A stretch of DNA of 64,000 bases from an uncultured Rikenellaceae bacterium (GTDB lineage: Bacteria > Bacteroidota > Bacteroidia > Bacteroidales > Rikenellaceae). The stretch covers positions 1-64,000 of the forward strand of contig CALVFY010000006.1 of the NCBI GenBank assembly GCA_944326945.1, in the 5' to 3' direction. A model generated the notes under the pieces. The model did no database searches, had not been told where the DNA came from, and was given only the letters and a program-made list of their open reading frames with translations. The translations under genes were made by a program, and so were the position numbers. Shown one piece after another: positions 1-64,000 of this stretch (position 1 is the first letter of the stretch; the number at the start of each line of letters is the position of its first letter).

Positions 1-318
1 CCATCGGCGAAATCGAAACCGTGCGTGGTTCCGACGGCCCGCTACAAAGTGTTCCTGCGAACCAAAAGCGGAACCACAGGCAAAGCGATCCAGGAGTGCT
101 CGGCCGACGAACTAATGGCCATCGGATTCTGGTTCCCTCAGAATCTGTCAGACCAAACCGTTTCGGTCGTACCGCCTCTGAAAGACTACACCTTCTCGGT
201 AAAAAAGATCGAGGAGAAGCTGGGCAACGAATTCACCTTCTTCCCCTCGGCACCGGAAGCCGTTAAAGAGAGCTACAATATCTCCGACTGGCCCGACCTG
301 CAGAACCAGGTGAACTAA
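1..318 (+). CDS. C-terminal part of a probable DNA/RNA non-specific endonuclease (partial)
   Basis: The reading frame is open from the first base of the window and ends at 318, so only about the last 105 residues are present. The visible part has a basic stretch followed by PTARYKVFL and AIGFWFPQN. That resembles the end of secreted NUC1/EndoG-type nucleases of Bacteroidetes, where a PTHYYKV-like strand and an AIxFxxPN strand close the fold. The catalytic DRGH-type motif would lie upstream of the window and cannot be checked. The gene ends at an intrinsic terminator. The assignment rests on weak local resemblance. Confidence 0.5.
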   Translation, partial: PSAKSKPCVVPTARYKVFLRTKSGTTGKAIQECSADELMAIGFWFPQNLSDQTVSVVPPLKDYTFSVKKIEEKLGNEFTFFPSAPEAVKESYNISDWPDLQNQVN

Positions 319-336
319 CCGAAAGGAATTTTCACA

Positions 337-376
337 ATAAACGGGGAAATTCGATGAGATTTTCCCCGTTTATTTT
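337..376 (+). terminator. Intrinsic terminator after the partial nuclease gene
   Basis: A perfect 13-bp inverted repeat (337-349 pairing with 361-373, core CGGGGAAA/TTTCCCCG) has an 11-nt loop and ends in a short T-rich run. It lies 19 nt after the stop at 318. Confidence 0.75.
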
Positions 377-409
377 CAGAGAGGACATATCGGACCATAA
401 AAACACTAA

Positions 410-418
410 TTTTGCAGC
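410..418 (+). promoter_or_regulatory. Candidate Bacteroidetes -7 element (TAATTTTG) for the small gene at 441
   Basis: TAATTTTG fits TAnnTTTG and lies between the upstream terminator and the ATG at 441. It would give a leader of about 20 nt. No good -33 TTTG is seen at the ideal distance. Confidence 0.4.
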
Positions 419-440
419 TATACTTTCTGACCCCGGATCC

Positions 441-725
441 ATGAACACAGAAACAAACCCCGTTACAATTCGATCGCTTTCTGGCGGCGAACCGGTCCCG
501 AACAAGTTGTACTCTTGGGACAACGAGCCACCGGAATCGGTCGAAGAGCGTCTTGTCCGTGGGGTCCGGCCTGTTCTCGAAATAGAAACGGGCAATGCCG
601 GCTATTTTCAGCATCATGATCCCCAACCGATTGAGGAAAACGGCATCGAAAGCCGCCTCATGATCCATCTGAAAATGATTTTGAAGACCCATACATCCGG
701 AAAACCAAATTCATATCGCCCATGA
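441..725 (+). CDS. Small hypothetical protein translationally coupled to the DUF5131 gene
   Basis: This is a 94-residue acidic frame that I do not recognise. Three things favour it. It starts about 20 nt after a TAnnTTTG box, it follows a terminator, and its TGA overlaps the ATG of the next gene (ATGA, 722-725), a typical coupling arrangement. Codon use (GAA, GGC, CGT, ATC) resembles the neighbours. An equally long antisense frame (315-692, minus) also looks protein-like, but it would read through the terminator hairpin, so the plus frame is preferred. The function is unknown and the gene may be spurious. Confidence 0.4.
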   Translation: MNTETNPVTIRSLSGGEPVPNKLYSWDNEPPESVEERLVRGVRPVLEIETGNAGYFQHHDPQPIEENGIESRLMIHLKMILKTHTSGKPNSYRP

Positions 726-1438
726 ATAACGGCTGGAACCCCTGGCACGGCTGCCACAAAATCAGCGCCGGATGCGCCCACTGCTACGTCTATCGCATCG
801 ACTCTCGTCACGGCAAGGACAGCTCCGAAGTGACACTTACCTCGGCCTACGATCTTCCTACGCGCCGCAAGCGGGATGGATCCTATCTTATTGCGCCCGG
901 CACCACTGTCTATACGTGTTTCAGTTCCGACTTTCTGTTGGAAGAGGCCGATCCTTGGCGTCCCGGAGCCTGGGAAATGATGCACGAACGAAACGATCTC
1001 CATTTTTTCCTCACCACCAAACGAATCGACCGTCTCGAAAAAGTACTTCCTATGGACTGGGGCCAGGGATATGAAAACGTCACCATCTGTTGCACGATAG
1101 AGAATCAGGACCGGGCCAACTACCGACTACCCATCTATCGGGAGGCCCCCGTCCGCCATAAACAACTTCTCCTCGAACCCCTGCTGGGACCGATCGACCT
1201 CACTCCTTGGTTGGGCCCGTGGGCGGAAGAGGTCGGGGTGGGCGGAGAATCGGGTCCCCATGCCCGCCCCTGTCATTTCGAATGGGTGGTCGACCTCCGT
1301 CGTCAATGCGTGGAATGCGACGTACGTTTCCGCTTCCATCAAACGGGAGCCCTCCTGGAAAAAGAGGGACGGCTCTACCGTATTCCCCGCCCTTTGCAAC
1401 ATATCCAGGCACGAAAAGCAGGTATCGACTACAAATAA
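722..1438 (+). CDS. DUF5131 (phage Gp37/Gp68-like) family protein
   Basis: This 238-residue protein starts with GWNPWHGCHKISAGCAHCY, the conserved opening of the DUF5131/Gp37-Gp68 family, with Cys11, Cys18 and Cys21 in a C-x6-C-x2-C pattern. Later conserved pieces are FSSDFLLEEAD, TTKRIDRLEK, a central EPLLGPIDL and VGGESG. The family occurs in phages and bacteria. It shares a cysteine-rich, TIM-barrel-like look with radical SAM enzymes, but its reaction is not established. The length is typical and complete. The ATG at 722 overlaps the stop of the preceding small frame. Family assignment is firm; function is unknown. Confidence 0.85.
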   Translation: MNNGWNPWHGCHKISAGCAHCYVYRIDSRHGKDSSEVTLTSAYDLPTRRKRDGSYLIAPGTTVYTCFSSDFLLEEADPWRPGAWEMMHERNDLHFFLTTKRIDRLEKVLPMDWGQGYENVTICCTIENQDRANYRLPIYREAPVRHKQLLLEPLLGPIDLTPWLGPWAEEVGVGGESGPHARPCHFEWVVDLRRQCVECDVRFRFHQTGALLEKEGRLYRIPRPLQHIQARKAGIDYK

Positions 1439-1453
1439 GTCGGATTAAAACCC

Positions 1454-1461
1454 TACCTTTG
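1454..1461 (+). promoter_or_regulatory. Candidate -7 element (TACCTTTG) for gmd-fcl
   Basis: TACCTTTG fits TAnnTTTG and lies 52 nt before the gmd ATG, just after the stop of the DUF5131 gene. A clear -33 TTTG is not seen. Confidence 0.45.
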
Positions 1462-1512
1462 TGGAATATTTGAAAAATATTCGATATCTTTCGTAAGACA
1501 AAACATTGATTC

Positions 1513-2676
1513 ATGCAGAAAACAGCACTCATCACCGGCGTAACGGGACAGGACGGCGCCTATCTGACCGAATTTCTACTCAAAAAAGGATATATCGTTC
1601 ACGGTATCAAACGACGCAGTTCGCTTTTCAATACCGATCGTATCGACCACCTCTATCAAGATCCCCACATCGAAAACCGGAATTTCATCCTCCACTACGG
1701 AGACATGACCGACTCGATGAACCTGACACGAATCATTCAGGAGGTACAGCCCGACGAAATCTATAATCTGGCCGCCATGAGCCACGTGAAGGTCTCGTTC
1801 GATACACCCGAATATGCAGCCAATGCTGACGGTATCGGGACCTTGCGTATTCTGGAGGCAGTACGCCTATTGGAACTTGTCGACAAATGCCGCATCTATC
1901 AGGCATCCACTTCGGAGCTTTACGGACAGGTACAGCAGATCCCGCAGAACGAACAAACACCCTTCTATCCGCGAAGTCCTTATGCCGCCGCCAAATTATA
2001 TGCCTACTGGATCATGGTCAACTACCGCGAAGGCTACGGAATGCACGCTTCGAACGGCATTCTCTTCAATCACGAGAGTCCAATGCGGGGAGAAACTTTC
2101 GTCACACGCAAAATCACCCGGGCCGCCTCGCGTATTGCCATGGGTATGCAGGAAACCTGCTATCTGGGGAACCTCTCCTCCCAACGCGACTGGGGTCATG
2201 CCAAAGACTATGTAAAAGCCATGTGGATGATCCTCCAGCAGGATAAACCGGACGACTATGTCATCGCCACAGGTGTTACCACCACCATCCGCCGTTTTGC
2301 CGAGATGGCCTATGCCGAAATAGGTATCACACTCGAATTCAGAGGAGAAGGTGTCGAAGAAAAAGGATATATAGTGGCTGTGGACGAAGCCCGATTCACC
2401 GAACGGGTGGGGGCGGAATTTCTGCCGGGTATCCGAGAACGGATTGCCTCTCCCCTGCACAATGTGGTGATCGCCGTCGACCCGCAATATTTCCGTCCTA
2501 CGGAGGTGGAGCTGCTGATCGGCGACTCGACCAAGGCCCGTACCGTGTTGGGTTGGAAACCCGAATACGATCTGCCGGCACTGGTGGCAGACATGATGCG
2601 TAGCGACATCAAGCTCTTCAAACGCGACAGCTATCTGCGTGCAGGAGGCTACAAAACATTGGAATATTTCGAATAA
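1513..2676 (+). CDS. gmd: GDP-mannose 4,6-dehydratase
   Basis: Converts GDP-D-mannose to GDP-4-keto-6-deoxy-D-mannose, the first step to GDP-L-fucose, in the cytoplasm. It is an extended SDR: the NADP-binding GVTGQDG motif sits at residues 9-15, Thr133 is in ASTSELYG, and the catalytic Tyr157-x3-Lys161 lies in [15 protein letters not shown] and [11 protein letters not shown] are also characteristic. The length (387) is at the upper end for the family, with an insertion around residues 285-330 as in other Bacteroidetes enzymes. The stop lies 4 nt before fcl, so the two are co-transcribed. The product supplies fucose for surface polysaccharides or glycoproteins. Confidence 0.96.
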
Positions 2677-2680
2677 TACG

Positions 2681-3766
2681 ATGGACAAACAAGGCAAGAT
2701 ATATGTGGCCGGACACCGCGGACTGGTGGGTTCGGCCATCGAAAAAAATTTACGCGAAAAGGGTTACACCAATATTGTCACCCGTACCCATGCCGAACTC
2801 GACCTGACGGATCAGGCTGCCGTGGCACGTTTCTTCGCCGAAGAGCGTCCGGACTACGTTTTCGTTGCAGCCGCCAAAGTGGGAGGTATCATGGCAAACA
2901 GCATCTACCGGGGACAATTCATCTACGAAAACATCATTCTGGCAGCCAATGTCATCCATCATGCCTGGCTGAACGGTGTGAAAAAACTGCTCTTCCTGGG
3001 CAGTACCTGTATCTATCCGCGAGAAGCACCTCAACCCATGCCGGAAAATTGTCTGCTCACCTCGCCGCTCGAATACACCAATGAACCCTATGCCATCAGC
3101 AAAATCGCAGGCATGAAGATGTGCGAAGCCTACAATATGCAGTACGGCACGGACTTCATCGCCGTGATGCCGACCAATCTCTACGGTCCGAACGATAATT
3201 TCGATCTGGAACGTTCGCACGTACTCCCGGCTCTGATCCGCAAGATGCATCTGGGAAGAGCTTTGGAACGGGGCGATGAGGCAGCTCTGCGGGCCGATTT
3301 CAACCGTATGCCGGTCGAGGGAGTGGACGGAAATGATCTGAAAGCCATCGAAGCCAAACTGGAGAAGTATGGAATCCGCCGCAATCCCTCCACGGGGCAG
3401 GTGGAGGTGGAGATCTGGGGGACGGGCACCCCGCTGCGTGAATTTCTCTGGAGCGAGGACATGGCCGATGCCTGCGTATGGGTCATGGAGCATGTAGGCT
3501 GGGAGGATCTCTCCCGCGGCATGAAAGAACCCCGCAACTGTCATATCAATATCGGTACGGGCAAAGAGGTAACCATTCGCACATTGGCTGAAATGATCGC
3601 CTCCGAGGTCGGTTTCGACGGCAGGATAGTCTTCAATCCCTCGAAACCGGACGGCACACTCCGTAAGTTGACCGATCCGTCCAAACTTCACGCTCTGGGC
3701 TGGAAACACCGCATGGAACTCGATCAGGGTATCAGGACCCTATACAACTGGTATCTAAAAAAATAG
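2681..3766 (+). CDS. fcl: GDP-L-fucose synthase
   Basis: NADPH-dependent 3,5-epimerase/4-reductase that completes GDP-L-fucose. The start at 2681 places GHRGLVG at residues 11-17; a longer upstream extension would overlap gmd. The catalytic triad is visible as Ser108 in GSTC and Tyr137-x3-Lys141 in EPYAISK. Cys110 and the His180 region (LERSHVLPALI) match the family epimerase residues. At 361 residues it is about 40 longer than the E. coli enzyme. The extra piece is a charged segment at about 196-242 before EIWGTGTPLREFLW, a known Bacteroidetes variant. It forms an operon with gmd. Confidence 0.95.
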   Translation: MDKQGKIYVAGHRGLVGSAIEKNLREKGYTNIVTRTHAELDLTDQAAVARFFAEERPDYVFVAAAKVGGIMANSIYRGQFIYENIILAANVIHHAWLNGVKKLLFLGSTCIYPREAPQPMPENCLLTSPLEYTNEPYAISKIAGMKMCEAYNMQYGTDFIAVMPTNLYGPNDNFDLERSHVLPALIRKMHLGRALERGDEAALRADFNRMPVEGVDGNDLKAIEAKLEKYGIRRNPSTGQVEVEIWGTGTPLREFLWSEDMADACVWVMEHVGWEDLSRGMKEPRNCHINIGTGKEVTIRTLAEMIASEVGFDGRIVFNPSKPDGTLRKLTDPSKLHALGWKHRMELDQGIRTLYNWYLKK

Positions 3767-3838
3767 AGACAAAAAGGGAGGGCTTTGGTACGATTTTTAT
3801 ACCTTCTCACCGTATTGAAATCCTAAAAGAGTACGATC

Positions 3839-4132
3839 ATGGAATATAATATCACACACCATCCCGAACGCCATCGTTTTGAAATCCAGGAAAACGGCAT
3901 CACGGCATATGTTGAATACCGTCCCTATGCCAGGGGGCTCAATCTGATTCACACCATTGTTCCCCCAGCCCTGCAAGGACAAGGGATAGCCGCTCTGCTC
4001 GTGAAAGCCGCCATGAACTATGCCCGTGAACATCAGCTGAAAGTGATTCCGAGTTGTCCCTATATACCTGTCTATCTCGAACGTCATCCCGAAGACAAAG
4101 AGTTGGTGGACAGTTCCGGAACACCCCGATAA
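3839..4132 (+). CDS. Small GNAT-family N-acetyltransferase (YidJ/NATD1-like)
   Basis: A 97-residue single-domain protein with a compact GNAT core. FEIQENGITAYVEYRP forms the first strands, followed by the acetyl-CoA-binding loop PPALQGQGIAALLV (residues 43-55) and a C-terminal PSCPYIPVYLERHPE. That layout is typical of the small YjdJ/NATD1 group (about 90-100 residues), which lacks the usual N-terminal strand set. The substrate is unknown. It follows fcl by 72 nt and may be read from the same transcript. Confidence 0.85.
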   Translation: MEYNITHHPERHRFEIQENGITAYVEYRPYARGLNLIHTIVPPALQGQGIAALLVKAAMNYAREHQLKVIPSCPYIPVYLERHPEDKELVDSSGTPR

Positions 4133-4217
4133 AGCATCTGGTTGCGACAGCAGAGACCTTCTTCAATTCAGAGAACCGACCGCAAATACTCTTCATGTCT
4201 CATTAGGCCTTTACCAC

Positions 4218-4688
4218 ATGATAACGCCGATCAATCTCGCCATAGAACAAGCCTCTCCGGCTGACTATCCCGAACTGGAACTCCTTTGGGAGGCTTCGGT
4301 ACGGGCCACACACGATTTCGTGCGTGAAGAGGATATTCCGTTTTTCCGCCGGCAAATTCATCGGAGCGGATTCGGAGGCGCGACTCTCTATCTGATCCGC
4401 GACCGGACGGGAATACTCGCTTTTTCGGGTATAACGGGAACTCATCTGGACATGTTGTTTGTCCGTCCGGACCATATCGGACAAGGATTGGGACGCCGTC
4501 TGATCGAACACGCCATCCGGAAATCGGGAGCCCTCACCGTAGACGTCAACGAGCAGAACCGAAATGCCGCAGCTTTTTACCGGAAAATGGGATGTACTCC
4601 GATCGGACGCAGTGCTACCGACTCCTGCGGCATGCCATACCCTGTTTTGCATCTGAAACTTCCTGTCCTTCATAACGAAACGCCATGA
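4218..4688 (+). CDS. GNAT-family N-acetyltransferase (YjaB-like)
   Basis: A 156-residue acetyltransferase. The acetyl-CoA pyrophosphate-binding motif is VRPDHIGQGLGRRLI (residues 82-96), followed by a strand LTVDVNEQNRNAAAFYRKMG typical of the C-terminal half of GNAT folds. The N-terminal LLWEASVRATHDFV resembles E. coli YjaB. The substrate is unknown. Its TGA overlaps the ATG of the aldehyde dehydrogenase (4685-4688), so the two are coupled. Confidence 0.88.
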   Translation: MITPINLAIEQASPADYPELELLWEASVRATHDFVREEDIPFFRRQIHRSGFGGATLYLIRDRTGILAFSGITGTHLDMLFVRPDHIGQGLGRRLIEHAIRKSGALTVDVNEQNRNAAAFYRKMGCTPIGRSATDSCGMPYPVLHLKLPVLHNETP

Positions 4689-6091
4689 ACGCTCGAACAG
4701 ACTATTCCGTCGGGAATACATCCGAAAACCGGATCGCCCAAGAATCTACGGCCCTCTGCCGGGCTTTTTTCGAAAGCGGCCGTACCCGAGACTTACGTTT
4801 CCGGCTCAACACCCTGCGACGGCTCCGAACGGCAATTCTGAATCAAGAACAGGAACTATACGAAGCTCTTCAATCCGAACTTCACAAATCTCCCCCGGAA
4901 AGTTACATGACCGAAATAAGCATGGTACTTTCGGAAATCGCACTCCATCTGCGCAAACTGAAACACTGGACTCGGCCTCAACGGGTCACCACGCCGTTTT
5001 TTCTGTGGCCCTCCCGCAGCCGGATCGTACGCCAACCCTTGGGTACGGTACTGATCATCGCCCCTTGGAACTATCCGTTCCAGTTGCTTTTCAATCCGCT
5101 CGTCGGAGCCATTTCGGCAGGAAACTGTGCAATACTCAAAACCTCTCCCTTTGTGCCTCAAACCAATCGAGTCATGGCCCGTATCGTGGAAGAGGCTTTC
5201 GAACCGGGTCATGTCATTCTTCTCGAGGGCGATCGAGAAATGAATACTGCCCTATTGAACGAACGATTCGATCATATTTTTTTCACGGGGAGTACCTCGT
5301 TCGGTCAAGCTGTTATGGAAGCGGCAGCACGTCATCTCACCCCGGTCACTCTTGAACTGGGCGGAAAGAGTCCCTGTATCGTGGGGACCGGAGCAGACCT
5401 GAAAATCGCCGCCCGACGTATCGTATGGGGCAAGTTACTCAATGCCGGACAAACCTGCGTGGCTCCCGACTATCTGTTGGCAGAACGCCGCTTGAGAAAC
5501 AAACTGACCGAACAGATCATACTCGAAATCCGGCGGGCATTCGGCGAGAATCCCCGTCTTGCCCCCCACTATCCACGTATCGTCACCCAGGCAGCCACCC
5601 GTCGGCTGATCGAAACCCTGCACCATTCCGGTGAAATTCTTCTCGGAGGAGATTACGATCTTGAGGAACGTTATATCGCCCCGACACTGGTGGCCGATCC
5701 CGCCCCCGAGAGTCCTCTGCTGACCGAGGAGATTTTCGGCCCCATATTGCCCGTGCTCTCTTTCGAGGAGATAGGCGAAGCGATTCATTACGTGAATGAA
5801 CATCCCCGGCCACTGGCCCTCTACTTTTTCGGAGGCACACACGACACACGACGTATACTGCAAGAAACCACATCCGGAGGTGTGTGCATCAACGACACGA
5901 TCGTCCATCTGGCCAATCATCATCTCCCTTTCGGCGGAATCGGTCCGAGCGGCATGGGACGCTACCACGGACAACAGAGCTTCGAACAGTTCAGCAATCC
6001 CCGGTCCGTGATTCTCAGTTCCACTCACCCCGATATTCCCGTCCGTTATGCTCCCTACCGGCCACTCCGATGGCTTCGAAAACTGATGTAA
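4685..6091 (+). CDS. Aldehyde dehydrogenase, ALDH3-like
   Basis: NAD(P)-dependent oxidation of an aldehyde to a carboxylate. Active-site elements are in order: Asn129 in APWNYPF, the cofactor loop FTGSTSFGQ at 200-208, the general base Glu224 in ELGGKSP, and the nucleophile Cys258 in NAGQTCVAPDY. EEIFGPILPV and a C-terminal LPFGGIGPSGMGRYHG follow. The compact length (468) and the C-terminal PLRWLRKLM segment point to the class 3 fatty-aldehyde group. It is coupled by ATGA to the upstream acetyltransferase. The substrate cannot be read from the sequence. Confidence 0.93.
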   Translation: MNARTDYSVGNTSENRIAQESTALCRAFFESGRTRDLRFRLNTLRRLRTAILNQEQELYEALQSELHKSPPESYMTEISMVLSEIALHLRKLKHWTRPQRVTTPFFLWPSRSRIVRQPLGTVLIIAPWNYPFQLLFNPLVGAISAGNCAILKTSPFVPQTNRVMARIVEEAFEPGHVILLEGDREMNTALLNERFDHIFFTGSTSFGQAVMEAAARHLTPVTLELGGKSPCIVGTGADLKIAARRIVWGKLLNAGQTCVAPDYLLAERRLRNKLTEQIILEIRRAFGENPRLAPHYPRIVTQAATRRLIETLHHSGEILLGGDYDLEERYIAPTLVADPAPESPLLTEEIFGPILPVLSFEEIGEAIHYVNEHPRPLALYFFGGTHDTRRILQETTSGGVCINDTIVHLANHHLPFGGIGPSGMGRYHGQQSFEQFSNPRSVILSSTHPDIPVRYAPYRPLRWLRKLM

Positions 6092-6161
6092 AATGCGTAT
6101 ATTTACATGTTGAATCCCTTTAAAGGGAGATCCTCCAACGAGAACAAATATTACCCACTAT

Positions 6162-6692
6162 ATGAAAAAAGAACATATCGACCATCGTACCCTACAAGTC
6201 ACCGGACGTCAATACAATGCCCGCCGTTGCTTCGTCTGCGGATTGGATAACCCCTTCGGACTGCATGCCCACTTCTACGAGACTGAAACCGGCGAATTGG
6301 TAGCCCTCTGCACTCCCGACGAGCGTCACCAAAGTTATCCGCATCACCTGCACGGAGGAATCGCCTCGGCACTGTTGGACGAGACCATCGGCCGAGCCAT
6401 TTCGATCGGCTCGACCGACACCATATGGGGTGTCACGATGGAATTAACGCTAAAATATCGTCGACCTGTTCCTTACGGAGAGGAGATCAAGGTCGTTGGC
6501 CGTATCGACCGCGATCGGGGACGTCTCTTCGAGGGATCGGGCGAAATCATCCTGTCTGACGGCAGTATAGCCGTCACGGCCAAGGGACTTTTCATGAAAC
6601 AGCGGGCCGACCAGATTGCCGGCGATGCCTTCGTAGAAGACGAGTGGGGTTTCATTTCCGACGAACCGTTGCCCGAGACCATCGAATTGTAG
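6162..6692 (+). CDS. PaaI/YigI-type hotdog-fold thioesterase
   Basis: A 176-residue acyl-CoA thioesterase family protein. The hotdog active-site helix region is HGGIASALLDE (64-74), and the strand WGVTMELTLKYRRPVPYGEEIKV follows. The N-terminal CFVCGLDNPFGL (C23, C26) is the FVCG motif of one PaaI-like subgroup. It probably hydrolyses an acyl-CoA, with substrate unknown. A weak -7-like TATATTTA lies upstream. It follows the aldehyde dehydrogenase by 70 nt, so the pair could act in fatty aldehyde/acyl metabolism; that link is inference. Confidence 0.87.
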   Translation: MKKEHIDHRTLQVTGRQYNARRCFVCGLDNPFGLHAHFYETETGELVALCTPDERHQSYPHHLHGGIASALLDETIGRAISIGSTDTIWGVTMELTLKYRRPVPYGEEIKVVGRIDRDRGRLFEGSGEIILSDGSIAVTAKGLFMKQRADQIAGDAFVEDEWGFISDEPLPETIEL

Positions 6693-6711
6693 CGGGACAA
6701 GTCGATAACAG

Positions 6712-7152
6712 TCAGAATACGAGACCTGTCTTAATCTGCAATGCACCGAGTTCTTCTTGTACATTGTAGCCTAATTGTACGATAAAGCGGCCAATACCGA
6801 CTCCAACTGCTGGAGTGCATATCACGGAGGATCCGTATCCATTCGAAATCCCGATACCGACATCAAAAGAAAAATAGGGGGATATGCGATCCGTTACAGG
6901 AAGGAATCCTTTCACATTAAGATAAATCGGGATACTCCAGTCCTCTCCGTAATCGAGTCCAACCCCCAGGCCGCTCGCCATGTATTCCCCGATTGCAACC
7001 CCTTGAACAGTATGTAAATTCAAACGATTAATATCATCGAGAACAATCGAATACCCCACCGCAATTTCTCCTCGATATTCAACCGGAGGATGAGCATTTG
7101 TCGTCCCGACATAAAATGTGAATCCGACAAGCAAAAACAAAATTTTTTTCAT
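6712..7152 (-). CDS. Small secreted or outer-membrane beta-strand protein, hypothetical
   Basis: A 146-residue protein with a signal peptide (MKKILFLLVGFTFYVGTTNA, cleavage about residue 20). Alternating hydrophobic/polar strands rich in Gly and Tyr follow, ending in a strand with terminal Phe (ALQIKTGLVF), as in small outer-membrane beta-barrels. No family is recognised with certainty. It converges with the thioesterase gene with only 19 nt between the stops. Confidence 0.65.
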   Translation of the reverse strand: MKKILFLLVGFTFYVGTTNAHPPVEYRGEIAVGYSIVLDDINRLNLHTVQGVAIGEYMASGLGVGLDYGEDWSIPIYLNVKGFLPVTDRISPYFSFDVGIGISNGYGSSVICTPAVGVGIGRFIVQLGYNVQEELGALQIKTGLVF

Positions 7153-7220
7153 ATCTTTTCCCTAAACACTGATTATTAAATATAAATTTAATAAAAATTT
7201 TCAAATCCATTCATTCCCAT

Positions 7221-7249
7221 AAAAAAACCGGCATAAAAGCCGGTTTTTT
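7221..7249 (-). terminator. Intrinsic terminator of the C1 peptidase gene
   Basis: The stem ACCGGC/GCCGGT with a 6-nt loop is flanked by A-runs on the left and T-runs on the right. It works as a U-tract terminator for the minus-strand gene ending at 7270. Confidence 0.85.
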
Positions 7250-7269
7250 ATCTGAGAGAGAAAGCGCTT

Positions 7270-8454
7270 CTATTTGATTCCCAACTTCTTGCGAAGCTCT
7301 TTCGGTACCGCATTCTTGTTGATCACCATATTCATTGTCTTGTAGGCCACATAAGGGGCCGATGCATAGAAATATCCGTCGTAAAGTTGCGTAGTACCCC
7401 ATGAATTTTTCACCTTGTAATATTTATTACCAAGTGTATCAACAGCCGTCCCCACGATCTGCATACCATGGTCGTCCGTAGTCTCCCAATTGTCATAGGC
7501 CTCCTGACGCATCTGTTGCGTAATCTTTTTCTCCTTACGGATATGATCGAAATTAAGCACTGCCGCTTCACGCTGAGCAGGAGTCATCTTCACCCAACGA
7601 GCCTGTTCGGTTCCCTCAAGACTCTCTACCGTCGCATCGGGCACCACCGCGAACCCTTGGTTCCACTTAAATCCGGGTTCACTCACATCCGCAGCCCAGA
7701 AAATCGAATAGCCGTTATCGATAGCATTGGCAAACAATGCTTCAAACTCCTTCAGCGGCACGTTGTAGGACATGCCCCAAGCCCAGTTATCGGGCACCTC
7801 GATAGCAAATTGCGAATAGAAAGGATGGTGTGTAAATGAGGTAAAGGAGACATAATCATCCATGTTAAGTCCCAACGAAGCGGCAAAACTCTGCGGTGTA
7901 TATTCCACTCCCTTATACGTAAATTTCTCGGGTACCGGGCCCAGATAGGTATCGAGCAGGGCATTGAAGCCTTTCTGCCACGTAGAGGTCATCGGATTGT
8001 TATGGCTACTCAAGACGGCCGACATATAGGCCTCCAGTACGGCATCCAATTCTTTATGCTGATGCTTGTCTGTGCCATATTGCAGCCCCGTATATACCTC
8101 CTCGGGTACGATACCATGTTCGCGAATCACATTCATCACATCATGGGTAGCGCCACCGCCGCCAAAATTGGCCTTACCATGCATTCTCAGATACTTGATA
8201 GCCTTATCCAGATACGTATGACGAACCACCCACATTTCCGAAAGGTCTACCGTATCCTTCCCGGCACGAAGCAGTTCGCTTTCCAAGAAAGCCAATCCGG
8301 AAAAGCTCCAACAAGTTCCGCTACGGCTCTGGTCTTTAACCGAGGTAGCCCCCACAGTCTTTACATCCTCGAATTTGTAGACATCCCCTTTTTTCTTCTG
8401 CGCCGAAGCCGTGGCTACTGCCAACAGACAAAACAAAATCAAAGTTTTTTTCAT
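7270..8454 (-). CDS. Secreted C1-family cysteine peptidase, bleomycin hydrolase/PepC-like
   Basis: Papain-clan peptidase, probably exported. The start at 8454 gives a signal peptide MKKTLILFCLLAVATASA, with an optional ATG three codons upstream. The catalytic Cys48 lies in SRSGTCWSF, the His in DDHGMQIVG, and the Asn in KNSWG near the C-terminus. The order and spacing match bleomycin hydrolase/aminopeptidase C, which trim peptides from the N-terminus. At 394 residues it is shorter than cytosolic PepC (about 445). The signal peptide distinguishes this Bacteroidales form, which likely degrades peptides in the periplasm. Confidence 0.92.
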   Translation of the reverse strand: MKKTLILFCLLAVATASAQKKKGDVYKFEDVKTVGATSVKDQSRSGTCWSFSGLAFLESELLRAGKDTVDLSEMWVVRHTYLDKAIKYLRMHGKANFGGGGATHDVMNVIREHGIVPEEVYTGLQYGTDKHQHKELDAVLEAYMSAVLSSHNNPMTSTWQKGFNALLDTYLGPVPEKFTYKGVEYTPQSFAASLGLNMDDYVSFTSFTHHPFYSQFAIEVPDNWAWGMSYNVPLKEFEALFANAIDNGYSIFWAADVSEPGFKWNQGFAVVPDATVESLEGTEQARWVKMTPAQREAAVLNFDHIRKEKKITQQMRQEAYDNWETTDDHGMQIVGTAVDTLGNKYYKVKNSWGTTQLYDGYFYASAPYVAYKTMNMVINKNAVPKELRKKLGIK

Positions 8455-8512
8455 ATACAGCATATTAATTTATATGTTCGACTATTTTACCTTCGCAAGG
8501 AAGACAGAGTTA

Positions 8513-8520
8513 CAAAACTA
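8513..8520 (-). promoter_or_regulatory. Candidate -7 element (TAGTTTTG) for the C1 peptidase gene
   Basis: Read on the minus strand this is TAGTTTTG, fitting TAnnTTTG, 58 nt before the start at 8454. The -33 element is not convincing. Confidence 0.35.
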
Positions 8521-8571
8521 ATCAAATTAGTCGAAAATCATATAAAATTTCACTTCTAATCCCCTATTCGA

Positions 8572-9525
8572 TTACAAATTAGAGTCTGAAATAAACGAGA
8601 TGACAGCCGAAGCCAATTCAGGATGATTCGGAAGATCCGGATCGAAATAAGTGGCCCGTTGGAGTGCCGATTCCGTAGACGCACATGGCTTCATCACATG
8701 ATTCATTCCCGAGATAGTCACCTTCCGTGCGTTCCGATTCGCATCGGCCAATAGGGAGGCATCCACCGGACCGACCTGAATATCGGTATCGCCTTGCAGG
8801 ATCAAAACCGGCATTTCCAATCGTGCCATCGCACATATAGGATCGTGACTCATCCAGGAAATCATATACGGTTGCACGCTCGGACGGAACAAACTGTACA
8901 ACAATGAGGGTACGTCGGCCACCTGCTTACCGATCTGCAACGAATCGAGAATGGCATCGGCCTTTTGCAGAAATTCCTCCGGAAGTTGGGTTGCAAGTTG
9001 AGAATGAATTACTTCGGCAGCCGATCGTCCCATCCCGGCAATCAGAACAACACCGTCAATCTTCGGATCGTCCGCTCCCACTTCCGTTGCGATCTGAGCG
9101 CCTTCGCTATGCCCAATCAAAAAGATCCTCCGAAAACGATCCTGCTTTCTCAAAAAGGCTATCCACGACCGCACATCGTCGATATAATGCTCAAAACGTA
9201 AGGTTGATTCGGACATCGCCGCAGCCGCACTGGATGCAATTCCCCGTTTATCGAAACGCAATGAAGCAATTCCTGCCCGAGCCAAATCCGTAGCCAGAAA
9301 CCGATATGCATTATTGACCATTCCCGGAGCATTCCCATCATGATCCACCGGCCCCGATCCACCCACAATCAGCACCACAGTCGAATCCGCAGGCTTTTCG
9401 GGAGAGAGCAACCACCCCTGAATATCTCCCGTCGGAGTATGCAAAACCACCCGCTCCTCTCCCGACCGACAGGGAAACGACACAAACAAGAATAATATTA
9501 TTATACAACAAATACGGCGTACCAT
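8572..9525 (-). CDS. Exported alpha/beta hydrolase (serine esterase-like)
   Basis: A 317-residue protein with an N-terminal signal sequence (MVRRICCIIILFLFVSF). GGSGPVDHDGN supplies the oxyanion region, the nucleophile Ser140 is in IGHSEGAQ, and the acid is in LQGDTDIQV. The base is the His of SGMNHVMK. It is of the Bacteroidetes exported dienelactone-hydrolase-like group; the substrate is unknown. I chose the ATG at 9525 because the frame upstream (to 9936) runs antisense through the divergent gene and breaks the signal peptide. Confidence 0.88.
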   Translation of the reverse strand: MVRRICCIIILFLFVSFPCRSGEERVVLHTPTGDIQGWLLSPEKPADSTVVLIVGGSGPVDHDGNAPGMVNNAYRFLATDLARAGIASLRFDKRGIASSAAAAMSESTLRFEHYIDDVRSWIAFLRKQDRFRRIFLIGHSEGAQIATEVGADDPKIDGVVLIAGMGRSAAEVIHSQLATQLPEEFLQKADAILDSLQIGKQVADVPSLLYSLFRPSVQPYMISWMSHDPICAMARLEMPVLILQGDTDIQVGPVDASLLADANRNARKVTISGMNHVMKPCASTESALQRATYFDPDLPNHPELASAVISFISDSNL

Positions 9526-9597
9526 AATTTTTTTCTTTAAAAATACGATTTTTTCCCATACCGATCCATTTTTTCTCCAATTCCGCTTATTTTTCCG

Positions 9598-9605
9598 TAA
9601 TTTTG
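9598..9605 (+). promoter_or_regulatory. Candidate -7 element (TAATTTTG) for the UDG-like gene
   Basis: TAATTTTG fits TAnnTTTG. A start of transcription about 7 nt downstream (near 9612) would leave a leader of about 16 nt before the ATG at 9628. That excludes the alternative start at 9607. Confidence 0.5.
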
Positions 9606-9627
9606 CTTGAGAAACATCTGTATATTT

Positions 9628-10224
9628 ATGCCTGCCAACCCAATAGAACACCATCCGCTCCCCCCGTTTCTGCCTCCCCGCGCAACAATTCTCATGTTGG
9701 GAAGTTTCCCTCCTGCACGCGAATGCTGGTCCATGGAATTTTTCTATCCCAACTGGCAGAACGATATGTGGAGAATTTTCGGAATTGTTTTTTTCCGGGA
9801 CCGTGACCACTTCGTGGAGAACGGACATAAAGCCTTCTGCCGCGAACGTATCGAACAATTCCTGGATGAAAAAGGCATTGCCCTGAGCGATACGGCGGCC
9901 GAAGCCATTCGACAACGAGGCAATGCTTCCGACCAATTTTTAAAAGTGGCTCGTCCGGTCGATCTCTCCTCATTGTTAACACAACTTCCGGATTGCCGCA
10001 CGATCGTCACCACCGGGCAAAAAGCCACCGATACACTGTTGTCATTGCTTCCAGACACCCCAGAACCACCCATCGGCGGTTTTTCACCATTTCTATGGCA
10101 GGATCGTTCCATGCGACTCTATCGTATGCCCTCTTCATCCCGAGCCTATCCCAAACCCCTCAACGAAAAAGCAGCCCTCTATCGCGATATGTTCCTCCAA
10201 ACAGGGCTATTATCTCAAATCTGA
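9628..10224 (+). CDS. Uracil-DNA glycosylase superfamily protein
   Basis: A 198-residue single-domain protein. The start of the fold is ATILMLGSFPPA (residues 19-30), the GxxPG-like loop of the UDG superfamily. Around 133-141 it has IVTTGQKAT, where family members carry the strand leading to the DNA-intercalation loop, and it ends with MPSSSRAYPKPL, resembling the SPS/PSTSR-type motif. It probably removes damaged or mispaired bases. It is the short Bacteroidetes form and may equally be a family member of unknown specificity. DUF4923 follows after 19 nt. Confidence 0.78.
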   Translation: MPANPIEHHPLPPFLPPRATILMLGSFPPARECWSMEFFYPNWQNDMWRIFGIVFFRDRDHFVENGHKAFCRERIEQFLDEKGIALSDTAAEAIRQRGNASDQFLKVARPVDLSSLLTQLPDCRTIVTTGQKATDTLLSLLPDTPEPPIGGFSPFLWQDRSMRLYRMPSSSRAYPKPLNEKAALYRDMFLQTGLLSQI

Positions 10225-10243
10225 CAACAATACCATTCAAACC

Positions 10244-10855
10244 ATGAAAAAGATATTTTTACCGATTCTCATCCTGTTGTGTATGAACACCGCATTGCAG
10301 GCTCAGTCATTAAAAGACATTCTGAACTCCTCCGCCGTAAAAGAGACCATTTCGGCTCTCACCGGCAATCGACTTACGACAGCCACCCTGCCCGGTACCT
10401 GGCAATACAGCGCTCCGGCCTGCCAGTTCGAGAGCGACGATCTGCTCAAAAAAGCAGGAGGAAGTATCGTCTCCAGTCAAATCGAAGAGAAACTGGCAGA
10501 TTACTTTGCGATAGCCGGAATCAAGAACGGATCATTCCATTTTGTTTTCACGGCCGACAGTACTTTCACCATCTCGACCGGCACCCATACGCTAAGCGGC
10601 ACCTATTCCCTAAACGAAGAGACACAGATTCTGGCACTCTCAATCACGGCAGCTCGTACAGGAATCCATATTGCCACATTCAACACCTACGTTTCACTCA
10701 GTGGCGACAAACTCTTCATTCTGTTCGATGCCAGCAAAATCCTCAAGTTAGTCACCCTGTTGGCCAATGCATCCGGAAACAGCACGCTTCAAGCGCTCGG
10801 TTCGCTCTCCGGTCAATACGACGGCATGAGATTGGGATTCGAATTGCAACGATAG
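10244..10855 (+). CDS. DUF4923 family secreted protein
   Basis: A 203-residue protein with a signal peptide (MKKIFLPILILLCMNTALQA). The family core follows: LTTATLPGTWQYSAPACQF, then a lipocalin-like alternation of strands (FVFTADSTFTI, LSGTYSL, LSITAARTG). DUF4923 is confined to Bacteroidetes and is predicted to be lipocalin-like; no function is known. It lies 19 nt after the UDG-like gene, probably on one transcript. Confidence 0.85.
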   Translation: MKKIFLPILILLCMNTALQAQSLKDILNSSAVKETISALTGNRLTTATLPGTWQYSAPACQFESDDLLKKAGGSIVSSQIEEKLADYFAIAGIKNGSFHFVFTADSTFTISTGTHTLSGTYSLNEETQILALSITAARTGIHIATFNTYVSLSGDKLFILFDASKILKLVTLLANASGNSTLQALGSLSGQYDGMRLGFELQR

Positions 10856-10858
10856 TAA

Positions 10859-10999
10859 CCATCAAGGACCGGGGAGATACAAAAAGAGGCCTATTTCACC
10901 TCCAATAATCAATGGATTCAGACCCAATGGCCCATCATCACCGAGGCCGAATTACCGGAAGTTGTCGGCAACGCCCTGGCAAACGATACGGAAGCCTGA
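10859..10999 (+). pseudogene. Remnant of a PepSY-like domain gene
   Basis: In frame 2 the DNA reads GEIQKEAYFTSNNQWIQTQW and then ITEAELPEVVGNAL before a TGA at 10997-10999. This is the typical ending of a repeat in Bacteroidetes PepSY-like proteins (PF11396-type): YF.x.G.W..T.W.i...LP..V. The frame is closed by a TAA at 10856-10858 and has no start codon or signal peptide, so only about 45 codons of the 3' end remain. I read it as a decayed gene. Confidence 0.55.
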
Positions 11000-11029
11000 T
11001 TCCGGCATGGCCAATCCTCCAATAATGTA

Positions 11030-11066
11030 AATAAGGCCGTCTCTATTGTTAGAGACGGCCTTATTT
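11030..11066. terminator. Bidirectional intrinsic terminator
   Basis: A 17-bp perfect stem (core AAGGCCGTCTCTA/TAGAGACGGCCTT) with a 4-nt loop has an A-run on one side and a T-run on the other. It sits between convergent genes ending at 10855 and 11081. Confidence 0.88.
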
Positions 11067-11080
11067 ATTGCAACGACAAT

Positions 11081-11548
11081 TCAATACTCCACCTTATCCT
11101 CTTTTTCCTGCCACAGGCGAAAAGCCGACAGTGCTTCTCCACGCAACATCTCCACCGAGGGAATCGTACGCTTGTCGGGAGCCAAAGGGATCTGATCATA
11201 AATAAACGAATCATCGAACCCAATCTCTGCAGCATCTCCCCGATTGTTGGCAAAATAGATTTTTCGGATTCCCGCCCAATAAATGGCACTCAGACACATG
11301 GGGCACGGTTCACACGAAGTATAAATTTCACAATCCTCCAGTTTGAAACGCCCCAGACGTTCACATGCGACCCGAATGGCACTCACTTCAGCATGAGCCG
11401 TAGGATCATTCCGTAGAGTCACCGAATTGGAACCTTCTGCCACGATCTCTCCATTACGCACAATCACTGCACCGAATGGTCCTCCGCCACGTTTCACACT
11501 TTCGCACGAAAGGGCAATCGCTTTACGCATCAATTCTTCTTTAGTCAT
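11081..11548 (-). CDS. Nucleoside/guanine deaminase of the cytidine deaminase-like superfamily
   Basis: Zinc-dependent hydrolytic deaminase, 155 residues. The zinc site is complete: His52-Ala-Glu54 in TAHAEVSAI and PC82-x2-C85 in CEPCPMCLSA. GGPFGAVIV and the C-terminal DKRTIPSVEML match guanine deaminase/nucleoside deaminases of the GuaD type rather than TadA, which lacks that tail. The start at 11548 (MTKEELM) fits homologues; an upstream extension to 11635 is possible. The role is probably purine salvage or catabolism. Confidence 0.88.
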   Translation of the reverse strand: MTKEELMRKAIALSCESVKRGGGPFGAVIVRNGEIVAEGSNSVTLRNDPTAHAEVSAIRVACERLGRFKLEDCEIYTSCEPCPMCLSAIYWAGIRKIYFANNRGDAAEIGFDDSFIYDQIPLAPDKRTIPSVEMLRGEALSAFRLWQEKEDKVEY

Positions 11549-11673
11549 ATTCTCTATGATTTTACTATTTATATTCCGATCGAACAGAAAAGATTCAAGA
11601 TTCATGCCCCTACCCCTTTTCTCCGACCGATTCATCTTTTATCCGACATCCGACATCCACCCCTCAGAGCAAT

Positions 11674-11697
11674 AAGGCGCACCCTACGGTGCGCCTT
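11674..11697. terminator. Intrinsic terminator-like hairpin downstream of the oxidoreductase gene
   Basis: A 10-bp perfect stem AAGGCGCACC/GGTGCGCCTT has a 4-nt loop, 27 nt after the stop of the minus-strand gene ending at 11724. The U-tract is weak. Confidence 0.6.
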
Positions 11698-11723
11698 ACC
11701 ATCGACCGTTCTCGAACAGAACG

Positions 11724-13127
11724 TTATTTCGCTGCATCGGCAGCCTTGGCCATCTCCAGAGCCTTGGTCGTCGTGTAATATTTAGCCTTCATGTTGGCAA
11801 CTTCCCAATCGGGCAACTTACCGTCTATCAGATACTGGAGATATTTTTCGGTAACCTGTCCGAAATGAGCCTCATGACCCACATAATATTTCTCGGGAAT
11901 CATCACCTGCCACTCTTCGCCCACGCGAGCGATCTCCAGTCCGGAGTACTTGTCGGCCAATTTGGCAATGCTTTCCTTGAGTACTTTCTCGAACTCTTCA
12001 TCCGATACTCCACTCTTCTTAGCCACATAAAGCATCGGTTTGTATCCCTGCTCGGCACCCTGACGGATAATCACATCGGCATTCGAACCCTTCATGATCG
12101 AATAGTGGGTATCGCCAGCGCCTTCCGGAGCCATGAAGTTCCACAGTACCACCACGCGAGTATTCACGCCATTGAGTTTGTAGTTGATTTCACCATTGGC
12201 ATATACTTTCAGCGTATCGTTCACGATGTCCTTGGCCAGAAAATCGGGATAAGTCTGCTTGCCGGATACCAGCTGGTATTGATCCAGAGGAATCGAAGTG
12301 GTCCAACGTTTGGCACCGGTCAATTCGATTTGAGATGCCACATCGATCGGATTCTCGCCCACTACGGCCAACTGTACCAGATCCACCAGGTGGGTGGTTA
12401 CGTCTACAATAGCCTCACCCTGCTGATTTACATCGAAATACCACTCGGGACGAGTCAACGGCAGCCCAGACACATATTTAAAGAAATGGTGCACACTCTC
12501 TTTGGTAATAGCAGGATCTTCCGGCGTACCCTTCTGCAATTCGCCGAACAATTCGGGAATATTGGCCAACTCTCTCTGCAGGGCATTGGTCACCTCATAA
12601 CGTTCGGTCATAATATCATAGAGCAACACACCGTTTTTCTGTGCAATATCGAAAGCCTCCTCCAGTTTCTTGAAATTAGCGGCATCGATAGCCATCGGTT
12701 TATCAGCCAACACGTTGATTCCAGCCTCTACGGCACCTTTGATATAATCGGTTTTCTTTCCGTTGTTACCGGCCAACACCAACACATTACCCGGTTTTTC
12801 GGCAATCATCTTCTCGTAGAAATCGGGACCGGTGTAAACGATCTCGTTCCACGAAGTAGGATTCTCCTGACGAGTATTATAGTTTTCGATACGATCCAAA
12901 TGCATCTGCACGTCTTCTCCCTCGGGGGCAAATACATACACATCGGGATCTACCTGTGCATACATATTCTTCTGCACCAGAGCAGCATGGAAATGACCCG
13001 GATCGAGCGTCATAAGTTTCACCTCTCCCGCGCTACCGTCGAAACGATTCTTCTTGGAACTCTGCGAGCAGGAAACCGCCACCACAGAAGCACAAGTCAC
13101 AAGAGTCAATAATGTCAGGTTTTTCAT
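11724..13127 (-). CDS. Gfo/Idh/MocA-family oxidoreductase lipoprotein
   Basis: A 467-residue NAD(P)-dependent oxidoreductase-like protein anchored as a lipoprotein: the signal MKNLTLLTLVTCASVVAVSC has its lipobox Cys at 20. The Rossmann part includes VLVLAGNNGKKTDYI and the EKP-type motif DKPMAIDA. The C-terminal half matches the 'putative oxidoreductase C-terminal' domain (PF16490-type), from about PEWYFDVNQQGEAIVDVTTH onward. Proteins of this layout are common in Bacteroidetes, with substrates unknown, probably sugars. The enzyme is expected in the periplasm, where free NAD is scarce, so the cofactor may be tightly bound. Confidence 0.88.
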   Translation of the reverse strand: MKNLTLLTLVTCASVVAVSCSQSSKKNRFDGSAGEVKLMTLDPGHFHAALVQKNMYAQVDPDVYVFAPEGEDVQMHLDRIENYNTRQENPTSWNEIVYTGPDFYEKMIAEKPGNVLVLAGNNGKKTDYIKGAVEAGINVLADKPMAIDAANFKKLEEAFDIAQKNGVLLYDIMTERYEVTNALQRELANIPELFGELQKGTPEDPAITKESVHHFFKYVSGLPLTRPEWYFDVNQQGEAIVDVTTHLVDLVQLAVVGENPIDVASQIELTGAKRWTTSIPLDQYQLVSGKQTYPDFLAKDIVNDTLKVYANGEINYKLNGVNTRVVVLWNFMAPEGAGDTHYSIMKGSNADVIIRQGAEQGYKPMLYVAKKSGVSDEEFEKVLKESIAKLADKYSGLEIARVGEEWQVMIPEKYYVGHEAHFGQVTEKYLQYLIDGKLPDWEVANMKAKYYTTTKALEMAKAADAAK

Positions 13128-13206
13128 AATTGGGTTCTTTTTTTAATTTATATGATAAAAATAGGGTTAAATATTCTTTACAAAGGATAAAAAAGAGCCT
13201 ATTCGA

Positions 13207-13214
13207 CAAAGATA
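13207..13214 (-). promoter_or_regulatory. Candidate -7 element (TATCTTTG) for the oxidoreductase lipoprotein gene
   Basis: On the minus strand the bases read TATCTTTG, fitting TAnnTTTG, 79 nt before the ATG at 13127. The nearest TTTG upstream is 26 nt away, longer than ideal. Confidence 0.35.
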
Positions 13215-13305
13215 ATCATAAAACCCGACATTTTTATTTTCAAAGCAAACAAAACCGAAATTTCCCCATTTCGACGCTTTATGAAGACAAATTTTGCTTC
13301 TCGCA

Positions 13306-15198
13306 CTATCGTCGCAACGGATTCCCCTCGTACCAATTCATATAGGCCCGACACACGAGCCTTACACCTCCCTGCGTGGGATAATTTCCCGAAAAATACC
13401 AATCCCCACCGTGATTCGGACAAGCCCTGTGCAGATTTTCCAAACTCTGGTAAACCACTGCCACAGGACATTCACACTCTTCGGGAGTGATCATGCGGGC
13501 AATCCGAGCCGAAATTTCCTCGTCGGCAAAGGGGTCATAGATCTCCTTCACATAGTTGACCGCCACGGATCCGGGTTGTTCCGCCTGTTCTCTACACTTA
13601 CGGTACACCTCCTCCAGCAGGTTTTCCCTTCCCGATTCGCGGAGCAGTTCTACTGCAGCTGAAAAAGCGATAAACTCTCCCATACGGGCCATATCTATAC
13701 CATAACAGTCCGGATACCTCACCTGCGGCGATGAGCTCACCACCACAATCCGACGCGGCGAGAGTCGGCTCAAAATCTTGACAATACTGCGACGCAAAGT
13801 AGTCCCCCGCACAATACTGTCGTCGATCACCACAATGGAGTCCTCGCCCGGAATAACCGTACCGTAAGTGATGTCATACACGTGAGCCGCCAAGTCATTA
13901 CGCGTGGATCCTTCGGCGATAAAGGTTCTCAGTTTGATATCCTTCACGGCCAGTTTCTCCGTACGTACGCGATGAGCCAATATTTCCGCCACCTGTTTCG
14001 GTTCCGGGCGCCCCAATGCAGCGATACGTTCAGACTTTCTACGATCGAGCAGGTCGTTCAGCCCTTCCATCATACCATAATAGGCCACCTCGGCCGTATT
14101 CGGGATAAACGAGAAAACCGTATGGTCGAAATCCCTCTCCACTACATCCAAAATCGGTTCGGCCAACAGGCGTCCCAATTCTTTGCGTTCGCGATAGATA
14201 TCGCGATCGGTTCCGCGAGAAAAATAGATCCGCTCGAACGAACAGGGTGTCGGTCCCACGGGTTCTACAATCTGAGACAACCGCACCTCTCCTGTGCGAG
14301 TGATCACCAAGGCTCCACCGGCCGACAATTCCCGTACGGCATCGGTCGTGACATTCAATACGGTTTGCAACACCGGCCGTTCCGAAGCCACGGCCACGAT
14401 CTCCTCATCGGCATAATAAAAAGCCGGACGGATCCCCCACCGGTCGCGGAACACGAAACTCTCGCCGCTCCCCGTAGCTCCCACAATGACAAATCCCCCG
14501 TCCCAAGTCGAGGAAGCACGACGAATCACCCCTTCGATATCCAGATGCTCCTCGATCTTGCGATTGAGCTCTTCGCCACGCATTCCCTCGGGCCGGAAAC
14601 GGTCGTAAAGTCGCTGTACCTCCACATCAAGCAGATAGCCCAACTGTTCCAGAATGATAAACGTGTCGGCATTGTGACGCGGATGCTGTCCGCGAGCCAC
14701 GATATCGGCCAGGATCTCATCCACATTGGTCAGATTGAAATTCCCCGCCACACACAGATTGCGACTCTGCCAGTTATTACGACGCAGGAAAGGATGCGTG
14801 TATGAAATCCCGGAACGCCCCGTGGTACTGTAACGCAAATGGCCCAGGTAGATCTCCCCCACAAAAGGCAGCTCTTTCTGGGAGGGGAATTCACCCCGTT
14901 CGCGACGAACAGCCTCACGATACTCCTCCATGGCCCGGTGTACTCCGTCGAACACCTCCCCAATGGCACCCGTTCCCAATGCCCGTTCCCGGAACAGATA
15001 CTCCTCCCCCGGCCGGGCATCGAGTTTCACACAAGCCATACCGGCTCCTTCCTGTCCCCGATTGTGTTGCTTTTCCATCATCAGATAGAGCAAATCGAGT
15101 CCCCGAAAACAGGTACCGTATTTTTTCTTGTAATAATCGAGGGGCTTGAGCAGACGGATCATCGCAATTCCGCACTCGTGTTTAATGGCATCGCTCAT
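13306..15198 (-). CDS. Amidophosphoribosyltransferase-like protein (PurF paralogue)
   Basis: A 630-residue class II glutamine amidotransferase fused to a phosphoribosyltransferase. The N-terminal KHECGIAMIRLL has Cys9 as the likely nucleophile, followed by KQHNRGQEGAG, a glutaminase motif. The PRPP loop is VVIDDSIVRGTTLRRS. It is longer than PurF (about 470-505) and keeps eight residues before the Cys, as in the second PurF-like protein of Bacteroidetes. Whether it makes phosphoribosylamine or another amide transfer product is not clear. It is the last gene of the asnA-glnN-gltB operon (8 nt after gltB), so it is supplied with glutamine. Confidence 0.85.
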   Translation of the reverse strand: MSDAIKHECGIAMIRLLKPLDYYKKKYGTCFRGLDLLYLMMEKQHNRGQEGAGMACVKLDARPGEEYLFRERALGTGAIGEVFDGVHRAMEEYREAVRRERGEFPSQKELPFVGEIYLGHLRYSTTGRSGISYTHPFLRRNNWQSRNLCVAGNFNLTNVDEILADIVARGQHPRHNADTFIILEQLGYLLDVEVQRLYDRFRPEGMRGEELNRKIEEHLDIEGVIRRASSTWDGGFVIVGATGSGESFVFRDRWGIRPAFYYADEEIVAVASERPVLQTVLNVTTDAVRELSAGGALVITRTGEVRLSQIVEPVGPTPCSFERIYFSRGTDRDIYRERKELGRLLAEPILDVVERDFDHTVFSFIPNTAEVAYYGMMEGLNDLLDRRKSERIAALGRPEPKQVAEILAHRVRTEKLAVKDIKLRTFIAEGSTRNDLAAHVYDITYGTVIPGEDSIVVIDDSIVRGTTLRRSIVKILSRLSPRRIVVVSSSPQVRYPDCYGIDMARMGEFIAFSAAVELLRESGRENLLEEVYRKCREQAEQPGSVAVNYVKEIYDPFADEEISARIARMITPEECECPVAVVYQSLENLHRACPNHGGDWYFSGNYPTQGGVRLVCRAYMNWYEGNPLRR

Positions 15199-15206
15199 TC
15201 GACTTT

Positions 15207-18200
15207 TTATTTTTTAGCAGCATTCAATAATTCCTTGTATTCCGAAGGCATCACCTTCAGGAAACTGGGCAAAAATTCACTCCATCGGTCCATCATGCGA
15301 CGAGCCAGCGGACTACCCGTATGGTAATAATGGGCGCTCACCAAAGCATGAAGTTCCTTTTCGTCCTCAGGATCCTCCACCGGCAGTAGTTCCACCATTT
15401 CCATGTTGCAAAAATAGTCGAAATTCCCCTCTTTGTTCCACACATAAGCCACACCACCACTCATGCCGGCTGCAAAATTACGCCCGGTGGTTCCCAATAC
15501 CACTACCCGACCGTCGGTCATGTACTCACAACAATTGTCTCCCACACCTTCCACCACGGCCGTAGCACCGCTATTCCGTACACAGAAACGTTCTCCCACA
15601 CGACCATTGATATACAATTCGCCCGCCGTGGCCCCATAGAGCAACGTGTTACCGGCTATGATATTCTCCTCCGGGGCAAATTCCGCACTCTGCGGCGGCA
15701 CCACCACCAGTCGACCGCCACAGAGCGACTTGCCGACATAATCGTTGGCATCGCCCTCCAACCGAAACTCAACTCCATGAGGCAGAAAAGCCCCGAAACT
15801 CTGTCCGGCCGAACCGCGAAACGTGATCCGAATCGTATCCTCCGCCAGCCCTTTGTTCCCGTAATGACGGGCTATTTCACCCGAAAGCATGGCTCCCACC
15901 GAACGATCGGTATTGTGTATCGGGAAATCCAATTGAGCGGCCAGTTCCGATTCGATCGCCGGCGTCAGCATGCCCACCAATGCCCGATCCATCACCTTGT
16001 CGATCTTGTGATCCTGCGGTTCGACACGTCTTACGGCATGTCCTTCTGCCTGCGGACGCCACAAAAGCCGCGAAAGATCGACCGTAGCCAGTTTACTCTT
16101 CCGAGGATAGTGCCGGGGTTCAAGCAAATCGGCCCGTCCGATCGCCTCGTCCAGCGTCCGGAGGCCCAGTGAAGCCAACTCCCGTCGCACCTCTTCGGCC
16201 ACGAACCGGAAATAGTTCATCACAAACTCCTTTTTCCCCCTGAATTTCTTTCTCAATGCTTCATCCTGCGTGGCAATACCCACCGGACAGGTATTCGTAT
16301 GACAGCGACGGCAGAGAACACATCCCATCGACACCAGAGCCGCCGTCGAGAAACCAAACTCTTCGGCTCCGAGCAGAGCGGCCACCATCACATCGCGTCC
16401 GGTTTTGAGCTGACCATCCACCTGCACATACACCTTTCCCCGCAGGTTGTTCAACACCAAAGTCTGCTGAATCTCCGCCAACCCCAACTCGGCCGGCAAA
16501 CCCGCATGGCGTACGGAACTCAGCGGACTGGCTCCCGTACCACCCTCGGCTCCACTGATCACAATCAGATCGGCCTTGGCCTTAGCGACTCCGGCAGCGA
16601 TCGTACCCACACCGCCTTCGCTCACCAGCTTCACACTGATCAATGCGGCCGGATTCACATTCTTCAAATCGAAAATCAATTGGGCCAGATCCTCGATCGA
16701 ATAAATATCATGATGGGGCGGAGGAGAGATGAGTGTCACTCCCGGCACCGCATGGCGCGTACGAGCCACCATCCCGTCCACTTTATACCCGGGCAACTGT
16801 CCTCCCTCACCGGGTTTGGCTCCCTGCGCCACCTTGATCTGAATCTCATCGGCATTCACCAAATACTGCGCATCTACCCCGAAACGGCCCGAAGCCACCT
16901 GTTTTACAGCACTGCGAGCCGAACTTCCGTCGCGCCGCACCCGATAGCGGGCAGGATCTTCTCCGCCCTCCCCCGTATTGCTGCGTCCGCCGATGGCATT
17001 CATCGCCACGGCCAACAACTCATGGGCCTCCCGACTGATCGAACCGAACGACATGGCTCCCGTCACGAACCGTTTCATGATCCGTTCGGCAGGCTCCACT
17101 TCAGAGAGTCCGATCGGAGAGCGTCGCATCGTCAGCATATCCCGCATGAAGATCGGCTTCTCCCGATCGTTAACCAGCGCGGCAAAATGTTCGTACTGTT
17201 TCGGATCGCCCTCCCGAACCGCCGTCTGAAGAGCCGACACGATCTCCGGAGTCCAGGCATGCAACTCTCCGTCTCGACGATAGGCATACTCCCCTGAAGG
17301 TTTCAATTCAACCGTCGATTTCGACTGTTCGGATTGTGACTCCGCAAAAGCTTCGGCATGAGTACGAATCACATCGGCGGCAATCTCTGCCAATCCAACG
17401 CCTCCGATACGGGAGATCATTCCGTCGAAATAACGATCCAGCAACCCAGCACTCAATCCCACCGCTTCGAATATCTTGGCTCCGCGGTAACTGCGGATCG
17501 TCGATATACCCATCTTGGAGATGATCTTCTGCAATCCTTTGTTGACGGCCTTGATATAGTGGCTCTCGGCTCCCGGGAAATCGAGCTGTACACGTCCCTG
17601 CTCCACCAGGTCGCACAGCACGCCGAATGCCAGATAGGGATTGACCGCACTGGCACCGAATCCGATCAACAACGCCATGTGCATCACTTCCCGCGCCTCG
17701 GCAGTCTCCACGATCAGTGCGATCTGAGCACGTTTACGCCGTGCGATCAGATAGTGATGTACGGCCGAGAGTGCCAACAGCGATGGCACGGGAGCATGAG
17801 TGGCATCCACACCGCGATCGGAAAGAATCACATAGTTGTACCCCTCGTCTACCGCTCTCTCCGCCCGACGGCACAATTCATCCACAGCCTCCTCCAGTGC
17901 CTCGGCTCCACCTGCAGGATCAAACAACATGGGAAGTGTCAGCGTATGGAATCCCTTGTAACGGAGGTTACGCAAAATATCCAAATCGCGGTTCGTAAGC
18001 ACCGGACTGGGCAGTTTGACCACCTTGCAATGATCGGGCGAGGGGTGCAGGATATTCCCCCCGATGGCTCCGATATAGCTGGCGATCGACATCACCATCT
18101 CTTCCCTCAGGGGGTCAATCGGAGGATTGGTCACCTGAGCGAACTGTTGACGGAAATAATTGAACAGCCGCTGTGGACGCTCCGAAAGTACGGCCGGCGG

Positions 18201-19715
18201 CGTATCGCATCCCATAGCCCCCAACGGTTCAGCCGCATCACGAGCCATGGGAAGGATGATCTGTTCGACATCCTCTTTCGAATACCCGAATGCGTGCAGC
18301 ATCCGGCCATAGTCCGGGACATGATGCTTCACCTTCCGACCCGAAGATATATCACTCAATATCACACGATTCCGTTCCAGCCAATCCCGATAGGGATGTT
18401 CGCCGGCCAGACGTGCCTTGATCTGGGCATCATACTCGATGGTTCCCGTTTCGGTATCCACCATCAGAATCTTTCCCGGATACAAACGCCCCTTCTCCTT
18501 GATTTGAGCCGGATCAACATCCAATACTCCCGTCTCCGAGGCTACCACCATCATACCGCTTTTCGTGATAAAATAGCGCGCCGGACGCAATCCGTTACGG
18601 TCGAGCATACCTCCGGCATAACGTCCGTCCGAAAAGAGCAATGTGGCCGGACCGTCCCACGGCTCCATGAAAATACTATGATATTCATAGAAGGCCTTCA
18701 ACTCGGGAGAGATGGGATTCTTGTCGTTGTAGCTCTCCGGAATCAACATCGCCAACGCATGAGGCAGACTCATACCACTGGCTACAAAAAATTCCAACAC
18801 ATTATCCAACGTAGCACTGTCGCTCATTCCCGGCTGCACGATCGGACACAACTCCTCCATCGGACCGAGTTTCTCGGCCTGGAGCACACTCTCCCGGGTA
18901 GTCATCCAGCTACGGTTTCCGCGAATCGTATTGATCTCTCCGTTGTGTCCCACCATCCGGAACGGCTGGGCCAACTCCCAGGTCGGAAAAGTATTGGTCG
19001 AGAAACGGGAGTGCACCAGGGCCAATCCACTCGTAAAATAGGGATTCTGCAGATCGGTGAAATAGTAGCGCAACTGGGGGGAAGACAACAGCCCCTTGTA
19101 AACCAACGTTCGAGTAGAGAGACTCACCACATAAAGCGGGGCCGCCCCCTCCAAAGCGGATGTCGAAGCCAGTGCCCGTTCGATACGACGGCGCACCAGA
19201 TAGCTCCGACGTTCCAAATCGGCTTTGTCTTCGCCTCCGGTGATGAATATCTGCCGGATATCGGGCTCGGTATGAGCTGCGGCTTCACCCAAAATCTCCC
19301 GGTTGACCGGCACACGCCGTACGTGCATCAGGGTCAGACCCGAAGCCTGCACCACCTGTTTGATTACCCCCAAAGCCACGGTTGCCTTCGCCTCATCACG
19401 CGGCAGAAAGACCAATCCCGTGGCATAGCGTCCCTTCTCCGGCACGGGAATCCCTTGCAGGAGAATAAACTCATGGGGAATCTGCACCATAATTCCGGCG
19501 CCATCCCCCGTTTTGTTGTCGGCCCCCTCGGCTCCCCGGTGCACCATGTGCTCCAACACCTGAAGGCCGTTTTCGACCACTTCGTGGGTCTTCGCCCCAC
19601 TGATATCTATGACAAGACCCACCCCACATCCATCCTTCTCATACCCAGGGTCATAAAGCCCCCGCTGTCGGGGGGCTTCATGATCGATATTGTATCGTTT
19701 CATGGCTGTTTTCAT
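15207..19715 (-). CDS. gltB: Glutamate synthase large subunit
   Basis: Transfers the amide of glutamine to 2-oxoglutarate. The 1502-residue chain shows the GltB order: N-terminal glutaminase (Cys30 in EKDGCGVGLV), the central domain, the FMN-binding synthase domain (SGAEGGTGASPLSS, then a cysteine cluster GCVLCRRCHTNTCPVG for the 3Fe-4S centre), and the C-terminal GxGxG helix domain (GAFLPHGVEFRLEGDANDYVGK, about 1280-1480). The start is one of three close Met codons (19718, 19715, 19703). No gltD (NADPH-binding small subunit) is adjacent, so electrons must come from a subunit encoded elsewhere or from ferredoxin. It is co-transcribed with glnN and asnA. Confidence 0.96.
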   Translation of the reverse strand: MKTAMKRYNIDHEAPRQRGLYDPGYEKDGCGVGLVIDISGAKTHEVVENGLQVLEHMVHRGAEGADNKTGDGAGIMVQIPHEFILLQGIPVPEKGRYATGLVFLPRDEAKATVALGVIKQVVQASGLTLMHVRRVPVNREILGEAAAHTEPDIRQIFITGGEDKADLERRSYLVRRRIERALASTSALEGAAPLYVVSLSTRTLVYKGLLSSPQLRYYFTDLQNPYFTSGLALVHSRFSTNTFPTWELAQPFRMVGHNGEINTIRGNRSWMTTRESVLQAEKLGPMEELCPIVQPGMSDSATLDNVLEFFVASGMSLPHALAMLIPESYNDKNPISPELKAFYEYHSIFMEPWDGPATLLFSDGRYAGGMLDRNGLRPARYFITKSGMMVVASETGVLDVDPAQIKEKGRLYPGKILMVDTETGTIEYDAQIKARLAGEHPYRDWLERNRVILSDISSGRKVKHHVPDYGRMLHAFGYSKEDVEQIILPMARDAAEPLGAMGCDTPPAVLSERPQRLFNYFRQQFAQVTNPPIDPLREEMVMSIASYIGAIGGNILHPSPDHCKVVKLPSPVLTNRDLDILRNLRYKGFHTLTLPMLFDPAGGAEALEEAVDELCRRAERAVDEGYNYVILSDRGVDATHAPVPSLLALSAVHHYLIARRKRAQIALIVETAEAREVMHMALLIGFGASAVNPYLAFGVLCDLVEQGRVQLDFPGAESHYIKAVNKGLQKIISKMGISTIRSYRGAKIFEAVGLSAGLLDRYFDGMISRIGGVGLAEIAADVIRTHAEAFAESQSEQSKSTVELKPSGEYAYRRDGELHAWTPEIVSALQTAVREGDPKQYEHFAALVNDREKPIFMRDMLTMRRSPIGLSEVEPAERIMKRFVTGAMSFGSISREAHELLAVAMNAIGGRSNTGEGGEDPARYRVRRDGSSARSAVKQVASGRFGVDAQYLVNADEIQIKVAQGAKPGEGGQLPGYKVDGMVARTRHAVPGVTLISPPPHHDIYSIEDLAQLIFDLKNVNPAALISVKLVSEGGVGTIAAGVAKAKADLIVISGAEGGTGASPLSSVRHAGLPAELGLAEIQQTLVLNNLRGKVYVQVDGQLKTGRDVMVAALLGAEEFGFSTAALVSMGCVLCRRCHTNTCPVGIATQDEALRKKFRGKKEFVMNYFRFVAEEVRRELASLGLRTLDEAIGRADLLEPRHYPRKSKLATVDLSRLLWRPQAEGHAVRRVEPQDHKIDKVMDRALVGMLTPAIESELAAQLDFPIHNTDRSVGAMLSGEIARHYGNKGLAEDTIRITFRGSAGQSFGAFLPHGVEFRLEGDANDYVGKSLCGGRLVVVPPQSAEFAPEENIIAGNTLLYGATAGELYINGRVGERFCVRNSGATAVVEGVGDNCCEYMTDGRVVVLGTTGRNFAAGMSGGVAYVWNKEGNFDYFCNMEMVELLPVEDPEDEKELHALVSAHYYHTGSPLARRMMDRWSEFLPSFLKVMPSEYKELLNAAKK

Positions 19716-19738
19716 CATTTCATCACCTTCCCATACCC

Positions 19739-21931
19739 TCATCGGATGAAGAGCAATTCTCTGTACTTGGGCAACGGCCACATCTCGTTATCCACGATCA
19801 ATTCCAATTTATCAATATGGTAACGGATCTCATCGAACAACGGAGCCACCGTATCGTGATAGGCGATCGCCTTCTGACGTTCGTCCGTGATCTTATTGGC
19901 CACCTTGCGGGCATCGGTGAGCGACTCCACCTTCGAATGGATTTCGGTCATGTGGTAAGAAAGTTTCTCAATCAGCCCCACATCGTAGGATGCGACCATC
20001 TGACTCTTGCCCGAGGGAAACATCCGATTGATCTTGTCCACCTTGTCCAGCAACATGGCCTGGTAACGCGAAGCCACGGGAATGATATGATTCATCGCCA
20101 GATCTCCCAGCACACGAGCCTCGATCTGTATCTTCTTGGTATAGGTCTCCAGATAGACCTCGGCCCGAGCATGCAGCTCCTTCTCGCTCAGCACACCGGT
20201 CTCGGTGAACATCTTCACCGTATCGGGCGTCATGAAACGGTCGAAAATCAACGGCACCGAAGTCTCGCAATCCAACCCCCGTTCGGCCGCCTCCTTCTTC
20301 CATTCGTCACAATATCCGTTACCGTCGAACCGGATCGGCTTGCACTCCTTAATATAAGACTTCAGTACGGTAAAGATCGCCTTCTCACGACTCTCCCCGG
20401 CAGCAATTTTTTCGTCCACGGCAGCCTTGAAATCACACAACTGAGCTGCCACCGCCGTATTGAGGGTGATCATTGCTCCGGCGCAGTTGGCCGAAGAACC
20501 CACGGCACGGAATTCGAACCGGTTCCCCGTGAATGCAAAAGGAGAGGTCCTGTTCCGGTCGGTATTGTCGATCAACAGTTCCGGAATGTGGGCAATCCCC
20601 CCCATGCGGAATCCGCTTTTGCCATCGAAGACAATCGCCTGGTCGGCCGTACTCTTCTCCAGACGGTCGAGCACCTCCGAAATCTGACTGCCCAGAAAAA
20701 CGGAGATAATGGCAGGAGGAGCCTCATTGGCTCCCAGCCGATGGGCATTCGTAGCACTCGAAATAGAGGCTTTCAGCACCCCGTTGTGTTTGTAGACCGC
20801 CATCAGGATATTGACCAGGAAGGTCACGAACTGCAGATTCTCGGCTGGAGTTTTGCCCGGCGAGAGCAGGTTCACACCCGTATCGGTACCCAACGACCAG
20901 TTATTGTGTTTTCCGCTTCCATTAATCCCCTTGAAAGGCTTTTCGTGGAGCAGCACCCGGAACGAGTGACGACGGGCCACCTTCTTGATCGTGGACATGA
21001 GCAACTGGTTATGGTCATTGGCCAGATTGGTCTCCTCGTAGATCGGAGCCAACTCGAACTGATTGGGTGCCACCTCATTATGACGGGTTTTGGCCGGGAT
21101 ACCCAATTTCAGACATTCATATTCCAGATCCTCCATGAAGGCCATCACCCGCGTAGGGATAGCCCCGAAATAGTGATCTTCGAGCTGCTGATTCTTGGCA
21201 CTCTCATGCCCCATCAACGTACGACCGGTGAGCATCAGATCGGGACGTGCAGCCCACAAACCCTCGTCCACCAAAAAATATTCCTGCTCCCAACCCAGAT
21301 AGGAAAAAACCTTCTCCACTGCCGGATCAAAATAACGACATACAGCCGTAGCCGCCTGATCCACAGCACTCAGCGAACGCAATAAGGGCGCCTTATAATC
21401 GAGGGCCTCACCCGTATAGGCAATAAATATAGTAGGTATACAGAGTGTGTCGTCCACCACGAAAGCCGGCGAAGTGGCATCCCAAGCACTATATCCGCGC
21501 GCTTCGAACGTGTTGCGGATACCGCCATTGGGAAAACTCGATGCATCCGGTTCCTGCTGGATCAGCAATTTGCCGCTGAATTCCTCGATCATGCCGCCCC
21601 GACCGTCGTGCTCCACAAAAGAGTCGTGTTTCTCGGCCGTTCCTCCGGTCAGAGGCTGAAACCAGTGTGTATAGTGCGTGGCACCCATATCCATAGCCCA
21701 CTGTTTCATCCCGGCAGCCACGCTGTCTGCAATCTCGCGACTGAGCGAAGCACCGTGCTCCATCGTCTGCATAAGAGCCTCGAAAGTACTCTTGGGCAAA
21801 TACTTGCGCATCGCCTCACGGCCGAACACCCGACTGCCGAAATACTCCGACGGACGTCCTGCGGGTGCATCTACACTCATTGCTTTCCGTTTGATGGCCT
21901 CCTCAACCATTTTGAACCGTAATGTTGCCAT
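19739..21931 (-). CDS. glnN: Glutamine synthetase type III
   Basis: ATP-dependent amidation of glutamate. At 730 residues it is the long GSIII form typical of Bacteroides and some cyanobacteria, not the 470-residue GlnA. The family opening SEYFGSRVFG is present, as is the glutamate/ammonia site region KTRHNEVAPNQFELAP. The ATP-site segment GSGKHNNWSLGTDTGVNLL is followed by NRTSPFAFTGNRFEFRAVGS. It lies between asnA and gltB with gaps of 41 and about 23 nt, so the ammonia-assimilating GS/GOGAT pair is made from one message. Confidence 0.96.
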   Translation of the reverse strand: MATLRFKMVEEAIKRKAMSVDAPAGRPSEYFGSRVFGREAMRKYLPKSTFEALMQTMEHGASLSREIADSVAAGMKQWAMDMGATHYTHWFQPLTGGTAEKHDSFVEHDGRGGMIEEFSGKLLIQQEPDASSFPNGGIRNTFEARGYSAWDATSPAFVVDDTLCIPTIFIAYTGEALDYKAPLLRSLSAVDQAATAVCRYFDPAVEKVFSYLGWEQEYFLVDEGLWAARPDLMLTGRTLMGHESAKNQQLEDHYFGAIPTRVMAFMEDLEYECLKLGIPAKTRHNEVAPNQFELAPIYEETNLANDHNQLLMSTIKKVARRHSFRVLLHEKPFKGINGSGKHNNWSLGTDTGVNLLSPGKTPAENLQFVTFLVNILMAVYKHNGVLKASISSATNAHRLGANEAPPAIISVFLGSQISEVLDRLEKSTADQAIVFDGKSGFRMGGIAHIPELLIDNTDRNRTSPFAFTGNRFEFRAVGSSANCAGAMITLNTAVAAQLCDFKAAVDEKIAAGESREKAIFTVLKSYIKECKPIRFDGNGYCDEWKKEAAERGLDCETSVPLIFDRFMTPDTVKMFTETGVLSEKELHARAEVYLETYTKKIQIEARVLGDLAMNHIIPVASRYQAMLLDKVDKINRMFPSGKSQMVASYDVGLIEKLSYHMTEIHSKVESLTDARKVANKITDERQKAIAYHDTVAPLFDEIRYHIDKLELIVDNEMWPLPKYRELLFIR

Positions 21932-21972
21932 AACCTTATTGACTTATTGATTCTTGGGTAATCCGTAATTTG

Positions 21973-23010
21973 TTATTTCAAATAAATGCCATGTTTAGCA
22001 CATTCGTCCACCATCTCCTCAGGCCAAATACTTGCCTGTACTTCGCCTATGTGTGCACAACGCAGCAGAAACATGCAGAGTCTTGACTGACCGATTCCTC
22101 CCCCCACCGAATAAGGCAGCCGTTCTTCCAACAGCGAACGATGAAAATCGAGTCCCTTCCGCTCGGGACACCCACACATATCCAACTGACGAGTCAATGC
22201 TTCGGCATCCACCCGAATCCCCATACTCGAAATCTCGAAAGCACTCTTCAGCACAGGGTTCCAGACAATAATATCCCCGTTGAGTCCCCGGTAACCGGGC
22301 TGTGTTTCGGTCGACCAGTCGTCGTAATCCGGAGCCCGACCGTCGTGTTTTTTACCATCGGAGAGCGGTCCGCCGATACCGATCACGAAAATCGCTCCAT
22401 ATTTCCGGGCAGCTTCGCTCTCCCTTTGCTGCGGAGTCAAATCGGGATAAACCCGCAACAGATCTTCCGCATGCACAAACTCAATCTTCTCCGGCAATAC
22501 CGGTGTAATATGCGGATATTTCGCATAGACCATCTCCTCAGTCTGCCGAAGCACCCCATATATCTTCTCCACAATGCCCTTCAAAAAGGCGAGATTACGC
22601 TCCTCTGCCGTGATTGTCCGCTCCCAATCCCATTGGTCCACATACAATGAATGAAGATTATCCAACTCCTCGTCGGCCCGGATGGCATTCATATCGGTAT
22701 ACAGTCCATAACCGGGAGCAATCCGATAAACCCCCAGTTTCATCCGTTTCCATTTGGCCAGCGAATGAACGACCTCCGCCCGACGCTCTCCCATATCCTT
22801 GACAGGAAAAGAGACCGGTCGCTCCGTTCCATTCAAATCGTCGTTGATGCCCGTACCCGAAAGCACAAAAAGAGGAGCCGTCACCCGACGCAACCTCAAT
22901 TCCCGGGAAAGCAATCCCTGAAAAGTATCCTTAATCTCTTTGATCGCCTGTTCCATCGTCTCGGGAACCAGACAGGGCCGATAATCGGCCGGAATAGCCA
23001 ATGCTTTCAT
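21973..23010 (-). CDS. asnA: Aspartate-ammonia ligase (asparagine synthetase A)
   Basis: Makes asparagine from aspartate, ammonia and ATP. It belongs to the class II aminoacyl-tRNA synthetase-like fold. Signatures are LRLRRVTAPLFV, GINDDLNGTERPVSF, VHSLAKWKRMKL and, near the end, LPYSVGGGIGQSRLCMFLL (ATP motif 3). The start at 23010 gives 345 residues, the usual Bacteroidetes length; Met at 23019 is an alternative. It is the first gene of the nitrogen operon, preceded by an unusually long leader (see 23011-23278). Confidence 0.95.
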   Translation of the reverse strand: MKALAIPADYRPCLVPETMEQAIKEIKDTFQGLLSRELRLRRVTAPLFVLSGTGINDDLNGTERPVSFPVKDMGERRAEVVHSLAKWKRMKLGVYRIAPGYGLYTDMNAIRADEELDNLHSLYVDQWDWERTITAEERNLAFLKGIVEKIYGVLRQTEEMVYAKYPHITPVLPEKIEFVHAEDLLRVYPDLTPQQRESEAARKYGAIFVIGIGGPLSDGKKHDGRAPDYDDWSTETQPGYRGLNGDIIVWNPVLKSAFEISSMGIRVDAEALTRQLDMCGCPERKGLDFHRSLLEERLPYSVGGGIGQSRLCMFLLRCAHIGEVQASIWPEEMVDECAKHGIYLK

Positions 23011-23278
23011 CCTTTCCATTTTTTTCAAAGCCACAACCCGGAATCACAACCGAATCCACCCCACATCCCTCACTCATCCAACCAACCCTAAGAGAACCCG
23101 AAACATCATCACACACATCTCATCACACTCACATCCACCCCACGATCAGTTGCAAATCCGATATTGTGCCTCAACATTTCAACATCCAACAATATTTCAC
23201 TATAACACGTTCCCACTTAAACCACCCTGTCTCAAAAAAACAAGTTTTTTCTCCAACACCCCCCAACACCAACCACCA
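23011..23278 (-). promoter_or_regulatory. Long G-rich 5' leader of the asnA-glnN-gltB-purF operon
   Basis: Between the predicted transcription start (about 23278) and the asnA ATG lie some 265 nt with no convincing gene. The transcript would be rich in G and U, with many GG runs and repeated GATG/GTGTG words. Near its 5' end an A6-C-TTG-T7 segment can fold into a small A/U hairpin. A 61-codon frame begins at 23116 and overlaps the asnA start, but it has no recognisable content. No known riboswitch is recognised. The length suggests a regulatory leader, which is inference. Confidence 0.4.
23253..23277 (-). other. Possible two-tetrad G-quadruplex motif at the 5' end of the asnA leader
   Basis: On the minus strand the tracts run GG-T-GG-TT-GG-TGTT-GGGGGG, four G-tracts with loops of 1, 2 and 4 nt, plus a further GG. 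The order GGTTGGTGTTGG resembles two-tetrad quadruplex formers. It would form the very first bases of the asnA operon mRNA. Confidence 0.45.
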
Positions 23279-23284
23279 ACACTG

Positions 23285-23317
23285 CAAATATATATATTTT
23301 TATTTCTTACCCCCAAA
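23285..23317 (-). promoter_or_regulatory. Promoter of the asnA-glnN-gltB-purF operon
   Basis: On the minus strand TTTG (23314-23317) is followed after 21 nt by TATATTTG (23285-23292), a good match to TTTG-N19..21-TAnnTTTG. The start of transcription is expected near 23278. Confidence 0.65.
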
Positions 23318-23694
23318 TTTTTTAGCATATATTTTCAAAATAAACATAAAAAATATCAAAATACCCCATAAAAATAAACACAAATCAACAAATAAAGACA
23401 AAAAACCACCTCACCCCCAAAAAAAACACACAAAACCGAACAAAAAAGGAAAATAAAACAACAGACAGCCAAATAACAACCAATATTACATTCATAACAC
23501 ATAAAAAAATACCCTTTATAACAAACAAAACATTTTTTTTCAAACCACCCTCCCGACAAAACAACACCATCATCCACATATTATATATAAATACTTTTTT
23601 CTCTATCCTGCAAAAAAGCACCGCATCATTTGTATAATTTATATTATAAATGAAAAATATTTAACAATTGTTTCTAATTAGCAAAAAAAGACAT
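23318..23694. other. Intergenic stretch nearly devoid of G on the + strand
   Basis: Together with the asnA leader this belongs to an 800-nt gene-free interval. Between 23341 and 23580 the + strand carries 7 G against about 60 C, the rest being A and T, with C-runs such as ACCCCC and long A-runs. No start codon with a sensible frame, no tRNA and no repeat unit is seen. The last 100 nt before the promoter of the giant gene are plain AT-rich DNA. I see no gene here. Confidence 0.6.
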
Positions 23695-23702
23695 ATATTT
23701 GT
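23695..23702 (+). promoter_or_regulatory. Candidate -7 element (TATATTTG) for the giant PLP/P-loop gene
   Basis: TATATTTG fits TAnnTTTG. It would start transcription near 23709 and leave a leader of about 120 nt before the ATG at 23832. A TTG lies about 23 nt upstream. Confidence 0.5.
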
Positions 23703-23831
23703 CCCCGAAGATGAAGTATTAAATTTCGGTAATAAATATTACATTTTACCAATACACCTCTCATCATCCGGAAAAAACAGACAAAATTCTGATAACCAAT
23801 ACATAAAAAATAATCACCAACGAAGAAAAAG

Positions 23832-26800
23832 ATGAAAATAGTCGGTGAACCCAAAGCATTTTTAAGCAACGAAGCGTTGCAATTGCTGGACCTCTACCGG
23901 TCACTGGGCGAACGAGCAGAGATATTTCTGCCTCGTCACATTTTCGATAACCTGACCAATTTCGTCAGCCTCTGCATGGAGGAACCAGACGATCCGGCCA
24001 AGCAACAGGCGGAGATCAACAAATATCTGCTCCGTTTCCGCGAAGATATTCCCGGATATGTGGACGTCTCGCTGATGCTGATCCCTCACAACAATTCGAA
24101 AGCTTTCGAGTTGAGTAACAAACGGGGGCGTTTCGTGCGAAAAATCGACCGATTGATCGACACCGATGGCACTACTGCCGAATTCAAAAAACTGTTACGC
24201 AACATTCGCGAAAGCCACGATCTGTCTGTCGGAACTCCTCCTGTCAACAACTATACGATCGACTTCATGAGTCAGCTCCAGTTGGGAGGACATGTACGCG
24301 ACCTTCGCAAATACCGTGACGTGATCGGTGTAACGGGAGATATCAACGAGGCCCACTGGAACTATATGATGGATACGCTCGAACAAATGATATCTCAGAG
24401 CACCCATTACACAACCAATGCGGAAAAAACAGACTTTTTAAATCGCAGTCGCTGGACGGTAAACTTCAAAGGACTCAACGGAATGATCCGTACCGTCGTA
24501 TCGGGTAATGCCGACAAGGCGGTCGAGTTACTCAAGGGCGACGTATTCAATGCAGCGTCAGTCGTGGTGATGGATTCGCCCTCGCCCGAGGAGTTATATG
24601 AACAGATGACGACCGACACCACCAGCATTTTCGTGGTAAAGGTACGCCACGCCCGCATCAACCACTATACAGGCGAACGGTGGTTCCCGTTACTCACTCG
24701 GCTGGTGATCGTAGACGACTCCAAAGAGTCACGCAGTTCAAACACCTCGCTGGTATTCTGCTTCCACAATGGCATAATCAATACCCTGAACAAGGTACAC
24801 ACCAAGAAACTGGGATCACCTGCCAACACTCAACTCAACCTGCGATTGATTCTGGAGAATGTCAATGCCTCCTATCTCACCGAATTTCGCGAAAAGATCG
24901 AAGCGCAGATCGAAACCTATTCGAAAGAGCTGGAACAGATGCTCTCTGAACAGACGGGCGATCCCTCGAATATCGAGAAGCGGATCACCCTATTCAAGCT
25001 GGATGCTTTCTCCCGTCAGGTGGTTCAGGACAAATATTCGCTCGAAAAACTGCGCGACTTCATCTTCTTCCTGGAGAACTGCCACAAGCAGGAGAACAAA
25101 CAGGTACAGACCCAGGAACTGATCGACGAGTTCGAAAAACGGATGAACAGCTATTTCTATGCCGGCAACCCAAATATCGACATCGTGACGATTCTCGAGG
25201 GCGGCGGCCGTAATCAGATCCGCACCTTCGGACAGTATCTGCGCCAAAAGCCGTTCAACAATCTGAACAGCAAGATCCGTTATGCCTGCCGGCTGATTCT
25301 GGACATCATTCCCAGCTGCTACGAACGCACGCTGAAGAATCATTTCCACAAAAATTTCGGAATCAATCTCTTCCTGGAGAAATATAAAGAGTATCTGACC
25401 AAAACGGGACGCGAAGCAGACAACAAGGGACGGTTCGAAAAATTCCTGATCGATCTGGGCATTCGCGACAAGTATTTCTCATTGGGCGAAGAGGATCGCG
25501 ACATCGTGAAGAATTTTCTGTCGGCGCTGGGCAATCTGGACCAGACCTCGGTATCAGATTCCGTACAGATGATTATCCGCGACCTGCTGTTCAATCCGAA
25601 CGGCCGGCCCAAACCTTATGTCATCTACAATGCGGTGCAGGCATGGGAATACAAGGATCTGCTGCCGGACGATCTGTTCGACATCAATCCGTTCGACATC
25701 GAGATCGAAAATCTGCCCGACGGACGTTTGGCCTACGACCGCCTGATCGACCGCCTGAAACGGATCAAATCGACCCTTTCGCTCTTCGACGACAGCGGTT
25801 CGTTGTGGGATCTGTTCTGCGAAAACACCACCATTCTGGTCAACGATCCGAACAATCCGACCGGTTACACCGATTTCAACAGCGAATCGATCAACGAATT
25901 CCTCCGCTTCTTAAACAGCAGCAAGATCACCCTCTTCCTCGACGAGGCTTATGCCGAGAGCGTGAAGATCGAAGATCCCGAGATGCCCAAATGGCGTACC
26001 ATCTCGCGCTATATCATGAACAACATCAACGCACAGAGTAAGATTCGTGCCATTTCATCGCTCTCCACGACCAAAAACCTGGCCGCCACCGGAGAGCGGC
26101 TCGGAGCCATCGCCACTACGCCGCAGGCCGCCCCGTTCGCTGAATTTGCCCGCCGTTGCAACAGTGCCGAACACGGTAACAACAACTCGCTGCTGATACT
26201 CAACAACTCTTTGGAAACCGCTCAAGTGGCCAAGAGTATCAAAGACCAGATGGAGGCCAAGTTACCTAAGAATGCATCGCGATCCAATATCAAGAAAGCG
26301 ATCGTGAACTTCATCAAGGAACAGATCGACAAGACCGAACGCAATAACCGCAAGAGTATTGCCAACCAGCTGCACAAGACAGCGGGATTTGAAGGATCCC
26401 CCCTCTATCTGTTCCTGTTGGATGAGTTGGTGGCGCTCGACAAGCTGGATGTGCTGGGTCTGCCCGACGACTTCAAATACAAGGACGAACCCTTCTTCTC
26501 CTACTACCAGAGCAAACTGGTAAGCAATCTCAATCGTTTCCGCGTCAACAAGAATTTCCGCAGCGAATCGCTCAAACGACTCTCGATGGCCAAACAAACG
26601 GCTGCCCGGTTGCTCGAAAAATTCGGTACGGATGCATTGGAGATCGTGGATTCGGACGGTTCGTATCTTTTCAACTTCCGGATCAAGGGCGGCGCTTCGT
26701 ATGCCGACATGCTCGCCTTCTGCGGTGCGTTGGCCGAAAACCGGGGAATCGCCACGGTGCCCTATCCCACGGGATTGGTGCGTTTCGCTGTTGGAGGCTT

Positions 26801-29800
26801 CATCCGTTCGGGCGCCGAGGGAATGAAAGTATTCTCGGCCGAAATCGAAGACGCATTCTCGATCTTTATCAAATACTGGCTTCAGTTCGCCGCCCTGCGT
26901 GCCGATACAGCCAATAAGGAGTTCAGTTCCCAGGACCTGCTGAACCGAATGTTCTCCGTTGGGAAAGACCAGGAATTCATCGACACGGTGATCGCCGACT
27001 ATGCCGCTTCGGCCCAATACCCGAAAGATAAGGCCCCCTCACTCCAGATCCGTGACGTGCGGTCGCTGTATCATGCATCCCCCGAGCGTAGTGGAGTGAC
27101 AATCACCACCATAGGCCGCTCGGCCAACTCTGTGATCGAGCTGCACGGAGACTTGATCGGATCGTGTCGCGACGTCTTCGAATTCATCCGCAGCCAGGCA
27201 TTCACCAAAATCTATGAGAATCTGCTGGCCCAGGTCTACAAACGGGTTCCGGCTCTCGCGGACATGGACTTCAACACCGTCTCGTCGCGTTACTCGAAGG
27301 CCGTCCTGTTGAAATACATCACCAACAAGAAGACCTTTCAGCCCAACCATCACGTGCTGGACAATCCCGAAGAGAAAAACATCATGCGCGAAGTGCTGAT
27401 CGAGATGGAAAATCTGCTCTTCTCGGACAGCAAAATGAAGATCCTGGCCATCAATGCTACGGGCGATTCGGCACTCGACAAAGCCAAACTCGAGGGTCTG
27501 AACTCGATCCTCAAGAAATATATCCGGGAGATCCTGCTCCATTTCAACCTTCCCTTCGAAAAGGAGAGTCTGGAGCCGAGCCGTCGCGAAATCATCCGTA
27601 CGGCTGGAGAGACCTTTACCGAGATCACGGGAATCCCGTTGAGCGAACTGAATCTCAATATCTGGGTAGACGAATATATCCGCAATCTGCGCGAACTACC
27701 CGAATTCCGTGAGATTCCGCTCTCGAGCAAAAGCATCGGATTCATCCAGGACGCCATCACGGCCGGTGTAAACAACTTCGCGGAGATCACCGACAAGATT
27801 CTCTATCTCTACCTGCTCAACAACGACAATTCGTTCTACCGGATGATCTGCGAACGGCTTCGCTACTTCAGCGACCGCATCGGAGAAACCGAGGACGGAG
27901 AGATCAAGATGTTCACCGAGGAGTTCGTGACCAGCATTCTGCCCGACCAGTTGCAGGAGATCAGCAATTACATCATGCGCAAACGCGATATCAAGATCGC
28001 CGAAAGCGAAATCTACTCCGTGGCTCGCCGTGTGGTACGGTTCTATATCAGTCTGGTGAAACGTACCAAGGGCACAGACTACTACAACCGATATGCCCAC
28101 ACAATGGTTCGTATCGTGGAGACCGCGTTCCGCAAACAAAACTCCAGCGTCAACGAGATGGTCCAACACGGCATCTCCCTCTACAAAGGTTTCGAAATGG
28201 AGAACAAGACCCTCGAAACCTTCGAAGGCGGCCGCATCAGCTGGATCAACGAACTGATGAGCAAATGCGGTGTGATCTCCTCCGAACAACCCGTACAGGA
28301 ACACACCCGTATCGTGACCGATGCCAAGAAACGCGAGTATCCTTTCCACAAGATCGATCGCGTGGAGTTGAAAAAACGCGAGGGAGAACCCGATCCGGAA
28401 TCACCCACGGACTACATACGCTGGATCAATCCGCGCCCCGAATCCGGATTCTTTACCGACCGACTGGCCCGATTCGTTGCCAACATGGACTCCGACGACT
28501 ATCGATGCAAGGTGGTTAAACACGGTATCGTTAAAGAGTTGGTCATCTTCCAGAAGGGTTACATGAAGTATCTGACGGACAACTATCGGCTCAATTATAC
28601 GGAAGATATCAGTCTGCACGATATCCGTAATTTCGTACCGGACGTTATCAGCCTGCTGGGTGCCCCCGAAAAGTTGATCTCCTTCCCGCAGATCGGCTAC
28701 TTCGATATCAAAGGTCCCGCCGGCAATATCAAGACGATTGTCACGCCTCTGAAGTCCGAGGCCGATTACTTCGGAGACGTAAAGAAACCCCGTCTGACGG
28801 TCATCAATGAAAAGGTGAAGGAGTTGGGTGGTATTCCACGCCACGGTTCTCTGTTCCTTGTGGAGGAGAACGACGGCAGTGTCTTCGTGGTGGAGATCTG
28901 CGGCGACAGCGGCGTGGGCAAGAGCGAAATGATCGCGGCATTCGTGCTCAAATGGATGAAAAACAATCTGGAAGGTATCCGCTCGGTGAAAATGATCGCC
29001 GGCGATATGTTCCACGAATTCCAGGATGCCGAGGGGAATCTCTACGGTATCGGTACCGAAGTGGGCGACTTTTCGCGTACCACGGATTTCGACCCGGATT
29101 ATATCAAATATTACAAATATCTTTTCGACACCAGTGCCGACAGCAATGTAGACGACCTCAATTCGCGGAGCACCGTGAGCGGCATGTGCGACATCACGAT
29201 GCCGTTCAAGATCGACATCATGCTCAGTGCCAGCAACTATGCCAAAGAAGAGGGAGGTATCACCCGCGTCGACAACCCGGAGAACTTCCTGCTCTACATC
29301 GATGCCCACGGCGAACGCAAGGAGAAGGCTACCAGTCAGGACGGCCCCAACTTCCAACGGACACTCAAACGCTACACGGCCGACAAGAACATCGTGGACG
29401 TGATCGCACGTCACGGCAACTACCTGGACGATGTGCTCGACTGGGACTGGGTGGCCTCCGAGAAGAAGTATTATCTCGCTTCGTCATTCAAGCTGCTCGA
29501 CAAGATCGACATCGTCGAAATCGTCAAGAAAATCTTCGTTGGCAAGCAATTCAGGGCTAATGACATCCTCTATGCGATCCGCGACGTCGCTTTCGACATG
29601 ATCCAAAACCGATTCATTGCCACCGTAGTCTACCACGAAGGGGAAACGGAGATCCAAACCCAAATGAAGATCGATCGTAGGATATTCAGTTCGATCTTCG
29701 ATTCGCTGGCCTCCACTCCGGGCGGACAGCCGTTCATCGCCGAAGAGGGACAAGTAGAGTGTGTTCGCCACCTGATCGACTGCCTGCGCGGCGGCAAAGA

Positions 29801-30548
29801 TGGCAAAGGGAAGGCCCGTCTGATCCAATGCGGCGTACTTTCCACCGAAATCGGCAAGAAAGGACGCGAAATCACCGGTCCCCAGAAGGCCGCCGCTGCT
29901 CTTAAACAATTGATCCAGGAGGTACGCACCAGCAAACCCGAAATTAACGAAGGCAAGATCAAGGTGAAACGACTGATCAACGAGAAGTATCACCATATCT
30001 TCAACGGGAACATGAACAGCAGCGAATTATGGCGTTACAACTTCTACCTCTATCAGTTGGAGAATATGCGCAAAGCCGATCTGCGCCGTATGGACAACAA
30101 GAGCAAGAAGGTGGATATCAGCAATCTGGTGGATTTCACCCCCAGCGACCGCAACAAAGAATTCTCGCCGCTGTTGGTGACCCCCAATCTGAATATCGAA
30201 CTTACCAGTTTCGGAGAAACATTCGAAGAGTTGATGAGTCTGCCGAACTATCCCGATTTTGCAGAAGAATTCGCTGCCCGCACGAGCAAACTCTACGTGG
30301 CAGAAGGGTACAGCGAAGAGACCAATATCAACAATATGATCGTTCAATTGTTGCTCATGGAAGATTATATCTCTCCGGACGACATCGCCCGCGGCAGTGT
30401 GATCGAAAAAGTCAATCGAGAAACGATCGCCGCAGCCAAATATGCCGTAGTACAGTTCCTCTCTTCGCAAAAGACAGAAGCCGCCAAAGCTCCGGCTCCC
30501 AAAGCGGTCACCTCTCGTAATGTGCAATCCAAGGCAGGGAAAAAATAG
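23832..30548 (+). CDS. Giant 2238-residue protein: fold-type-I PLP (aminotransferase-like) module plus HPrK-like P-loop module
   Basis: I recognise two catalytic modules in an otherwise unfamiliar chain. (1) A class I/II aminotransferase core at about residues 640-1010: NDPNNPTG (671-678), DEAY (704-707), TKNLAATGERLG with the likely PLP-lysine Lys748 and Arg756 at the AspC-like spacing, and GLVRFAVGG with Arg984 where the substrate-carboxylate Arg is expected. (2) A P-loop ATPase/kinase at about 1600-2000: Walker A GDSGVGKSE (1691-1699), nearly identical to HPr kinase/phosphorylase, IAGDMF (Asp1725), and LLYID (Asp1824) as a Walker B candidate. The first 600 residues and 1020-1600 are mostly helical, without recognised domains or membrane segments. 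The tail is an Ala/Pro/Lys linker. It has its own promoter and terminator, and codon use like its neighbours. Substrate and role are unknown. Confidence 0.85.
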   Translation: MKIVGEPKAFLSNEALQLLDLYRSLGERAEIFLPRHIFDNLTNFVSLCMEEPDDPAKQQAEINKYLLRFREDIPGYVDVSLMLIPHNNSKAFELSNKRGRFVRKIDRLIDTDGTTAEFKKLLRNIRESHDLSVGTPPVNNYTIDFMSQLQLGGHVRDLRKYRDVIGVTGDINEAHWNYMMDTLEQMISQSTHYTTNAEKTDFLNRSRWTVNFKGLNGMIRTVVSGNADKAVELLKGDVFNAASVVVMDSPSPEELYEQMTTDTTSIFVVKVRHARINHYTGERWFPLLTRLVIVDDSKESRSSNTSLVFCFHNGIINTLNKVHTKKLGSPANTQLNLRLILENVNASYLTEFREKIEAQIETYSKELEQMLSEQTGDPSNIEKRITLFKLDAFSRQVVQDKYSLEKLRDFIFFLENCHKQENKQVQTQELIDEFEKRMNSYFYAGNPNIDIVTILEGGGRNQIRTFGQYLRQKPFNNLNSKIRYACRLILDIIPSCYERTLKNHFHKNFGINLFLEKYKEYLTKTGREADNKGRFEKFLIDLGIRDKYFSLGEEDRDIVKNFLSALGNLDQTSVSDSVQMIIRDLLFNPNGRPKPYVIYNAVQAWEYKDLLPDDLFDINPFDIEIENLPDGRLAYDRLIDRLKRIKSTLSLFDDSGSLWDLFCENTTILVNDPNNPTGYTDFNSESINEFLRFLNSSKITLFLDEAYAESVKIEDPEMPKWRTISRYIMNNINAQSKIRAISSLSTTKNLAATGERLGAIATTPQAAPFAEFARRCNSAEHGNNNSLLILNNSLETAQVAKSIKDQMEAKLPKNASRSNIKKAIVNFIKEQIDKTERNNRKSIANQLHKTAGFEGSPLYLFLLDELVALDKLDVLGLPDDFKYKDEPFFSYYQSKLVSNLNRFRVNKNFRSESLKRLSMAKQTAARLLEKFGTDALEIVDSDGSYLFNFRIKGGASYADMLAFCGALAENRGIATVPYPTGLVRFAVGGFIRSGAEGMKVFSAEIEDAFSIFIKYWLQFAALRADTANKEFSSQDLLNRMFSVGKDQEFIDTVIADYAASAQYPKDKAPSLQIRDVRSLYHASPERSGVTITTIGRSANSVIELHGDLIGSCRDVFEFIRSQAFTKIYENLLAQVYKRVPALADMDFNTVSSRYSKAVLLKYITNKKTFQPNHHVLDNPEEKNIMREVLIEMENLLFSDSKMKILAINATGDSALDKAKLEGLNSILKKYIREILLHFNLPFEKESLEPSRREIIRTAGETFTEITGIPLSELNLNIWVDEYIRNLRELPEFREIPLSSKSIGFIQDAITAGVNNFAEITDKILYLYLLNNDNSFYRMICERLRYFSDRIGETEDGEIKMFTEEFVTSILPDQLQEISNYIMRKRDIKIAESEIYSVARRVVRFYISLVKRTKGTDYYNRYAHTMVRIVETAFRKQNSSVNEMVQHGISLYKGFEMENKTLETFEGGRISWINELMSKCGVISSEQPVQEHTRIVTDAKKREYPFHKIDRVELKKREGEPDPESPTDYIRWINPRPESGFFTDRLARFVANMDSDDYRCKVVKHGIVKELVIFQKGYMKYLTDNYRLNYTEDISLHDIRNFVPDVISLLGAPEKLISFPQIGYFDIKGPAGNIKTIVTPLKSEADYFGDVKKPRLTVINEKVKELGGIPRHGSLFLVEENDGSVFVVEICGDSGVGKSEMIAAFVLKWMKNNLEGIRSVKMIAGDMFHEFQDAEGNLYGIGTEVGDFSRTTDFDPDYIKYYKYLFDTSADSNVDDLNSRSTVSGMCDITMPFKIDIMLSASNYAKEEGGITRVDNPENFLLYIDAHGERKEKATSQDGPNFQRTLKRYTADKNIVDVIARHGNYLDDVLDWDWVASEKKYYLASSFKLLDKIDIVEIVKKIFVGKQFRANDILYAIRDVAFDMIQNRFIATVVYHEGETEIQTQMKIDRRIFSSIFDSLASTPGGQPFIAEEGQVECVRHLIDCLRGGKDGKGKARLIQCGVLSTEIGKKGREITGPQKAAAALKQLIQEVRTSKPEINEGKIKVKRLINEKYHHIFNGNMNSSELWRYNFYLYQLENMRKADLRRMDNKSKKVDISNLVDFTPSDRNKEFSPLLVTPNLNIELTSFGETFEELMSLPNYPDFAEEFAARTSKLYVAEGYSEETNINNMIVQLLLMEDYISPDDIARGSVIEKVNRETIAAAKYAVVQFLSSQKTEAAKAPAPKAVTSRNVQSKAGKK

Positions 30549-30577
30549 CTCTCTGCACTGACAAATAATCAGATAAT

Positions 30578-30613
30578 GAGCCGTACCTAATTGAATGGTA
30601 CGGCTCGTTTTTT
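30578..30613 (+). terminator. Intrinsic terminator of the giant gene
   Basis: The perfect 10-bp stem GAGCCGTACC/GGTACGGCTC (30578-30587 and 30597-30606) has a 9-nt loop followed by GTTTTTTG. It lies 29 nt after the stop at 30548. Confidence 0.92.
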
Positions 30614-30683
30614 GTTATCCTAAACAAAAAAATTATTATTTTTACGAACTACACTACCGCTAATCATCTAAGACCACGAATCA

Positions 30684-31121
30684 ATGCGAACCATCAAACG
30701 AATGAAACTGGTGCAAAATGTACTATGTCTGGTAGCTATTGCCGCCTATCTGTTCGGTCATCAAATCGTGGGACAGACAGGAATAGACATTCTCCGATAT
30801 ATGTTTACGGGCGAAGAAGAGGAAAGCATAATCGAAATACTCAAAACGATAGCTCTTATTTCCGGTTGCACACTGGTACTGGCTATGAATCTAATCAGTC
30901 TGATCACCGAAGGAAAAGGAATAGATCTGCTACGGAGTATTTTCTCGATCTATGCCATGTGGACACTGTTTCATTTCATCGTCATGCTGCTGGTCGCCGG
31001 CTCCCAAAAAGGATTGGCAAGTTCTTTGGGCGGAGGATTCTTTTTAGCCCAGATCTCCGTCTTGTGCATTTTTTTACTCTCCTTGCAGATGATCAAAATA
31101 AAAAAAGCGAATCGTGCATAG
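30684..31121 (+). CDS. Four-helix integral membrane protein, hypothetical
   Basis: A 145-residue protein with four predicted membrane helices: VLCLVAIAAYLFG, ILKTIALISGCTLVLAMNLI, IFSIYAMWTLFHFIVMLLV and FFLAQISVLCIFLLSLQMI. An acidic loop (GEEEESI) separates the first two. A Met six codons in (30702) is an alternative start. No family is recognised. It is monocistronic, behind the terminator of the giant gene. A weak TATTTTTA box lies upstream. Confidence 0.6.
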   Translation: MRTIKRMKLVQNVLCLVAIAAYLFGHQIVGQTGIDILRYMFTGEEEESIIEILKTIALISGCTLVLAMNLISLITEGKGIDLLRSIFSIYAMWTLFHFIVMLLVAGSQKGLASSLGGGFFLAQISVLCIFLLSLQMIKIKKANRA

Positions 31122-31135
31122 GCACCACTCGCTTT
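31104..31135. terminator. Terminator-like hairpin between convergent genes
   Basis: AAAGCGA (31104-31110) pairs with TCGCTTT (31129-31135), and an inner GTGC/GCAC extends the stem. It overlaps the stop codon at 31121 and is preceded by an A-run, favouring termination of the minus-strand operon. Confidence 0.5.
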
Positions 31136-31162
31136 AGCATTCATCATTCCGATCTCAGAGAA

Positions 31163-31465
31163 TCAAATGCCCGTCTCTGATTCGGAATCGATCTCCTCCT
31201 GCACCGTTTTTTCCCGACGGAAAAGCGACAAGGCAGACTGGAATCCACTATAGGCAGAGCGAATCAACGCTTGCAGATTTTCCATCTTCTGAGTCACCAC
31301 TCCGGTCACATAACCGATCGTAAACATTCCTCTGAATCGGCTCCATTCCCGAACAAGCTCCTCCTCCCGGGCCTCAATCATCCAATCGAGACGTTCTCGC
31401 TCACTTCTCAATTCGGTGAGCGAACCGAGTCGATCGTAACGTCTCTTATTTAGGGTCTCCTTCAT
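31163..31465 (-). CDS. Hypothetical protein, third gene of the YtxH/holin-like operon
   Basis: A 100-residue protein with a charged N-terminal helix likely to form a coiled coil (LTELRSERERLDWMIEAREEELV). A moderately hydrophobic stretch (MFTIGYVTGVV) and an acidic tail (EEIDSESETGI) follow. It overlaps the preceding holin-like gene by 20 nt (31446-31465), so it is read from the same message. Bacteroidetes often have an unnamed short protein in this position. Function unknown. Confidence 0.65.
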   Translation of the reverse strand: MKETLNKRRYDRLGSLTELRSERERLDWMIEAREEELVREWSRFRGMFTIGYVTGVVTQKMENLQALIRSAYSGFQSALSLFRREKTVQEEIDSESETGI

Positions 31466-31826
31466 CGTATTTATTCCTCGGGTTAAAGAACATCTGGCTG
31501 AACATCCTCACCATACGATCGGTGATCAGTCTGTCGCGTAACAGGAATACGATCCATGCTGCTATCAAATAGCAAGCTCCCACTACGACTATTGCCAACA
31601 GGAATGATCCCATCACCGTTCCCAGCCACCAGACCAAAGCCGTCGTAAAAAGCAAAAATGCCATTCCGGCCAACATGGCGGCGATCAGAATAGCCGTCAT
31701 ATTGCCGAACAGAAGAGACAAATTCTCTACCATATTCAACTTGAAGGCATCCCAGCGCAGGTTCAGGTACGAGATCAGTTCCTGTATCAGAGATTCAACC
31801 CTGTTCGGTTGATTTTCCAGTTCCAT
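31446..31826 (-). CDS. Phage-holin-family (DUF1469/holin-X-like) membrane protein
   Basis: A 126-residue protein. An amphipathic helix (residues 1-40) is followed by two long hydrophobic segments (MTAILIAAMLAGMAFLLFTT and GSFLLAIVVVGACYLIAAWI) and a basic tail with RDRLITDRMVRMF. This matches the PF07332-type group, which despite its name is a chromosomal envelope-stress protein in Bacteroidetes. It sits between YtxH (gap 3 nt) and a small coiled-coil protein (overlap 20 nt). Confidence 0.82.
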   Translation of the reverse strand: MELENQPNRVESLIQELISYLNLRWDAFKLNMVENLSLLFGNMTAILIAAMLAGMAFLLFTTALVWWLGTVMGSFLLAIVVVGACYLIAAWIVFLLRDRLITDRMVRMFSQMFFNPRNKYDEGDPK

Positions 31827-31829
31827 CGG

Positions 31830-32036
31830 CTACTTTTCTACCTTAGCGGGAGTACGTGCAGGCATGGCTTCATCGATAGCCTCCCTGATCTCTCTTTTCC
31901 CCTTTTTCACCTCTTTTTCCACATAGGACTTGATGTCCTGACGCAATGCGCTTCCCTTCTTGGGAGCAAGCAACAAAGCCACAGCGGCACCGGCGACAGC
32001 TCCGCCGATAAACGCAAGAACGTTAGATTGTTTCAT
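31830..32036 (-). CDS. YtxH-domain protein
   Basis: A 68-residue protein. An N-terminal glycine/alanine-rich membrane helix (LAFIGGAVAGAAVALLLAP) leads directly into KKGSALRQDIK, the defining YtxH/Gas-vesicle-P-like motif, then a charged helix. YtxH proteins respond to general stress in Firmicutes; here it opens the operon with the holin-like and coiled-coil proteins. The ATG at 32036 lies about 13 nt after the predicted transcription start. Confidence 0.88.
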   Translation of the reverse strand: MKQSNVLAFIGGAVAGAAVALLLAPKKGSALRQDIKSYVEKEVKKGKREIREAIDEAMPARTPAKVEK

Positions 32037-32055
32037 AACAGTAACGGGTTTTAAA

Positions 32056-32089
32056 CAAAGTTAAAAAAATTAATCGGATATACTGCAAA
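32056..32089 (-). promoter_or_regulatory. Promoter of the ytxH/holin-like operon
   Basis: On the minus strand TTTG (32086-32089) is followed after 22 nt by TAACTTTG (32056-32063). The leader would be about 13 nt. Confidence 0.6.
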
Positions 32090-32210
32090 TTCGATTCCAA
32101 AACAGCTTTTCCTCTCCGATAGAACCATCCGCAGGAGAATCCTCCAAAAAATCTCGATCCAGAATTAGGTGATCTACCCCAATTTGACTATCTTTATCCG
32201 TTCGTTTTCC

Positions 32211-32729
32211 ATGTCAGAACTTCGTTCCCATAGCGTAGCTTTCTCCGGCCATCGCACTTTCAAAATGCGCGATGACACGCTCTTTTCCCTCTCATCGGCA
32301 GAGGATTCAATCGCCTCCCGTCTGGATAAACAACTCGATCTGCTTTTCCAAAAAGGATACCGGATATTTTTATGCGGCATGGCAGAAGGGTTCGATCTGG
32401 AAGCGGCCGAAGCTGTTCTCAGACTAAAAGCTCGCAACAGAAACACCCGGCCCCCCATCCAACTACATGCCGTCATTCCCTATCCCCGACAGGCTGAACG
32501 TTTCTCCCCTGCCGATCGAATGCGTTATCGTTCGATTCTGGATCAGACAGACCAATGCATTCTACTCTCTCCGGCCTACCATCCAGGATGTTTCCACGTA
32601 CGAAACGACTACCTGATAGACCATGCCTCCCTGCTTCTTTGCTATTACAACGGCTCTAAAGGCGGCACTCAATACACCGTAAGACGTGCTCTCAAAAAGG
32701 GACTTTCCATCAGCAATCTCTATCCCTAA
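32211..32729 (+). CDS. SLOG-fold (DUF1273/YpsA-like) protein
   Basis: A 172-residue Rossmann-like protein. AFSGHRTF opens the fold, FLCGMAEGFDLEAAEAVL supplies the glycine-rich nucleotide-binding turn, HAVIPYP follows, and LLLCYYNGSKGGTQYTVRRA carries the SGGT-like second motif. This is the SLOG superfamily pattern, whose members bind nucleotides or nucleotide derivatives; several act in defence or signalling. The start at 32211 (MSELRSH) is chosen over a frame extension to 32169 that adds unrelated residues. No partner gene is adjacent. Specific role unknown. Confidence 0.82.
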   Translation: MSELRSHSVAFSGHRTFKMRDDTLFSLSSAEDSIASRLDKQLDLLFQKGYRIFLCGMAEGFDLEAAEAVLRLKARNRNTRPPIQLHAVIPYPRQAERFSPADRMRYRSILDQTDQCILLSPAYHPGCFHVRNDYLIDHASLLLCYYNGSKGGTQYTVRRALKKGLSISNLYP

Positions 32730-32742
32730 TAATTCTTTACAC

Positions 32743-32779
32743 AAAAAACACTCCTGCTGCATAAGTCACAACAGGAGTG
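32743..32779 (-). terminator. Intrinsic terminator of the rubrerythrin gene
   Basis: On the minus strand the 8-bp stem CACTCCTG/CAGGAGTG with a loop of about 15 nt is followed by a T6 run. It lies between convergent genes ending at 32729 and 32851. Confidence 0.75.
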
Positions 32780-32850
32780 AAAACTGAAGAGGCTTCATTC
32801 AACCTCTTAAAGATATTTACTTTGCCGGAGTACGGCCGGCGGATGCAAGA

Positions 32851-33399
32851 CTACTTAAAGTAGCGGTTATAAAGACCTTCGAAGCCTTTTCCGTGGCGAG
32901 CCTCATCCTTGCACATTTCGTGCACGGTGTCATGAATGGCATCCAGGTTGAGTTTCTTGGCCAACGTAGCGATCCGCTTCTTGTCCTCGCAAGCACCGGC
33001 TTCGGCTTCCATGCGTTTTTTAAGGTTGGTCTTGGTATCCCAAACCACTTCACCCAGCAATTCGGCAAATTTAGCCGCATGCTCAGCCTCTTCCCATGCA
33101 TAGCGTTTGAAAGCATCTGCCACCTCAGGATATCCTTCACGATCAGCCTGACGGCTCATGGCCAGATACATACCTACTTCGGTGCACTCACCGGCAAAAT
33201 GGGCTTTCAAACCCTCCAACACTTCGGCATCTACACCCTTAGCCACACCGATCACATGCTCGTCTACGAAAGTCAGAGCGCCTTCGGTCTCCTCCACCTC
33301 TACAAATTTCGAAGCGGGAACACCGCACTGAGGACATTTCTCGGGAGCTGCATCGCCTTCGTGAATGTAGCCGCAAACCGTACATCTGAATTTTTTCAT
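32851..33399 (-). CDS. rbr: Rubrerythrin with N-terminal rubredoxin domain
   Basis: Non-haem iron peroxidase that reduces hydrogen peroxide in anaerobes. The rubredoxin-type Fe(SCys)4 site is at the N-terminus (Cys6/Cys9 in CTVCG and Cys22/Cys25 in CPQCG), the reverse of classical rubrerythrin. The ferritin-like diiron domain follows, with ligands in [22 protein letters not shown] and DEARHGKG. The length is 182. It lies 26 nt downstream of fur/perR, which fits oxidative-stress control. Gene symbol by family, not proven orthology. Confidence 0.93.
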
Positions 33400-33425
33400 A
33401 GCTTTACTGATTAAATTGAGTTGAG

Positions 33426-33845
33426 TTAATTATTTTTCGTTTCGCTGCATGCAGGACAAATCCCCTTATACAGCAATTGAACATCCGTCACATTCAAACT
33501 CCGAGGAGCAATTCCTTTCACATACTCGGGATTCACCACAGGCACATCTTCGATCTTTCCGCACCGCTTACAAAGGAAATGACCATGAAAAGAGATATCT
33601 CCATCATAACGAGTTTTTTTCTGGTCGATATCCAAGGTCAAAATCGCCCCCTGCTCCACCAAACGGTTCAACGTATTGTATACCGTTGTACGGGACAAGG
33701 TCGGAATACGGGGATAGAGCGCCGAAAATATTTCGTCGGCAGTAGGATGCGTTTTGTGAGTCAACAGATACTCCATGACCGCCACCCGCTGCACCGAGGG
33801 TTTGATTCCTTTCTCCACGAGATATTGTAGCGCCTGTTCCGTCAT
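33426..33845 (-). CDS. Fur-family transcriptional repressor (PerR-like)
   Basis: A 139-residue Fur-family regulator. The winged helix includes [14 protein letters not shown] (recognition helix, residues 49-62). The metal sites include [10 protein letters not shown] (His88, His90? region; Cys92, Cys95) and the structural-zinc pair Cys130/Cys133 in CPAC near the C-terminus. Its partner downstream is rubrerythrin, so a peroxide-sensing PerR role is more likely than iron control; this is inference from context. A perfect palindrome overlaps its own promoter, pointing to autoregulation. Confidence 0.9.
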
Positions 33846-33861
33846 TTTTTATAGTGTATCA

Positions 33862-33877
33862 ATTACAATTTTGTAAT
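33862..33877. promoter_or_regulatory. Fur/PerR-type operator palindrome
   Basis: ATTACAA-TT-TTGTAAT is a perfect inverted repeat of 7-bp arms with a 2-bp spacer. It lies between the -7 box and the ATG of the Fur-family gene, where bound repressor would block initiation. It resembles AT-rich Per/Fur boxes. Confidence 0.65.
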
Positions 33878-33882
33878 CAATA

Positions 33883-33913
33883 CAAAGTTATGACAAATTT
33901 TTTTATCTGCAAA
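33883..33913 (-). promoter_or_regulatory. Promoter of the fur-rubrerythrin operon
   Basis: On the minus strand TTTG (33910-33913) is followed after 19 nt by TAACTTTG (33883-33890), a full match to the Bacteroidetes consensus. Transcription would begin inside or next to the 33862-33877 palindrome. Confidence 0.8.
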
Positions 33914-33985
33914 TTTTTTCCCGTTTTTTTATAAAAATTTCATATTTCTGTCCTCACGAAACACCGAGCTTAGAAACTAATTCCG

Positions 33986-33993
33986 TAAATTTG
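33986..33993 (+). promoter_or_regulatory. Candidate -7 element (TAAATTTG) for the DUF4886 gene
   Basis: Fits TAnnTTTG. Transcription from about 34000 would make the ATG at 34024 the start and rule out an upstream Met at 33991. Confidence 0.45.
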
Positions 33994-34023
33994 AATCCAG
34001 ACTCATATCTCGACAAGAATATC

Positions 34024-34842
34024 ATGTACAAATACTTACTCTTCTCATTAGGACTGTGTTTCCCCTTTTTAGTCAAAGCCCAAATCGAAAACGATTCAAT
34101 TCGTATGCTCTTTATCGGAAACAGTTATACTTTTTATAATAACATGCCCGTCATGGTACAGTCTACAGCCTCATCTCAGGGCGTAAAACTGGCCTGCAGC
34201 AAAACCACGGTCGGAGGATACACGCTTCGCAAACACCTATCCAACGAACAGACCCTTCAAGCCGTAAAACAGGGCGGATGGAACTACGTCGTCATTCAGG
34301 AACAGAGCGAACTTCCCTCTCTCTACACCGAGAAAGTGATTGCAAAGGTCTATTCGGCCGCCCGATCCATGGACAGTCTGGTACGCCTCTACAACAAAAA
34401 TGTACATATCATCTGGTACATGACCTGGGGAAGAAAAGACGGAAGCACCAAATATGGAAAATCGTATCCGCTCGTCTCCACCTATGCCGGCATGCAGCAA
34501 CGGCTGAAAACCTCCTATCTGGAATTATCCTATTTGCTTGACGGGTGGTGTGCACCGGTGGGCATGGCCTGGGAACGCGTTCGACAAGAGATGCCAAACT
34601 GCGAACTCTATCAAAAAGACAAGAGCCACCCTACGAAAGCTGGTTCCTTCCTGGCCTCACAAGTGTTCTACACGCTCTTGATGAGAGAGTCATTTCCGGT
34701 AAAATATACGGCCGGTTTACCCGAAAAGGAGGCTCGCGAGCTGAGTCGCATCGCGCAGGAAACCGTCCTCGATAATCTGACCCTGCTGAACGTCTCCTCA
34801 GAAGCCATGACGACAGACCGTCCGCCACACGCCTCGAAATAA
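34024..34842 (+). CDS. Secreted DUF4886/SGNH-hydrolase-like protein
   Basis: A 272-residue exported esterase-like protein. The signal peptide MYKYLLFSLGLCFPFLVKA is followed by block I MLFIGNSYTFYNNMP (the GNS variant of the GDS nucleophile motif). VVIQEQSELP supplies the block III region, and the catalytic dyad Asp/His lies in KDKSHPTKAGSFLA. DUF4886 belongs to the SGNH clan; substrates are probably acylated glycans, but none is proven. It is monocistronic. A short inverted repeat (34831-34850, GCCTCGAA/TTCGAGGC) overlaps its stop. Confidence 0.87.
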   Translation: MYKYLLFSLGLCFPFLVKAQIENDSIRMLFIGNSYTFYNNMPVMVQSTASSQGVKLACSKTTVGGYTLRKHLSNEQTLQAVKQGGWNYVVIQEQSELPSLYTEKVIAKVYSAARSMDSLVRLYNKNVHIIWYMTWGRKDGSTKYGKSYPLVSTYAGMQQRLKTSYLELSYLLDGWCAPVGMAWERVRQEMPNCELYQKDKSHPTKAGSFLASQVFYTLLMRESFPVKYTAGLPEKEARELSRIAQETVLDNLTLLNVSSEAMTTDRPPHASK

Positions 34843-34872
34843 TTCGAGGCACTCTATGCTCATCGAAAATCG

Positions 34873-35241
34873 TTATTTCTTAAAGGCAAAAAAGACGGCA
34901 AGAATCAAAAACACGAAAGATATCAGATGATTGAGCCGGAAACTCTCGGTACGGAACACCAGCAAGGCAAACAGCGTGAAAACCGTGAGCGAGATCACCT
35001 CCTGCAACACCTTGAGTTCGATCAACGAGAAAGGGCCTCCGTTGTCGCGGAATCCGATCCGATTGGCCGGGACCTGGAAACAATACTCGAAAAAGGCAAT
35101 GCCCCAACTGATTACGATCACCCCGATCAGAGGCAGTGCATCGAACCACTTCATGGTACGGAATTTCAGGTGGCCATACCAGGCAAAGGTCATAAAGATA
35201 TTCGAAACGACCAGCAGGCCGACAGTCATCAGAGCTTTCAT
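34873..35241 (-). CDS. DMT-like membrane protein, DUF486 family
   Basis: A 122-residue four-helix membrane protein: LMTVGLLVVSNIFMTFAWYG, LIGVIVISWGIAFFEYC, VISLTVFTLFALLVF and LISFVFLILAVFFAF. The central signature FEYCFQVPANRIG defines the DUF486 group of drug/metabolite transporter-like proteins. Substrate unknown. The ATG at 35241 is about 19 nt after a predicted transcription start. Confidence 0.92.
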   Translation of the reverse strand: MKALMTVGLLVVSNIFMTFAWYGHLKFRTMKWFDALPLIGVIVISWGIAFFEYCFQVPANRIGFRDNGGPFSLIELKVLQEVISLTVFTLFALLVFRTESFRLNHLISFVFLILAVFFAFKK

Positions 35242-35266
35242 AAGCCAACTATCATCTAATCCGGGG

Positions 35267-35274
35267 CAAATGTA
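35267..35274 (-). promoter_or_regulatory. Candidate -7 element (TACATTTG) for the DUF486 gene
   Basis: The minus strand reads TACATTTG, fitting TAnnTTTG, 25 nt before the ATG. The -33 element is not evident. Confidence 0.4.
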
Positions 35275-35365
35275 GCGTTTTCATCGATGCGATGTACTTT
35301 TTCCAACGAGTTTTTAGCACACAATCGTCCGAAATGGATGAGACATACGTACCGGAATTCTCGCT

Positions 35366-36613
35366 CTATGCCCGTGTCTGCCCGTCACCCGTGATCAGAT
35401 ATTTGTAGCTGGTCAATTCGGCCAAAGCCATCGGTCCCCGGGCGTGGAGTTTCTGAGTGCTGATACCGATTTCGGCCCCGAAACCGAATTGGGCTCCATC
35501 CGTAAAGGCGGTTGAGACATTGACATAGACACAGGCGGCGTCCACTCTCGCACGAAAAACACGAGCGGCCTCAACGTCTTCGGTAACAATCGCCTCACTA
35601 TGCCCCGACGAATAACGGGCAATGTGTTCCAGCGCCTCCTCCAGAGAGTCCGCCGTGCGCACGGCCATCTTGTAGTCGAGGAATTCCGTCCCGAAACTCT
35701 CCTCCGTAGCATGTTCCAACAAACGCTCGGGATAGTGGCCTTTCAACGCTTCATAAGCACGGGTATTAGCATAGATAATCACGTTACGTTCCGCCATCGG
35801 TTCGCACAGTGCAGGCAGATCGGACAGTCGATCGGAGTGGATGATCAAACAGTCGAGAGCATTGCAAACACTCACCCGACGGGTCTTGGCATTACAAATG
35901 ATCCGGGCACCCTTTTCGGTATCGCCCGCCCGGTCGAAATAGGTGTGACAAATACCCGCCCCGGTCTCGATCATCGGGATACGGGCATTTTCCCTCACAT
36001 AACGGATCAGCGACGAACTCCCTCGGGGAATCAACAGGTCGACATACCCTTGTGCCCCGAGCAGAGCCGCCGTAGCTTCCCGATCGGCCGGAAGCAGCGT
36101 CACCGAAGCAGGGTCGATTCCCTCTCGATCCAACACCCCTCGGATCAATCCCACAATTGCCTCATTGGAACACTGAGCATCATGTCCACCCTTGAGCACA
36201 CAAGCATTGGCTGTTTTGAAACAGAGACCGAAAACGTCGAAACTGACATTGGGACGTGCCTCGTAGATCACGCCCACCACCCCGAACGGCACCCTCACCT
36301 TCTCGATCACCATTCCATTGGGACGAGTTGTCCGACTGAGCACCTCACCCAGCGGCGAAGGCAGCGCAGCCACATTACGCATATCGGAAGCGATGTCTGC
36401 GATCCGTTCGACCGTCAATTTCAACCGGTCATACATTGGGTTGGCCGGATCCATCCGTTCCAGATCCTGCCGATTGGCCTCCAGAATCTCTTCACTACGG
36501 GCCTCTGCCTCATCAGCCACAGCACGTAACACGGCATCGATTCGCTCCTTAGAGAGCATATTCAATTTCCGCCCCGCCTCGCGGGCTTGTTCGAATTCAG
36601 TATTCAGATTCAT
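35366..36613 (-). CDS. proA: Glutamate-5-semialdehyde dehydrogenase (gamma-glutamyl phosphate reductase)
   Basis: Reduces glutamyl-5-phosphate with NADPH in proline synthesis. Members of this aldehyde-dehydrogenase-superfamily group show [19 protein letters not shown], here complete, then [13 protein letters not shown] and the catalytic-Cys region [12 protein letters not shown]. The start at 36613 (MNLNTEF) gives 415 residues, the usual length. It is the last gene of proC-proB-proA, 67 nt after proB. Confidence 0.96.
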
Positions 36614-36680
36614 CGTTTCCACCATTTCATAATTATATTCGAAGCCATTTATTTTGCAGGGAGGCTTCCCGCCCCGACCC

Positions 36681-37781
36681 CTATTCTAAATAGAGATAAT
36701 CGTAATGCACAAGAGGACGTCCGCCTTTCCGGCCGATCGACTGCCGGGCTCGTGTACTATCGGTCGAAACCCGTCCGACACCGATCGTTTCGCCCGACGG
36801 CGCCACGATCCGTACTATATCGTCCTTTTCGAATTCACCCTCGACCCGCTCCACCCCCACTGGCAGCAAACTGGTGGCCTGTGGTTGCAAAAGTGCCTCA
36901 AGGGCACCTTCGTTGATATGAATCTTCCCTTTGGCAAACCCTTCAGAATGAGCGATCCATTTACGCACGGCCGGTATGGAATGAGACGAGGGAACGTATC
37001 GTGTACAGACAACCTCTGCTGCACGCGTCCCGCCCAACACCAAATCGGTAAGAATCCCATCGCGCCGACCGTTGGCGATAATCACCTCCACCCCTTCGTC
37101 AGCCACCTTGGCGGCAATCCTGCTCTTGGTAAGCATCCCTCCCCGACCGAATTGCGATCTACGGGCCTGCACATAGGCCGAAATATCGCGGCTCTCGGGA
37201 CGTATCTCCCGGATCACCGACGAGGCCGGATCGGCCGGATTTCCGTTATATACTCCGTCAATATTGCTCAAAATAATCAGCGCCTCGGCCCCCATCATGG
37301 TGGACACCATGCCCGAAAGCTCATCATTGTCGGTGAACATCAACTCGCTCACCGAAATCGTATCGTTCTCATTCACGATCGGAATCACCCCATGATCGAG
37401 CATCACCTGCATACAGTTACGCTGATTGAGATAATGTTCTCGTGTAGAGAGACTCTCTTTGGTAGTGAGCACCTGTCCGCAGACAATCTGCTGATCACGA
37501 AACAGATCGTAGTAACGATTCACCAATTTCGCCTGTCCCACGGCCGAGAAGAGCTGACGGGCCGATACGGCATCCAGTTTTCGTACCAGACCGCGCAACT
37601 CACTCCGTCCGGAGGCCACTGCTCCCGACGAGACAAGTATCACCTCCACGCCTGCACGATGCAGTTCGGCCAGCTGGTCCACCAGCGCCGAAATTCGCGT
37701 CACATCGAGCGTGGCATCGGCCCGGGTGAGCACATTACTGCCCACCTTGACCACAATCCGTTTATAATTAGGTCGATTCAT
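36681..37781 (-). CDS. proB: Glutamate 5-kinase
   Basis: Phosphorylates glutamate, the committed and usually proline-inhibited step. The amino-acid-kinase domain begins [12 protein letters not shown] (residues 8-19), has VSSGAVASG and [11 protein letters not shown], then [17 protein letters not shown]-terminal PUA domain is present (about 275-366, including [15 protein letters not shown]). The 366-residue length fits the two-domain form. The start at 37781 is the Met directly before the kinase core. proC ends 10 nt upstream. Confidence 0.96.
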
Positions 37782-37791
37782 AACGATTCGT

Positions 37792-38583
37792 TTATTTGCT
37801 GGCAAGCAAACCGGCGATGACTGCCTCCGAAAAACCGGCCTTCTCCATCGCCTCAAGTCCTTTAAGTGTAATGCCGCCCGGAGTGGTCACCTTATCAATC
37901 TCTGTCTGCGGCTGGGTACCATTACGCTCCAACATGGCCAATGCCCCGCGAACGGTCTGCATCACGACAGGCAAACCTTCGCTACGGGACATACCCATCT
38001 GTTCGCCCCCCCGCACAGCAGCATCGATATACCTGAATATGTAGGCAATTCCACACGAAGCCAATGCCGTACACGCAGTCATCTGTTCCTCGGTCACCTC
38101 CATCACCTGGCCCAACGCCCCGAATAAACGTATCATATTCTCGTCCTGGGCGACCGATGTTCTCTGTTTGGCAAGGAAAGTCATACTCTGCCCCAAAGAG
38201 ATGGCTGTATTGGGAATAACCCTATACAGCGCCACGGGCCCCGATTCAGCACAGCCCAAATAAGCCGATAAAGTATCGAAAGAGATACCCGCGGCTACCG
38301 AAGCCACCGCCTGATGCTCCCGATCGAGTATCGGAGCAATCTCACCCAACACCTGCGCCATCAACCAAGGTTTGACGGCTACGATCACCAGATCAGCTCC
38401 AGGAACCACACTCCGGTTATCCTGCGAAAGGACGATCTCCGTCCCCAATCTTTTCAAATTATCGAGCAACAAAGGACGTGCATGAGATACGGCCACATCG
38501 TTGCCACCCACTACGCCTGCAGCAATGGCACCCGAAGCAATGGCTCCTCCCATGTTTCCTCCGCCTATAACAGCAATTTTCAT
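37792..38583 (-). CDS. proC: Pyrroline-5-carboxylate reductase
   Basis: Last step of proline synthesis, NAD(P)H-dependent. The Rossmann motif is IAVIGGGNMGGAIA (residues 2-15); the conserved VIPNTAISLGQSMTFL and the C-terminal signature TPGGITLKGLEAMEKAGF follow. The ATG at 38583 is chosen over a TTG three codons upstream. It opens the operon and has a fully matched promoter 20 nt upstream. Having all three proline genes together in this order is compact. Confidence 0.96.
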   Translation of the reverse strand: MKIAVIGGGNMGGAIASGAIAAGVVGGNDVAVSHARPLLLDNLKRLGTEIVLSQDNRSVVPGADLVIVAVKPWLMAQVLGEIAPILDREHQAVASVAAGISFDTLSAYLGCAESGPVALYRVIPNTAISLGQSMTFLAKQRTSVAQDENMIRLFGALGQVMEVTEEQMTACTALASCGIAYIFRYIDAAVRGGEQMGMSRSEGLPVVMQTVRGALAMLERNGTQPQTEIDKVTTPGGITLKGLEAMEKAGFSEAVIAGLLASK

Positions 38584-38602
38584 CTTGTTCAAATTTATCG
38601 GT

Positions 38603-38633
38603 CAAAGTTAAAAAATTTTCTTCTGGCGACAAA
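38603..38633 (-). promoter_or_regulatory. Promoter of proC-proB-proA
   Basis: On the minus strand TTTG (38630-38633) is followed after 19 nt by TAACTTTG (38603-38610), a full consensus match. The leader is about 13 nt. Confidence 0.8.
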
Positions 38634-38703
38634 AAATCTTAATAACAGATTTGGATATCGTAAAATCGACCAAAATTTCAAGCCGCCGAGAAGAAGTAAA
38701 TTT

Positions 38704-38711
38704 TATTTTTG
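38704..38711 (+). promoter_or_regulatory. Candidate -7 element (TATTTTTG) for the XRE-cupin/acyl-CoA ligase pair
   Basis: Fits TAnnTTTG, 23 nt before the ATG at 38735. It is divergent from the proC promoter, about 70 nt apart. Confidence 0.5.
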
Positions 38712-38734
38712 TTTAGCAAAAAATTCATACAACC

Positions 38735-39310
38735 ATGACCGAACCGACAGGAGTAAAAATCAAGCAGCTCAGAGAAGCAGCCAATCTTTCGATAGAGGAG
38801 TTGGCAAAGGCAGCAAGCATCGCCCCCTCACAAATGGAAATGATCGAAAACGGGAAAGTAATTCCGACTCTCTCGTGTCTGATCAAACTGTGTCGCAGCA
38901 TGGGCATACGGTTGGGTACCGTACTCGACGGCGCAGAACATCCGGGACCGGCCCTCTCCAAACGCAAGGAACAAAAACCCCGTACCGTAAGTCTCTCCTG
39001 CGACAGCGCCGGAGACCGGAACAATCTGAATTTCTATGCCTTGGCCACCGGAAAGAGCGACCGGAACATGGAACCCTATATCATCGACGTGGAATGGATC
39101 CCCGAAAAAGAGGAGAAAAAATCACAACACGAAGGAGAAGAGTTTATCTACGTAATCAAAGGCAAGATAGAACTCCACTACGGTACGGATTCCTACACCC
39201 TGGAGGAGGGGGACAGTATCTATTATGACTCGATCGTCCCCCACTGCATCTCGGCTGCAGAGCCCGATACCCAAGCAAAAGTTTTGGCCGTAACTTATAT
39301 TCCTTACTAA
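38735..39310 (+). CDS. XRE-family regulator with C-terminal cupin domain
   Basis: A 191-residue protein with a helix-turn-helix at about 8-62 (KIKQLREAANLSIEELA, then IAPSQMEMIENGKVIPT). A cupin barrel at about 115-190 follows (HEGEEFIYVIKGKIELHYG, DSIYYDSIVPHCI) that could bind a small effector. In Bacteroidetes this type of regulator is regularly followed, as here after 43 nt, by an acyl-CoA ligase. It probably senses the ligase's substrate or product and controls the pair. Confidence 0.92.
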   Translation: MTEPTGVKIKQLREAANLSIEELAKAASIAPSQMEMIENGKVIPTLSCLIKLCRSMGIRLGTVLDGAEHPGPALSKRKEQKPRTVSLSCDSAGDRNNLNFYALATGKSDRNMEPYIIDVEWIPEKEEKKSQHEGEEFIYVIKGKIELHYGTDSYTLEEGDSIYYDSIVPHCISAAEPDTQAKVLAVTYIPY

Positions 39311-39353
39311 AAAAAATCGGCGCTGGACTTCGTAGAAAATCGTATTTTATTTT

Positions 39354-41009
39354 ATGGAACAGGAGCTGAAAGATTATACACTGGGCGGACTGCTCGAAGA
39401 GTGGGCAACTTCGCAACCCGATCACGAATTCATGATCTATCCGGATCGGGGATTGCGTTTCAGTTACAAGGAATTCAATGAACGAGTCGACAATCTGGCC
39501 AAAGGGCTGCTTGCCATCGGCGTAAAGAAAGGAGACAAAGTCGGCGTATGGGCCAAAAACGTACCCGACTGGCTGACCTTCATGTTCGCCACCTCGAAAA
39601 TCGGGGCCGTGATGGTGACCGTCAACACCAACTACAAATCGGCCGAGGTGAAGTATATCATGCAAAATGCCGATATCCATACGATGTGTATGGTGAACGG
39701 CTACCGCGACAGCGATTACGTGCAGATGATCTACGATCTGGTACCCGAATTACGCACCCAGGAACGAGGTCACCTTCGTAGCGAAATGTTTCCCGAATTG
39801 CGCAACGTGGTCTACATCGGGCAGGAAAAACAACGCGGGATGTACAATACGGCCGAACTGATCATGGTCGGTGCCCATACCGATTCGGCCGAGCTGCGAC
39901 GAATCCATGCAGGGATCGATACCCACGACGAGTTGATGATGCAATACACTTCGGGAACCACAGGTTTTCCGAAAGGAGTAATCCTCACTCATCACAATAT
40001 CCTTAACAATGGCTGGGACATCGGCGAGTGCATGGAGTACACCAATCAGGACAAACTGCTGGTTTGCGTACCGTTGTTCCACTGTTTCGGCTGTGTACTG
40101 GCCTTGTGTGCAGTGATCACACACGGAGCTACGATGGTGATGGTTGAAGATTTCGATCCGCTCAAGGTGCTGGCCTCCGTCCACAAGGAACGATGCACAT
40201 TACTCTACGGTGTACCTACCATGTTCATCGCCGAGTTGAACCATCCGATGTTCGACATGTTCGACCTGACGTGTCTTCGTACGGGAATCATGGCCGGTGC
40301 CGTTTGCCCGATCGAGACGATGAATCAGGTTATGGAGAGAATGCATTGTAAGGTGATCTCGGTGTACGGCCTCACGGAAACATCGCCAGGCATGACCGCC
40401 ACCCGGGTCAGTGAATCGACCGAAATCCGCGCCACGACCGTCGGACGCCATCTGCCCCATGTCGAGGTGAAGGTACTCGATCCGCAGACCAACGAGGAGT
40501 GTCCTGTGGGCGTACAAGGAGAGATGTGCTGCCGAGGCTACAATATCATGAAAGGATATTACAAGAATCCGGAAGCCACGGCCGAGGTGATCGACAAAAA
40601 CGGATTCCTCCACTCCGGCGACTTGGGTGTAATGGATGAGAACGGTTATTTCCGTATCACAGGACGTATCAAAGAGATGATCATCCGTGGCGGAGAGAAT
40701 ATCTATCCGCGAGAGATTGAGAATTTCCTGCGCAATATACCGACGATCGAAAACGTCGAGGTAGTGGGAATTCCTTCGCCGAAATACGGCGAAGAGGTGG
40801 GCGCCTTCATCAAGATGAAACAAGGAACGAAAATGACCGAAGAAGATGTAAAACTCTTCTGCCGAGGCAATATTGCCCGGTACAAGATCCCGAAATACAT
40901 CTTCTTCATAGACGAGTTCCCGATGACGGCCAGCGGCAAGATCCAGAAATTCAAACTGAAAGACTGGGGAGTCGAACTGCTCGAAAAAGCCGGAGTAGAA
41001 ATCGTCTGA
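39354..41009 (+). CDS. AMP-binding acyl-CoA synthetase
   Basis: A 551-residue adenylate-forming ligase of the medium/long-chain acyl-CoA synthetase type. The AMP-binding P-loop is [16 protein letters not shown] (about 199-214). [27 protein letters not shown] and the hinge [20 protein letters not shown] follow, and the C-terminal acylation lysine is in [10 protein letters not shown]. It activates a carboxylic acid with ATP and CoA; the substrate is unknown. It is downstream of and probably controlled by the XRE-cupin protein. Confidence 0.93.
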
Positions 41010-41027
41010 CGGAGGATTGTCGCCAGC

Positions 41028-41077
41028 ACACAACAAAACACGCGCAAAACAATAATGTTTGCGCGTGTTTTGTTGTG
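41028..41077. terminator. Long bidirectional terminator hairpin
   Basis: An inverted repeat of about 20 bp (core CACGCGCAAA/TTTGCGCGTG) has one bulged A and a 6-nt loop. A/C-rich and T-rich flanks make it work in both directions. It lies between convergent genes ending at 41009 and 41130. Confidence 0.88.
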
Positions 41078-41129
41078 CAAATTCGACTATCGCGCCCTAC
41101 GGCACCCAATCCATACGGAGAAATACCTG

Positions 41130-41720
41130 TCAAATCAGTCTGTTTTCAGCCATATATTTCCAAAGCGGAGCGGCATTCAGTGCCTGAGGAATGGCGTCGG
41201 CCTGCAACAAAGTCTTCACCTCCTCGAGCGAAAGCAGATGTACGGTGATCGACTCGGTCGCCTCCAAATGCTGAGAAGACATGCGTTCCACCCCCGTTGC
41301 CAGAAAGCAGTGTGTCAGATTATTCTGCGAGCCGGGATTGGCCGAAACCACCATGAACTCACGCCACTCGCCGCCTCCATAACCGGTCTCCTCCCACAAT
41401 TCCCTTTGTGCGGATTCCAACGGTGTTTCATTCTCCTCACACACTCCCGCACAAAGCTCATAAGCCGTCACCCCCAATCCATGTCGATACTGGCGGATCA
41501 TCACAAACTCTCCCTCGAGCGTGATGGCGATCGTGTTCACCCAATCGGGGTATTCCAATACGTAATATTCCGGCACCTGATTCCCGTTAGGCAACTGAAG
41601 GCACTCTTTACGTACAGTATGCCACGGACGACGGGCCACATACTCACTGGAGAGCACTTTCCACCCCGACTCCTCCCGTCCTGTAACATAAGGCGTTTGT
41701 ATCGTTCTCTTTTTGTCCAT
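41130..41720 (-). CDS. NUDIX hydrolase (ADP-ribose/nucleotide-sugar type)
   Basis: A 196-residue NUDIX protein. The box Gx5Ex7REUxEExGU is complete: GVCEENETPLESAQ, then RELWEETGYGG. The N-terminal strand-rich part (HTVRKECLQLPNGNQVPEYYVLEYPDWVNTIAI) is typical of ADP-ribose pyrophosphatase-like members. It probably hydrolyses a nucleoside diphosphate linked to a sugar. It lies 44 nt downstream of the S46 peptidase gene, so it may be the end of the long minus-strand operon. A short inverted repeat (about 41739-41760) lies in the gap. Confidence 0.88.
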   Translation of the reverse strand: MDKKRTIQTPYVTGREESGWKVLSSEYVARRPWHTVRKECLQLPNGNQVPEYYVLEYPDWVNTIAITLEGEFVMIRQYRHGLGVTAYELCAGVCEENETPLESAQRELWEETGYGGGEWREFMVVSANPGSQNNLTHCFLATGVERMSSQHLEATESITVHLLSLEEVKTLLQADAIPQALNAAPLWKYMAENRLI

Positions 41721-41764
41721 CGTCGACGTCTCCTTAACTGACGGAATTCACTCCCGTCACAACC

Positions 41765-43873
41765 TTATTTCTCAAAAGTCATTTCATCCAACAGATAGCC
41801 TGCTCCACCGAGCCGATCGATCAGAAACAACACATATCGGATATCCACGGCTATATTACGACACATCGAGGGATCGAATTCGATGTCACTCATGGTACTG
41901 AGCCACGTACGGTCGAAATTAATCCCCACCAGCCGTCCCCGACGATCGAGAATCGGACTGCCGGAATTACCTCCCGTAGTGTGATTGGTAGCCAAAAACG
42001 CCACATGAATCCGCCCGTCGCGATCGGCCCACCGGCCATAATCCTTGGAGGCATAAAGATCGCGCAAACCCTGCGGCACATTATAGTCATACACCTCGGG
42101 AGTATCTTTCTCGATGATCCCCTCCAAGGTAGTGTACGGTTCATGCCACACGGCATCCTGCGGACGATAACCGGCCACATGGCCATAGGCTACACGCAGA
42201 GTAAGATTCGCATCGGGATAGAAGGCATAGTCCGGCGACATTTCGCGCAATCCCTGTACATAGACCTTATAGAGTTCAGCTATTTCAAGATTCAACCGTT
42301 TTGCCTCTTTCCCCGCGGGAAGTACACTTTTCCGGGTCTGGCGATAAAGTGCGGCTGCGGGATCCTCAGCCAATGCCTTTGTCAAAGCCACACTATCTCC
42401 TTTGAGAGCCTCATATCCCTCCACGGAAGCAAAAGACGAACGATTCATCACTTCCTCGATATACGCCGCGGCACCTCCGGCAGCATCGATCGCCCTGCGA
42501 AGCGAATCGGACAAAAACCGCGCAGGAAGACGCTTCACATATTCCGAAAAAAGATCGGCAGCTACCCGACGATCGATCACGGGCGAATAATCCTTATAGA
42601 AAACCTCGGCCCGTTTCCGAATCTCAGCCACCGGAGTCCCGGGTGCGATACGCCCCGTAAAGGAGAGCAGTTCGATCCCGGCCAACCCCTCATTGAAGCA
42701 ATCTACCGCATATGCATTTTCATCCAACTCTCCGTAAAGCTTTTTCAACTGAGGAAGCACCCCGCGATACTGTGGTTTATCGGCAGCCCAAGCCTCGAAA
42801 GCGGCCTCCTGCTGCCGTTTTTTCTCGATCGTACCCAGACGGGCAATTCCCTTGCTTTCGCCCTGCCACTTCTTCCATGCGTTGGCAACCGAAGCATTCT
42901 TGGCTGCATACTGGATACGGGTCCGCGTGTCGCGAGCCTGCTCCTCATTGAAAATGCGAAGACGACGCGTGCGCAGGTCTATCTTAAGCGGATTCGAACG
43001 ATTCAGGATAAAATCGACCGCATCCGAAATTACATACCGCTGCGTACGACCCGGGAAACCATAAATCATGGTAAAATCGCCCTCTTTCACACCACTGGTA
43101 GCGATCGTGAAATATTTTTTCGGACGATACGGCACATTTTCCCTCGAATAGGAAGCCGGTTTGTTATCCTTTCCCGCATAGATACGGAAAACGGAAAAAT
43201 CACCCGTATGACGAGGCCACATCCAATTGTCGGTATCACCGCCAAACTTACCGATCGCAGAAGGCGGGGCTGCCACCAGACGCACATCCGTAAACACCTC
43301 GGTTACATAGATGAAATATTGGTTACCGAAATAAAGAGGTTTGATCGCAGCTGTGTAGTGGGTCCCCTCGGTGGCCTTCTCGATCACCGAGGCCGAATTA
43401 CGGGCAATCAGCGAATCGCGTTCGGCAACAGTCATCTTATCCGTCACTCCCTTCAACACGGCTTCCGTCACGTCGTCCATCCGCACGAGAAACGAAACCG
43501 AAAGTCCCGGATTGGGCAGCTCCTCGGCACGACTCATGGCCCAAAATCCATTGGTCAGATAGTCATGTTCCACGCTGCTGTGCTGCTGGATCTGGCGATA
43601 GCCGCAGTGATGGTTGGTAAACAGCAGTCCCTCACCGGAAACCAGTTCTCCCGTACAACCGCCACCGAAAAGCACAATGGCATCCTTCATCGAGGCATGG
43701 TTCACACTGTAAATATCCTCGGCCGTCAGACGGAAACCCTTCTGCCGCATATCCTTGATCCGCTCCCCGATCAGACTGGGGAGCCACATTCCTTCGTCGG
43801 CCCGAGAAGGGAGTACCACGACCAAAGCGACCAACAACAGGCCGCACCATTTTGCCTTTTTCATCATCTTCAT
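41765..43873 (-). CDS. S46-family dipeptidyl peptidase (DPP7/DPP11 type, probably DPP11)
   Basis: Periplasmic serine peptidase that removes dipeptides from the N-terminus, feeding peptide-based metabolism in Bacteroidetes. A signal peptide precedes the mature start at ADEGMWLPS. The catalytic His is in TNHHCGY (about residue 89) and the Ser in TTGGNSGSPILD. The segment GINFDRTW has Arg where DPP7 enzymes usually carry Gly. As far as I recall this Arg/Gly difference separates Asp/Glu-preferring DPP11 from DPP7, so I lean to DPP11. The ATG at 43873 gives 702 residues, the normal length. It lies 23 nt after maf. Confidence 0.92.
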   Translation of the reverse strand: MKMMKKAKWCGLLLVALVVVLPSRADEGMWLPSLIGERIKDMRQKGFRLTAEDIYSVNHASMKDAIVLFGGGCTGELVSGEGLLFTNHHCGYRQIQQHSSVEHDYLTNGFWAMSRAEELPNPGLSVSFLVRMDDVTEAVLKGVTDKMTVAERDSLIARNSASVIEKATEGTHYTAAIKPLYFGNQYFIYVTEVFTDVRLVAAPPSAIGKFGGDTDNWMWPRHTGDFSVFRIYAGKDNKPASYSRENVPYRPKKYFTIATSGVKEGDFTMIYGFPGRTQRYVISDAVDFILNRSNPLKIDLRTRRLRIFNEEQARDTRTRIQYAAKNASVANAWKKWQGESKGIARLGTIEKKRQQEAAFEAWAADKPQYRGVLPQLKKLYGELDENAYAVDCFNEGLAGIELLSFTGRIAPGTPVAEIRKRAEVFYKDYSPVIDRRVAADLFSEYVKRLPARFLSDSLRRAIDAAGGAAAYIEEVMNRSSFASVEGYEALKGDSVALTKALAEDPAAALYRQTRKSVLPAGKEAKRLNLEIAELYKVYVQGLREMSPDYAFYPDANLTLRVAYGHVAGYRPQDAVWHEPYTTLEGIIEKDTPEVYDYNVPQGLRDLYASKDYGRWADRDGRIHVAFLATNHTTGGNSGSPILDRRGRLVGINFDRTWLSTMSDIEFDPSMCRNIAVDIRYVLFLIDRLGGAGYLLDEMTFEK

Positions 43874-43896
43874 TCGCAAAGTAGTTTATCGGTTCA

Positions 43897-44496
43897 TCAT
43901 TTATTTTCCAAAAATCGATCAAGTCTCACATACAATTGCTGCACAGGAAGCCCCATCACATTGTAAAACGATCCCTCGATACGCTCGATGGCCGCATAGC
44001 CGATCCACTCCTGAATACCATAAGATCCCGCCTTGTCGAAAGGCTTGAAGGTATCCACATAATATTCGATCTCCTCCCGGGCAAGCGGACGAAACCAGAC
44101 ATCGGTACTCACGGAAAAGTGTTCGCATCGTTCCGCCGTACGGATCGCCACACCCGAAACCACCCGATGCCGTACGCCGGACAAGGCTTGAAGCATCTCC
44201 ACTGCCTCCTCTCGACCGTGCGGTTTCCCGAGAATACGTCCCTCGAGCACCACCACCGTATCGGCCGTCAACAGAATCTCCTCTCCAGACAACTGCTCCG
44301 GATAGCTGCGTGATTTGAGCAATGCCAAATATTCGGGCACCTCCTCCGCAGGCAATGTATCCGGATAACACTCCTCCACGTCATAATCACCGGCCAGGCA
44401 ATACTCCAACCCGACCGCAGAGAGCAATTCCCTACGTCGGGGCGATTTACTGGCCAGAATCAGACGTCTATTCCTGAGCTTTTCGTACAACAACAT
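43897..44496 (-). CDS. maf: Maf-family nucleoside triphosphate pyrophosphatase
   Basis: Hydrolyses non-canonical or excess NTPs/dNTPs (dTTP/UTP or m7GTP type). It opens with ILASKSPRRRELL, the Maf substrate-binding motif. TADTVVVLEGRILGKP contains the catalytic Asp, and DKAGSYGIQ and SFYNVMGLPV complete the signature. The length of 199 is usual. It lies 8 nt after the SDR gene in the trmD-lpxB operon. Confidence 0.95.
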   Translation of the reverse strand: MLLYEKLRNRRLILASKSPRRRELLSAVGLEYCLAGDYDVEECYPDTLPAEEVPEYLALLKSRSYPEQLSGEEILLTADTVVVLEGRILGKPHGREEAVEMLQALSGVRHRVVSGVAIRTAERCEHFSVSTDVWFRPLAREEIEYYVDTFKPFDKAGSYGIQEWIGYAAIERIEGSFYNVMGLPVQQLYVRLDRFLENK

Positions 44497-44504
44497 AACC
44501 GTCT

Positions 44505-45233
44505 TTACATTTTTTTATACACTCCGCGCGGAATCATCTTCAGCAACAACCCCACTATCCGCCATCGAGGCGTCACATACTGCACTTGTTTTCGGGCCCG
44601 AACAGCTCTCAAAATGACCTCGGCAGCCCGACGGGGCGAAGCAATCCAGAAGTGTCCCTCTCCTTTCATCATGGCCGTATCGACCGACCCGGGACGAATA
44701 TCGGTCACCGTAACCGATTCTTTCCGTTTGCAGGCCCGCTGACGCAATCCCTCCAGGTAGTTGATCTGATAAGCCTTCGTGGCAGCATAGGCCGGAGCCG
44801 GTCCACTTCCCCTCAATCCCATGACAGAGGTAACAGCCACCAAATGTCCTCCGTCACGATCGGAAAAATAACGATATACGAAATCGACGACCCGTGTAAA
44901 AGCCGTCACATTCAGCGAGACCGTATCCAGTTCCGGTTCCATCTCCAATTCCGGATTGAGATATCCCGTACCTGCACAGAATACCACAAGATCGACTCCA
45001 TCCATCCGAGCGATCAATGTTTCAAGACGGGCCAAAGCATCAGAAGCCGACACATCGAACGCTTCCGACACATAATTTCCAGGTGACTCGGCACACAGCG
45101 TTTCGAGCAGATCACTCCTGCGTCCTGTCACCCCTACCAGACAGCCATCGGCGACCAACAATCGGGCCACCTCCTGTCCGATCCCGGACGAGGCACCGAT
45201 AACTATAGCCCGCTTCACACCCTCTCCGTTCAT
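44505..45233 (-). CDS. Short-chain dehydrogenase/reductase
   Basis: A 242-residue classical SDR. The cofactor loop is VIGASSGIGQ (residues 11-20), followed by VFCAGTG, the Ser in VTSVMG, and the catalytic Tyr-x3-Lys in YAATKAY. The C-terminal extension PRWRIVGLLLKMIPRGVYKKM is hydrophobic and basic, suggesting membrane contact as in many SDR enzymes acting on lipids. The substrate is unknown. Its ATG overlaps the stop of the FAH gene (45230-45233). Confidence 0.9.
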   Translation of the reverse strand: MNGEGVKRAIVIGASSGIGQEVARLLVADGCLVGVTGRRSDLLETLCAESPGNYVSEAFDVSASDALARLETLIARMDGVDLVVFCAGTGYLNPELEMEPELDTVSLNVTAFTRVVDFVYRYFSDRDGGHLVAVTSVMGLRGSGPAPAYAATKAYQINYLEGLRQRACKRKESVTVTDIRPGSVDTAMMKGEGHFWIASPRRAAEVILRAVRARKQVQYVTPRWRIVGLLLKMIPRGVYKKM

Positions 45234-45853
45234 CGTATCTCGATATCGAGCAACGGTTCTCCTTCGAGCGACGCGGTAATACGATCACCATGAGCCAGTG
45301 TTCCTACTCCGACAGGTGTACCGGTATAGATCAGGTCTCCCATCTTGAGCGTCACGAAACGCGACACGTAAGAAATGATCTTATCCACCGAAAAAATCAT
45401 TTTCGAAGTATCTCCCGACTGACGCAACTCTCCGTTCAGCTCCATATTGAAATGAAGTTTCTGCACGTCACCGCCCAATTCGGCCAACGGCAAAAAACGA
45501 GGAGACAGGGCGGCCGAATAGTCGAAACTCTTACACATCTCCCACGGCAACCCCTTTTTGATACATTCGCGTTGCAGGTCTCGGGCCGTAAAATCGATAC
45601 CCAGGCCCACCTCTTCATAATAACGATGGGCAAAACGTTCCTCGATAGCCCGCCCCACCCGGCAGATACGGACTACCAACTCGGTTTCATACTGCAAATC
45701 ACGACTGAAATCGGGCAGGTAAAACGGTTCATTATTACGCAAAAGAGCCGTATCCGGTTTCATGAAGAAAACCGGTTCGGGCGGAATGTTCGAATTGTGA
45801 TCGAGTTCCTGAATGTGTTCAAGATAGTTGCGTCCGATACAAATAATTTTCAT
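45230..45853 (-). CDS. Fumarylacetoacetate hydrolase-family protein
   Basis: A 207-residue FAH-fold enzyme. GRNYLEH starts the fold, PVFFMKPDTALL is followed by the acidic metal ligands in YETELVVRI, and the KSFDYSAALSPRF and YTGTPVGVGTLAHGD motifs are characteristic. Small FAH proteins act as acylpyruvases, oxaloacetate decarboxylases or 2-keto-acid hydratases; the specific reaction is not determined. It is 4 nt after lpxB and is coupled to the SDR gene. Confidence 0.93.
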   Translation of the reverse strand: MKIICIGRNYLEHIQELDHNSNIPPEPVFFMKPDTALLRNNEPFYLPDFSRDLQYETELVVRICRVGRAIEERFAHRYYEEVGLGIDFTARDLQRECIKKGLPWEMCKSFDYSAALSPRFLPLAELGGDVQKLHFNMELNGELRQSGDTSKMIFSVDKIISYVSRFVTLKMGDLIYTGTPVGVGTLAHGDRITASLEGEPLLDIEIR

Positions 45854-45857
45854 GATT

Positions 45858-47012
45858 TTATTTAGTTTTAAGGTTCAACCGCTCTCTCAAAAGCATCACC
45901 ATACGGGCGGCAAAACGATCGGAGGCTCCCGGGCCACCGACCCGTTCGCGCAATGCAGCATAATCGGCCAGCATCCTATCGTGTTTGGCTCCCCCGGGCA
46001 ACACGGCTCGTAACTCTTCGGCCGCATGATGCACCTCCATATCGCCCTGGATCATCTCGCGTACCACTTCGCGATCCATGATCAGATTCACCAGCGATAT
46101 GTACTTAATGGAACGGATCAGCAATCGCCCGATGGCAATGGTCAGCGATCCGGCCCGATAGCAAACGAATTCGGGGGTTCCCAACAGGGCCGTCTCCAAC
46201 GTCGCCGTTCCGGAAGTAACCACAGCAGCCTCGGCATGAGCCAACAGCGGATAGGTCTTGTCGCAGACATACTTTACGGCACTGTTCTCGCCCAGTACGG
46301 CATCATACAGGCTACGGTCGAGCCACGACACTCCTCCCACCACAAACTGATAGTCCGGAAATTCCGCCGCCAGTTTCGCCATAAAAGGCAGATTGTAACG
46401 AATCTCCGTCTTCCTGCTCCCGGCCAACAGAGCCACGATCGGGCGATCATCCAATCCGTTCTCCGACAAGAACGTCTCTCGCGAGGGGATCGATTTCTTC
46501 TGTTCCACCAGTACGTCTTCGATCGGATTTCCTTCGTATATGGCGTCGATACCCCGTTTGCGGAAATACTCCACCTCAAAGGGGAAGATAATAAACAGTT
46601 TGTCCACATAGCGGCGGATCTGTTTCACACGCGACTCCTTCCACGCCCACACCTTGGGTGAGATGTAATAAAACGTAGGAATCCCGGCCAGGTGGGCAAA
46701 CTTGGCCATCTTGAAATTGAACCCCGGGTAGTCGATCAGAATCAACACATCGGGCGCATATGCAGCCACATCGGCCTTGCACTCGCGCAACTGACTGAGA
46801 ATCGTAGGCAGATTCATCGCCACCTCCACAAAGCCCATAAACGAAGCCGTTTTATAGTGTCGGGCCAGATTCTCTACACCTCCCACGGCGGCCATCTTGT
46901 CTCCGCCCCAGAAACGGAACTGTGCCTGCGGGTCATGGTGCAGCAATCCCTTCATCAGATTCGATCCGTGCAGGTCTCCTGAGGCTTCACCGGCAATCAA
47001 ATAATATCTCAT
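45858..47012 (-). CDS. lpxB: Lipid-A-disaccharide synthase
   Basis: GT19 enzyme that joins UDP-2,3-diacylglucosamine and lipid X in lipid A synthesis, on the inner-membrane face. It begins YYLIAGEASGDLHGSNLM, the family signature. VLILIDYPGFNFKMA, PTFYYISPKVWAWKE, the LLAGSRKTEI nucleotide-site loop and VTSGTATLETALLGTPEFVCY follow. The start at 47012 removes a spurious N-terminal extension and gives 384 residues. It is 32 nt after trmD. Confidence 0.97.
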   Translation of the reverse strand: MRYYLIAGEASGDLHGSNLMKGLLHHDPQAQFRFWGGDKMAAVGGVENLARHYKTASFMGFVEVAMNLPTILSQLRECKADVAAYAPDVLILIDYPGFNFKMAKFAHLAGIPTFYYISPKVWAWKESRVKQIRRYVDKLFIIFPFEVEYFRKRGIDAIYEGNPIEDVLVEQKKSIPSRETFLSENGLDDRPIVALLAGSRKTEIRYNLPFMAKLAAEFPDYQFVVGGVSWLDRSLYDAVLGENSAVKYVCDKTYPLLAHAEAAVVTSGTATLETALLGTPEFVCYRAGSLTIAIGRLLIRSIKYISLVNLIMDREVVREMIQGDMEVHHAAEELRAVLPGGAKHDRMLADYAALRERVGGPGASDRFAARMVMLLRERLNLKTK

Positions 47013-47044
47013 AAGGGTCTCTTCTTTTATTTCAGATCCATACT

Positions 47045-47725
47045 CTATTTTTCCAACAGATCGGGTCGCAGACGTTCGGTACGCTCCAAAGCCGTCTCTT
47101 CCTGCCAACGGGCGATCTCCGCAAAATTTCCCGAAAGCAACACATCCGGCACTCGCCAACCGTTGAATTCGGCCGGCCGGGTATAAACCGGCGGTGCCAA
47201 CAGATTATCCTGAAAACAGTCGGTCAGTGCCGAAGCCTCGTCGCCGATAGCCCCCGGCAGCAGACGGACCACACTGTCGGTGATGATGGCCGCAGCCAGT
47301 TCCCCGCCCGTGAGGACATAGTCGCCGATCGATATCTCCCGGGTAATGAGGTGTTCCCTCACCCGGTAATCCACTCCCTTGTAATGTCCACAAAGAATGA
47401 TGATATTCCCCAACGTGGAGAGTCGATTGGCCTCATGTTGATCATAGGTAATACCATCCGGCGAGGTATAGATCACCTCATCGTAATCCCGCTCTCCTTT
47501 CAGTTTCTCGATACACAGAAAAATCGGTTCGGGTTTCATCACCATCCCCGCCTCACCGCCAAAGGGATAATCATCTACCGTACGTCGGCGATCGGAGGTG
47601 TAGTCCCTCAAATTATGAATCACGATCTCCACCAATCCTGCCTGTTGAGCCCGTTTCAGAATGGATTCGTTCAACGGACTGGCGAGCAACTCGGGCACCA
47701 CGGTCAGAATATCGATACGCATCAT
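47045..47725 (-). CDS. trmD: tRNA (guanine-37-N1)-methyltransferase
   Basis: Makes m1G37 in tRNA using S-adenosylmethionine, preventing +1 frameshifts. It is a SPOUT trefoil-knot enzyme: [42 protein letters not shown] and [15 protein letters not shown] form the cofactor knot. The C-terminal helical domain ([13 protein letters not shown]) is present. At 226 residues it is full-length. A second ATG at 47722 is equally possible. The MBL gene ends 4 nt upstream. Confidence 0.97.
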
Positions 47726-47729
47726 CTTG

Positions 47730-48395
47730 TCAGCATTTTACTTCTCCGTTGATGACCTCCACTACAAAAGGATTATAGAGGGTTTCATGACCGATCGTAC
47801 TCTGAGGTCCATGACCGGGATAAAACCGCACCTCATCGCCCAGCGGGATCAACTTCTCGAGAATACTTTTCATGATCCAACTGTAATCGCCTCCCGGCAG
47901 ATCGGTACGTCCGATACTTTCCCGAAAGAGGGTGTCTCCCGTAAAGAGAATCTTCTCCTTCTCCTCATAGAAAGCCACATGACCGGGCGTATGACCGGGC
48001 GTATGAATCACCTTGAGCACGGTATCACCAAACGTGACCTCACTCCTACCCTTCAAATCGATCTCCACCTCCGGGACACTCTTTACGTCGAAACCGTAGA
48101 GTGCTCCGTGTTGCGGAGCCGATTCGACCAGAAAACGATCGTCACCGTGCAGGGCGAATGGTACTCCGAAAGTACGTTTCACATAATCCACACCCAAAAT
48201 ATGGTCGACATGGCCATGCGTATTGATCGCCATGACAGGCCGTAGGCCTGCATCATGGATATAATTGGTCAGAGCATTGTCCTCCCGCACGGAGTAGTTG
48301 CCTGCGTCAATCACCACGCACTCACCCGTATGGTCGGAGACCACATAGGTATTCTCCTGAAAGGGATTGAAAGGTAGAACGCCGATTTTTATCAT
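47730..48395 (-). CDS. MBL-fold metallo-hydrolase (glyoxalase II-like)
   Basis: A 221-residue metallo-beta-lactamase-fold hydrolase. The binuclear metal motif is [12 protein letters not shown] (HxHxDH), with later ligands in [19 protein letters not shown] and PGHGP. It resembles YcbL-type glyoxalase II, which hydrolyses thioesters such as S-lactoylglutathione; in organisms without glutathione the substrate is unclear. The start at 48395 is supported by the TAnnTTTG box at 48417-48424. It opens the minus-strand operon. Confidence 0.92.
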
Positions 48396-48666
48396 AGCAA
48401 ACGGTTGTTTTGGAAACAAAGATAATGATTCGCCGTCAATTTTCGACATATTTCCCTCTCTGGTTGCAAAGACGACGACAATCTTCGGCGCGCTATCGTT
48501 CCGGATTGTCGTAACAGGAAGCAAGACTTCCATCCGACACACAGGTGCCGTTCCACACAAAATTCAACCCTATATTCCATACCCTGTTCCTCAACCCGAA
48601 ACTGTTCCCGTCGCGTTCGGGTTCACAACAGACCGACATTAAGCCTCTTGCCACGATATAGATAAA
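48396..48666. other. Intergenic region between the MBL and GH71/99-like genes
   Basis: About 270 nt. It holds the promoter of the MBL-trmD operon near its left end. Frames on both strands are short with unlikely composition. I see no gene, RNA or clear terminator for the GH gene here. Confidence 0.5.
48417..48424 (-). promoter_or_regulatory. Candidate -7 element (TATCTTTG) of the MBL-trmD-lpxB operon
   Basis: On the minus strand TATCTTTG fits TAnnTTTG, with a leader of about 15 nt to the ATG at 48395. No good -33 is seen. Confidence 0.5.
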
Positions 48667-50472
48667 TCATCGGATCACCGTATAATGAAAACTGATATTA
48701 CGTATCTCCACGGCTCCCTTGAACATCAACGTAAAGACCTGTGCAGTTGTATAAAGCACATTTTCAGACATCAACTCCACCCGCACCTTTTTCCACTGAT
48801 TGGACCCATCGGTTTTGAATTTGGCCACTGTGGAAAAACTCTCCTTCGGCAGACGCTCCGTCCGCGAATAGATAAAGCAATAGCCACCGTTGCTCTCCCG
48901 ATCCAGATATTCAAATTCAAGATATCCCTTATGAGTACGCGCCGATATCAACTCGCGAATCACCTTCTCGGGCAGATAAACTTTCAGTTCGGGATCGGCA
49001 CTCCACTCATCGCCCGTAGCTTGCGGATTAAAATGCAATTCGGAAGTCGACACGTCGATTGTCTTGATCTCAAGACTCTTCTCAAGCGTTTCGACTGCCG
49101 TTTCCGCTTCATCGAGTTGTTTCACGACCTGGGGATATGCCCTCCGCGAGATCAGCCCGGCCGCACGATCCAACAGTGCATCAATATCGGCCGTTTTACG
49201 ACAGGCCGCGGCCAAATCCTCACTCCGTTTGCGAAGGAAGAAAAGTCGTTCGGGCAACAGCAATCCCGAAGTATCCGCCCCCATCTGTTTGAATTCGGAA
49301 GCATATTTCAACGTGGTACGCAATTCCCGATCGCCGTTTTCCACCGTAGGCTCTATCTCGAGACCTTCCGTGTAATCGTTCCACGAAGCAATAAAGATCA
49401 TGTCGAGACTATCTTTCGAGGCCATATTGAACTGCCACATCCGTTCGTAGGTATCGCCCTCGGCACGCGGGATATAATAGTAGTGTTGGGCGCCCCATCC
49501 GGCACACCCCCGATTATCCATCCCCGGCATCACGAATCCCGATTTCACCACATAATCCGGATCGGAACTCATCCAGATCGAATCGCGGAAAGGCTTCATG
49601 AACTCAATCAAATCGTCCGGCCGGGCATAACGGTCACAATAGGGATGTTCGGCATCTCTTTCGCGCACACGAGCCGGAAGCCATGCCGTAGGAATCATAC
49701 CCAACTGTTTCCAGGATTCAATTTCATCGCTCCAACGCACAGGCTCATACCGATCGTTCACCAGTTCACCCCATTCGGCCCAACGACGCAGCACAGCAGG
49801 GGTTTTCATTCCCTCCGGCAGACGAAGTTTTGCAACCGCCGACGCATATTCGGCCGGTTTGGCTCCCGGACCGAACAGATAGAACACCGGACGACCGTTC
49901 ACCATCGGTGCCGTAGGTCCCGACAAGACATGATCCACCAAATACTGATAGCAAACGGCATAATAATCGGTCTTCGCCTCACGCGTATTGATCTCGGGAC
50001 ACATCCGGGTGATCCAATCATAGTAAAGCCAACCGTCACACCAGTTCACACCGATCTCGAATCCGTATTTGGCGGCCACGGCCTGCATGGTTTTCAATAG
50101 ATGATCATTCTCATGACCGATGAATCCCCATTCGACAAAGAAACCGTCGATACCGGCAACCCGAGCCGACAGAATCTGATATTCGATATAATCCGGATCG
50201 AGATTCGATTGCATACCTGCCCGGGGATAAGTCACGGCAGCAATATCGTGTTGTCTGTTTTCGTCCATAAAATCGGCATTGCAACAGATGGTCTCCCGCC
50301 CGGTTCTCGATTTGCGGGTATCGGCGTGCATCTCCCAACGCCCCAATTTCCCGTCATGGTCACGTGTATATCTCACACCGTGGTAATCGGCATAGATCTT
50401 CTTACCGTTTTGGGCCCCGACATTCACGACTGACAACATGGCCACCGCACATAAAAATCGGAATAATCTCAT
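48667..50472 (-). CDS. Secreted glycoside hydrolase-like protein, GH71/GH99 type
   Basis: A 601-residue exported protein with signal peptide MRLFRFLCAVAMLSVVNVGA. A TIM-barrel-like domain covers about 20-400, with pieces typical of GH71/GH99-like enzymes: KIYADYHGVRY, MQSNLDPDYIEYQILSARVAG, DGFFVEWGF (a probable catalytic carboxylate), IGVNWCDGWLYYDW and FIASWNDYTEGLEIEP. A helical part (about 430-490) and a C-terminal beta-sandwich-like domain (about 490-601, carbohydrate-binding-like) follow. GH71 acts on alpha-1,3-glucan, GH99 on alpha-mannosides; the substrate here is open. It is not in a classical susC/susD locus. Confidence 0.78.
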   Translation of the reverse strand: MRLFRFLCAVAMLSVVNVGAQNGKKIYADYHGVRYTRDHDGKLGRWEMHADTRKSRTGRETICCNADFMDENRQHDIAAVTYPRAGMQSNLDPDYIEYQILSARVAGIDGFFVEWGFIGHENDHLLKTMQAVAAKYGFEIGVNWCDGWLYYDWITRMCPEINTREAKTDYYAVCYQYLVDHVLSGPTAPMVNGRPVFYLFGPGAKPAEYASAVAKLRLPEGMKTPAVLRRWAEWGELVNDRYEPVRWSDEIESWKQLGMIPTAWLPARVRERDAEHPYCDRYARPDDLIEFMKPFRDSIWMSSDPDYVVKSGFVMPGMDNRGCAGWGAQHYYYIPRAEGDTYERMWQFNMASKDSLDMIFIASWNDYTEGLEIEPTVENGDRELRTTLKYASEFKQMGADTSGLLLPERLFFLRKRSEDLAAACRKTADIDALLDRAAGLISRRAYPQVVKQLDEAETAVETLEKSLEIKTIDVSTSELHFNPQATGDEWSADPELKVYLPEKVIRELISARTHKGYLEFEYLDRESNGGYCFIYSRTERLPKESFSTVAKFKTDGSNQWKKVRVELMSENVLYTTAQVFTLMFKGAVEIRNISFHYTVIR

Positions 50473-50492
50473 AGCGCAGTCTCTTCGTATGA

Positions 50493-50500
50493 CAAATATA
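50493..50500 (-). promoter_or_regulatory. Candidate -7 element (TATATTTG) of the GH71/99-like gene
   Basis: On the minus strand TATATTTG fits TAnnTTTG. It lies 20 nt before the ATG at 50472 and supports that start over a longer frame to 50601. Confidence 0.5.
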
Positions 50501-50777
50501 GCGAAAAAGACGGAGATCTGCCACAGACCGCAACTTAGCGTCAGTTTCGACCCAACCATCCGAATCCATATATTCAAAAAAAATCTTCCAAGAAGATCCA
50601 TTTCCGATTTTCCACAATTTCAACCTGACCATAAATCAAAAAATTCTCCACCCAACCATTTACGCATTTTTCACACCAAGAGAAATAAAGGAAAAAAGTT
50701 TACAATCATAAAAAAAACAACACTAACACAAACATTTTTTAATTTTTCAAATTAAAAAACTTTAATTCATATTCTTT

Positions 50778-50808
50778 TTTGTACTCCGAAAGGGATTCGC
50801 TACCTTTG
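50778..50808 (+). promoter_or_regulatory. Promoter of rlmD
   Basis: TTTG (50778-50781) is followed after 19 nt by TACCTTTG (50801-50808), a full consensus match. The leader to the GTG at 50838 is about 23 nt. Confidence 0.8.
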
Positions 50809-50837
50809 TTTTACATTTCAAAAAAACAGAGACAATC

Positions 50838-52250
50838 GTGGCAAGGAAAAGAGGAAATCTGCCTTTGATCGAGGCATTAGAGATCGTGGAAATCGCCGCC
50901 GAGGGAAAAGCTCTCGGAAAATATAATGACCAAGTAGTATTCGTTCCATTAGCACTGCCTGGCGACGTGGTGGATGTACAGATTACTACCAAACGCAGGC
51001 GATTCATGGAGGGACGAATCGTCCGTTATGTAAAACGATCTCCCCTGACGGTCGAACCTTTTTGTGAACACTTCGGTGTGTGTGGTGGCTGCAAATGGCA
51101 AAATCTCCCCTACGCCGAACAACTACGGTTCAAACAAAAGCAGGTGGAAGACCAACTGACACGAATCGGGAAAGTAGAACTCCCCCCCATCGAGCCGATT
51201 CTCGGTTCGGAACATACGGAATTCTATCGCAACAAATTGGAATTCACCTTTTCGCACAAACGATGGATGACCCGGGAAGAGATCGAAAACGAAGGAGAGA
51301 TTACTGATCCGGAAGCACTGGGATTCCACATTCCCGGCATGTTCGACAAAGTGCTCGACATTCATCGTTGCTGGCTCCAGCCCGATCCGTCCAATCCTAT
51401 CCGGCTGGAAACGAAACGCTTCTGCCTGGAGCACGGATATACTTTCTATAATATGCGCGAACACTGCGGACTGATGCGCAACATGGTCATCCGCACCGCC
51501 TCCACGGGCGAAGTGATGGTTATTGTGGTCTTCGCACAAGACGATCACAAAAAAATTGCACTTTTACTCGACCATCTTGCAACGAAATTCCCTTCAATTA
51601 CATCTCTTATGTACGTAGTGAATACGAAACTGAACGACACGTTCGGCGATCTGGAGGTGAAACCATGGCAAGGAAGCGACCATATCTTCGAAGAGATGGA
51701 GGGTTTACGTTTCAAGATCGGACCGAAATCGTTCTACCAAACCAATTCGGCACAGGCCTACCGGTTGTATGGAGTGGCCCGGGAGTTTGCCGAATTAACG
51801 GGAGATGAGATCGTTTATGACCTCTATACCGGTACGGGGACCATCGCCAACTTTGTGGCCCGACAATGCGGCAAGGTTATTGGAGTGGAATATGTGCCCG
51901 AGGCCATCGAGGATGCGAAGGTGAATGCCCGGCTGAACGGAATCGACAACACACTTTTCTATGCCGGCGACATGAAAGAGGTGTTGAACGATGCATTCAT
52001 TGCCGAAAACGGTCGTCCGGACGTAGTGATACTCGATCCTCCCCGAGCAGGGATCCATCCCGACGTAGCGGAGACAATTCTGCGGGCAGCACCACAAAGA
52101 ATCGTCTACGTAAGTTGCAATCCGGCCACTCAGGCACGCGACATTGCTCTGCTGGACAGACTCTATCGCGTGGAGAGGGTCAGACCGGTGGATATGTTTC
52201 CCCACACGCATCACGTGGAAAACGTGGTGAAACTGATTAAAAGACAGTGA
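50838..52250 (+). CDS. rlmD: 23S rRNA (uracil-5-)-methyltransferase RlmD
   Basis: Methylates a uracil of 23S rRNA (U1939 in E. coli) with S-adenosylmethionine. The 470 residues hold an N-terminal TRAM domain (about 10-68). Fe-S cluster cysteines are in CEHFGVCGGCKWQ, and the methyltransferase core has YDLYTGTGTIANFVA, VILDPPRAGIHPD and the catalytic Cys in VSCNPATQARD. It starts with GTG. The RlmCD/TrmA-like family cannot always be split by eye, but the four-Cys cluster points to RlmD. SIMPL follows after 30 nt. Confidence 0.93.
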   Translation: MARKRGNLPLIEALEIVEIAAEGKALGKYNDQVVFVPLALPGDVVDVQITTKRRRFMEGRIVRYVKRSPLTVEPFCEHFGVCGGCKWQNLPYAEQLRFKQKQVEDQLTRIGKVELPPIEPILGSEHTEFYRNKLEFTFSHKRWMTREEIENEGEITDPEALGFHIPGMFDKVLDIHRCWLQPDPSNPIRLETKRFCLEHGYTFYNMREHCGLMRNMVIRTASTGEVMVIVVFAQDDHKKIALLLDHLATKFPSITSLMYVVNTKLNDTFGDLEVKPWQGSDHIFEEMEGLRFKIGPKSFYQTNSAQAYRLYGVAREFAELTGDEIVYDLYTGTGTIANFVARQCGKVIGVEYVPEAIEDAKVNARLNGIDNTLFYAGDMKEVLNDAFIAENGRPDVVILDPPRAGIHPDVAETILRAAPQRIVYVSCNPATQARDIALLDRLYRVERVRPVDMFPHTHHVENVVKLIKRQ

Positions 52251-52280
52251 ATACCTACCTATATTTAATAGTTGACGATT

Positions 52281-52976
52281 ATGAAAAAGCTATTATTCCT
52301 GGCAGTCGCGCTGACGATTTACAGCGGACTTTCGGCTCAGAACAGCAACGAAATTCCTTATGTAGAGACTTCGGCCTCCGCATCAAGAGAAGTGACTCCG
52401 GACGAAATTTTCGTACGCATTGTCCTCAGCGAAAACGATACGAAAGGAAAAATTTCGATCGACGAACTCCAGAAAAACATGTTCCAGGCCATCAAAAAAG
52501 CGGGCATCAATTTCGAGAAGAGTCTGGCGATCGACAATATCGAGTCACAATACCAGACCTATCTGCTGCGTAAGAGCGACGGACGTACGACCAAGACATT
52601 CCAACTGATGGTCAACGGCGAACAACTGGCTCCGTTGTTTACTGCACTGGATCAAGCAGGCATTTCAAACGTAAGCATTCAAAGCGCCCGCTACTCGAAA
52701 GTGGCCGCCCTGCGCGACGAACTGCGAGTGGAGGCTGCCAAAGCAGCCCGGGAACGAGCCCAGATGCTGGCACAAGCCGTCGGACAGGAGATAGGCAAAG
52801 CGATCCTGATCCAGAACTATGACAACGATTCGGGGGTGGTCTATAATAATATCATGCTGGCCCGTGCCTCTGTAAAAATGGCTGACGGAGTCGTGGAGGA
52901 GAGCGCCCCGAGTGTGGAATTCAAGAAAATCAAAATTGAAAGCAGAGTAACTATCCGTTTCGCACTGCCGCAATAA
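52281..52976 (+). CDS. SIMPL-domain (DUF541) secreted protein
   Basis: A 231-residue periplasmic protein with signal peptide MKKLLFLAVALTIYSGLSA. The SIMPL/DUF541 fold is shown by VETSASASREVTPDEIFVRI, TTKTFQLMVNG, the strand ISNVSIQSARYS and the helix AAKAARERAQMLAQAVGQEIG. The family is linked to stress resistance and kinase signalling in mammals and has no clear bacterial role. The ATG at 52281 starts directly at the signal peptide. It is downstream of rlmD, probably co-transcribed. Confidence 0.87.
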   Translation: MKKLLFLAVALTIYSGLSAQNSNEIPYVETSASASREVTPDEIFVRIVLSENDTKGKISIDELQKNMFQAIKKAGINFEKSLAIDNIESQYQTYLLRKSDGRTTKTFQLMVNGEQLAPLFTALDQAGISNVSIQSARYSKVAALRDELRVEAAKAARERAQMLAQAVGQEIGKAILIQNYDNDSGVVYNNIMLARASVKMADGVVEESAPSVEFKKIKIESRVTIRFALPQ

Positions 52977-52999
52977 ACCAATAAACGGATACAACACCT

Positions 53000-53035
53000 C
53001 GGAGAGGACACAATATAGAAATTGTGTCCTCTCCG
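53000..53035 (+). terminator. Strong hairpin between the SIMPL gene and mnmD
   Basis: A perfect 15-bp inverted repeat (core GGAGAGGACACAAT/ATTGTGTCCTCTCC) with a 6-nt loop lies 23 nt after the SIMPL stop and 13 nt before the mnmD ATG. It has no clear T-run, so it may terminate transcription weakly or act as a leader structure. Confidence 0.65.
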
Positions 53036-53048
53036 AAAATAGATTCAG

Positions 53049-53732
53049 ATGCAATTCATCCATCCCTCCATAGAACCTACGGAGGACGGATCGTCGACAC
53101 TCCGACATCCTCTCTTCGGCGACACCTATCACTCCCTCCATGGAGCGATGGCCGAGGCTTTACATGTCTTCATCCAAAACGGTCTGAATCTTTCCATCCA
53201 GTCGTCTGTACGTATTTTGGAGGTCGGATTCGGAAGCGGTCTCAATGCCTGGCTCACGCTTCGTGAAGCGGAAAAAACAGAGCGTTCTATCCACTATACT
53301 GCCATAGAAGCCTATCCTCTTGCCATCGAAACAGCCGGAATGCTTCATTACACGGAGGACCCGCTCTTTCTGGAACTGCACCGAGCCCCGTGGGGCCAAG
53401 AGACGATGATTACACCCTGCTTCTGTCTCTCGAAACAGGCAGAAGACCTGTGTTCGATTCATATGGCAAAGAGGTTCGATCTGATCTATTTCGATGCATT
53501 CGCACCCGACACCCAACCAGAACTGTGGACAGTTTCCGTTTTCAAGAAACTGTTCGAACGGACGGTTCCGGGAGGAGCCCTGGTCACCTATTCGGCCAAG
53601 GGTATCGTAAAGCAGGCACTTCGGAAAGCAGGATACGAAGTGTCACGACTACCGGGAGCACCCGGAAAACGCCACATGGTACGTGCCATACGTCCCATGA
53701 CGCAGGAACAAAAGACAGAAACCTTAATATGA
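53049..53732 (+). CDS. mnmD: tRNA 5-aminomethyl-2-thiouridine methyltransferase-like protein
   Basis: Stand-alone SAM-dependent methyltransferase (DUF752/MnmC1 type) for the last step of mnm5s2U34 in wobble tRNAs. The SAM loop is VGFGSGLNAWLT (about 57-68), IEAYPLAIE binds the adenosine side, and DLIYFDAFAPDTQPELW carries the catalytic Asp-x-Phe-Ala-Pro motif. The C-terminal PGAPGKRHMVRA is typical. The oxidase domain MnmC2 of E. coli MnmC is absent, the usual situation in Bacteroidetes. cdd follows after 7 nt. Confidence 0.9.
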   Translation: MQFIHPSIEPTEDGSSTLRHPLFGDTYHSLHGAMAEALHVFIQNGLNLSIQSSVRILEVGFGSGLNAWLTLREAEKTERSIHYTAIEAYPLAIETAGMLHYTEDPLFLELHRAPWGQETMITPCFCLSKQAEDLCSIHMAKRFDLIYFDAFAPDTQPELWTVSVFKKLFERTVPGGALVTYSAKGIVKQALRKAGYEVSRLPGAPGKRHMVRAIRPMTQEQKTETLI

Positions 53733-53739
53733 CACCAAT

Positions 53740-54195
53740 ATGGAACAGAAATTCAGTTTCGACTACCGACACTACGATTCATTGAACGATCTTCCCGCCG
53801 AGGATCGGGAACTGGTCATCCGGGCTCAAGAGGCTTGCCAAACCGCCTATGCTCCTTATTCGAATTTCCGGGTAGGTGCTGCTGCTCGCCTCGCCAGCGG
53901 ACTGATTCTCACAGGTAGTAACCAGGAGAGCGAAGTCTTTCCGGCAGGCGTCTGCGCAGAACGGAATCTGCTGTTCCACCATCAAGCCCACCACGCCGAC
54001 GATCCGATCGAAGCATTGGCTATCGCTTCGATACCCGGCGAAAGAGAATGTTACCCATGCGGCATTTGCCGGCAAGTAATCAACGACACCCAACGCCGGC
54101 AGGATTCTCCGATCCGTGTGATCATGTCGGGTGCCCACAGTGCAACAGTGATCGACACGGCTACTCACCTGCTTCCGTTCCTGTTCAAACTCTAA
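53740..54195 (+). CDS. cdd: Cytidine deaminase
   Basis: Deaminates cytidine/deoxycytidine to uridine in pyrimidine salvage. It is a 151-residue tetrameric-type Cdd. The zinc site is Cys-Ala-Glu in GVCAERNLLFH and the pair in YPCGICRQV, and the substrate region is YSNFRVGAAARLASG. It is the second gene of the mnmD-cdd-rluA operon. Confidence 0.95.
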   Translation: MEQKFSFDYRHYDSLNDLPAEDRELVIRAQEACQTAYAPYSNFRVGAAARLASGLILTGSNQESEVFPAGVCAERNLLFHHQAHHADDPIEALAIASIPGERECYPCGICRQVINDTQRRQDSPIRVIMSGAHSATVIDTATHLLPFLFKL

Positions 54196-54207
54196 GCAAG
54201 ACAAAAA

Positions 54208-54924
54208 ATGTTCCATCCGGAAGACATTCTCTACGAGGACAATCACCTGTTGGTGGTCAACAAACACGCCGGCGATCTGGTCCAACCCGATCCCTCGGGC
54301 AATAGCGCACTCGAAGATCAGATTAAGGCCCACCTCAAAGAACGGGATAACAAACCAGGCGACGTTTTTCTGGGAGTGGTCCACCGAATAGATCGCCCGG
54401 TAAGCGGAGCCGTTCTATTTGCCAAGACCAGTAAAGCCCTGGTTCGTCTGAACGACATGATTCGTCGGGGCGAGATCGACAAAACCTACTGGGCCATTAC
54501 CGAACGATGTCCGGACCAAGCACAAGGCACCCTTATCCACCATATCGTACGGGACGGGAAAAGCAACCGTTCACGAGCTTTCGACAAACCGACATCCGAG
54601 AGCAAAGAGGCCCGACTCGAATATAACGTTTTGAGCAGCAGCGACCGATATTTTCTGCTGGAAATCCATCTGCTGACAGGACGTCATCACCAAATACGCT
54701 GTCAATTATCCCGAATCGGATGTCCGATCCGCGGCGATCTGAAATACGGAGCCGCCCGTTCGCTGACCGGAGGAGGCATATCCCTTCACTCAAGAACATT
54801 GTCGTTTATTCATCCGGTCCGCAAGGAGCCTATCGAAATCACAGCACCAGTTCCTTTGACCGATAAACTGTGGAATTATTTCGAACAAAACAGCACCCCT
54901 CTCTCAAAACCCGCAAAATACTAA
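54208..54924 (+). CDS. RluA-family pseudouridine synthase
   Basis: A 238-residue RNA pseudouridine synthase. The catalytic Asp is in VHRIDRPVSGAVLFAKTSKA, and LLEIHLLTGRHHQIRCQLS and GCPIRGDLKYGA are the later family motifs. There is no S4 domain, as in RluA/TruC-type short members, so the target (rRNA or tRNA) cannot be set. It lies 12 nt after cdd, and a glycosyltransferase follows after 27 nt. Confidence 0.93.
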   Translation: MFHPEDILYEDNHLLVVNKHAGDLVQPDPSGNSALEDQIKAHLKERDNKPGDVFLGVVHRIDRPVSGAVLFAKTSKALVRLNDMIRRGEIDKTYWAITERCPDQAQGTLIHHIVRDGKSNRSRAFDKPTSESKEARLEYNVLSSSDRYFLLEIHLLTGRHHQIRCQLSRIGCPIRGDLKYGAARSLTGGGISLHSRTLSFIHPVRKEPIEITAPVPLTDKLWNYFEQNSTPLSKPAKY

Positions 54925-54951
54925 TACCCAATATAAAAATAGAGTCACTAT

Positions 54952-55908
54952 ATGAATAACCCCAGAGTCAGTGTCATCATTCCCGTATACAACACGGAAA
55001 AATGGGTCGGACATTGTATCGAAAGTTTGCTGGAACAAACCTACGGCGATTTCGAAGCGATTTTCATAGACGATTGTTCTACGGATCGCTCTTGTGAAGT
55101 GATCGCCTCATACCACGACGAACGTATCCGTTTGTACAGGAATGAACAAAATTTAGGTGCAGCTGCAACACGCAATAAAGCCATCGACTTAGCCCGAGGA
55201 GAATTCATTGCCCAGTTAGATTCGGACGATTACAGTACCCCGGATCGGCTGGAAAAACAGGTCGCCTTTTTGGATACCCATCCCGAAATAGATATATGCA
55301 GCACGTGGTACCGCATGGTGGACGGCGAAGGTCGTCTGCTCAGGACTTTCGAAAATCCCACAGGACCTGATGATCTTAAAGTCCACACTCTTTTCGGCTC
55401 CGTACTGCACAACTCGGGAGTGATGATGCGCCGCGAGAAATTTCTGGCCACGGGCGAACGTTATCGTCCGGGGATGGCCGAAGATTTCGATCTATGGAAC
55501 CGCCTCGCTTTTCATATGAGATTCGCCAATATTCCGGAATATCTGCTCTATTGGGTCCGCCGTGAAGACCAGACATCCACCCGTCTGAAACATCTTCAGG
55601 ACGAAAGTGCAAGGCAGGTATTCGCCGAGACATTCGATCGGTTAGGCATTCCCTATACCGAAGAAGAACTCGACCTGCATCTGCATATGTATCTCGTCCA
55701 GAATTTTCATTTTACCCGATCCCAACTGAAACAATACAGCCGCTTTCTACGCACCATCTTCCGGGCAGGATGCGCTTCGGGCGAATTGGACCCTTTCTTC
55801 CTGAAGAAAAAGATCGTACGCGACTACAAACGATTCCATCTGATGCTGTATCCCCACCTGTTGGTCAGCATCCAGAAAAGAGTCTTCAAATTCCGTCTTA
55901 CTCACTAA
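54952..55908 (+). CDS. GT2 family glycosyltransferase
   Basis: A 318-residue inverting GT-A glycosyltransferase. VSVIIPVYNTEKWVGHCIES opens the fold, FIDDCSTDRSCEV is the nucleotide-sugar site, and AQLDSDDYS contains the metal-binding DxD. The acceptor region carries PGMAEDFDLWNRL, typical of polysaccharide glycosyltransferases. The C-terminus is basic. It pairs with a second GT2 gene 14 nt downstream; the two probably extend the same glycan. The sugar donor cannot be deduced. Confidence 0.92.
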   Translation: MNNPRVSVIIPVYNTEKWVGHCIESLLEQTYGDFEAIFIDDCSTDRSCEVIASYHDERIRLYRNEQNLGAAATRNKAIDLARGEFIAQLDSDDYSTPDRLEKQVAFLDTHPEIDICSTWYRMVDGEGRLLRTFENPTGPDDLKVHTLFGSVLHNSGVMMRREKFLATGERYRPGMAEDFDLWNRLAFHMRFANIPEYLLYWVRREDQTSTRLKHLQDESARQVFAETFDRLGIPYTEEELDLHLHMYLVQNFHFTRSQLKQYSRFLRTIFRAGCASGELDPFFLKKKIVRDYKRFHLMLYPHLLVSIQKRVFKFRLTH

Positions 55909-55922
55909 CCCCTCGCCACGAG

Positions 55923-56885
55923 ATGTTGTTATCCATCATCATTCCTCTGTACAACACAGAAAAATATATTGTCAAATGTGTCGAATCGGCACTCAACCAG
56001 GATATTCCCGCCGAAGACTACGAAATTATCGTCGTTAACGACGGCTCTACGGACAATTCGAAGAGTCTGGTAGAAGAGCTGGCCGCACGACATAAAAATA
56101 TCGTACTCATCAACCAGCACAATTCCGGAATCGGGACTTCTCGCAACACCGGACTGGCTCATGCACGCGGAAAATATATCCAATTTCTGGACTCGGACGA
56201 CTATCTCGAACCGAATACCTTCGGAGAGTTGCTGCACATTATCGAAGAAGAGAAATTAGATATTCTATGTCTCAATTTCGACCGGGTCACCTCCGAGGGA
56301 GCCCCCTTGGCCAAAGACCCCTATCTGATACAGTCGGAACAGAATCCTACAGGACGTATGCAGGGTCGTGATTTTCTCTTGGCAAACCATTATGTCATTA
56401 TGGTATACTGCTATCTTCTTCGACGGGATTTTATCGACCGACATTCGTTACGAATGGCCCCATATCTGCACGAAGATGAAGAATTCACTCCCAGAGCTCT
56501 TTTCCTGGCAAAAAGTATCCGTTACATACCCAAAGTAGCGTATCACTATGTCGACCGCGACGGTTCATTCGTACACACGGAACGATTCCAAAAGCGGATC
56601 GATCTACTGAAAGCGATGAAAAGCCTGTCGGATTTTACGGCCGACAAAGTGGCACCGAACGATCCCGAAGCCGCCCAATATTTCACCGATAAAATTCACT
56701 ATTTTACTCATCGGGTTCTCCATCAATCCCGTATGAACCGGAAGGAAATGCTTACATTATTAAGTTATTGCAGAGAGACGGGACTGGAACCATTCTCCGC
56801 CCCTCTATCGGGGAAAAAGAAATTTCTGTTCCGACACTGTTTGCCTCTATTTCTGACTTACTGTCAATCGCGCAACAAATTTTAA
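55923..56885 (+). CDS. GT2 family glycosyltransferase
   Basis: A 320-residue GT-A glycosyltransferase. The start is LSIIIPLYNTEKYIVKCVES, VVNDGSTDNSKSLVEEL is the donor site, and IQFLDSDDYLEP is the DxD region. YLHEDEEFTPRALFLA in the acceptor half has the ED motif, resembling capsule/EPS glycosyltransferases such as WcaA or EpsJ types. Its start at 55923 lies 14 nt after the first GT2; a longer frame to 55770 would overlap it. It ends the operon at a terminator. Confidence 0.92.
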   Translation: MLLSIIIPLYNTEKYIVKCVESALNQDIPAEDYEIIVVNDGSTDNSKSLVEELAARHKNIVLINQHNSGIGTSRNTGLAHARGKYIQFLDSDDYLEPNTFGELLHIIEEEKLDILCLNFDRVTSEGAPLAKDPYLIQSEQNPTGRMQGRDFLLANHYVIMVYCYLLRRDFIDRHSLRMAPYLHEDEEFTPRALFLAKSIRYIPKVAYHYVDRDGSFVHTERFQKRIDLLKAMKSLSDFTADKVAPNDPEAAQYFTDKIHYFTHRVLHQSRMNRKEMLTLLSYCRETGLEPFSAPLSGKKKFLFRHCLPLFLTYCQSRNKF

Positions 56886-56889
56886 CAAT

Positions 56890-56922
56890 AAAAAAGGGAC
56901 GGTTTTCTCGTCCCTTTTCTCG
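56890..56922 (+). terminator. Intrinsic terminator of the mnmD-GT2 operon
   Basis: The 10-bp stem AAAAGGGACG/CGTCCCTTTT with a 7-nt loop has an A-run before it and a T-run after it. It can also act on the convergent aspA gene ending at 56938. Confidence 0.85.
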
Positions 56923-56937
56923 TTTGCTTCTCGCCCA

Positions 56938-58371
56938 CTATTTGTGCCAGAATTTGCGAGGTTTTATCATGTTCTCCGGACGTAACACATTGTCCAGTTC
57001 CTCTTGACTCATCAGCTTCTTTTCGAGCACCAATTCATAGATTCCCCGTCCCGTCTTCAATGCTTCACGAGCCAATTCGGTAGAGGTCTCGTACCCCAGA
57101 TAAGGATTAAGCGCCGTAACCAGTCCGATACTGTTATAGACCATATTGCGACAAATATCCTCATTAGCCGTAATTCCTGTCACACATTTGTCACGCAGGG
57201 TATTCATCGCATTGACCAGCATCTCGATACTCTCGAAAATCGAATGAACGATGATCGGTTCCATGACATTGAGTTCCAACTGTCCGGCCTCGGCGGCCAT
57301 GGTCACGGTCAGATCGTTTCCGATCACCCGGAAGGCCACCTGATTCACCACTTCCGGAATCACAGGATTCACCTTACCAGGCATAATCGACGAACCCGGC
57401 TGCATGGGCGGCAAATTGATCTCATTGAGTCCGGTCCGAGGTCCCGACGAAAGTAAACGCAAATCATTGCATATTTTCGACAGCTTCACTGCCAGACGTT
57501 TCAATGCCGATGAATTCATCACAAAGGCTCCCGTATCATTGGTTGCCTCAATCATATTGCTGGCTGCTACTATCGGCAATCCGGTTATTTCTCTCAAATG
57601 CTTGATACAAAGCGGAGAATAGTCGGGATCTGCATTGATTCCGGTTCCAATGGCCGTAGCGCCCATATTCACCTCCAGAAAGAGTTTCATATTCTGTTCC
57701 AGACGATCGGTCTCTTCGGAAAGATTGGCGGCATAGGCTTCGAATTCCTGCCCAAGGGTCATCGGCACTGCATCCTGCAACTGAGTACGCCCCATTTTAA
57801 TCACTCCGGCAAACTCCACACCTTTAGCCCTGAAAGTTTCCACAAGCCATTTGATCGACCCTACCAGTTTCTCGATACTACGGATCAGGGCAATCTTCAC
57901 GGCCGTCGGATAGGCATCGTTCGTGGATTGGGCATGATTCACATGATTGTTGGGGTGACAGTACTTATACTCACCCCGTTTATGCCCCATAATCTCCAAT
58001 GCCCGATTGGCTATCACCTCATTGGCATTCATGTTCGTAGACGTACCGGCACCTCCCTGCACCATATCCACCACGAAATGGTCATGCAATGCCCCGCCTT
58101 TGATCTCCTCACATGCCTGGATAATAGCGGCAGCAATCGTAGCGTCCAATTGGCCCAAATCACGATTGGCCATAGCCGCGGCCTCCTTCACGTCGGCCAA
58201 AGCCCGAATCAGTTCGGGGAAAAAATAGAGCCGTACACGACTGATATGGAAATTTTCCAAAGCGCGCATGGTCTGAATACCGAAATAATACTCCTCGGGA
58301 ATATTCATGTTTCCGAGCAGATCATGTTCCTCACGAGTCTTGCCCGAAAGGGGACGAAGTGTTATATCCAT
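56938..58371 (-). CDS. aspA: Aspartate ammonia-lyase (aspartase)
   Basis: Reversible deamination of aspartate to fumarate and ammonia, linking amino-acid use to fumarate respiration. The superfamily signature is GSSIMPGKVNPVIPE, and the substrate loop is THYY-like in LGNMNIPEEYYFGIQTMRA. The GTGINADPDYS and NDTGAFVMNS segments favour aspartase over class II fumarase. The start at 58371 gives 477 residues, a normal length. It is convergent with the GT2 operon. Confidence 0.93.
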   Translation of the reverse strand: MDITLRPLSGKTREEHDLLGNMNIPEEYYFGIQTMRALENFHISRVRLYFFPELIRALADVKEAAAMANRDLGQLDATIAAAIIQACEEIKGGALHDHFVVDMVQGGAGTSTNMNANEVIANRALEIMGHKRGEYKYCHPNNHVNHAQSTNDAYPTAVKIALIRSIEKLVGSIKWLVETFRAKGVEFAGVIKMGRTQLQDAVPMTLGQEFEAYAANLSEETDRLEQNMKLFLEVNMGATAIGTGINADPDYSPLCIKHLREITGLPIVAASNMIEATNDTGAFVMNSSALKRLAVKLSKICNDLRLLSSGPRTGLNEINLPPMQPGSSIMPGKVNPVIPEVVNQVAFRVIGNDLTVTMAAEAGQLELNVMEPIIVHSIFESIEMLVNAMNTLRDKCVTGITANEDICRNMVYNSIGLVTALNPYLGYETSTELAREALKTGRGIYELVLEKKLMSQEELDNVLRPENMIKPRKFWHK

Positions 58372-58403
58372 ACTAAAAAGAATTAGTTTGCGATAATCTT
58401 TTA

Positions 58404-58411
58404 CAAATCTA
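58404..58411 (-). promoter_or_regulatory. Candidate -7 element (TAGATTTG) of aspA
   Basis: On the minus strand TAGATTTG fits TAnnTTTG, 32 nt before the ATG at 58371. Confidence 0.45.
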
Positions 58412-58464
58412 ATAAAATTTGTTACAAATCGTCCATACGGCACGACATATTTTCGACTACTAAA

Positions 58465-58500
58465 AATGGCCGGGAATCATTTCGATTTCCGGCCATTCCG
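58465..58500 (-). terminator. Intrinsic terminator of secA
   Basis: The 12-bp stem AATGGCCGGGAA/TTTCCGGCCATT (one G-T pair) is followed on the minus strand by TTTTTAG, 22 nt after the secA stop at 58523. Confidence 0.85.
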
Positions 58501-58522
58501 TATTCGATATTTTCGGGCAGGA

Positions 58523-61500
58523 CTACAATCCTCGTCCATGACAGTTCTTATATTTCTTGCCGCTACCGCACGGGCAAGGTTCGTTCCGGCCCACCTTCTT
58601 CTCGACATGGACAGGAGCAGGCTTGCCACGATCCTCAGCACCGGCATTGCGGGCAGCCTCCATACGAGAGGTCTGCAGTTTGCTCATGTCGGTCTTCGGG
58701 CGTTCCGGTTCGCGACGCTGTTGCATTGCCTCGGCAGAATTGTCCCGTACGGGAATATACCCCTTATTCAATACGGCCAATACCTCACGATTGATCTTGT
58801 TCAACATCTTGCTGAACAACTCGAACGATTCGAACTTATAGATCAACAAAGGATCTTTCTGTTCATAGGTGGCATTCTGTACACTCTGACGCAGGTCGTC
58901 CATCTCACGCAAGTGTTCGCGCCAGTTGTCGTCGATCGTAGTCAGCATCACAATCTTACTGAACACCTTATAGATCTCGGCACAACCGTTCTCGTAACAC
59001 TTCTTCAAGTCAACCGGCACATTGTAACCCAACGTACCATTGGTCATCGGCACATAGATATTTTCATACTGCGCACCCTGTCTCTCATACACGCTCTTGA
59101 TAACAGGCATGGCAGTCTCGGCCACAGCTTGGGCTCGACGGGCATAGGTTGCTTGCAGATCAGCCACCAGCAGAGCGGCCAACTCCTCCTTTTTGGAGTT
59201 TTTGAACGTCTCCTCGTCGAACGAAGGTTGTACAGCCACCTGACGGATCAGTTCGAGGGAGAAATCCTCAAAATCATCATCGCTATAAGCCTCCACAAAG
59301 GTTTCGGCGAAGTCCATCATAATATTGTTCAGGTCAATCTCCACCCGTTCACCATACAAGGCATGGCGACGACGCGTATAGATCACCTCACGCTGGGCAT
59401 TCATCACGTCGTCGTACTCCAACAGCCGTTTACGAATACCGAAGTTGTTCTCCTCCACCTTCCGTTGGGCGCGCTCGATGGCTTTCGACATCATTCCTGC
59501 CTGGATCACCTCACCCTCCTTGAGGCCCATACGGTCCATCAATCCGGCAATACGCTCCGAACCGAACAGACGCATCAGGTTATCCTCCAGCGAGACGAAG
59601 AACTGCGACGATCCGGGGTCTCCCTGACGTCCGGCACGACCTCTCAACTGACGGTCCACCCGACGCGACTCATGACGTTCGGTACCCACGATCGCCAGAC
59701 CACCGGCAGCTCTCACCTCAGGGGTCAACTTGATATCGGTACCTCGACCGGCCATGTTCGTCGCAATGGTCACCTGGCCCGTACGACCGGCTTCAGCCAC
59801 CACTTGGGCCTCCAATTGATGCTGCTTGGCATTCAATACATTATGCTTGATACCGCGCAATTTCAGCATCCTGCTCAACAATTCGGAAATCTCGACCGAA
59901 GTGGTACCCACCAACACGGGACGTCCCTCGCCCACCAGTTTCACGATCTCCTCGATCACGGCGTTATACTTCTCGCGTTTGGTCTTGTAGATCAAATCGT
60001 CACGGTCATCACGAATCACCGGTTTGTTGGTCGGAATCACCACCACATCCAATTTGTAGATGCTCCAGAACTCGGATGCCTCGGTCTCGGCCGTACCGGT
60101 CATACCGGCCAGCTTGTGATACATACGAAAATAGTTCTGCAGGGTGATCGTCGCAAAGGTCTGCGTAGCGGCCTCCACCTTCACACGCTCCTTGGCCTCG
60201 ATCGCCTGGTGAAGCCCCTCCGAATAACGGCGTCCTTCGAGAATACGTCCCGTCTGTTCGTCCACGATCTTCACCTTGTTGTCCATCACCACATACTCCA
60301 CATCGCGCTCGAACATTCCGTAGGCCTTGAGCAACTGATTGACCGTATGAACCCGCTCGCTCTTGATCGCATAGTCGTTAATGATCTCATCCTTCTTGCG
60401 AGCCTTCTCCTCGGTGGTCAGTCCTGCTTTTTCCAGATCGGCGATCATGGCACCCACATCAGGCAGAACGAAGAACTTGTCCTCTCCCACGGCTTTCGAA
60501 AGCACGTCATGTCCTTTATCGGTCAATTCCACGGAATTAAGCTTCTCATCGATCACAAAGAACAGCTCGTCCACAATCTCCGGCATACGACGATTGTTGT
60601 CCTGCATGTAGATATTTTCCGTCTTCTGCATGAGAGCCTTCACCCCCTGCTCGCTGAGAAACTTGATGAGCGGTTTATACTTGGGCAAACCCTTGTGGGC
60701 CCGATAGAGCAACACACCACCCTCTTCGGTCTTCCCCTCTCCGATCAGACGGCGGGCATCGGCCACCAGTTGGGTCACCAGATTCTTCTGCATATTATAG
60801 AGCTGTTCGACCGGACCGCGATACTGTTCGAACATCTGATCGTCGCCCTTGGGCACGGGACCGGAGATGATAAGCGGTGTCCGGGCATCGTCGATCAACA
60901 CCGAGTCGACCTCATCGACAATAGCAAAATGGTGCTTACGCTGCACGAGATCCTCTGCCGAAATGGCCATGTTGTCGCGCAGGTAATCGAAACCGTATTC
61001 ATTGTTGGTACCGAAGGTAATATCAGCCATATAGGCCTTGCGGCGGGCCTCGGAGTTGGGCTCATGACGGTCGATACAATCCACCGACAGTCCGTGGAAC
61101 TCATACATCGGCCCCATCCACTCGCTGTCCCGTCGGGCCAGATAGTCGTTGACCGTCACCACATGTACCCCTTTTTTGGCCAAGGCATTCAGGAAAACGG
61201 GCAACGTAGCCACGAGGGTTTTACCCTCACCGGTCGCCATTTCGGCAATCTTTCCCTTATGGAGCACCACGCCGCCGAAGAGCTGACAGTCGTAATGGAC
61301 CATATCCCAGGTGATCGGACTTCCCCCTGCGATCCACGTATTACTATAAATAGCCTTATCTCCCTCGATACGCACAAAATCCTTCGTAGCGGCCAGTTCC
61401 CGGTCGAAATCATTGGCGGTCACCACCACTTCCGTATTCTCCTTGAAACGGCGTGCCGTATCCTTCATTATGGCGAAAGCCTCGGGCAAAATCTCTTCCA

Positions 61501-61816
61501 GTTTCACCTCGATATCATCGTCGATCTTCTTGGTCAGGCGATCCACCTCTTTCGAGATACGTTCCTTCTCCTCGAGCGAAGTATCCGCATGTTCCAACTC
61601 GGCTTTCAATTCCACGATCTTCTCCTCATCGGGACGAATATATTCGGCAATAGCCTTTTTCAAGGCCTCCGAATGTTCACGAAGTTCGTCATTGGAGAAC
61701 TTTTCGATAGAGGGATAAATCGCTTTTATCTTCTCCACATAGGGTTCGATCTCCTTACGGTCCTTATCGCTTTTGGTCCCGAAGAAGAACTTTATCAATC
61801 CTGATAAAACATCCAT
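58523..61816 (-). CDS. secA: Protein translocase subunit SecA
   Basis: ATPase motor of the Sec export pathway, at the inner membrane. The 1097 residues show the DEAD motor domain (Walker [15 protein letters not shown], Walker B-like [17 protein letters not shown]). The preprotein cross-linking domain, the second ATP domain ([14 protein letters not shown] and [10 protein letters not shown]) and the helical scaffold follow. The C-terminal zinc-binding SEC-C motif ([17 protein letters not shown]) ends the chain. An insertion in the first nucleotide-binding domain (about 500-600) makes it longer than E. coli SecA (901), as in other Bacteroidetes. Confidence 0.98.
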
Positions 61817-61882
61817 ACTTATGTTTTTTTTAATTTTTTTCGATTAAGAGGGTGTAAATATACGATTTTTCCGGGAAGATAC

Positions 61883-63157
61883 CTATGCAAAACTCTGTTT
61901 TATTAGATATTTACCCAATCCGCATTCGGCGCAACGTCTCTGTTCGCAGTACATACGGGTCAACTCCAGCAGGGCCTGTGAATCGAAAGCATTCTCAATC
62001 TCCACGCCACACCGTTTCCAATCGGCGATGACCCGATTCGTCTCACAGGGGATCTGTTCCAACAGGGCAATCGCAGCGTCCCGCAGCCGATCATCTCCCT
62101 GAGCATTGGCATAAGAAAACTGAAGCACACTCACCAAATTGATTCCGAGCAGATTTGCCTTTTCCACACCGATTCTTTTCGGGGCAAACGACGAGCGACG
62201 AGAAGGGGTGAAATGCGTAGTCCAATAGGCCGAAGCCTCGGTACTAAAAAGACGTTGCACATCTTGAGGCGTCCGGCAGGCCAGCAGATTGTCGAACACA
62301 AACTCCTTTGCTGTCAGGAAAGCGGCCATCTGCACGATTCTCAACACCGGAGCATTATGAGGCTGCGTACCTCCCAGTTTCCAAAGGATAGGCCGCATCG
62401 GAACAATGCCATATTTTCGACGCAGATAATCGAATTCCCGACGCAGATTCAGCACATAGTCGTCTTCACTCCGTGTATCGAGCAGACCCGAGCCTCCCAA
62501 CAACATGGCCTCTACCGAGAAAAGAGAACCTTTCTCATGAGATACAGCACTATACGGCACCGTAAAAGCCAATCTCGTAAAGGCCTCCTTATTACGGTTG
62601 TCGCCCATCGCGCGAAAAAGCATCACATACAATGTCTCGGTCCAATTCTCCTCGACCTGTTTGTGAATCTCCATTAGTTCACGACTTTTACGATAGATAC
62701 GTTCTATCTGCCATCTGGTAAACAGAGTCAGACGTTTGAAGCGCTCCAACCGTGCGATCTGCTGACCGCAAAAGTCATGACCAGAAGGAGAAAGCAACTT
62801 TCGATAGATATCCGCAACAGATTTTCCCACCGGAATCACAACCTGAGGCAACGGATCGCCTCCGGAACGACACACCGGCTCATCCGGTTCGGCTACGATC
62901 TGCAATATGGCACGGTCACACACGCCGCCTATCCGTGCGGCCTGACCCTCCCCACTCTTTCCGACCCACACGTCACCCCGGCACAACATTCCATCCAATA
63001 CAATTTCCGCACCTGAAAAACATCCCGTAGCCTCATCCACCACACCCGGAGAGATCACCTTCACTTCACCTCCGGCTACCACATACAACTCTTCCGGACG
63101 ATACAGCCGTTCGTTCCATACCAGACGGAGCAACCGATTGTCTATAACAGAGTTCAT
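61883..63157 (-). CDS. DUF2851 family protein
   Basis: A 424-residue cytosolic protein of the Bacteroidetes-specific DUF2851 family. Conserved pieces include RLVWNERLYRPEELY, GAEIVLDGMLCRGDVWV, RLERFKRLTLFTRWQIERIYR, MRPILWKLGGTQPHNAPVLRIVQMAA and the C-terminal CAECGLGKYL, which may bind metal with an earlier YCEQRRC. It is often found near DNA-related or Suf genes, but no function is established. It lies 66 nt before secA on the same strand, so it may be part of one transcript with sufE. Confidence 0.87.
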   Translation of the reverse strand: MNSVIDNRLLRLVWNERLYRPEELYVVAGGEVKVISPGVVDEATGCFSGAEIVLDGMLCRGDVWVGKSGEGQAARIGGVCDRAILQIVAEPDEPVCRSGGDPLPQVVIPVGKSVADIYRKLLSPSGHDFCGQQIARLERFKRLTLFTRWQIERIYRKSRELMEIHKQVEENWTETLYVMLFRAMGDNRNKEAFTRLAFTVPYSAVSHEKGSLFSVEAMLLGGSGLLDTRSEDDYVLNLRREFDYLRRKYGIVPMRPILWKLGGTQPHNAPVLRIVQMAAFLTAKEFVFDNLLACRTPQDVQRLFSTEASAYWTTHFTPSRRSSFAPKRIGVEKANLLGINLVSVLQFSYANAQGDDRLRDAAIALLEQIPCETNRVIADWKRCGVEIENAFDSQALLELTRMYCEQRRCAECGLGKYLIKQSFA

Positions 63158-63224
63158 GTCCTTCGAATCTTAATTCGGAAAGCGCAAAACGACCTGCATC
63201 CTTTCACGGCCATACGAGGTTCCG

Positions 63225-63551
63225 CTACAACATGCCCAGTTCGAGCAAAGCCTCCTCCGAGATCATATTCCGATCCCAGGGCGGATCGAACGTCAACACG
63301 ACATTCACTTCGCTCACCCCTTTCACTTTTGCCACGTTATTGTTCACGTCCTCGACCAGTTGATCTGCCATAGGACAGTTTGGAGCCGTCAACGTCATGC
63401 GGATATTCACCACGCCACCCGGTTCCACATCTATTTCGTACACCAATCCCAAGTCATAGATATTGACCGGAATCTCCGGGTCGTAAATATTCTTCAGGGT
63501 AAGGACAATATCCTGCTCGATACGCAGAATCTCCTGAGGAGTGGTACTCAT
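63225..63551 (-). CDS. MIP18/DUF59-type Fe-S cluster assembly factor (SufT-like)
   Basis: A 108-residue protein with the DUF59 core DPEIPVNIYDLGLVYEI. The reactive-Cys region is LTAPNCPMADQLVEDV and VVLTFDPPWD closes the domain. Members mature iron-sulphur proteins as accessory or carrier factors. The gene overlaps sufE by 4 nt (63548-63551), and both probably serve the SUF pathway. Confidence 0.93.
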   Translation of the reverse strand: MSTTPQEILRIEQDIVLTLKNIYDPEIPVNIYDLGLVYEIDVEPGGVVNIRMTLTAPNCPMADQLVEDVNNNVAKVKGVSEVNVVLTFDPPWDRNMISEEALLELGML

Positions 63552-63985
63552 TGTAGGCCTCCTTCCTGTTGTTTGGCGGCAAAAGCCACTGCATACATCC
63601 TCATTTGCCGAATCATGGCCAGCAGACCATTGGACCGGGTGGGAGAAAGATTCTCCGAAAGTCCGATTCGATCAATAAAATAGAGGTCCGTATCAATAAT
63701 CTCCTGAGGAGTACGCCCATTAAGTACTTTGATAAGCAACGCGATAATTCCCTTGGTAATGATTGCATCACTATCGGCCGAAAAATAGACTCGGCCCTCA
63801 CGAAGTTCCGCATCCACCCACACACGGGACTGGCATCCCTTGATAAGATACTGTTCGGTGCGGTGTTTTTCGTCAATTGCAGGGAGTTCCCTGCTCAACT
63901 CGATCAGATAGTTGTATTTATCCAGCCACTCGTCGAAAACGGAAAAATCGTCAATGATCTGTTCCTGAACAAGATCTGTCGTCAT
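63548..63985 (-). CDS. sufE: SufE-family sulphur-acceptor protein
   Basis: Takes persulphide sulphur from the SufS cysteine desulphurase and passes it on for Fe-S cluster assembly. The 145-residue protein has the conserved Cys51 in LIKGCQSRVW, preceded by EQYLIKG. SADSDAIITKGIIALL and LSPTRSNGLLAMI are the other family motifs. sufS and the sufBCD genes are not in this window and may lie beyond it. It overlaps the DUF59 factor downstream. Confidence 0.94.
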   Translation of the reverse strand: MTTDLVQEQIIDDFSVFDEWLDKYNYLIELSRELPAIDEKHRTEQYLIKGCQSRVWVDAELREGRVYFSADSDAIITKGIIALLIKVLNGRTPQEIIDTDLYFIDRIGLSENLSPTRSNGLLAMIRQMRMYAVAFAAKQQEGGLQ

Positions 63986-64000
63986 GGCAAAATTTACTGT

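Follow-up and report, generated by a model that had tools for sequence, protein, structure and literature searches.

Gene and protein features

The analysed window is a 64,000-nucleotide stretch of contig CALVFY010000006.1 from an uncultured, Alistipes-related bacterium of the Rikenellaceae. It carries a gene for a giant fusion protein, hereafter called the giant. Residue conservation was counted over 88 aligned rows, which were homologues picked for spread and included the protein of the window. The features are given below with window positions and strand.

23832..30548, +: giant fusion protein, whole gene; ATG start, ORF of 2238 aa, full-length homologues
24054..26900, +: residues 75–1023, predicted to adopt a fold-type I aminotransferase fold interrupted by long insertions
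25824..26225, +: Pfam Aminotran_1_2 match, residues 665–798; E 3.3e-11, 43.4 bits (cut-off 19.7)
25854..25865, +: NPTG 675–678, PLP-site Asn motif; N675, P676, and G678 each 88/88, T677 uncounted
25941..25952, +: DEAY 704–707, predicted PLP-ring Asp and Tyr; D704, A706, and Y707 each 88/88, E705 listed as invariant
26073..26075, +: Lys748, predicted PLP Schiff-base lysine; 88/88
26097..26099, +: Arg756, predicted PLP-phosphate Arg; 88/88
26781..26783, +: Arg984, predicted substrate alpha-carboxylate Arg; 88/88
26901..28175, +: linker, mostly helical, residues 1024–1448; 14% invariant columns
28176..29939, +: predicted PEPCK-fold module, residues 1449–2036
28767..28787, +: YFGDVKK 1646–1652, aligned by hhalign with ATP-PEPCK Y-x-G-E-M-K-K; Y1646, K1651, and K1652 88/88
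28842..28844, +: His1671, aligned by hhalign with the PEPCK metal-site His; 88/88
28902..28928, +: Walker A GDSGVGKSE 1691–1699 (hhalign); 88/88 except V1695
29004..29006, +: Asp1725, acidic residue left from the PEPCK "GDD" metal motif; 88/88
29166..29168, +: Arg1779 (NSRST), aligned by hhalign via the stand-alone family with the Arg of ATP-PEPCK N-T-R; 88/88
29940..30545, +: helical C-terminal part, residues 2037–2238

The ORF and its landmarks (NPTG, DEAY, K748, R756, R984, and GDSGVGKSE) agreed in position and length with the preliminary description of this DNA. Since the landmark residues counted were identical in all 88 aligned rows, their conservation goes beyond chance; the exception was V1695 of the Walker A box, which was Val in 82 rows.

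Distribution of full-length homologues

Among 120 listed of the 347 giant homologues found (window included), 115 were at least 2199 aa long and five had 1771–2117 aa. Another 40 listed homologues measured 2200–2229 aa, and altogether 154 of the 159 distinct listed homologues reached at least 2199 aa. In a sample of the order, the giant was present in 17 of 295 genomes (16 whole copies and one truncated where its contig ends), and genome G411 had a C-terminal piece only. The family sample gave 29 carriers in 120 genomes (25 whole, four in pieces or cut), and a whole copy was also located on the complete chromosome NZ_CP045651.1. Identity between families was about 50–60%, and the carriers included some members of the gut genera Alistipes and Odoribacter. 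Where homologues were named in their source annotations, the names were mostly "aminotransferase" or "hypothetical protein".

As the listed homologues are nearly all full length and whole copies occur in both samples, this is one gene and not two. The aminotransferase-type and P-loop parts co-occur in full-length homologues and are not always separate genes, as the preliminary description had expected of a genuine fusion. An artefact of assembly or annotation, in which two genes were wrongly joined, has a negligible probability in view of the homologue lengths, the whole copies present in both samples (16 genomes of the order, 25 of the family), and the complete-chromosome copy; an assembly error is thus refuted. 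Literature searches, covering mainly titles and abstract openings, did not find a description of an aminotransferase-PEPCK fusion.

Aminotransferase part

The Pfam PF00155 match exceeded the gathering score (43.4 vs 19.7 bits) and spanned only positions 147–270 of the 361 in the profile. A fold-type I aminotransferase fold was recognised in the structure model. N675, D704, Y707, K748, R756, and R984, whose roles in binding PLP and substrate we take to be those of the equivalent aminotransferase residues, were present in every row. A PLP-type part, as proposed earlier, is thus indicated by profile, residues, and model; its predicted fold extends over residues ~75–1023 rather than the 640–1010 first suggested.

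Broad-specificity and tyrosine-type aminotransferases gave the N-terminal half its best matches, both by structure and by profile. When sequences of solved structures were searched, only the aminotransferase part was matched at low E, with ACC synthase as the best (E 1.3e-4). The same genome contained 11 other PF00155 matches. Compared by hhalign with aminotransferase ORFs of its own genome, several of which had been taken in wrong frames, the N-terminal half matched only one (L095; probability 89, residues 667–776).

PEPCK-type module

In the structure model, residues 1449–2036 matched the whole PEPCK fold, N-domain included. The earlier assignment of an "HPrK/PEPCK type" P-loop was therefore right in outline, and the module is more closely described as a predicted PEPCK fold. 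When sequence profiles were compared by hhalign, ATP-PEPCK (E 4.1e-5 over 148 columns) came out ahead of HPr kinase (HPrK; E 1.7e-4 over 61 columns) by no more than a small margin, with comparison profiles built from 19 of 20 ATP-PEPCK and 10 of 15 HPrK loci. This comparison alone would not decide between the two; the PEPCK type was preferred because of the modelled fold and because a Y-x-G-x-x-K-K motif lies upstream. This motif, the metal-site His, the P-loop Lys, and N-x-R aligned with PEPCK and were invariant, R1779 being aligned only via the stand-alone family. D1725 of the Asp-Asp metal motif was kept, and the other Asp was replaced by G1724 or M1726, depending on the alignment path. Candidates for the oxaloacetate-carboxylate Arg were R1535 (R, K, and L in 57, 27, and 4 of 88 rows, respectively), R1493 (87/88), and R1544 (88/88). 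No curated PEPCK profile in Pfam (E up to 1) or NCBIfam (E up to 10) matched the giant. None of the Foldseek matches listed was named HPrK or PPi-PEPCK, which is not evidence of absence.

GDSGVGKSE 1691–1699 conforms to the Walker A pattern GxSGxGKSE. HPrK-type proteins are common in the phylum: a match above the cut-off was present in 110 of 148 genomes. The Hpr_kinase_C profile (PF07475) had no match in the whole genome, window included, and none was listed for the giant; membership in the HPr kinases was rejected on these grounds, in line with the earlier view, which held a true HPr kinase to be improbable. HPrK is not known to have the KK motif or an N-domain of the kind seen in the giant.

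Stand-alone relatives and ordinary PEPCK

The nearest free-standing relatives were proteins of ~577 aa from Dysgonomonas and its relatives, often named phosphoenolpyruvate carboxykinase. They were the closest sequence relatives found for giant residues ~1540–1835 and a tail at ~1992–2030. Their family matched the HPrK profile with a probability of 90.6 (E 1.3e-6, hhalign), and their genes adjoined that of phosphoenolpyruvate (PEP) carboxylase in two of seven loci. The giant and the stand-alone protein never shared a genome (17 and 6 carriers, respectively, among 295 genomes).

An ordinary PEPCK was present in the giant's own genome. Replacement of the ordinary PEPCK by the giant was considered and rejected, as PF01293 was found in 13 of 17 carriers vs 246 of 295 genomes overall (p 0.50). 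With G062 and G345 added to the 17, 15 of 19 carriers had PF01293, and a further carrier, G513, had the GTP type.

Gene neighbourhood, promoter, and terminator

Neighbours were compared in 47 sequences including the window; window duplicates (L001 and L045) and stand-alone loci were left out, and at least L046–L048 are apparent second copies of loci already in the comparison. L032 fell outside the grouping because the ORF taken there was an overlapping one on the minus strand, longer at 2642 aa. Counts refer to 46 sequences, many on short contigs, of which 34 have ORFs on both sides. No neighbour family was widely shared: over the whole flank, the maximum was 7 of 46 sequences. At a distance of up to two ORFs from the giant, the commonest families were found in 6 of 46 sequences apiece, every one of them confined to a single lineage, which bears out the earlier statement that there is no cognate partner. 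Two families spanned distant lineages (5 and 4 sequences) and had no fixed place.

The gene had also been credited with its own promoter and terminator, and this was not supported. Within 23035–31200, promoter-like (6) and terminator-like (9) matches stayed below the shuffle means (8.7 and 9.7, respectively), and neither kind occurred on the + strand of the upstream gap. A Bacteroidales-type consensus promoter pattern had a single upstream match, on the − strand.

Proposed function and alternatives

Our favoured reading, held tentatively and at a little less than even probability, is that one chain joins predicted aminotransferase-like (fold-type I) and PEPCK-fold parts and interconverts aspartate and PEP, with oxaloacetate handed between the sites. 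The single conserved gene, the invariant PLP- and PEPCK-type site residues, and the stand-alone relative beside PEP carboxylase (two of seven loci) are observed, and both folds are predicted. Lys748 would carry PLP, and aspartate (with 2-oxoglutarate) would be transaminated to oxaloacetate. At the metal-nucleotide site formed by K1651, K1652, H1671, the Walker A box, and R1779, oxaloacetate would be decarboxylated and phosphorylated to PEP. Operating in reverse, the protein would fix CO2 into aspartate. The inserted and linking helical segments may tie the two sites to each other, in which case the unstable oxaloacetate would not have to leave.

The C-terminal module could instead, much as the preliminary description suggested, be a kinase of the PEPCK/HPrK group that phosphorylates a protein residue or small molecule with ATP, the PLP part having an amino acid to make or modify. 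HPr kinase, too, can be aligned with GDSGVGKSE and the HGS before it in the giant and stand-alone families, the Asp of the PEPCK metal motif and the substrate Arg are not fully kept, and an ordinary PEPCK exists alongside the giant. This is nevertheless unlikely, given the PEPCK features beyond the P-loop (Y-x-G-x-x-K-K, the N-domain in the model, and Arg1779), the unmatched HPrK profile in genome and protein, and the stand-alone relatives beside PEP carboxylase. It is also rather improbable that the same two kinds of enzyme act on another amino acid (e.g., glutamate, alanine, or an aromatic one) with no hand-over of oxaloacetate, the fusion serving to co-regulate nitrogen and carbon flow. The broad-specificity and tyrosine-type matches of the N-terminal half would suit such a substrate; nothing speaks directly against it, and aspartate is favoured as the simplest choice if oxaloacetate is the shared intermediate.

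We consider it very unlikely that the giant is a metabolite-sensing scaffold, in which both domains bind ligands without turnover and the long helical parts relay a signal. Aligned lengths of 378 and 377 out of 2238 residues leave most of the chain outside the matched cores, the metal site has lost one acidic residue, and the genome has its other PF00155 matches and an ordinary PEPCK. Against this, the catalytic-type Lys748 and the Walker A Lys1697 are invariant (88/88 rows), and dead enzymes seldom keep such catalytic residues.

Under the aspartate-PEP reading, it is possible, if rather doubtful, that the giant is a single-polypeptide aspartate-oxaloacetate-PEP metabolon: an undescribed PEPCK lineage that has its own aminotransferase and channels oxaloacetate, with which these Bacteroidota would make sugar precursors directly from aspartate or fix CO2 directly into aspartate. 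The enzymes of central carbon metabolism tend to be small, separate proteins. A giant with both sites would lend itself naturally to a test of whether oxaloacetate is channelled, simple to carry out as it is one gene with no obvious partner, and would reveal a PEPCK lineage missed by the Pfam and NCBIfam profile libraries.

Comparison with known systems

The giant resembles class I/II PLP aminotransferases (PF00155) in its modelled fold and in its NPxG, DxxY, Lys, phosphate Arg, and C-terminal Arg; unlike them, it has a core interrupted by inserts that run to hundreds of residues, and about 1,200 more residues are joined to it. With HPr kinase/phosphorylase (PF07475), it shares the Walker A GDSGxGKSE with the H-G in front of it, and differs in having no match to that profile. 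The stand-alone proteins are a quarter of its length, have neither the aminotransferase part nor a counterpart of the stretch after ~1835, and, unlike the giant, retain the DD motif with its two Asp (7/7 rows). With ATP/GTP PEPCK (PF01293/PF00821), the giant has in common the fold of both domains in the model and the aligned Y-x-G-x-x-K-K, His, P-loop, and Arg set; it departs from them in matching no curated profile, in the loss of one GDD Asp, and in its fusion to an aminotransferase.

Gene and distribution of the giant protein

The fusion protein (hereafter the giant), in which an aminotransferase-like part is followed by a P-loop module of predicted PEPCK fold, is encoded in the window by a single open reading frame:

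23832-30548, + strand: giant ORF, 2238 residues

The giant is one protein. A full-length search recovered 347 homologues; among the 120 listed (the window's included), 115 had at least 2199 aa, and identity to the window's giant was 57-87% among the other 119. When an alignment of 16 members was used as the query, 325 were found, and the 40 new ones among the matches listed were all 2200-2229 aa long. At the named giant loci, identity extended down to 49%. The giant was present whole in 16/295 genomes of the order (1 further copy was cut at a contig end), in 3/395 genomes of the phylum sample, the window's genome counted, and in 25/120 genomes of the family sample, where 4 more had it in pieces and 12 of the 22 genera carried it. 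Carriers identified by name among the matches listed were Alistipes, Mucinivorans, Marinilabilia, Carboxylicivirga, and Thermophagus, and Odoribacter was also among the named carriers. Two homologous proteins are misnamed in the source, P0046 as 'GTP-binding protein YsxC' and P0120 as 'RNase P/RNase MRP subunit p29'.

Gene neighborhood

Across lineages, no neighbor family recurred at a fixed position in the flanks of the giant gene, which stands alone, in agreement with the preliminary description, where no cognate partner had been seen. In the window, the gene is divergent from those for aspartate-ammonia ligase (asnA), type III glutamine synthetase, and glutamate synthase; these neighbors are suggestive but local. 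Two further features were recorded there:

30684-31121: small ORF of 145 aa immediately downstream of the giant gene, hydrophobic by eye, no Pfam match at E 1e-5
32169-32729: YpsA-type SLOG-family protein (PF06908)

At the homologue locus L032, a minus-strand frame of 2642 codons near the giant gene was retained by the script instead of the giant's frame and is probably a chance antisense frame.

Domain matches and active-site residues

The motifs of both parts named in the preliminary description, the aminotransferase-type landmarks and the Walker A box, were all located at exactly the residues claimed. In Pfam, an Aminotran_1_2 match above the cut-off was obtained at residues 665-798 (E 3.3e-11). 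In NCBIfam, the aminotransferase matches were weak, every one far under its own cut-off. The P-loop part had no Pfam match, and a sequence search among solved structures gave no convincing match to it. The folds of both parts are predicted.

In the alignment of giant homologues picked for spread (88 rows, the window's included; residue numbers of the window's giant), N675, D704, Y707, K748, R756, and R984 of the aminotransferase part were invariant in 88/88 rows, as were Y1646, K1651, K1652, H1671, K1697, S1698, D1725, and R1779 of the P-loop module. By direct profile alignment, the invariant residues of the module pair with the ATP-PEPCK motifs YxGEMKK, HCS, P-loop, and GDD, and R1779 pairs with the arginine of N-T-R via the stand-alone family (see below). 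The residues so aligned would have the roles of their ATP-PEPCK counterparts.

Stand-alone relatives of the P-loop module

The module was far closer to the profile of a family of free proteins of ~577 aa, the stand-alone family (E 1.1e-24, 280 columns), than to ATP-PEPCK or HPrK. Among 7996 candidates scored, 5975 matched this family; the 120 matches listed had no precomputed Pfam domain, those with names were mostly Dysgonomonas, and the source called many of them phosphoenolpyruvate carboxykinase and some hypothetical protein. The family occurred in 6/295 order genomes, twice in 2 of these, and the giant was in none of the 6. Given 17 giant carriers and 6 stand-alone carriers, few if any shared genomes would be expected by chance alone. 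Ordinary ATP-PEPCK was present in only 2/6 stand-alone carriers compared with 246/295 genomes overall (p 0.008, the 6 carriers coming from 4 families and not being independent), and GTP-type PEPCK in 0/5 carriers examined (genome G437 left out). The family is a candidate divergent, non-orthologous PEPCK that tends to occur without the ordinary enzyme.

Of the 7 stand-alone loci (10 neighbor proteins scanned), 5 had different neighbors, and in 2 PEP carboxylase was the next gene downstream of the stand-alone gene, in the same orientation:

L049, 9446-11176: stand-alone gene, same strand as PEP carboxylase at 6648-9287
L051, 9291-11027: stand-alone gene, same strand as PEP carboxylase at 6537-9173

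This adjacency speaks for the module acting at the PEP/oxaloacetate node.

Proposed reaction and alternatives

The simplest reading is an oxaloacetate-yielding aminotransferase feeding a PEPCK-type site in one chain. The aminotransferase part would yield oxaloacetate, which would pass to the PEPCK-type site, the net conversion being aspartate <-> PEP; we infer here the aspartate specificity, the PEPCK chemistry, the reaction direction, and the channelling. The giant as a replacement of ordinary PEPCK was ruled out, both being present together in 13/17 giant carriers (p 0.50); the window's genome has one ordinary PEPCK besides the giant.

A rival to PEPCK chemistry is a kinase of the PEPCK/HPrK fold acting on another target; the module was slightly closer to the ATP-PEPCK profile (E 4.1e-5, 148 columns) than to that of HPrK (E 1.7e-4, 61 columns). 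A bifunctional enzyme for a different amino acid is a rival on the aminotransferase side. A sensor scaffold is the remaining rival. As a separate observation, HPrK-type proteins are frequent in Bacteroidota (110/148 genomes over the cut-off, phylum sample), and the window's genome has none.

Comparison with known enzymes

Both enzyme kinds, aminotransferase and PEPCK, are already known; in the literature searched by titles and abstract openings, no description was found of the fusion, its size, or the divergent PEPCK lineage. According to passages of a review (PMC8100219), the phosphate donors of PEPCKs are ATP, GTP, or PPi, and the PPi type is unrelated to the ATP and GTP types. Compared with ATP-PEPCK, the giant has more than one candidate for the substrate Arg, and one Asp of GDD has been lost.
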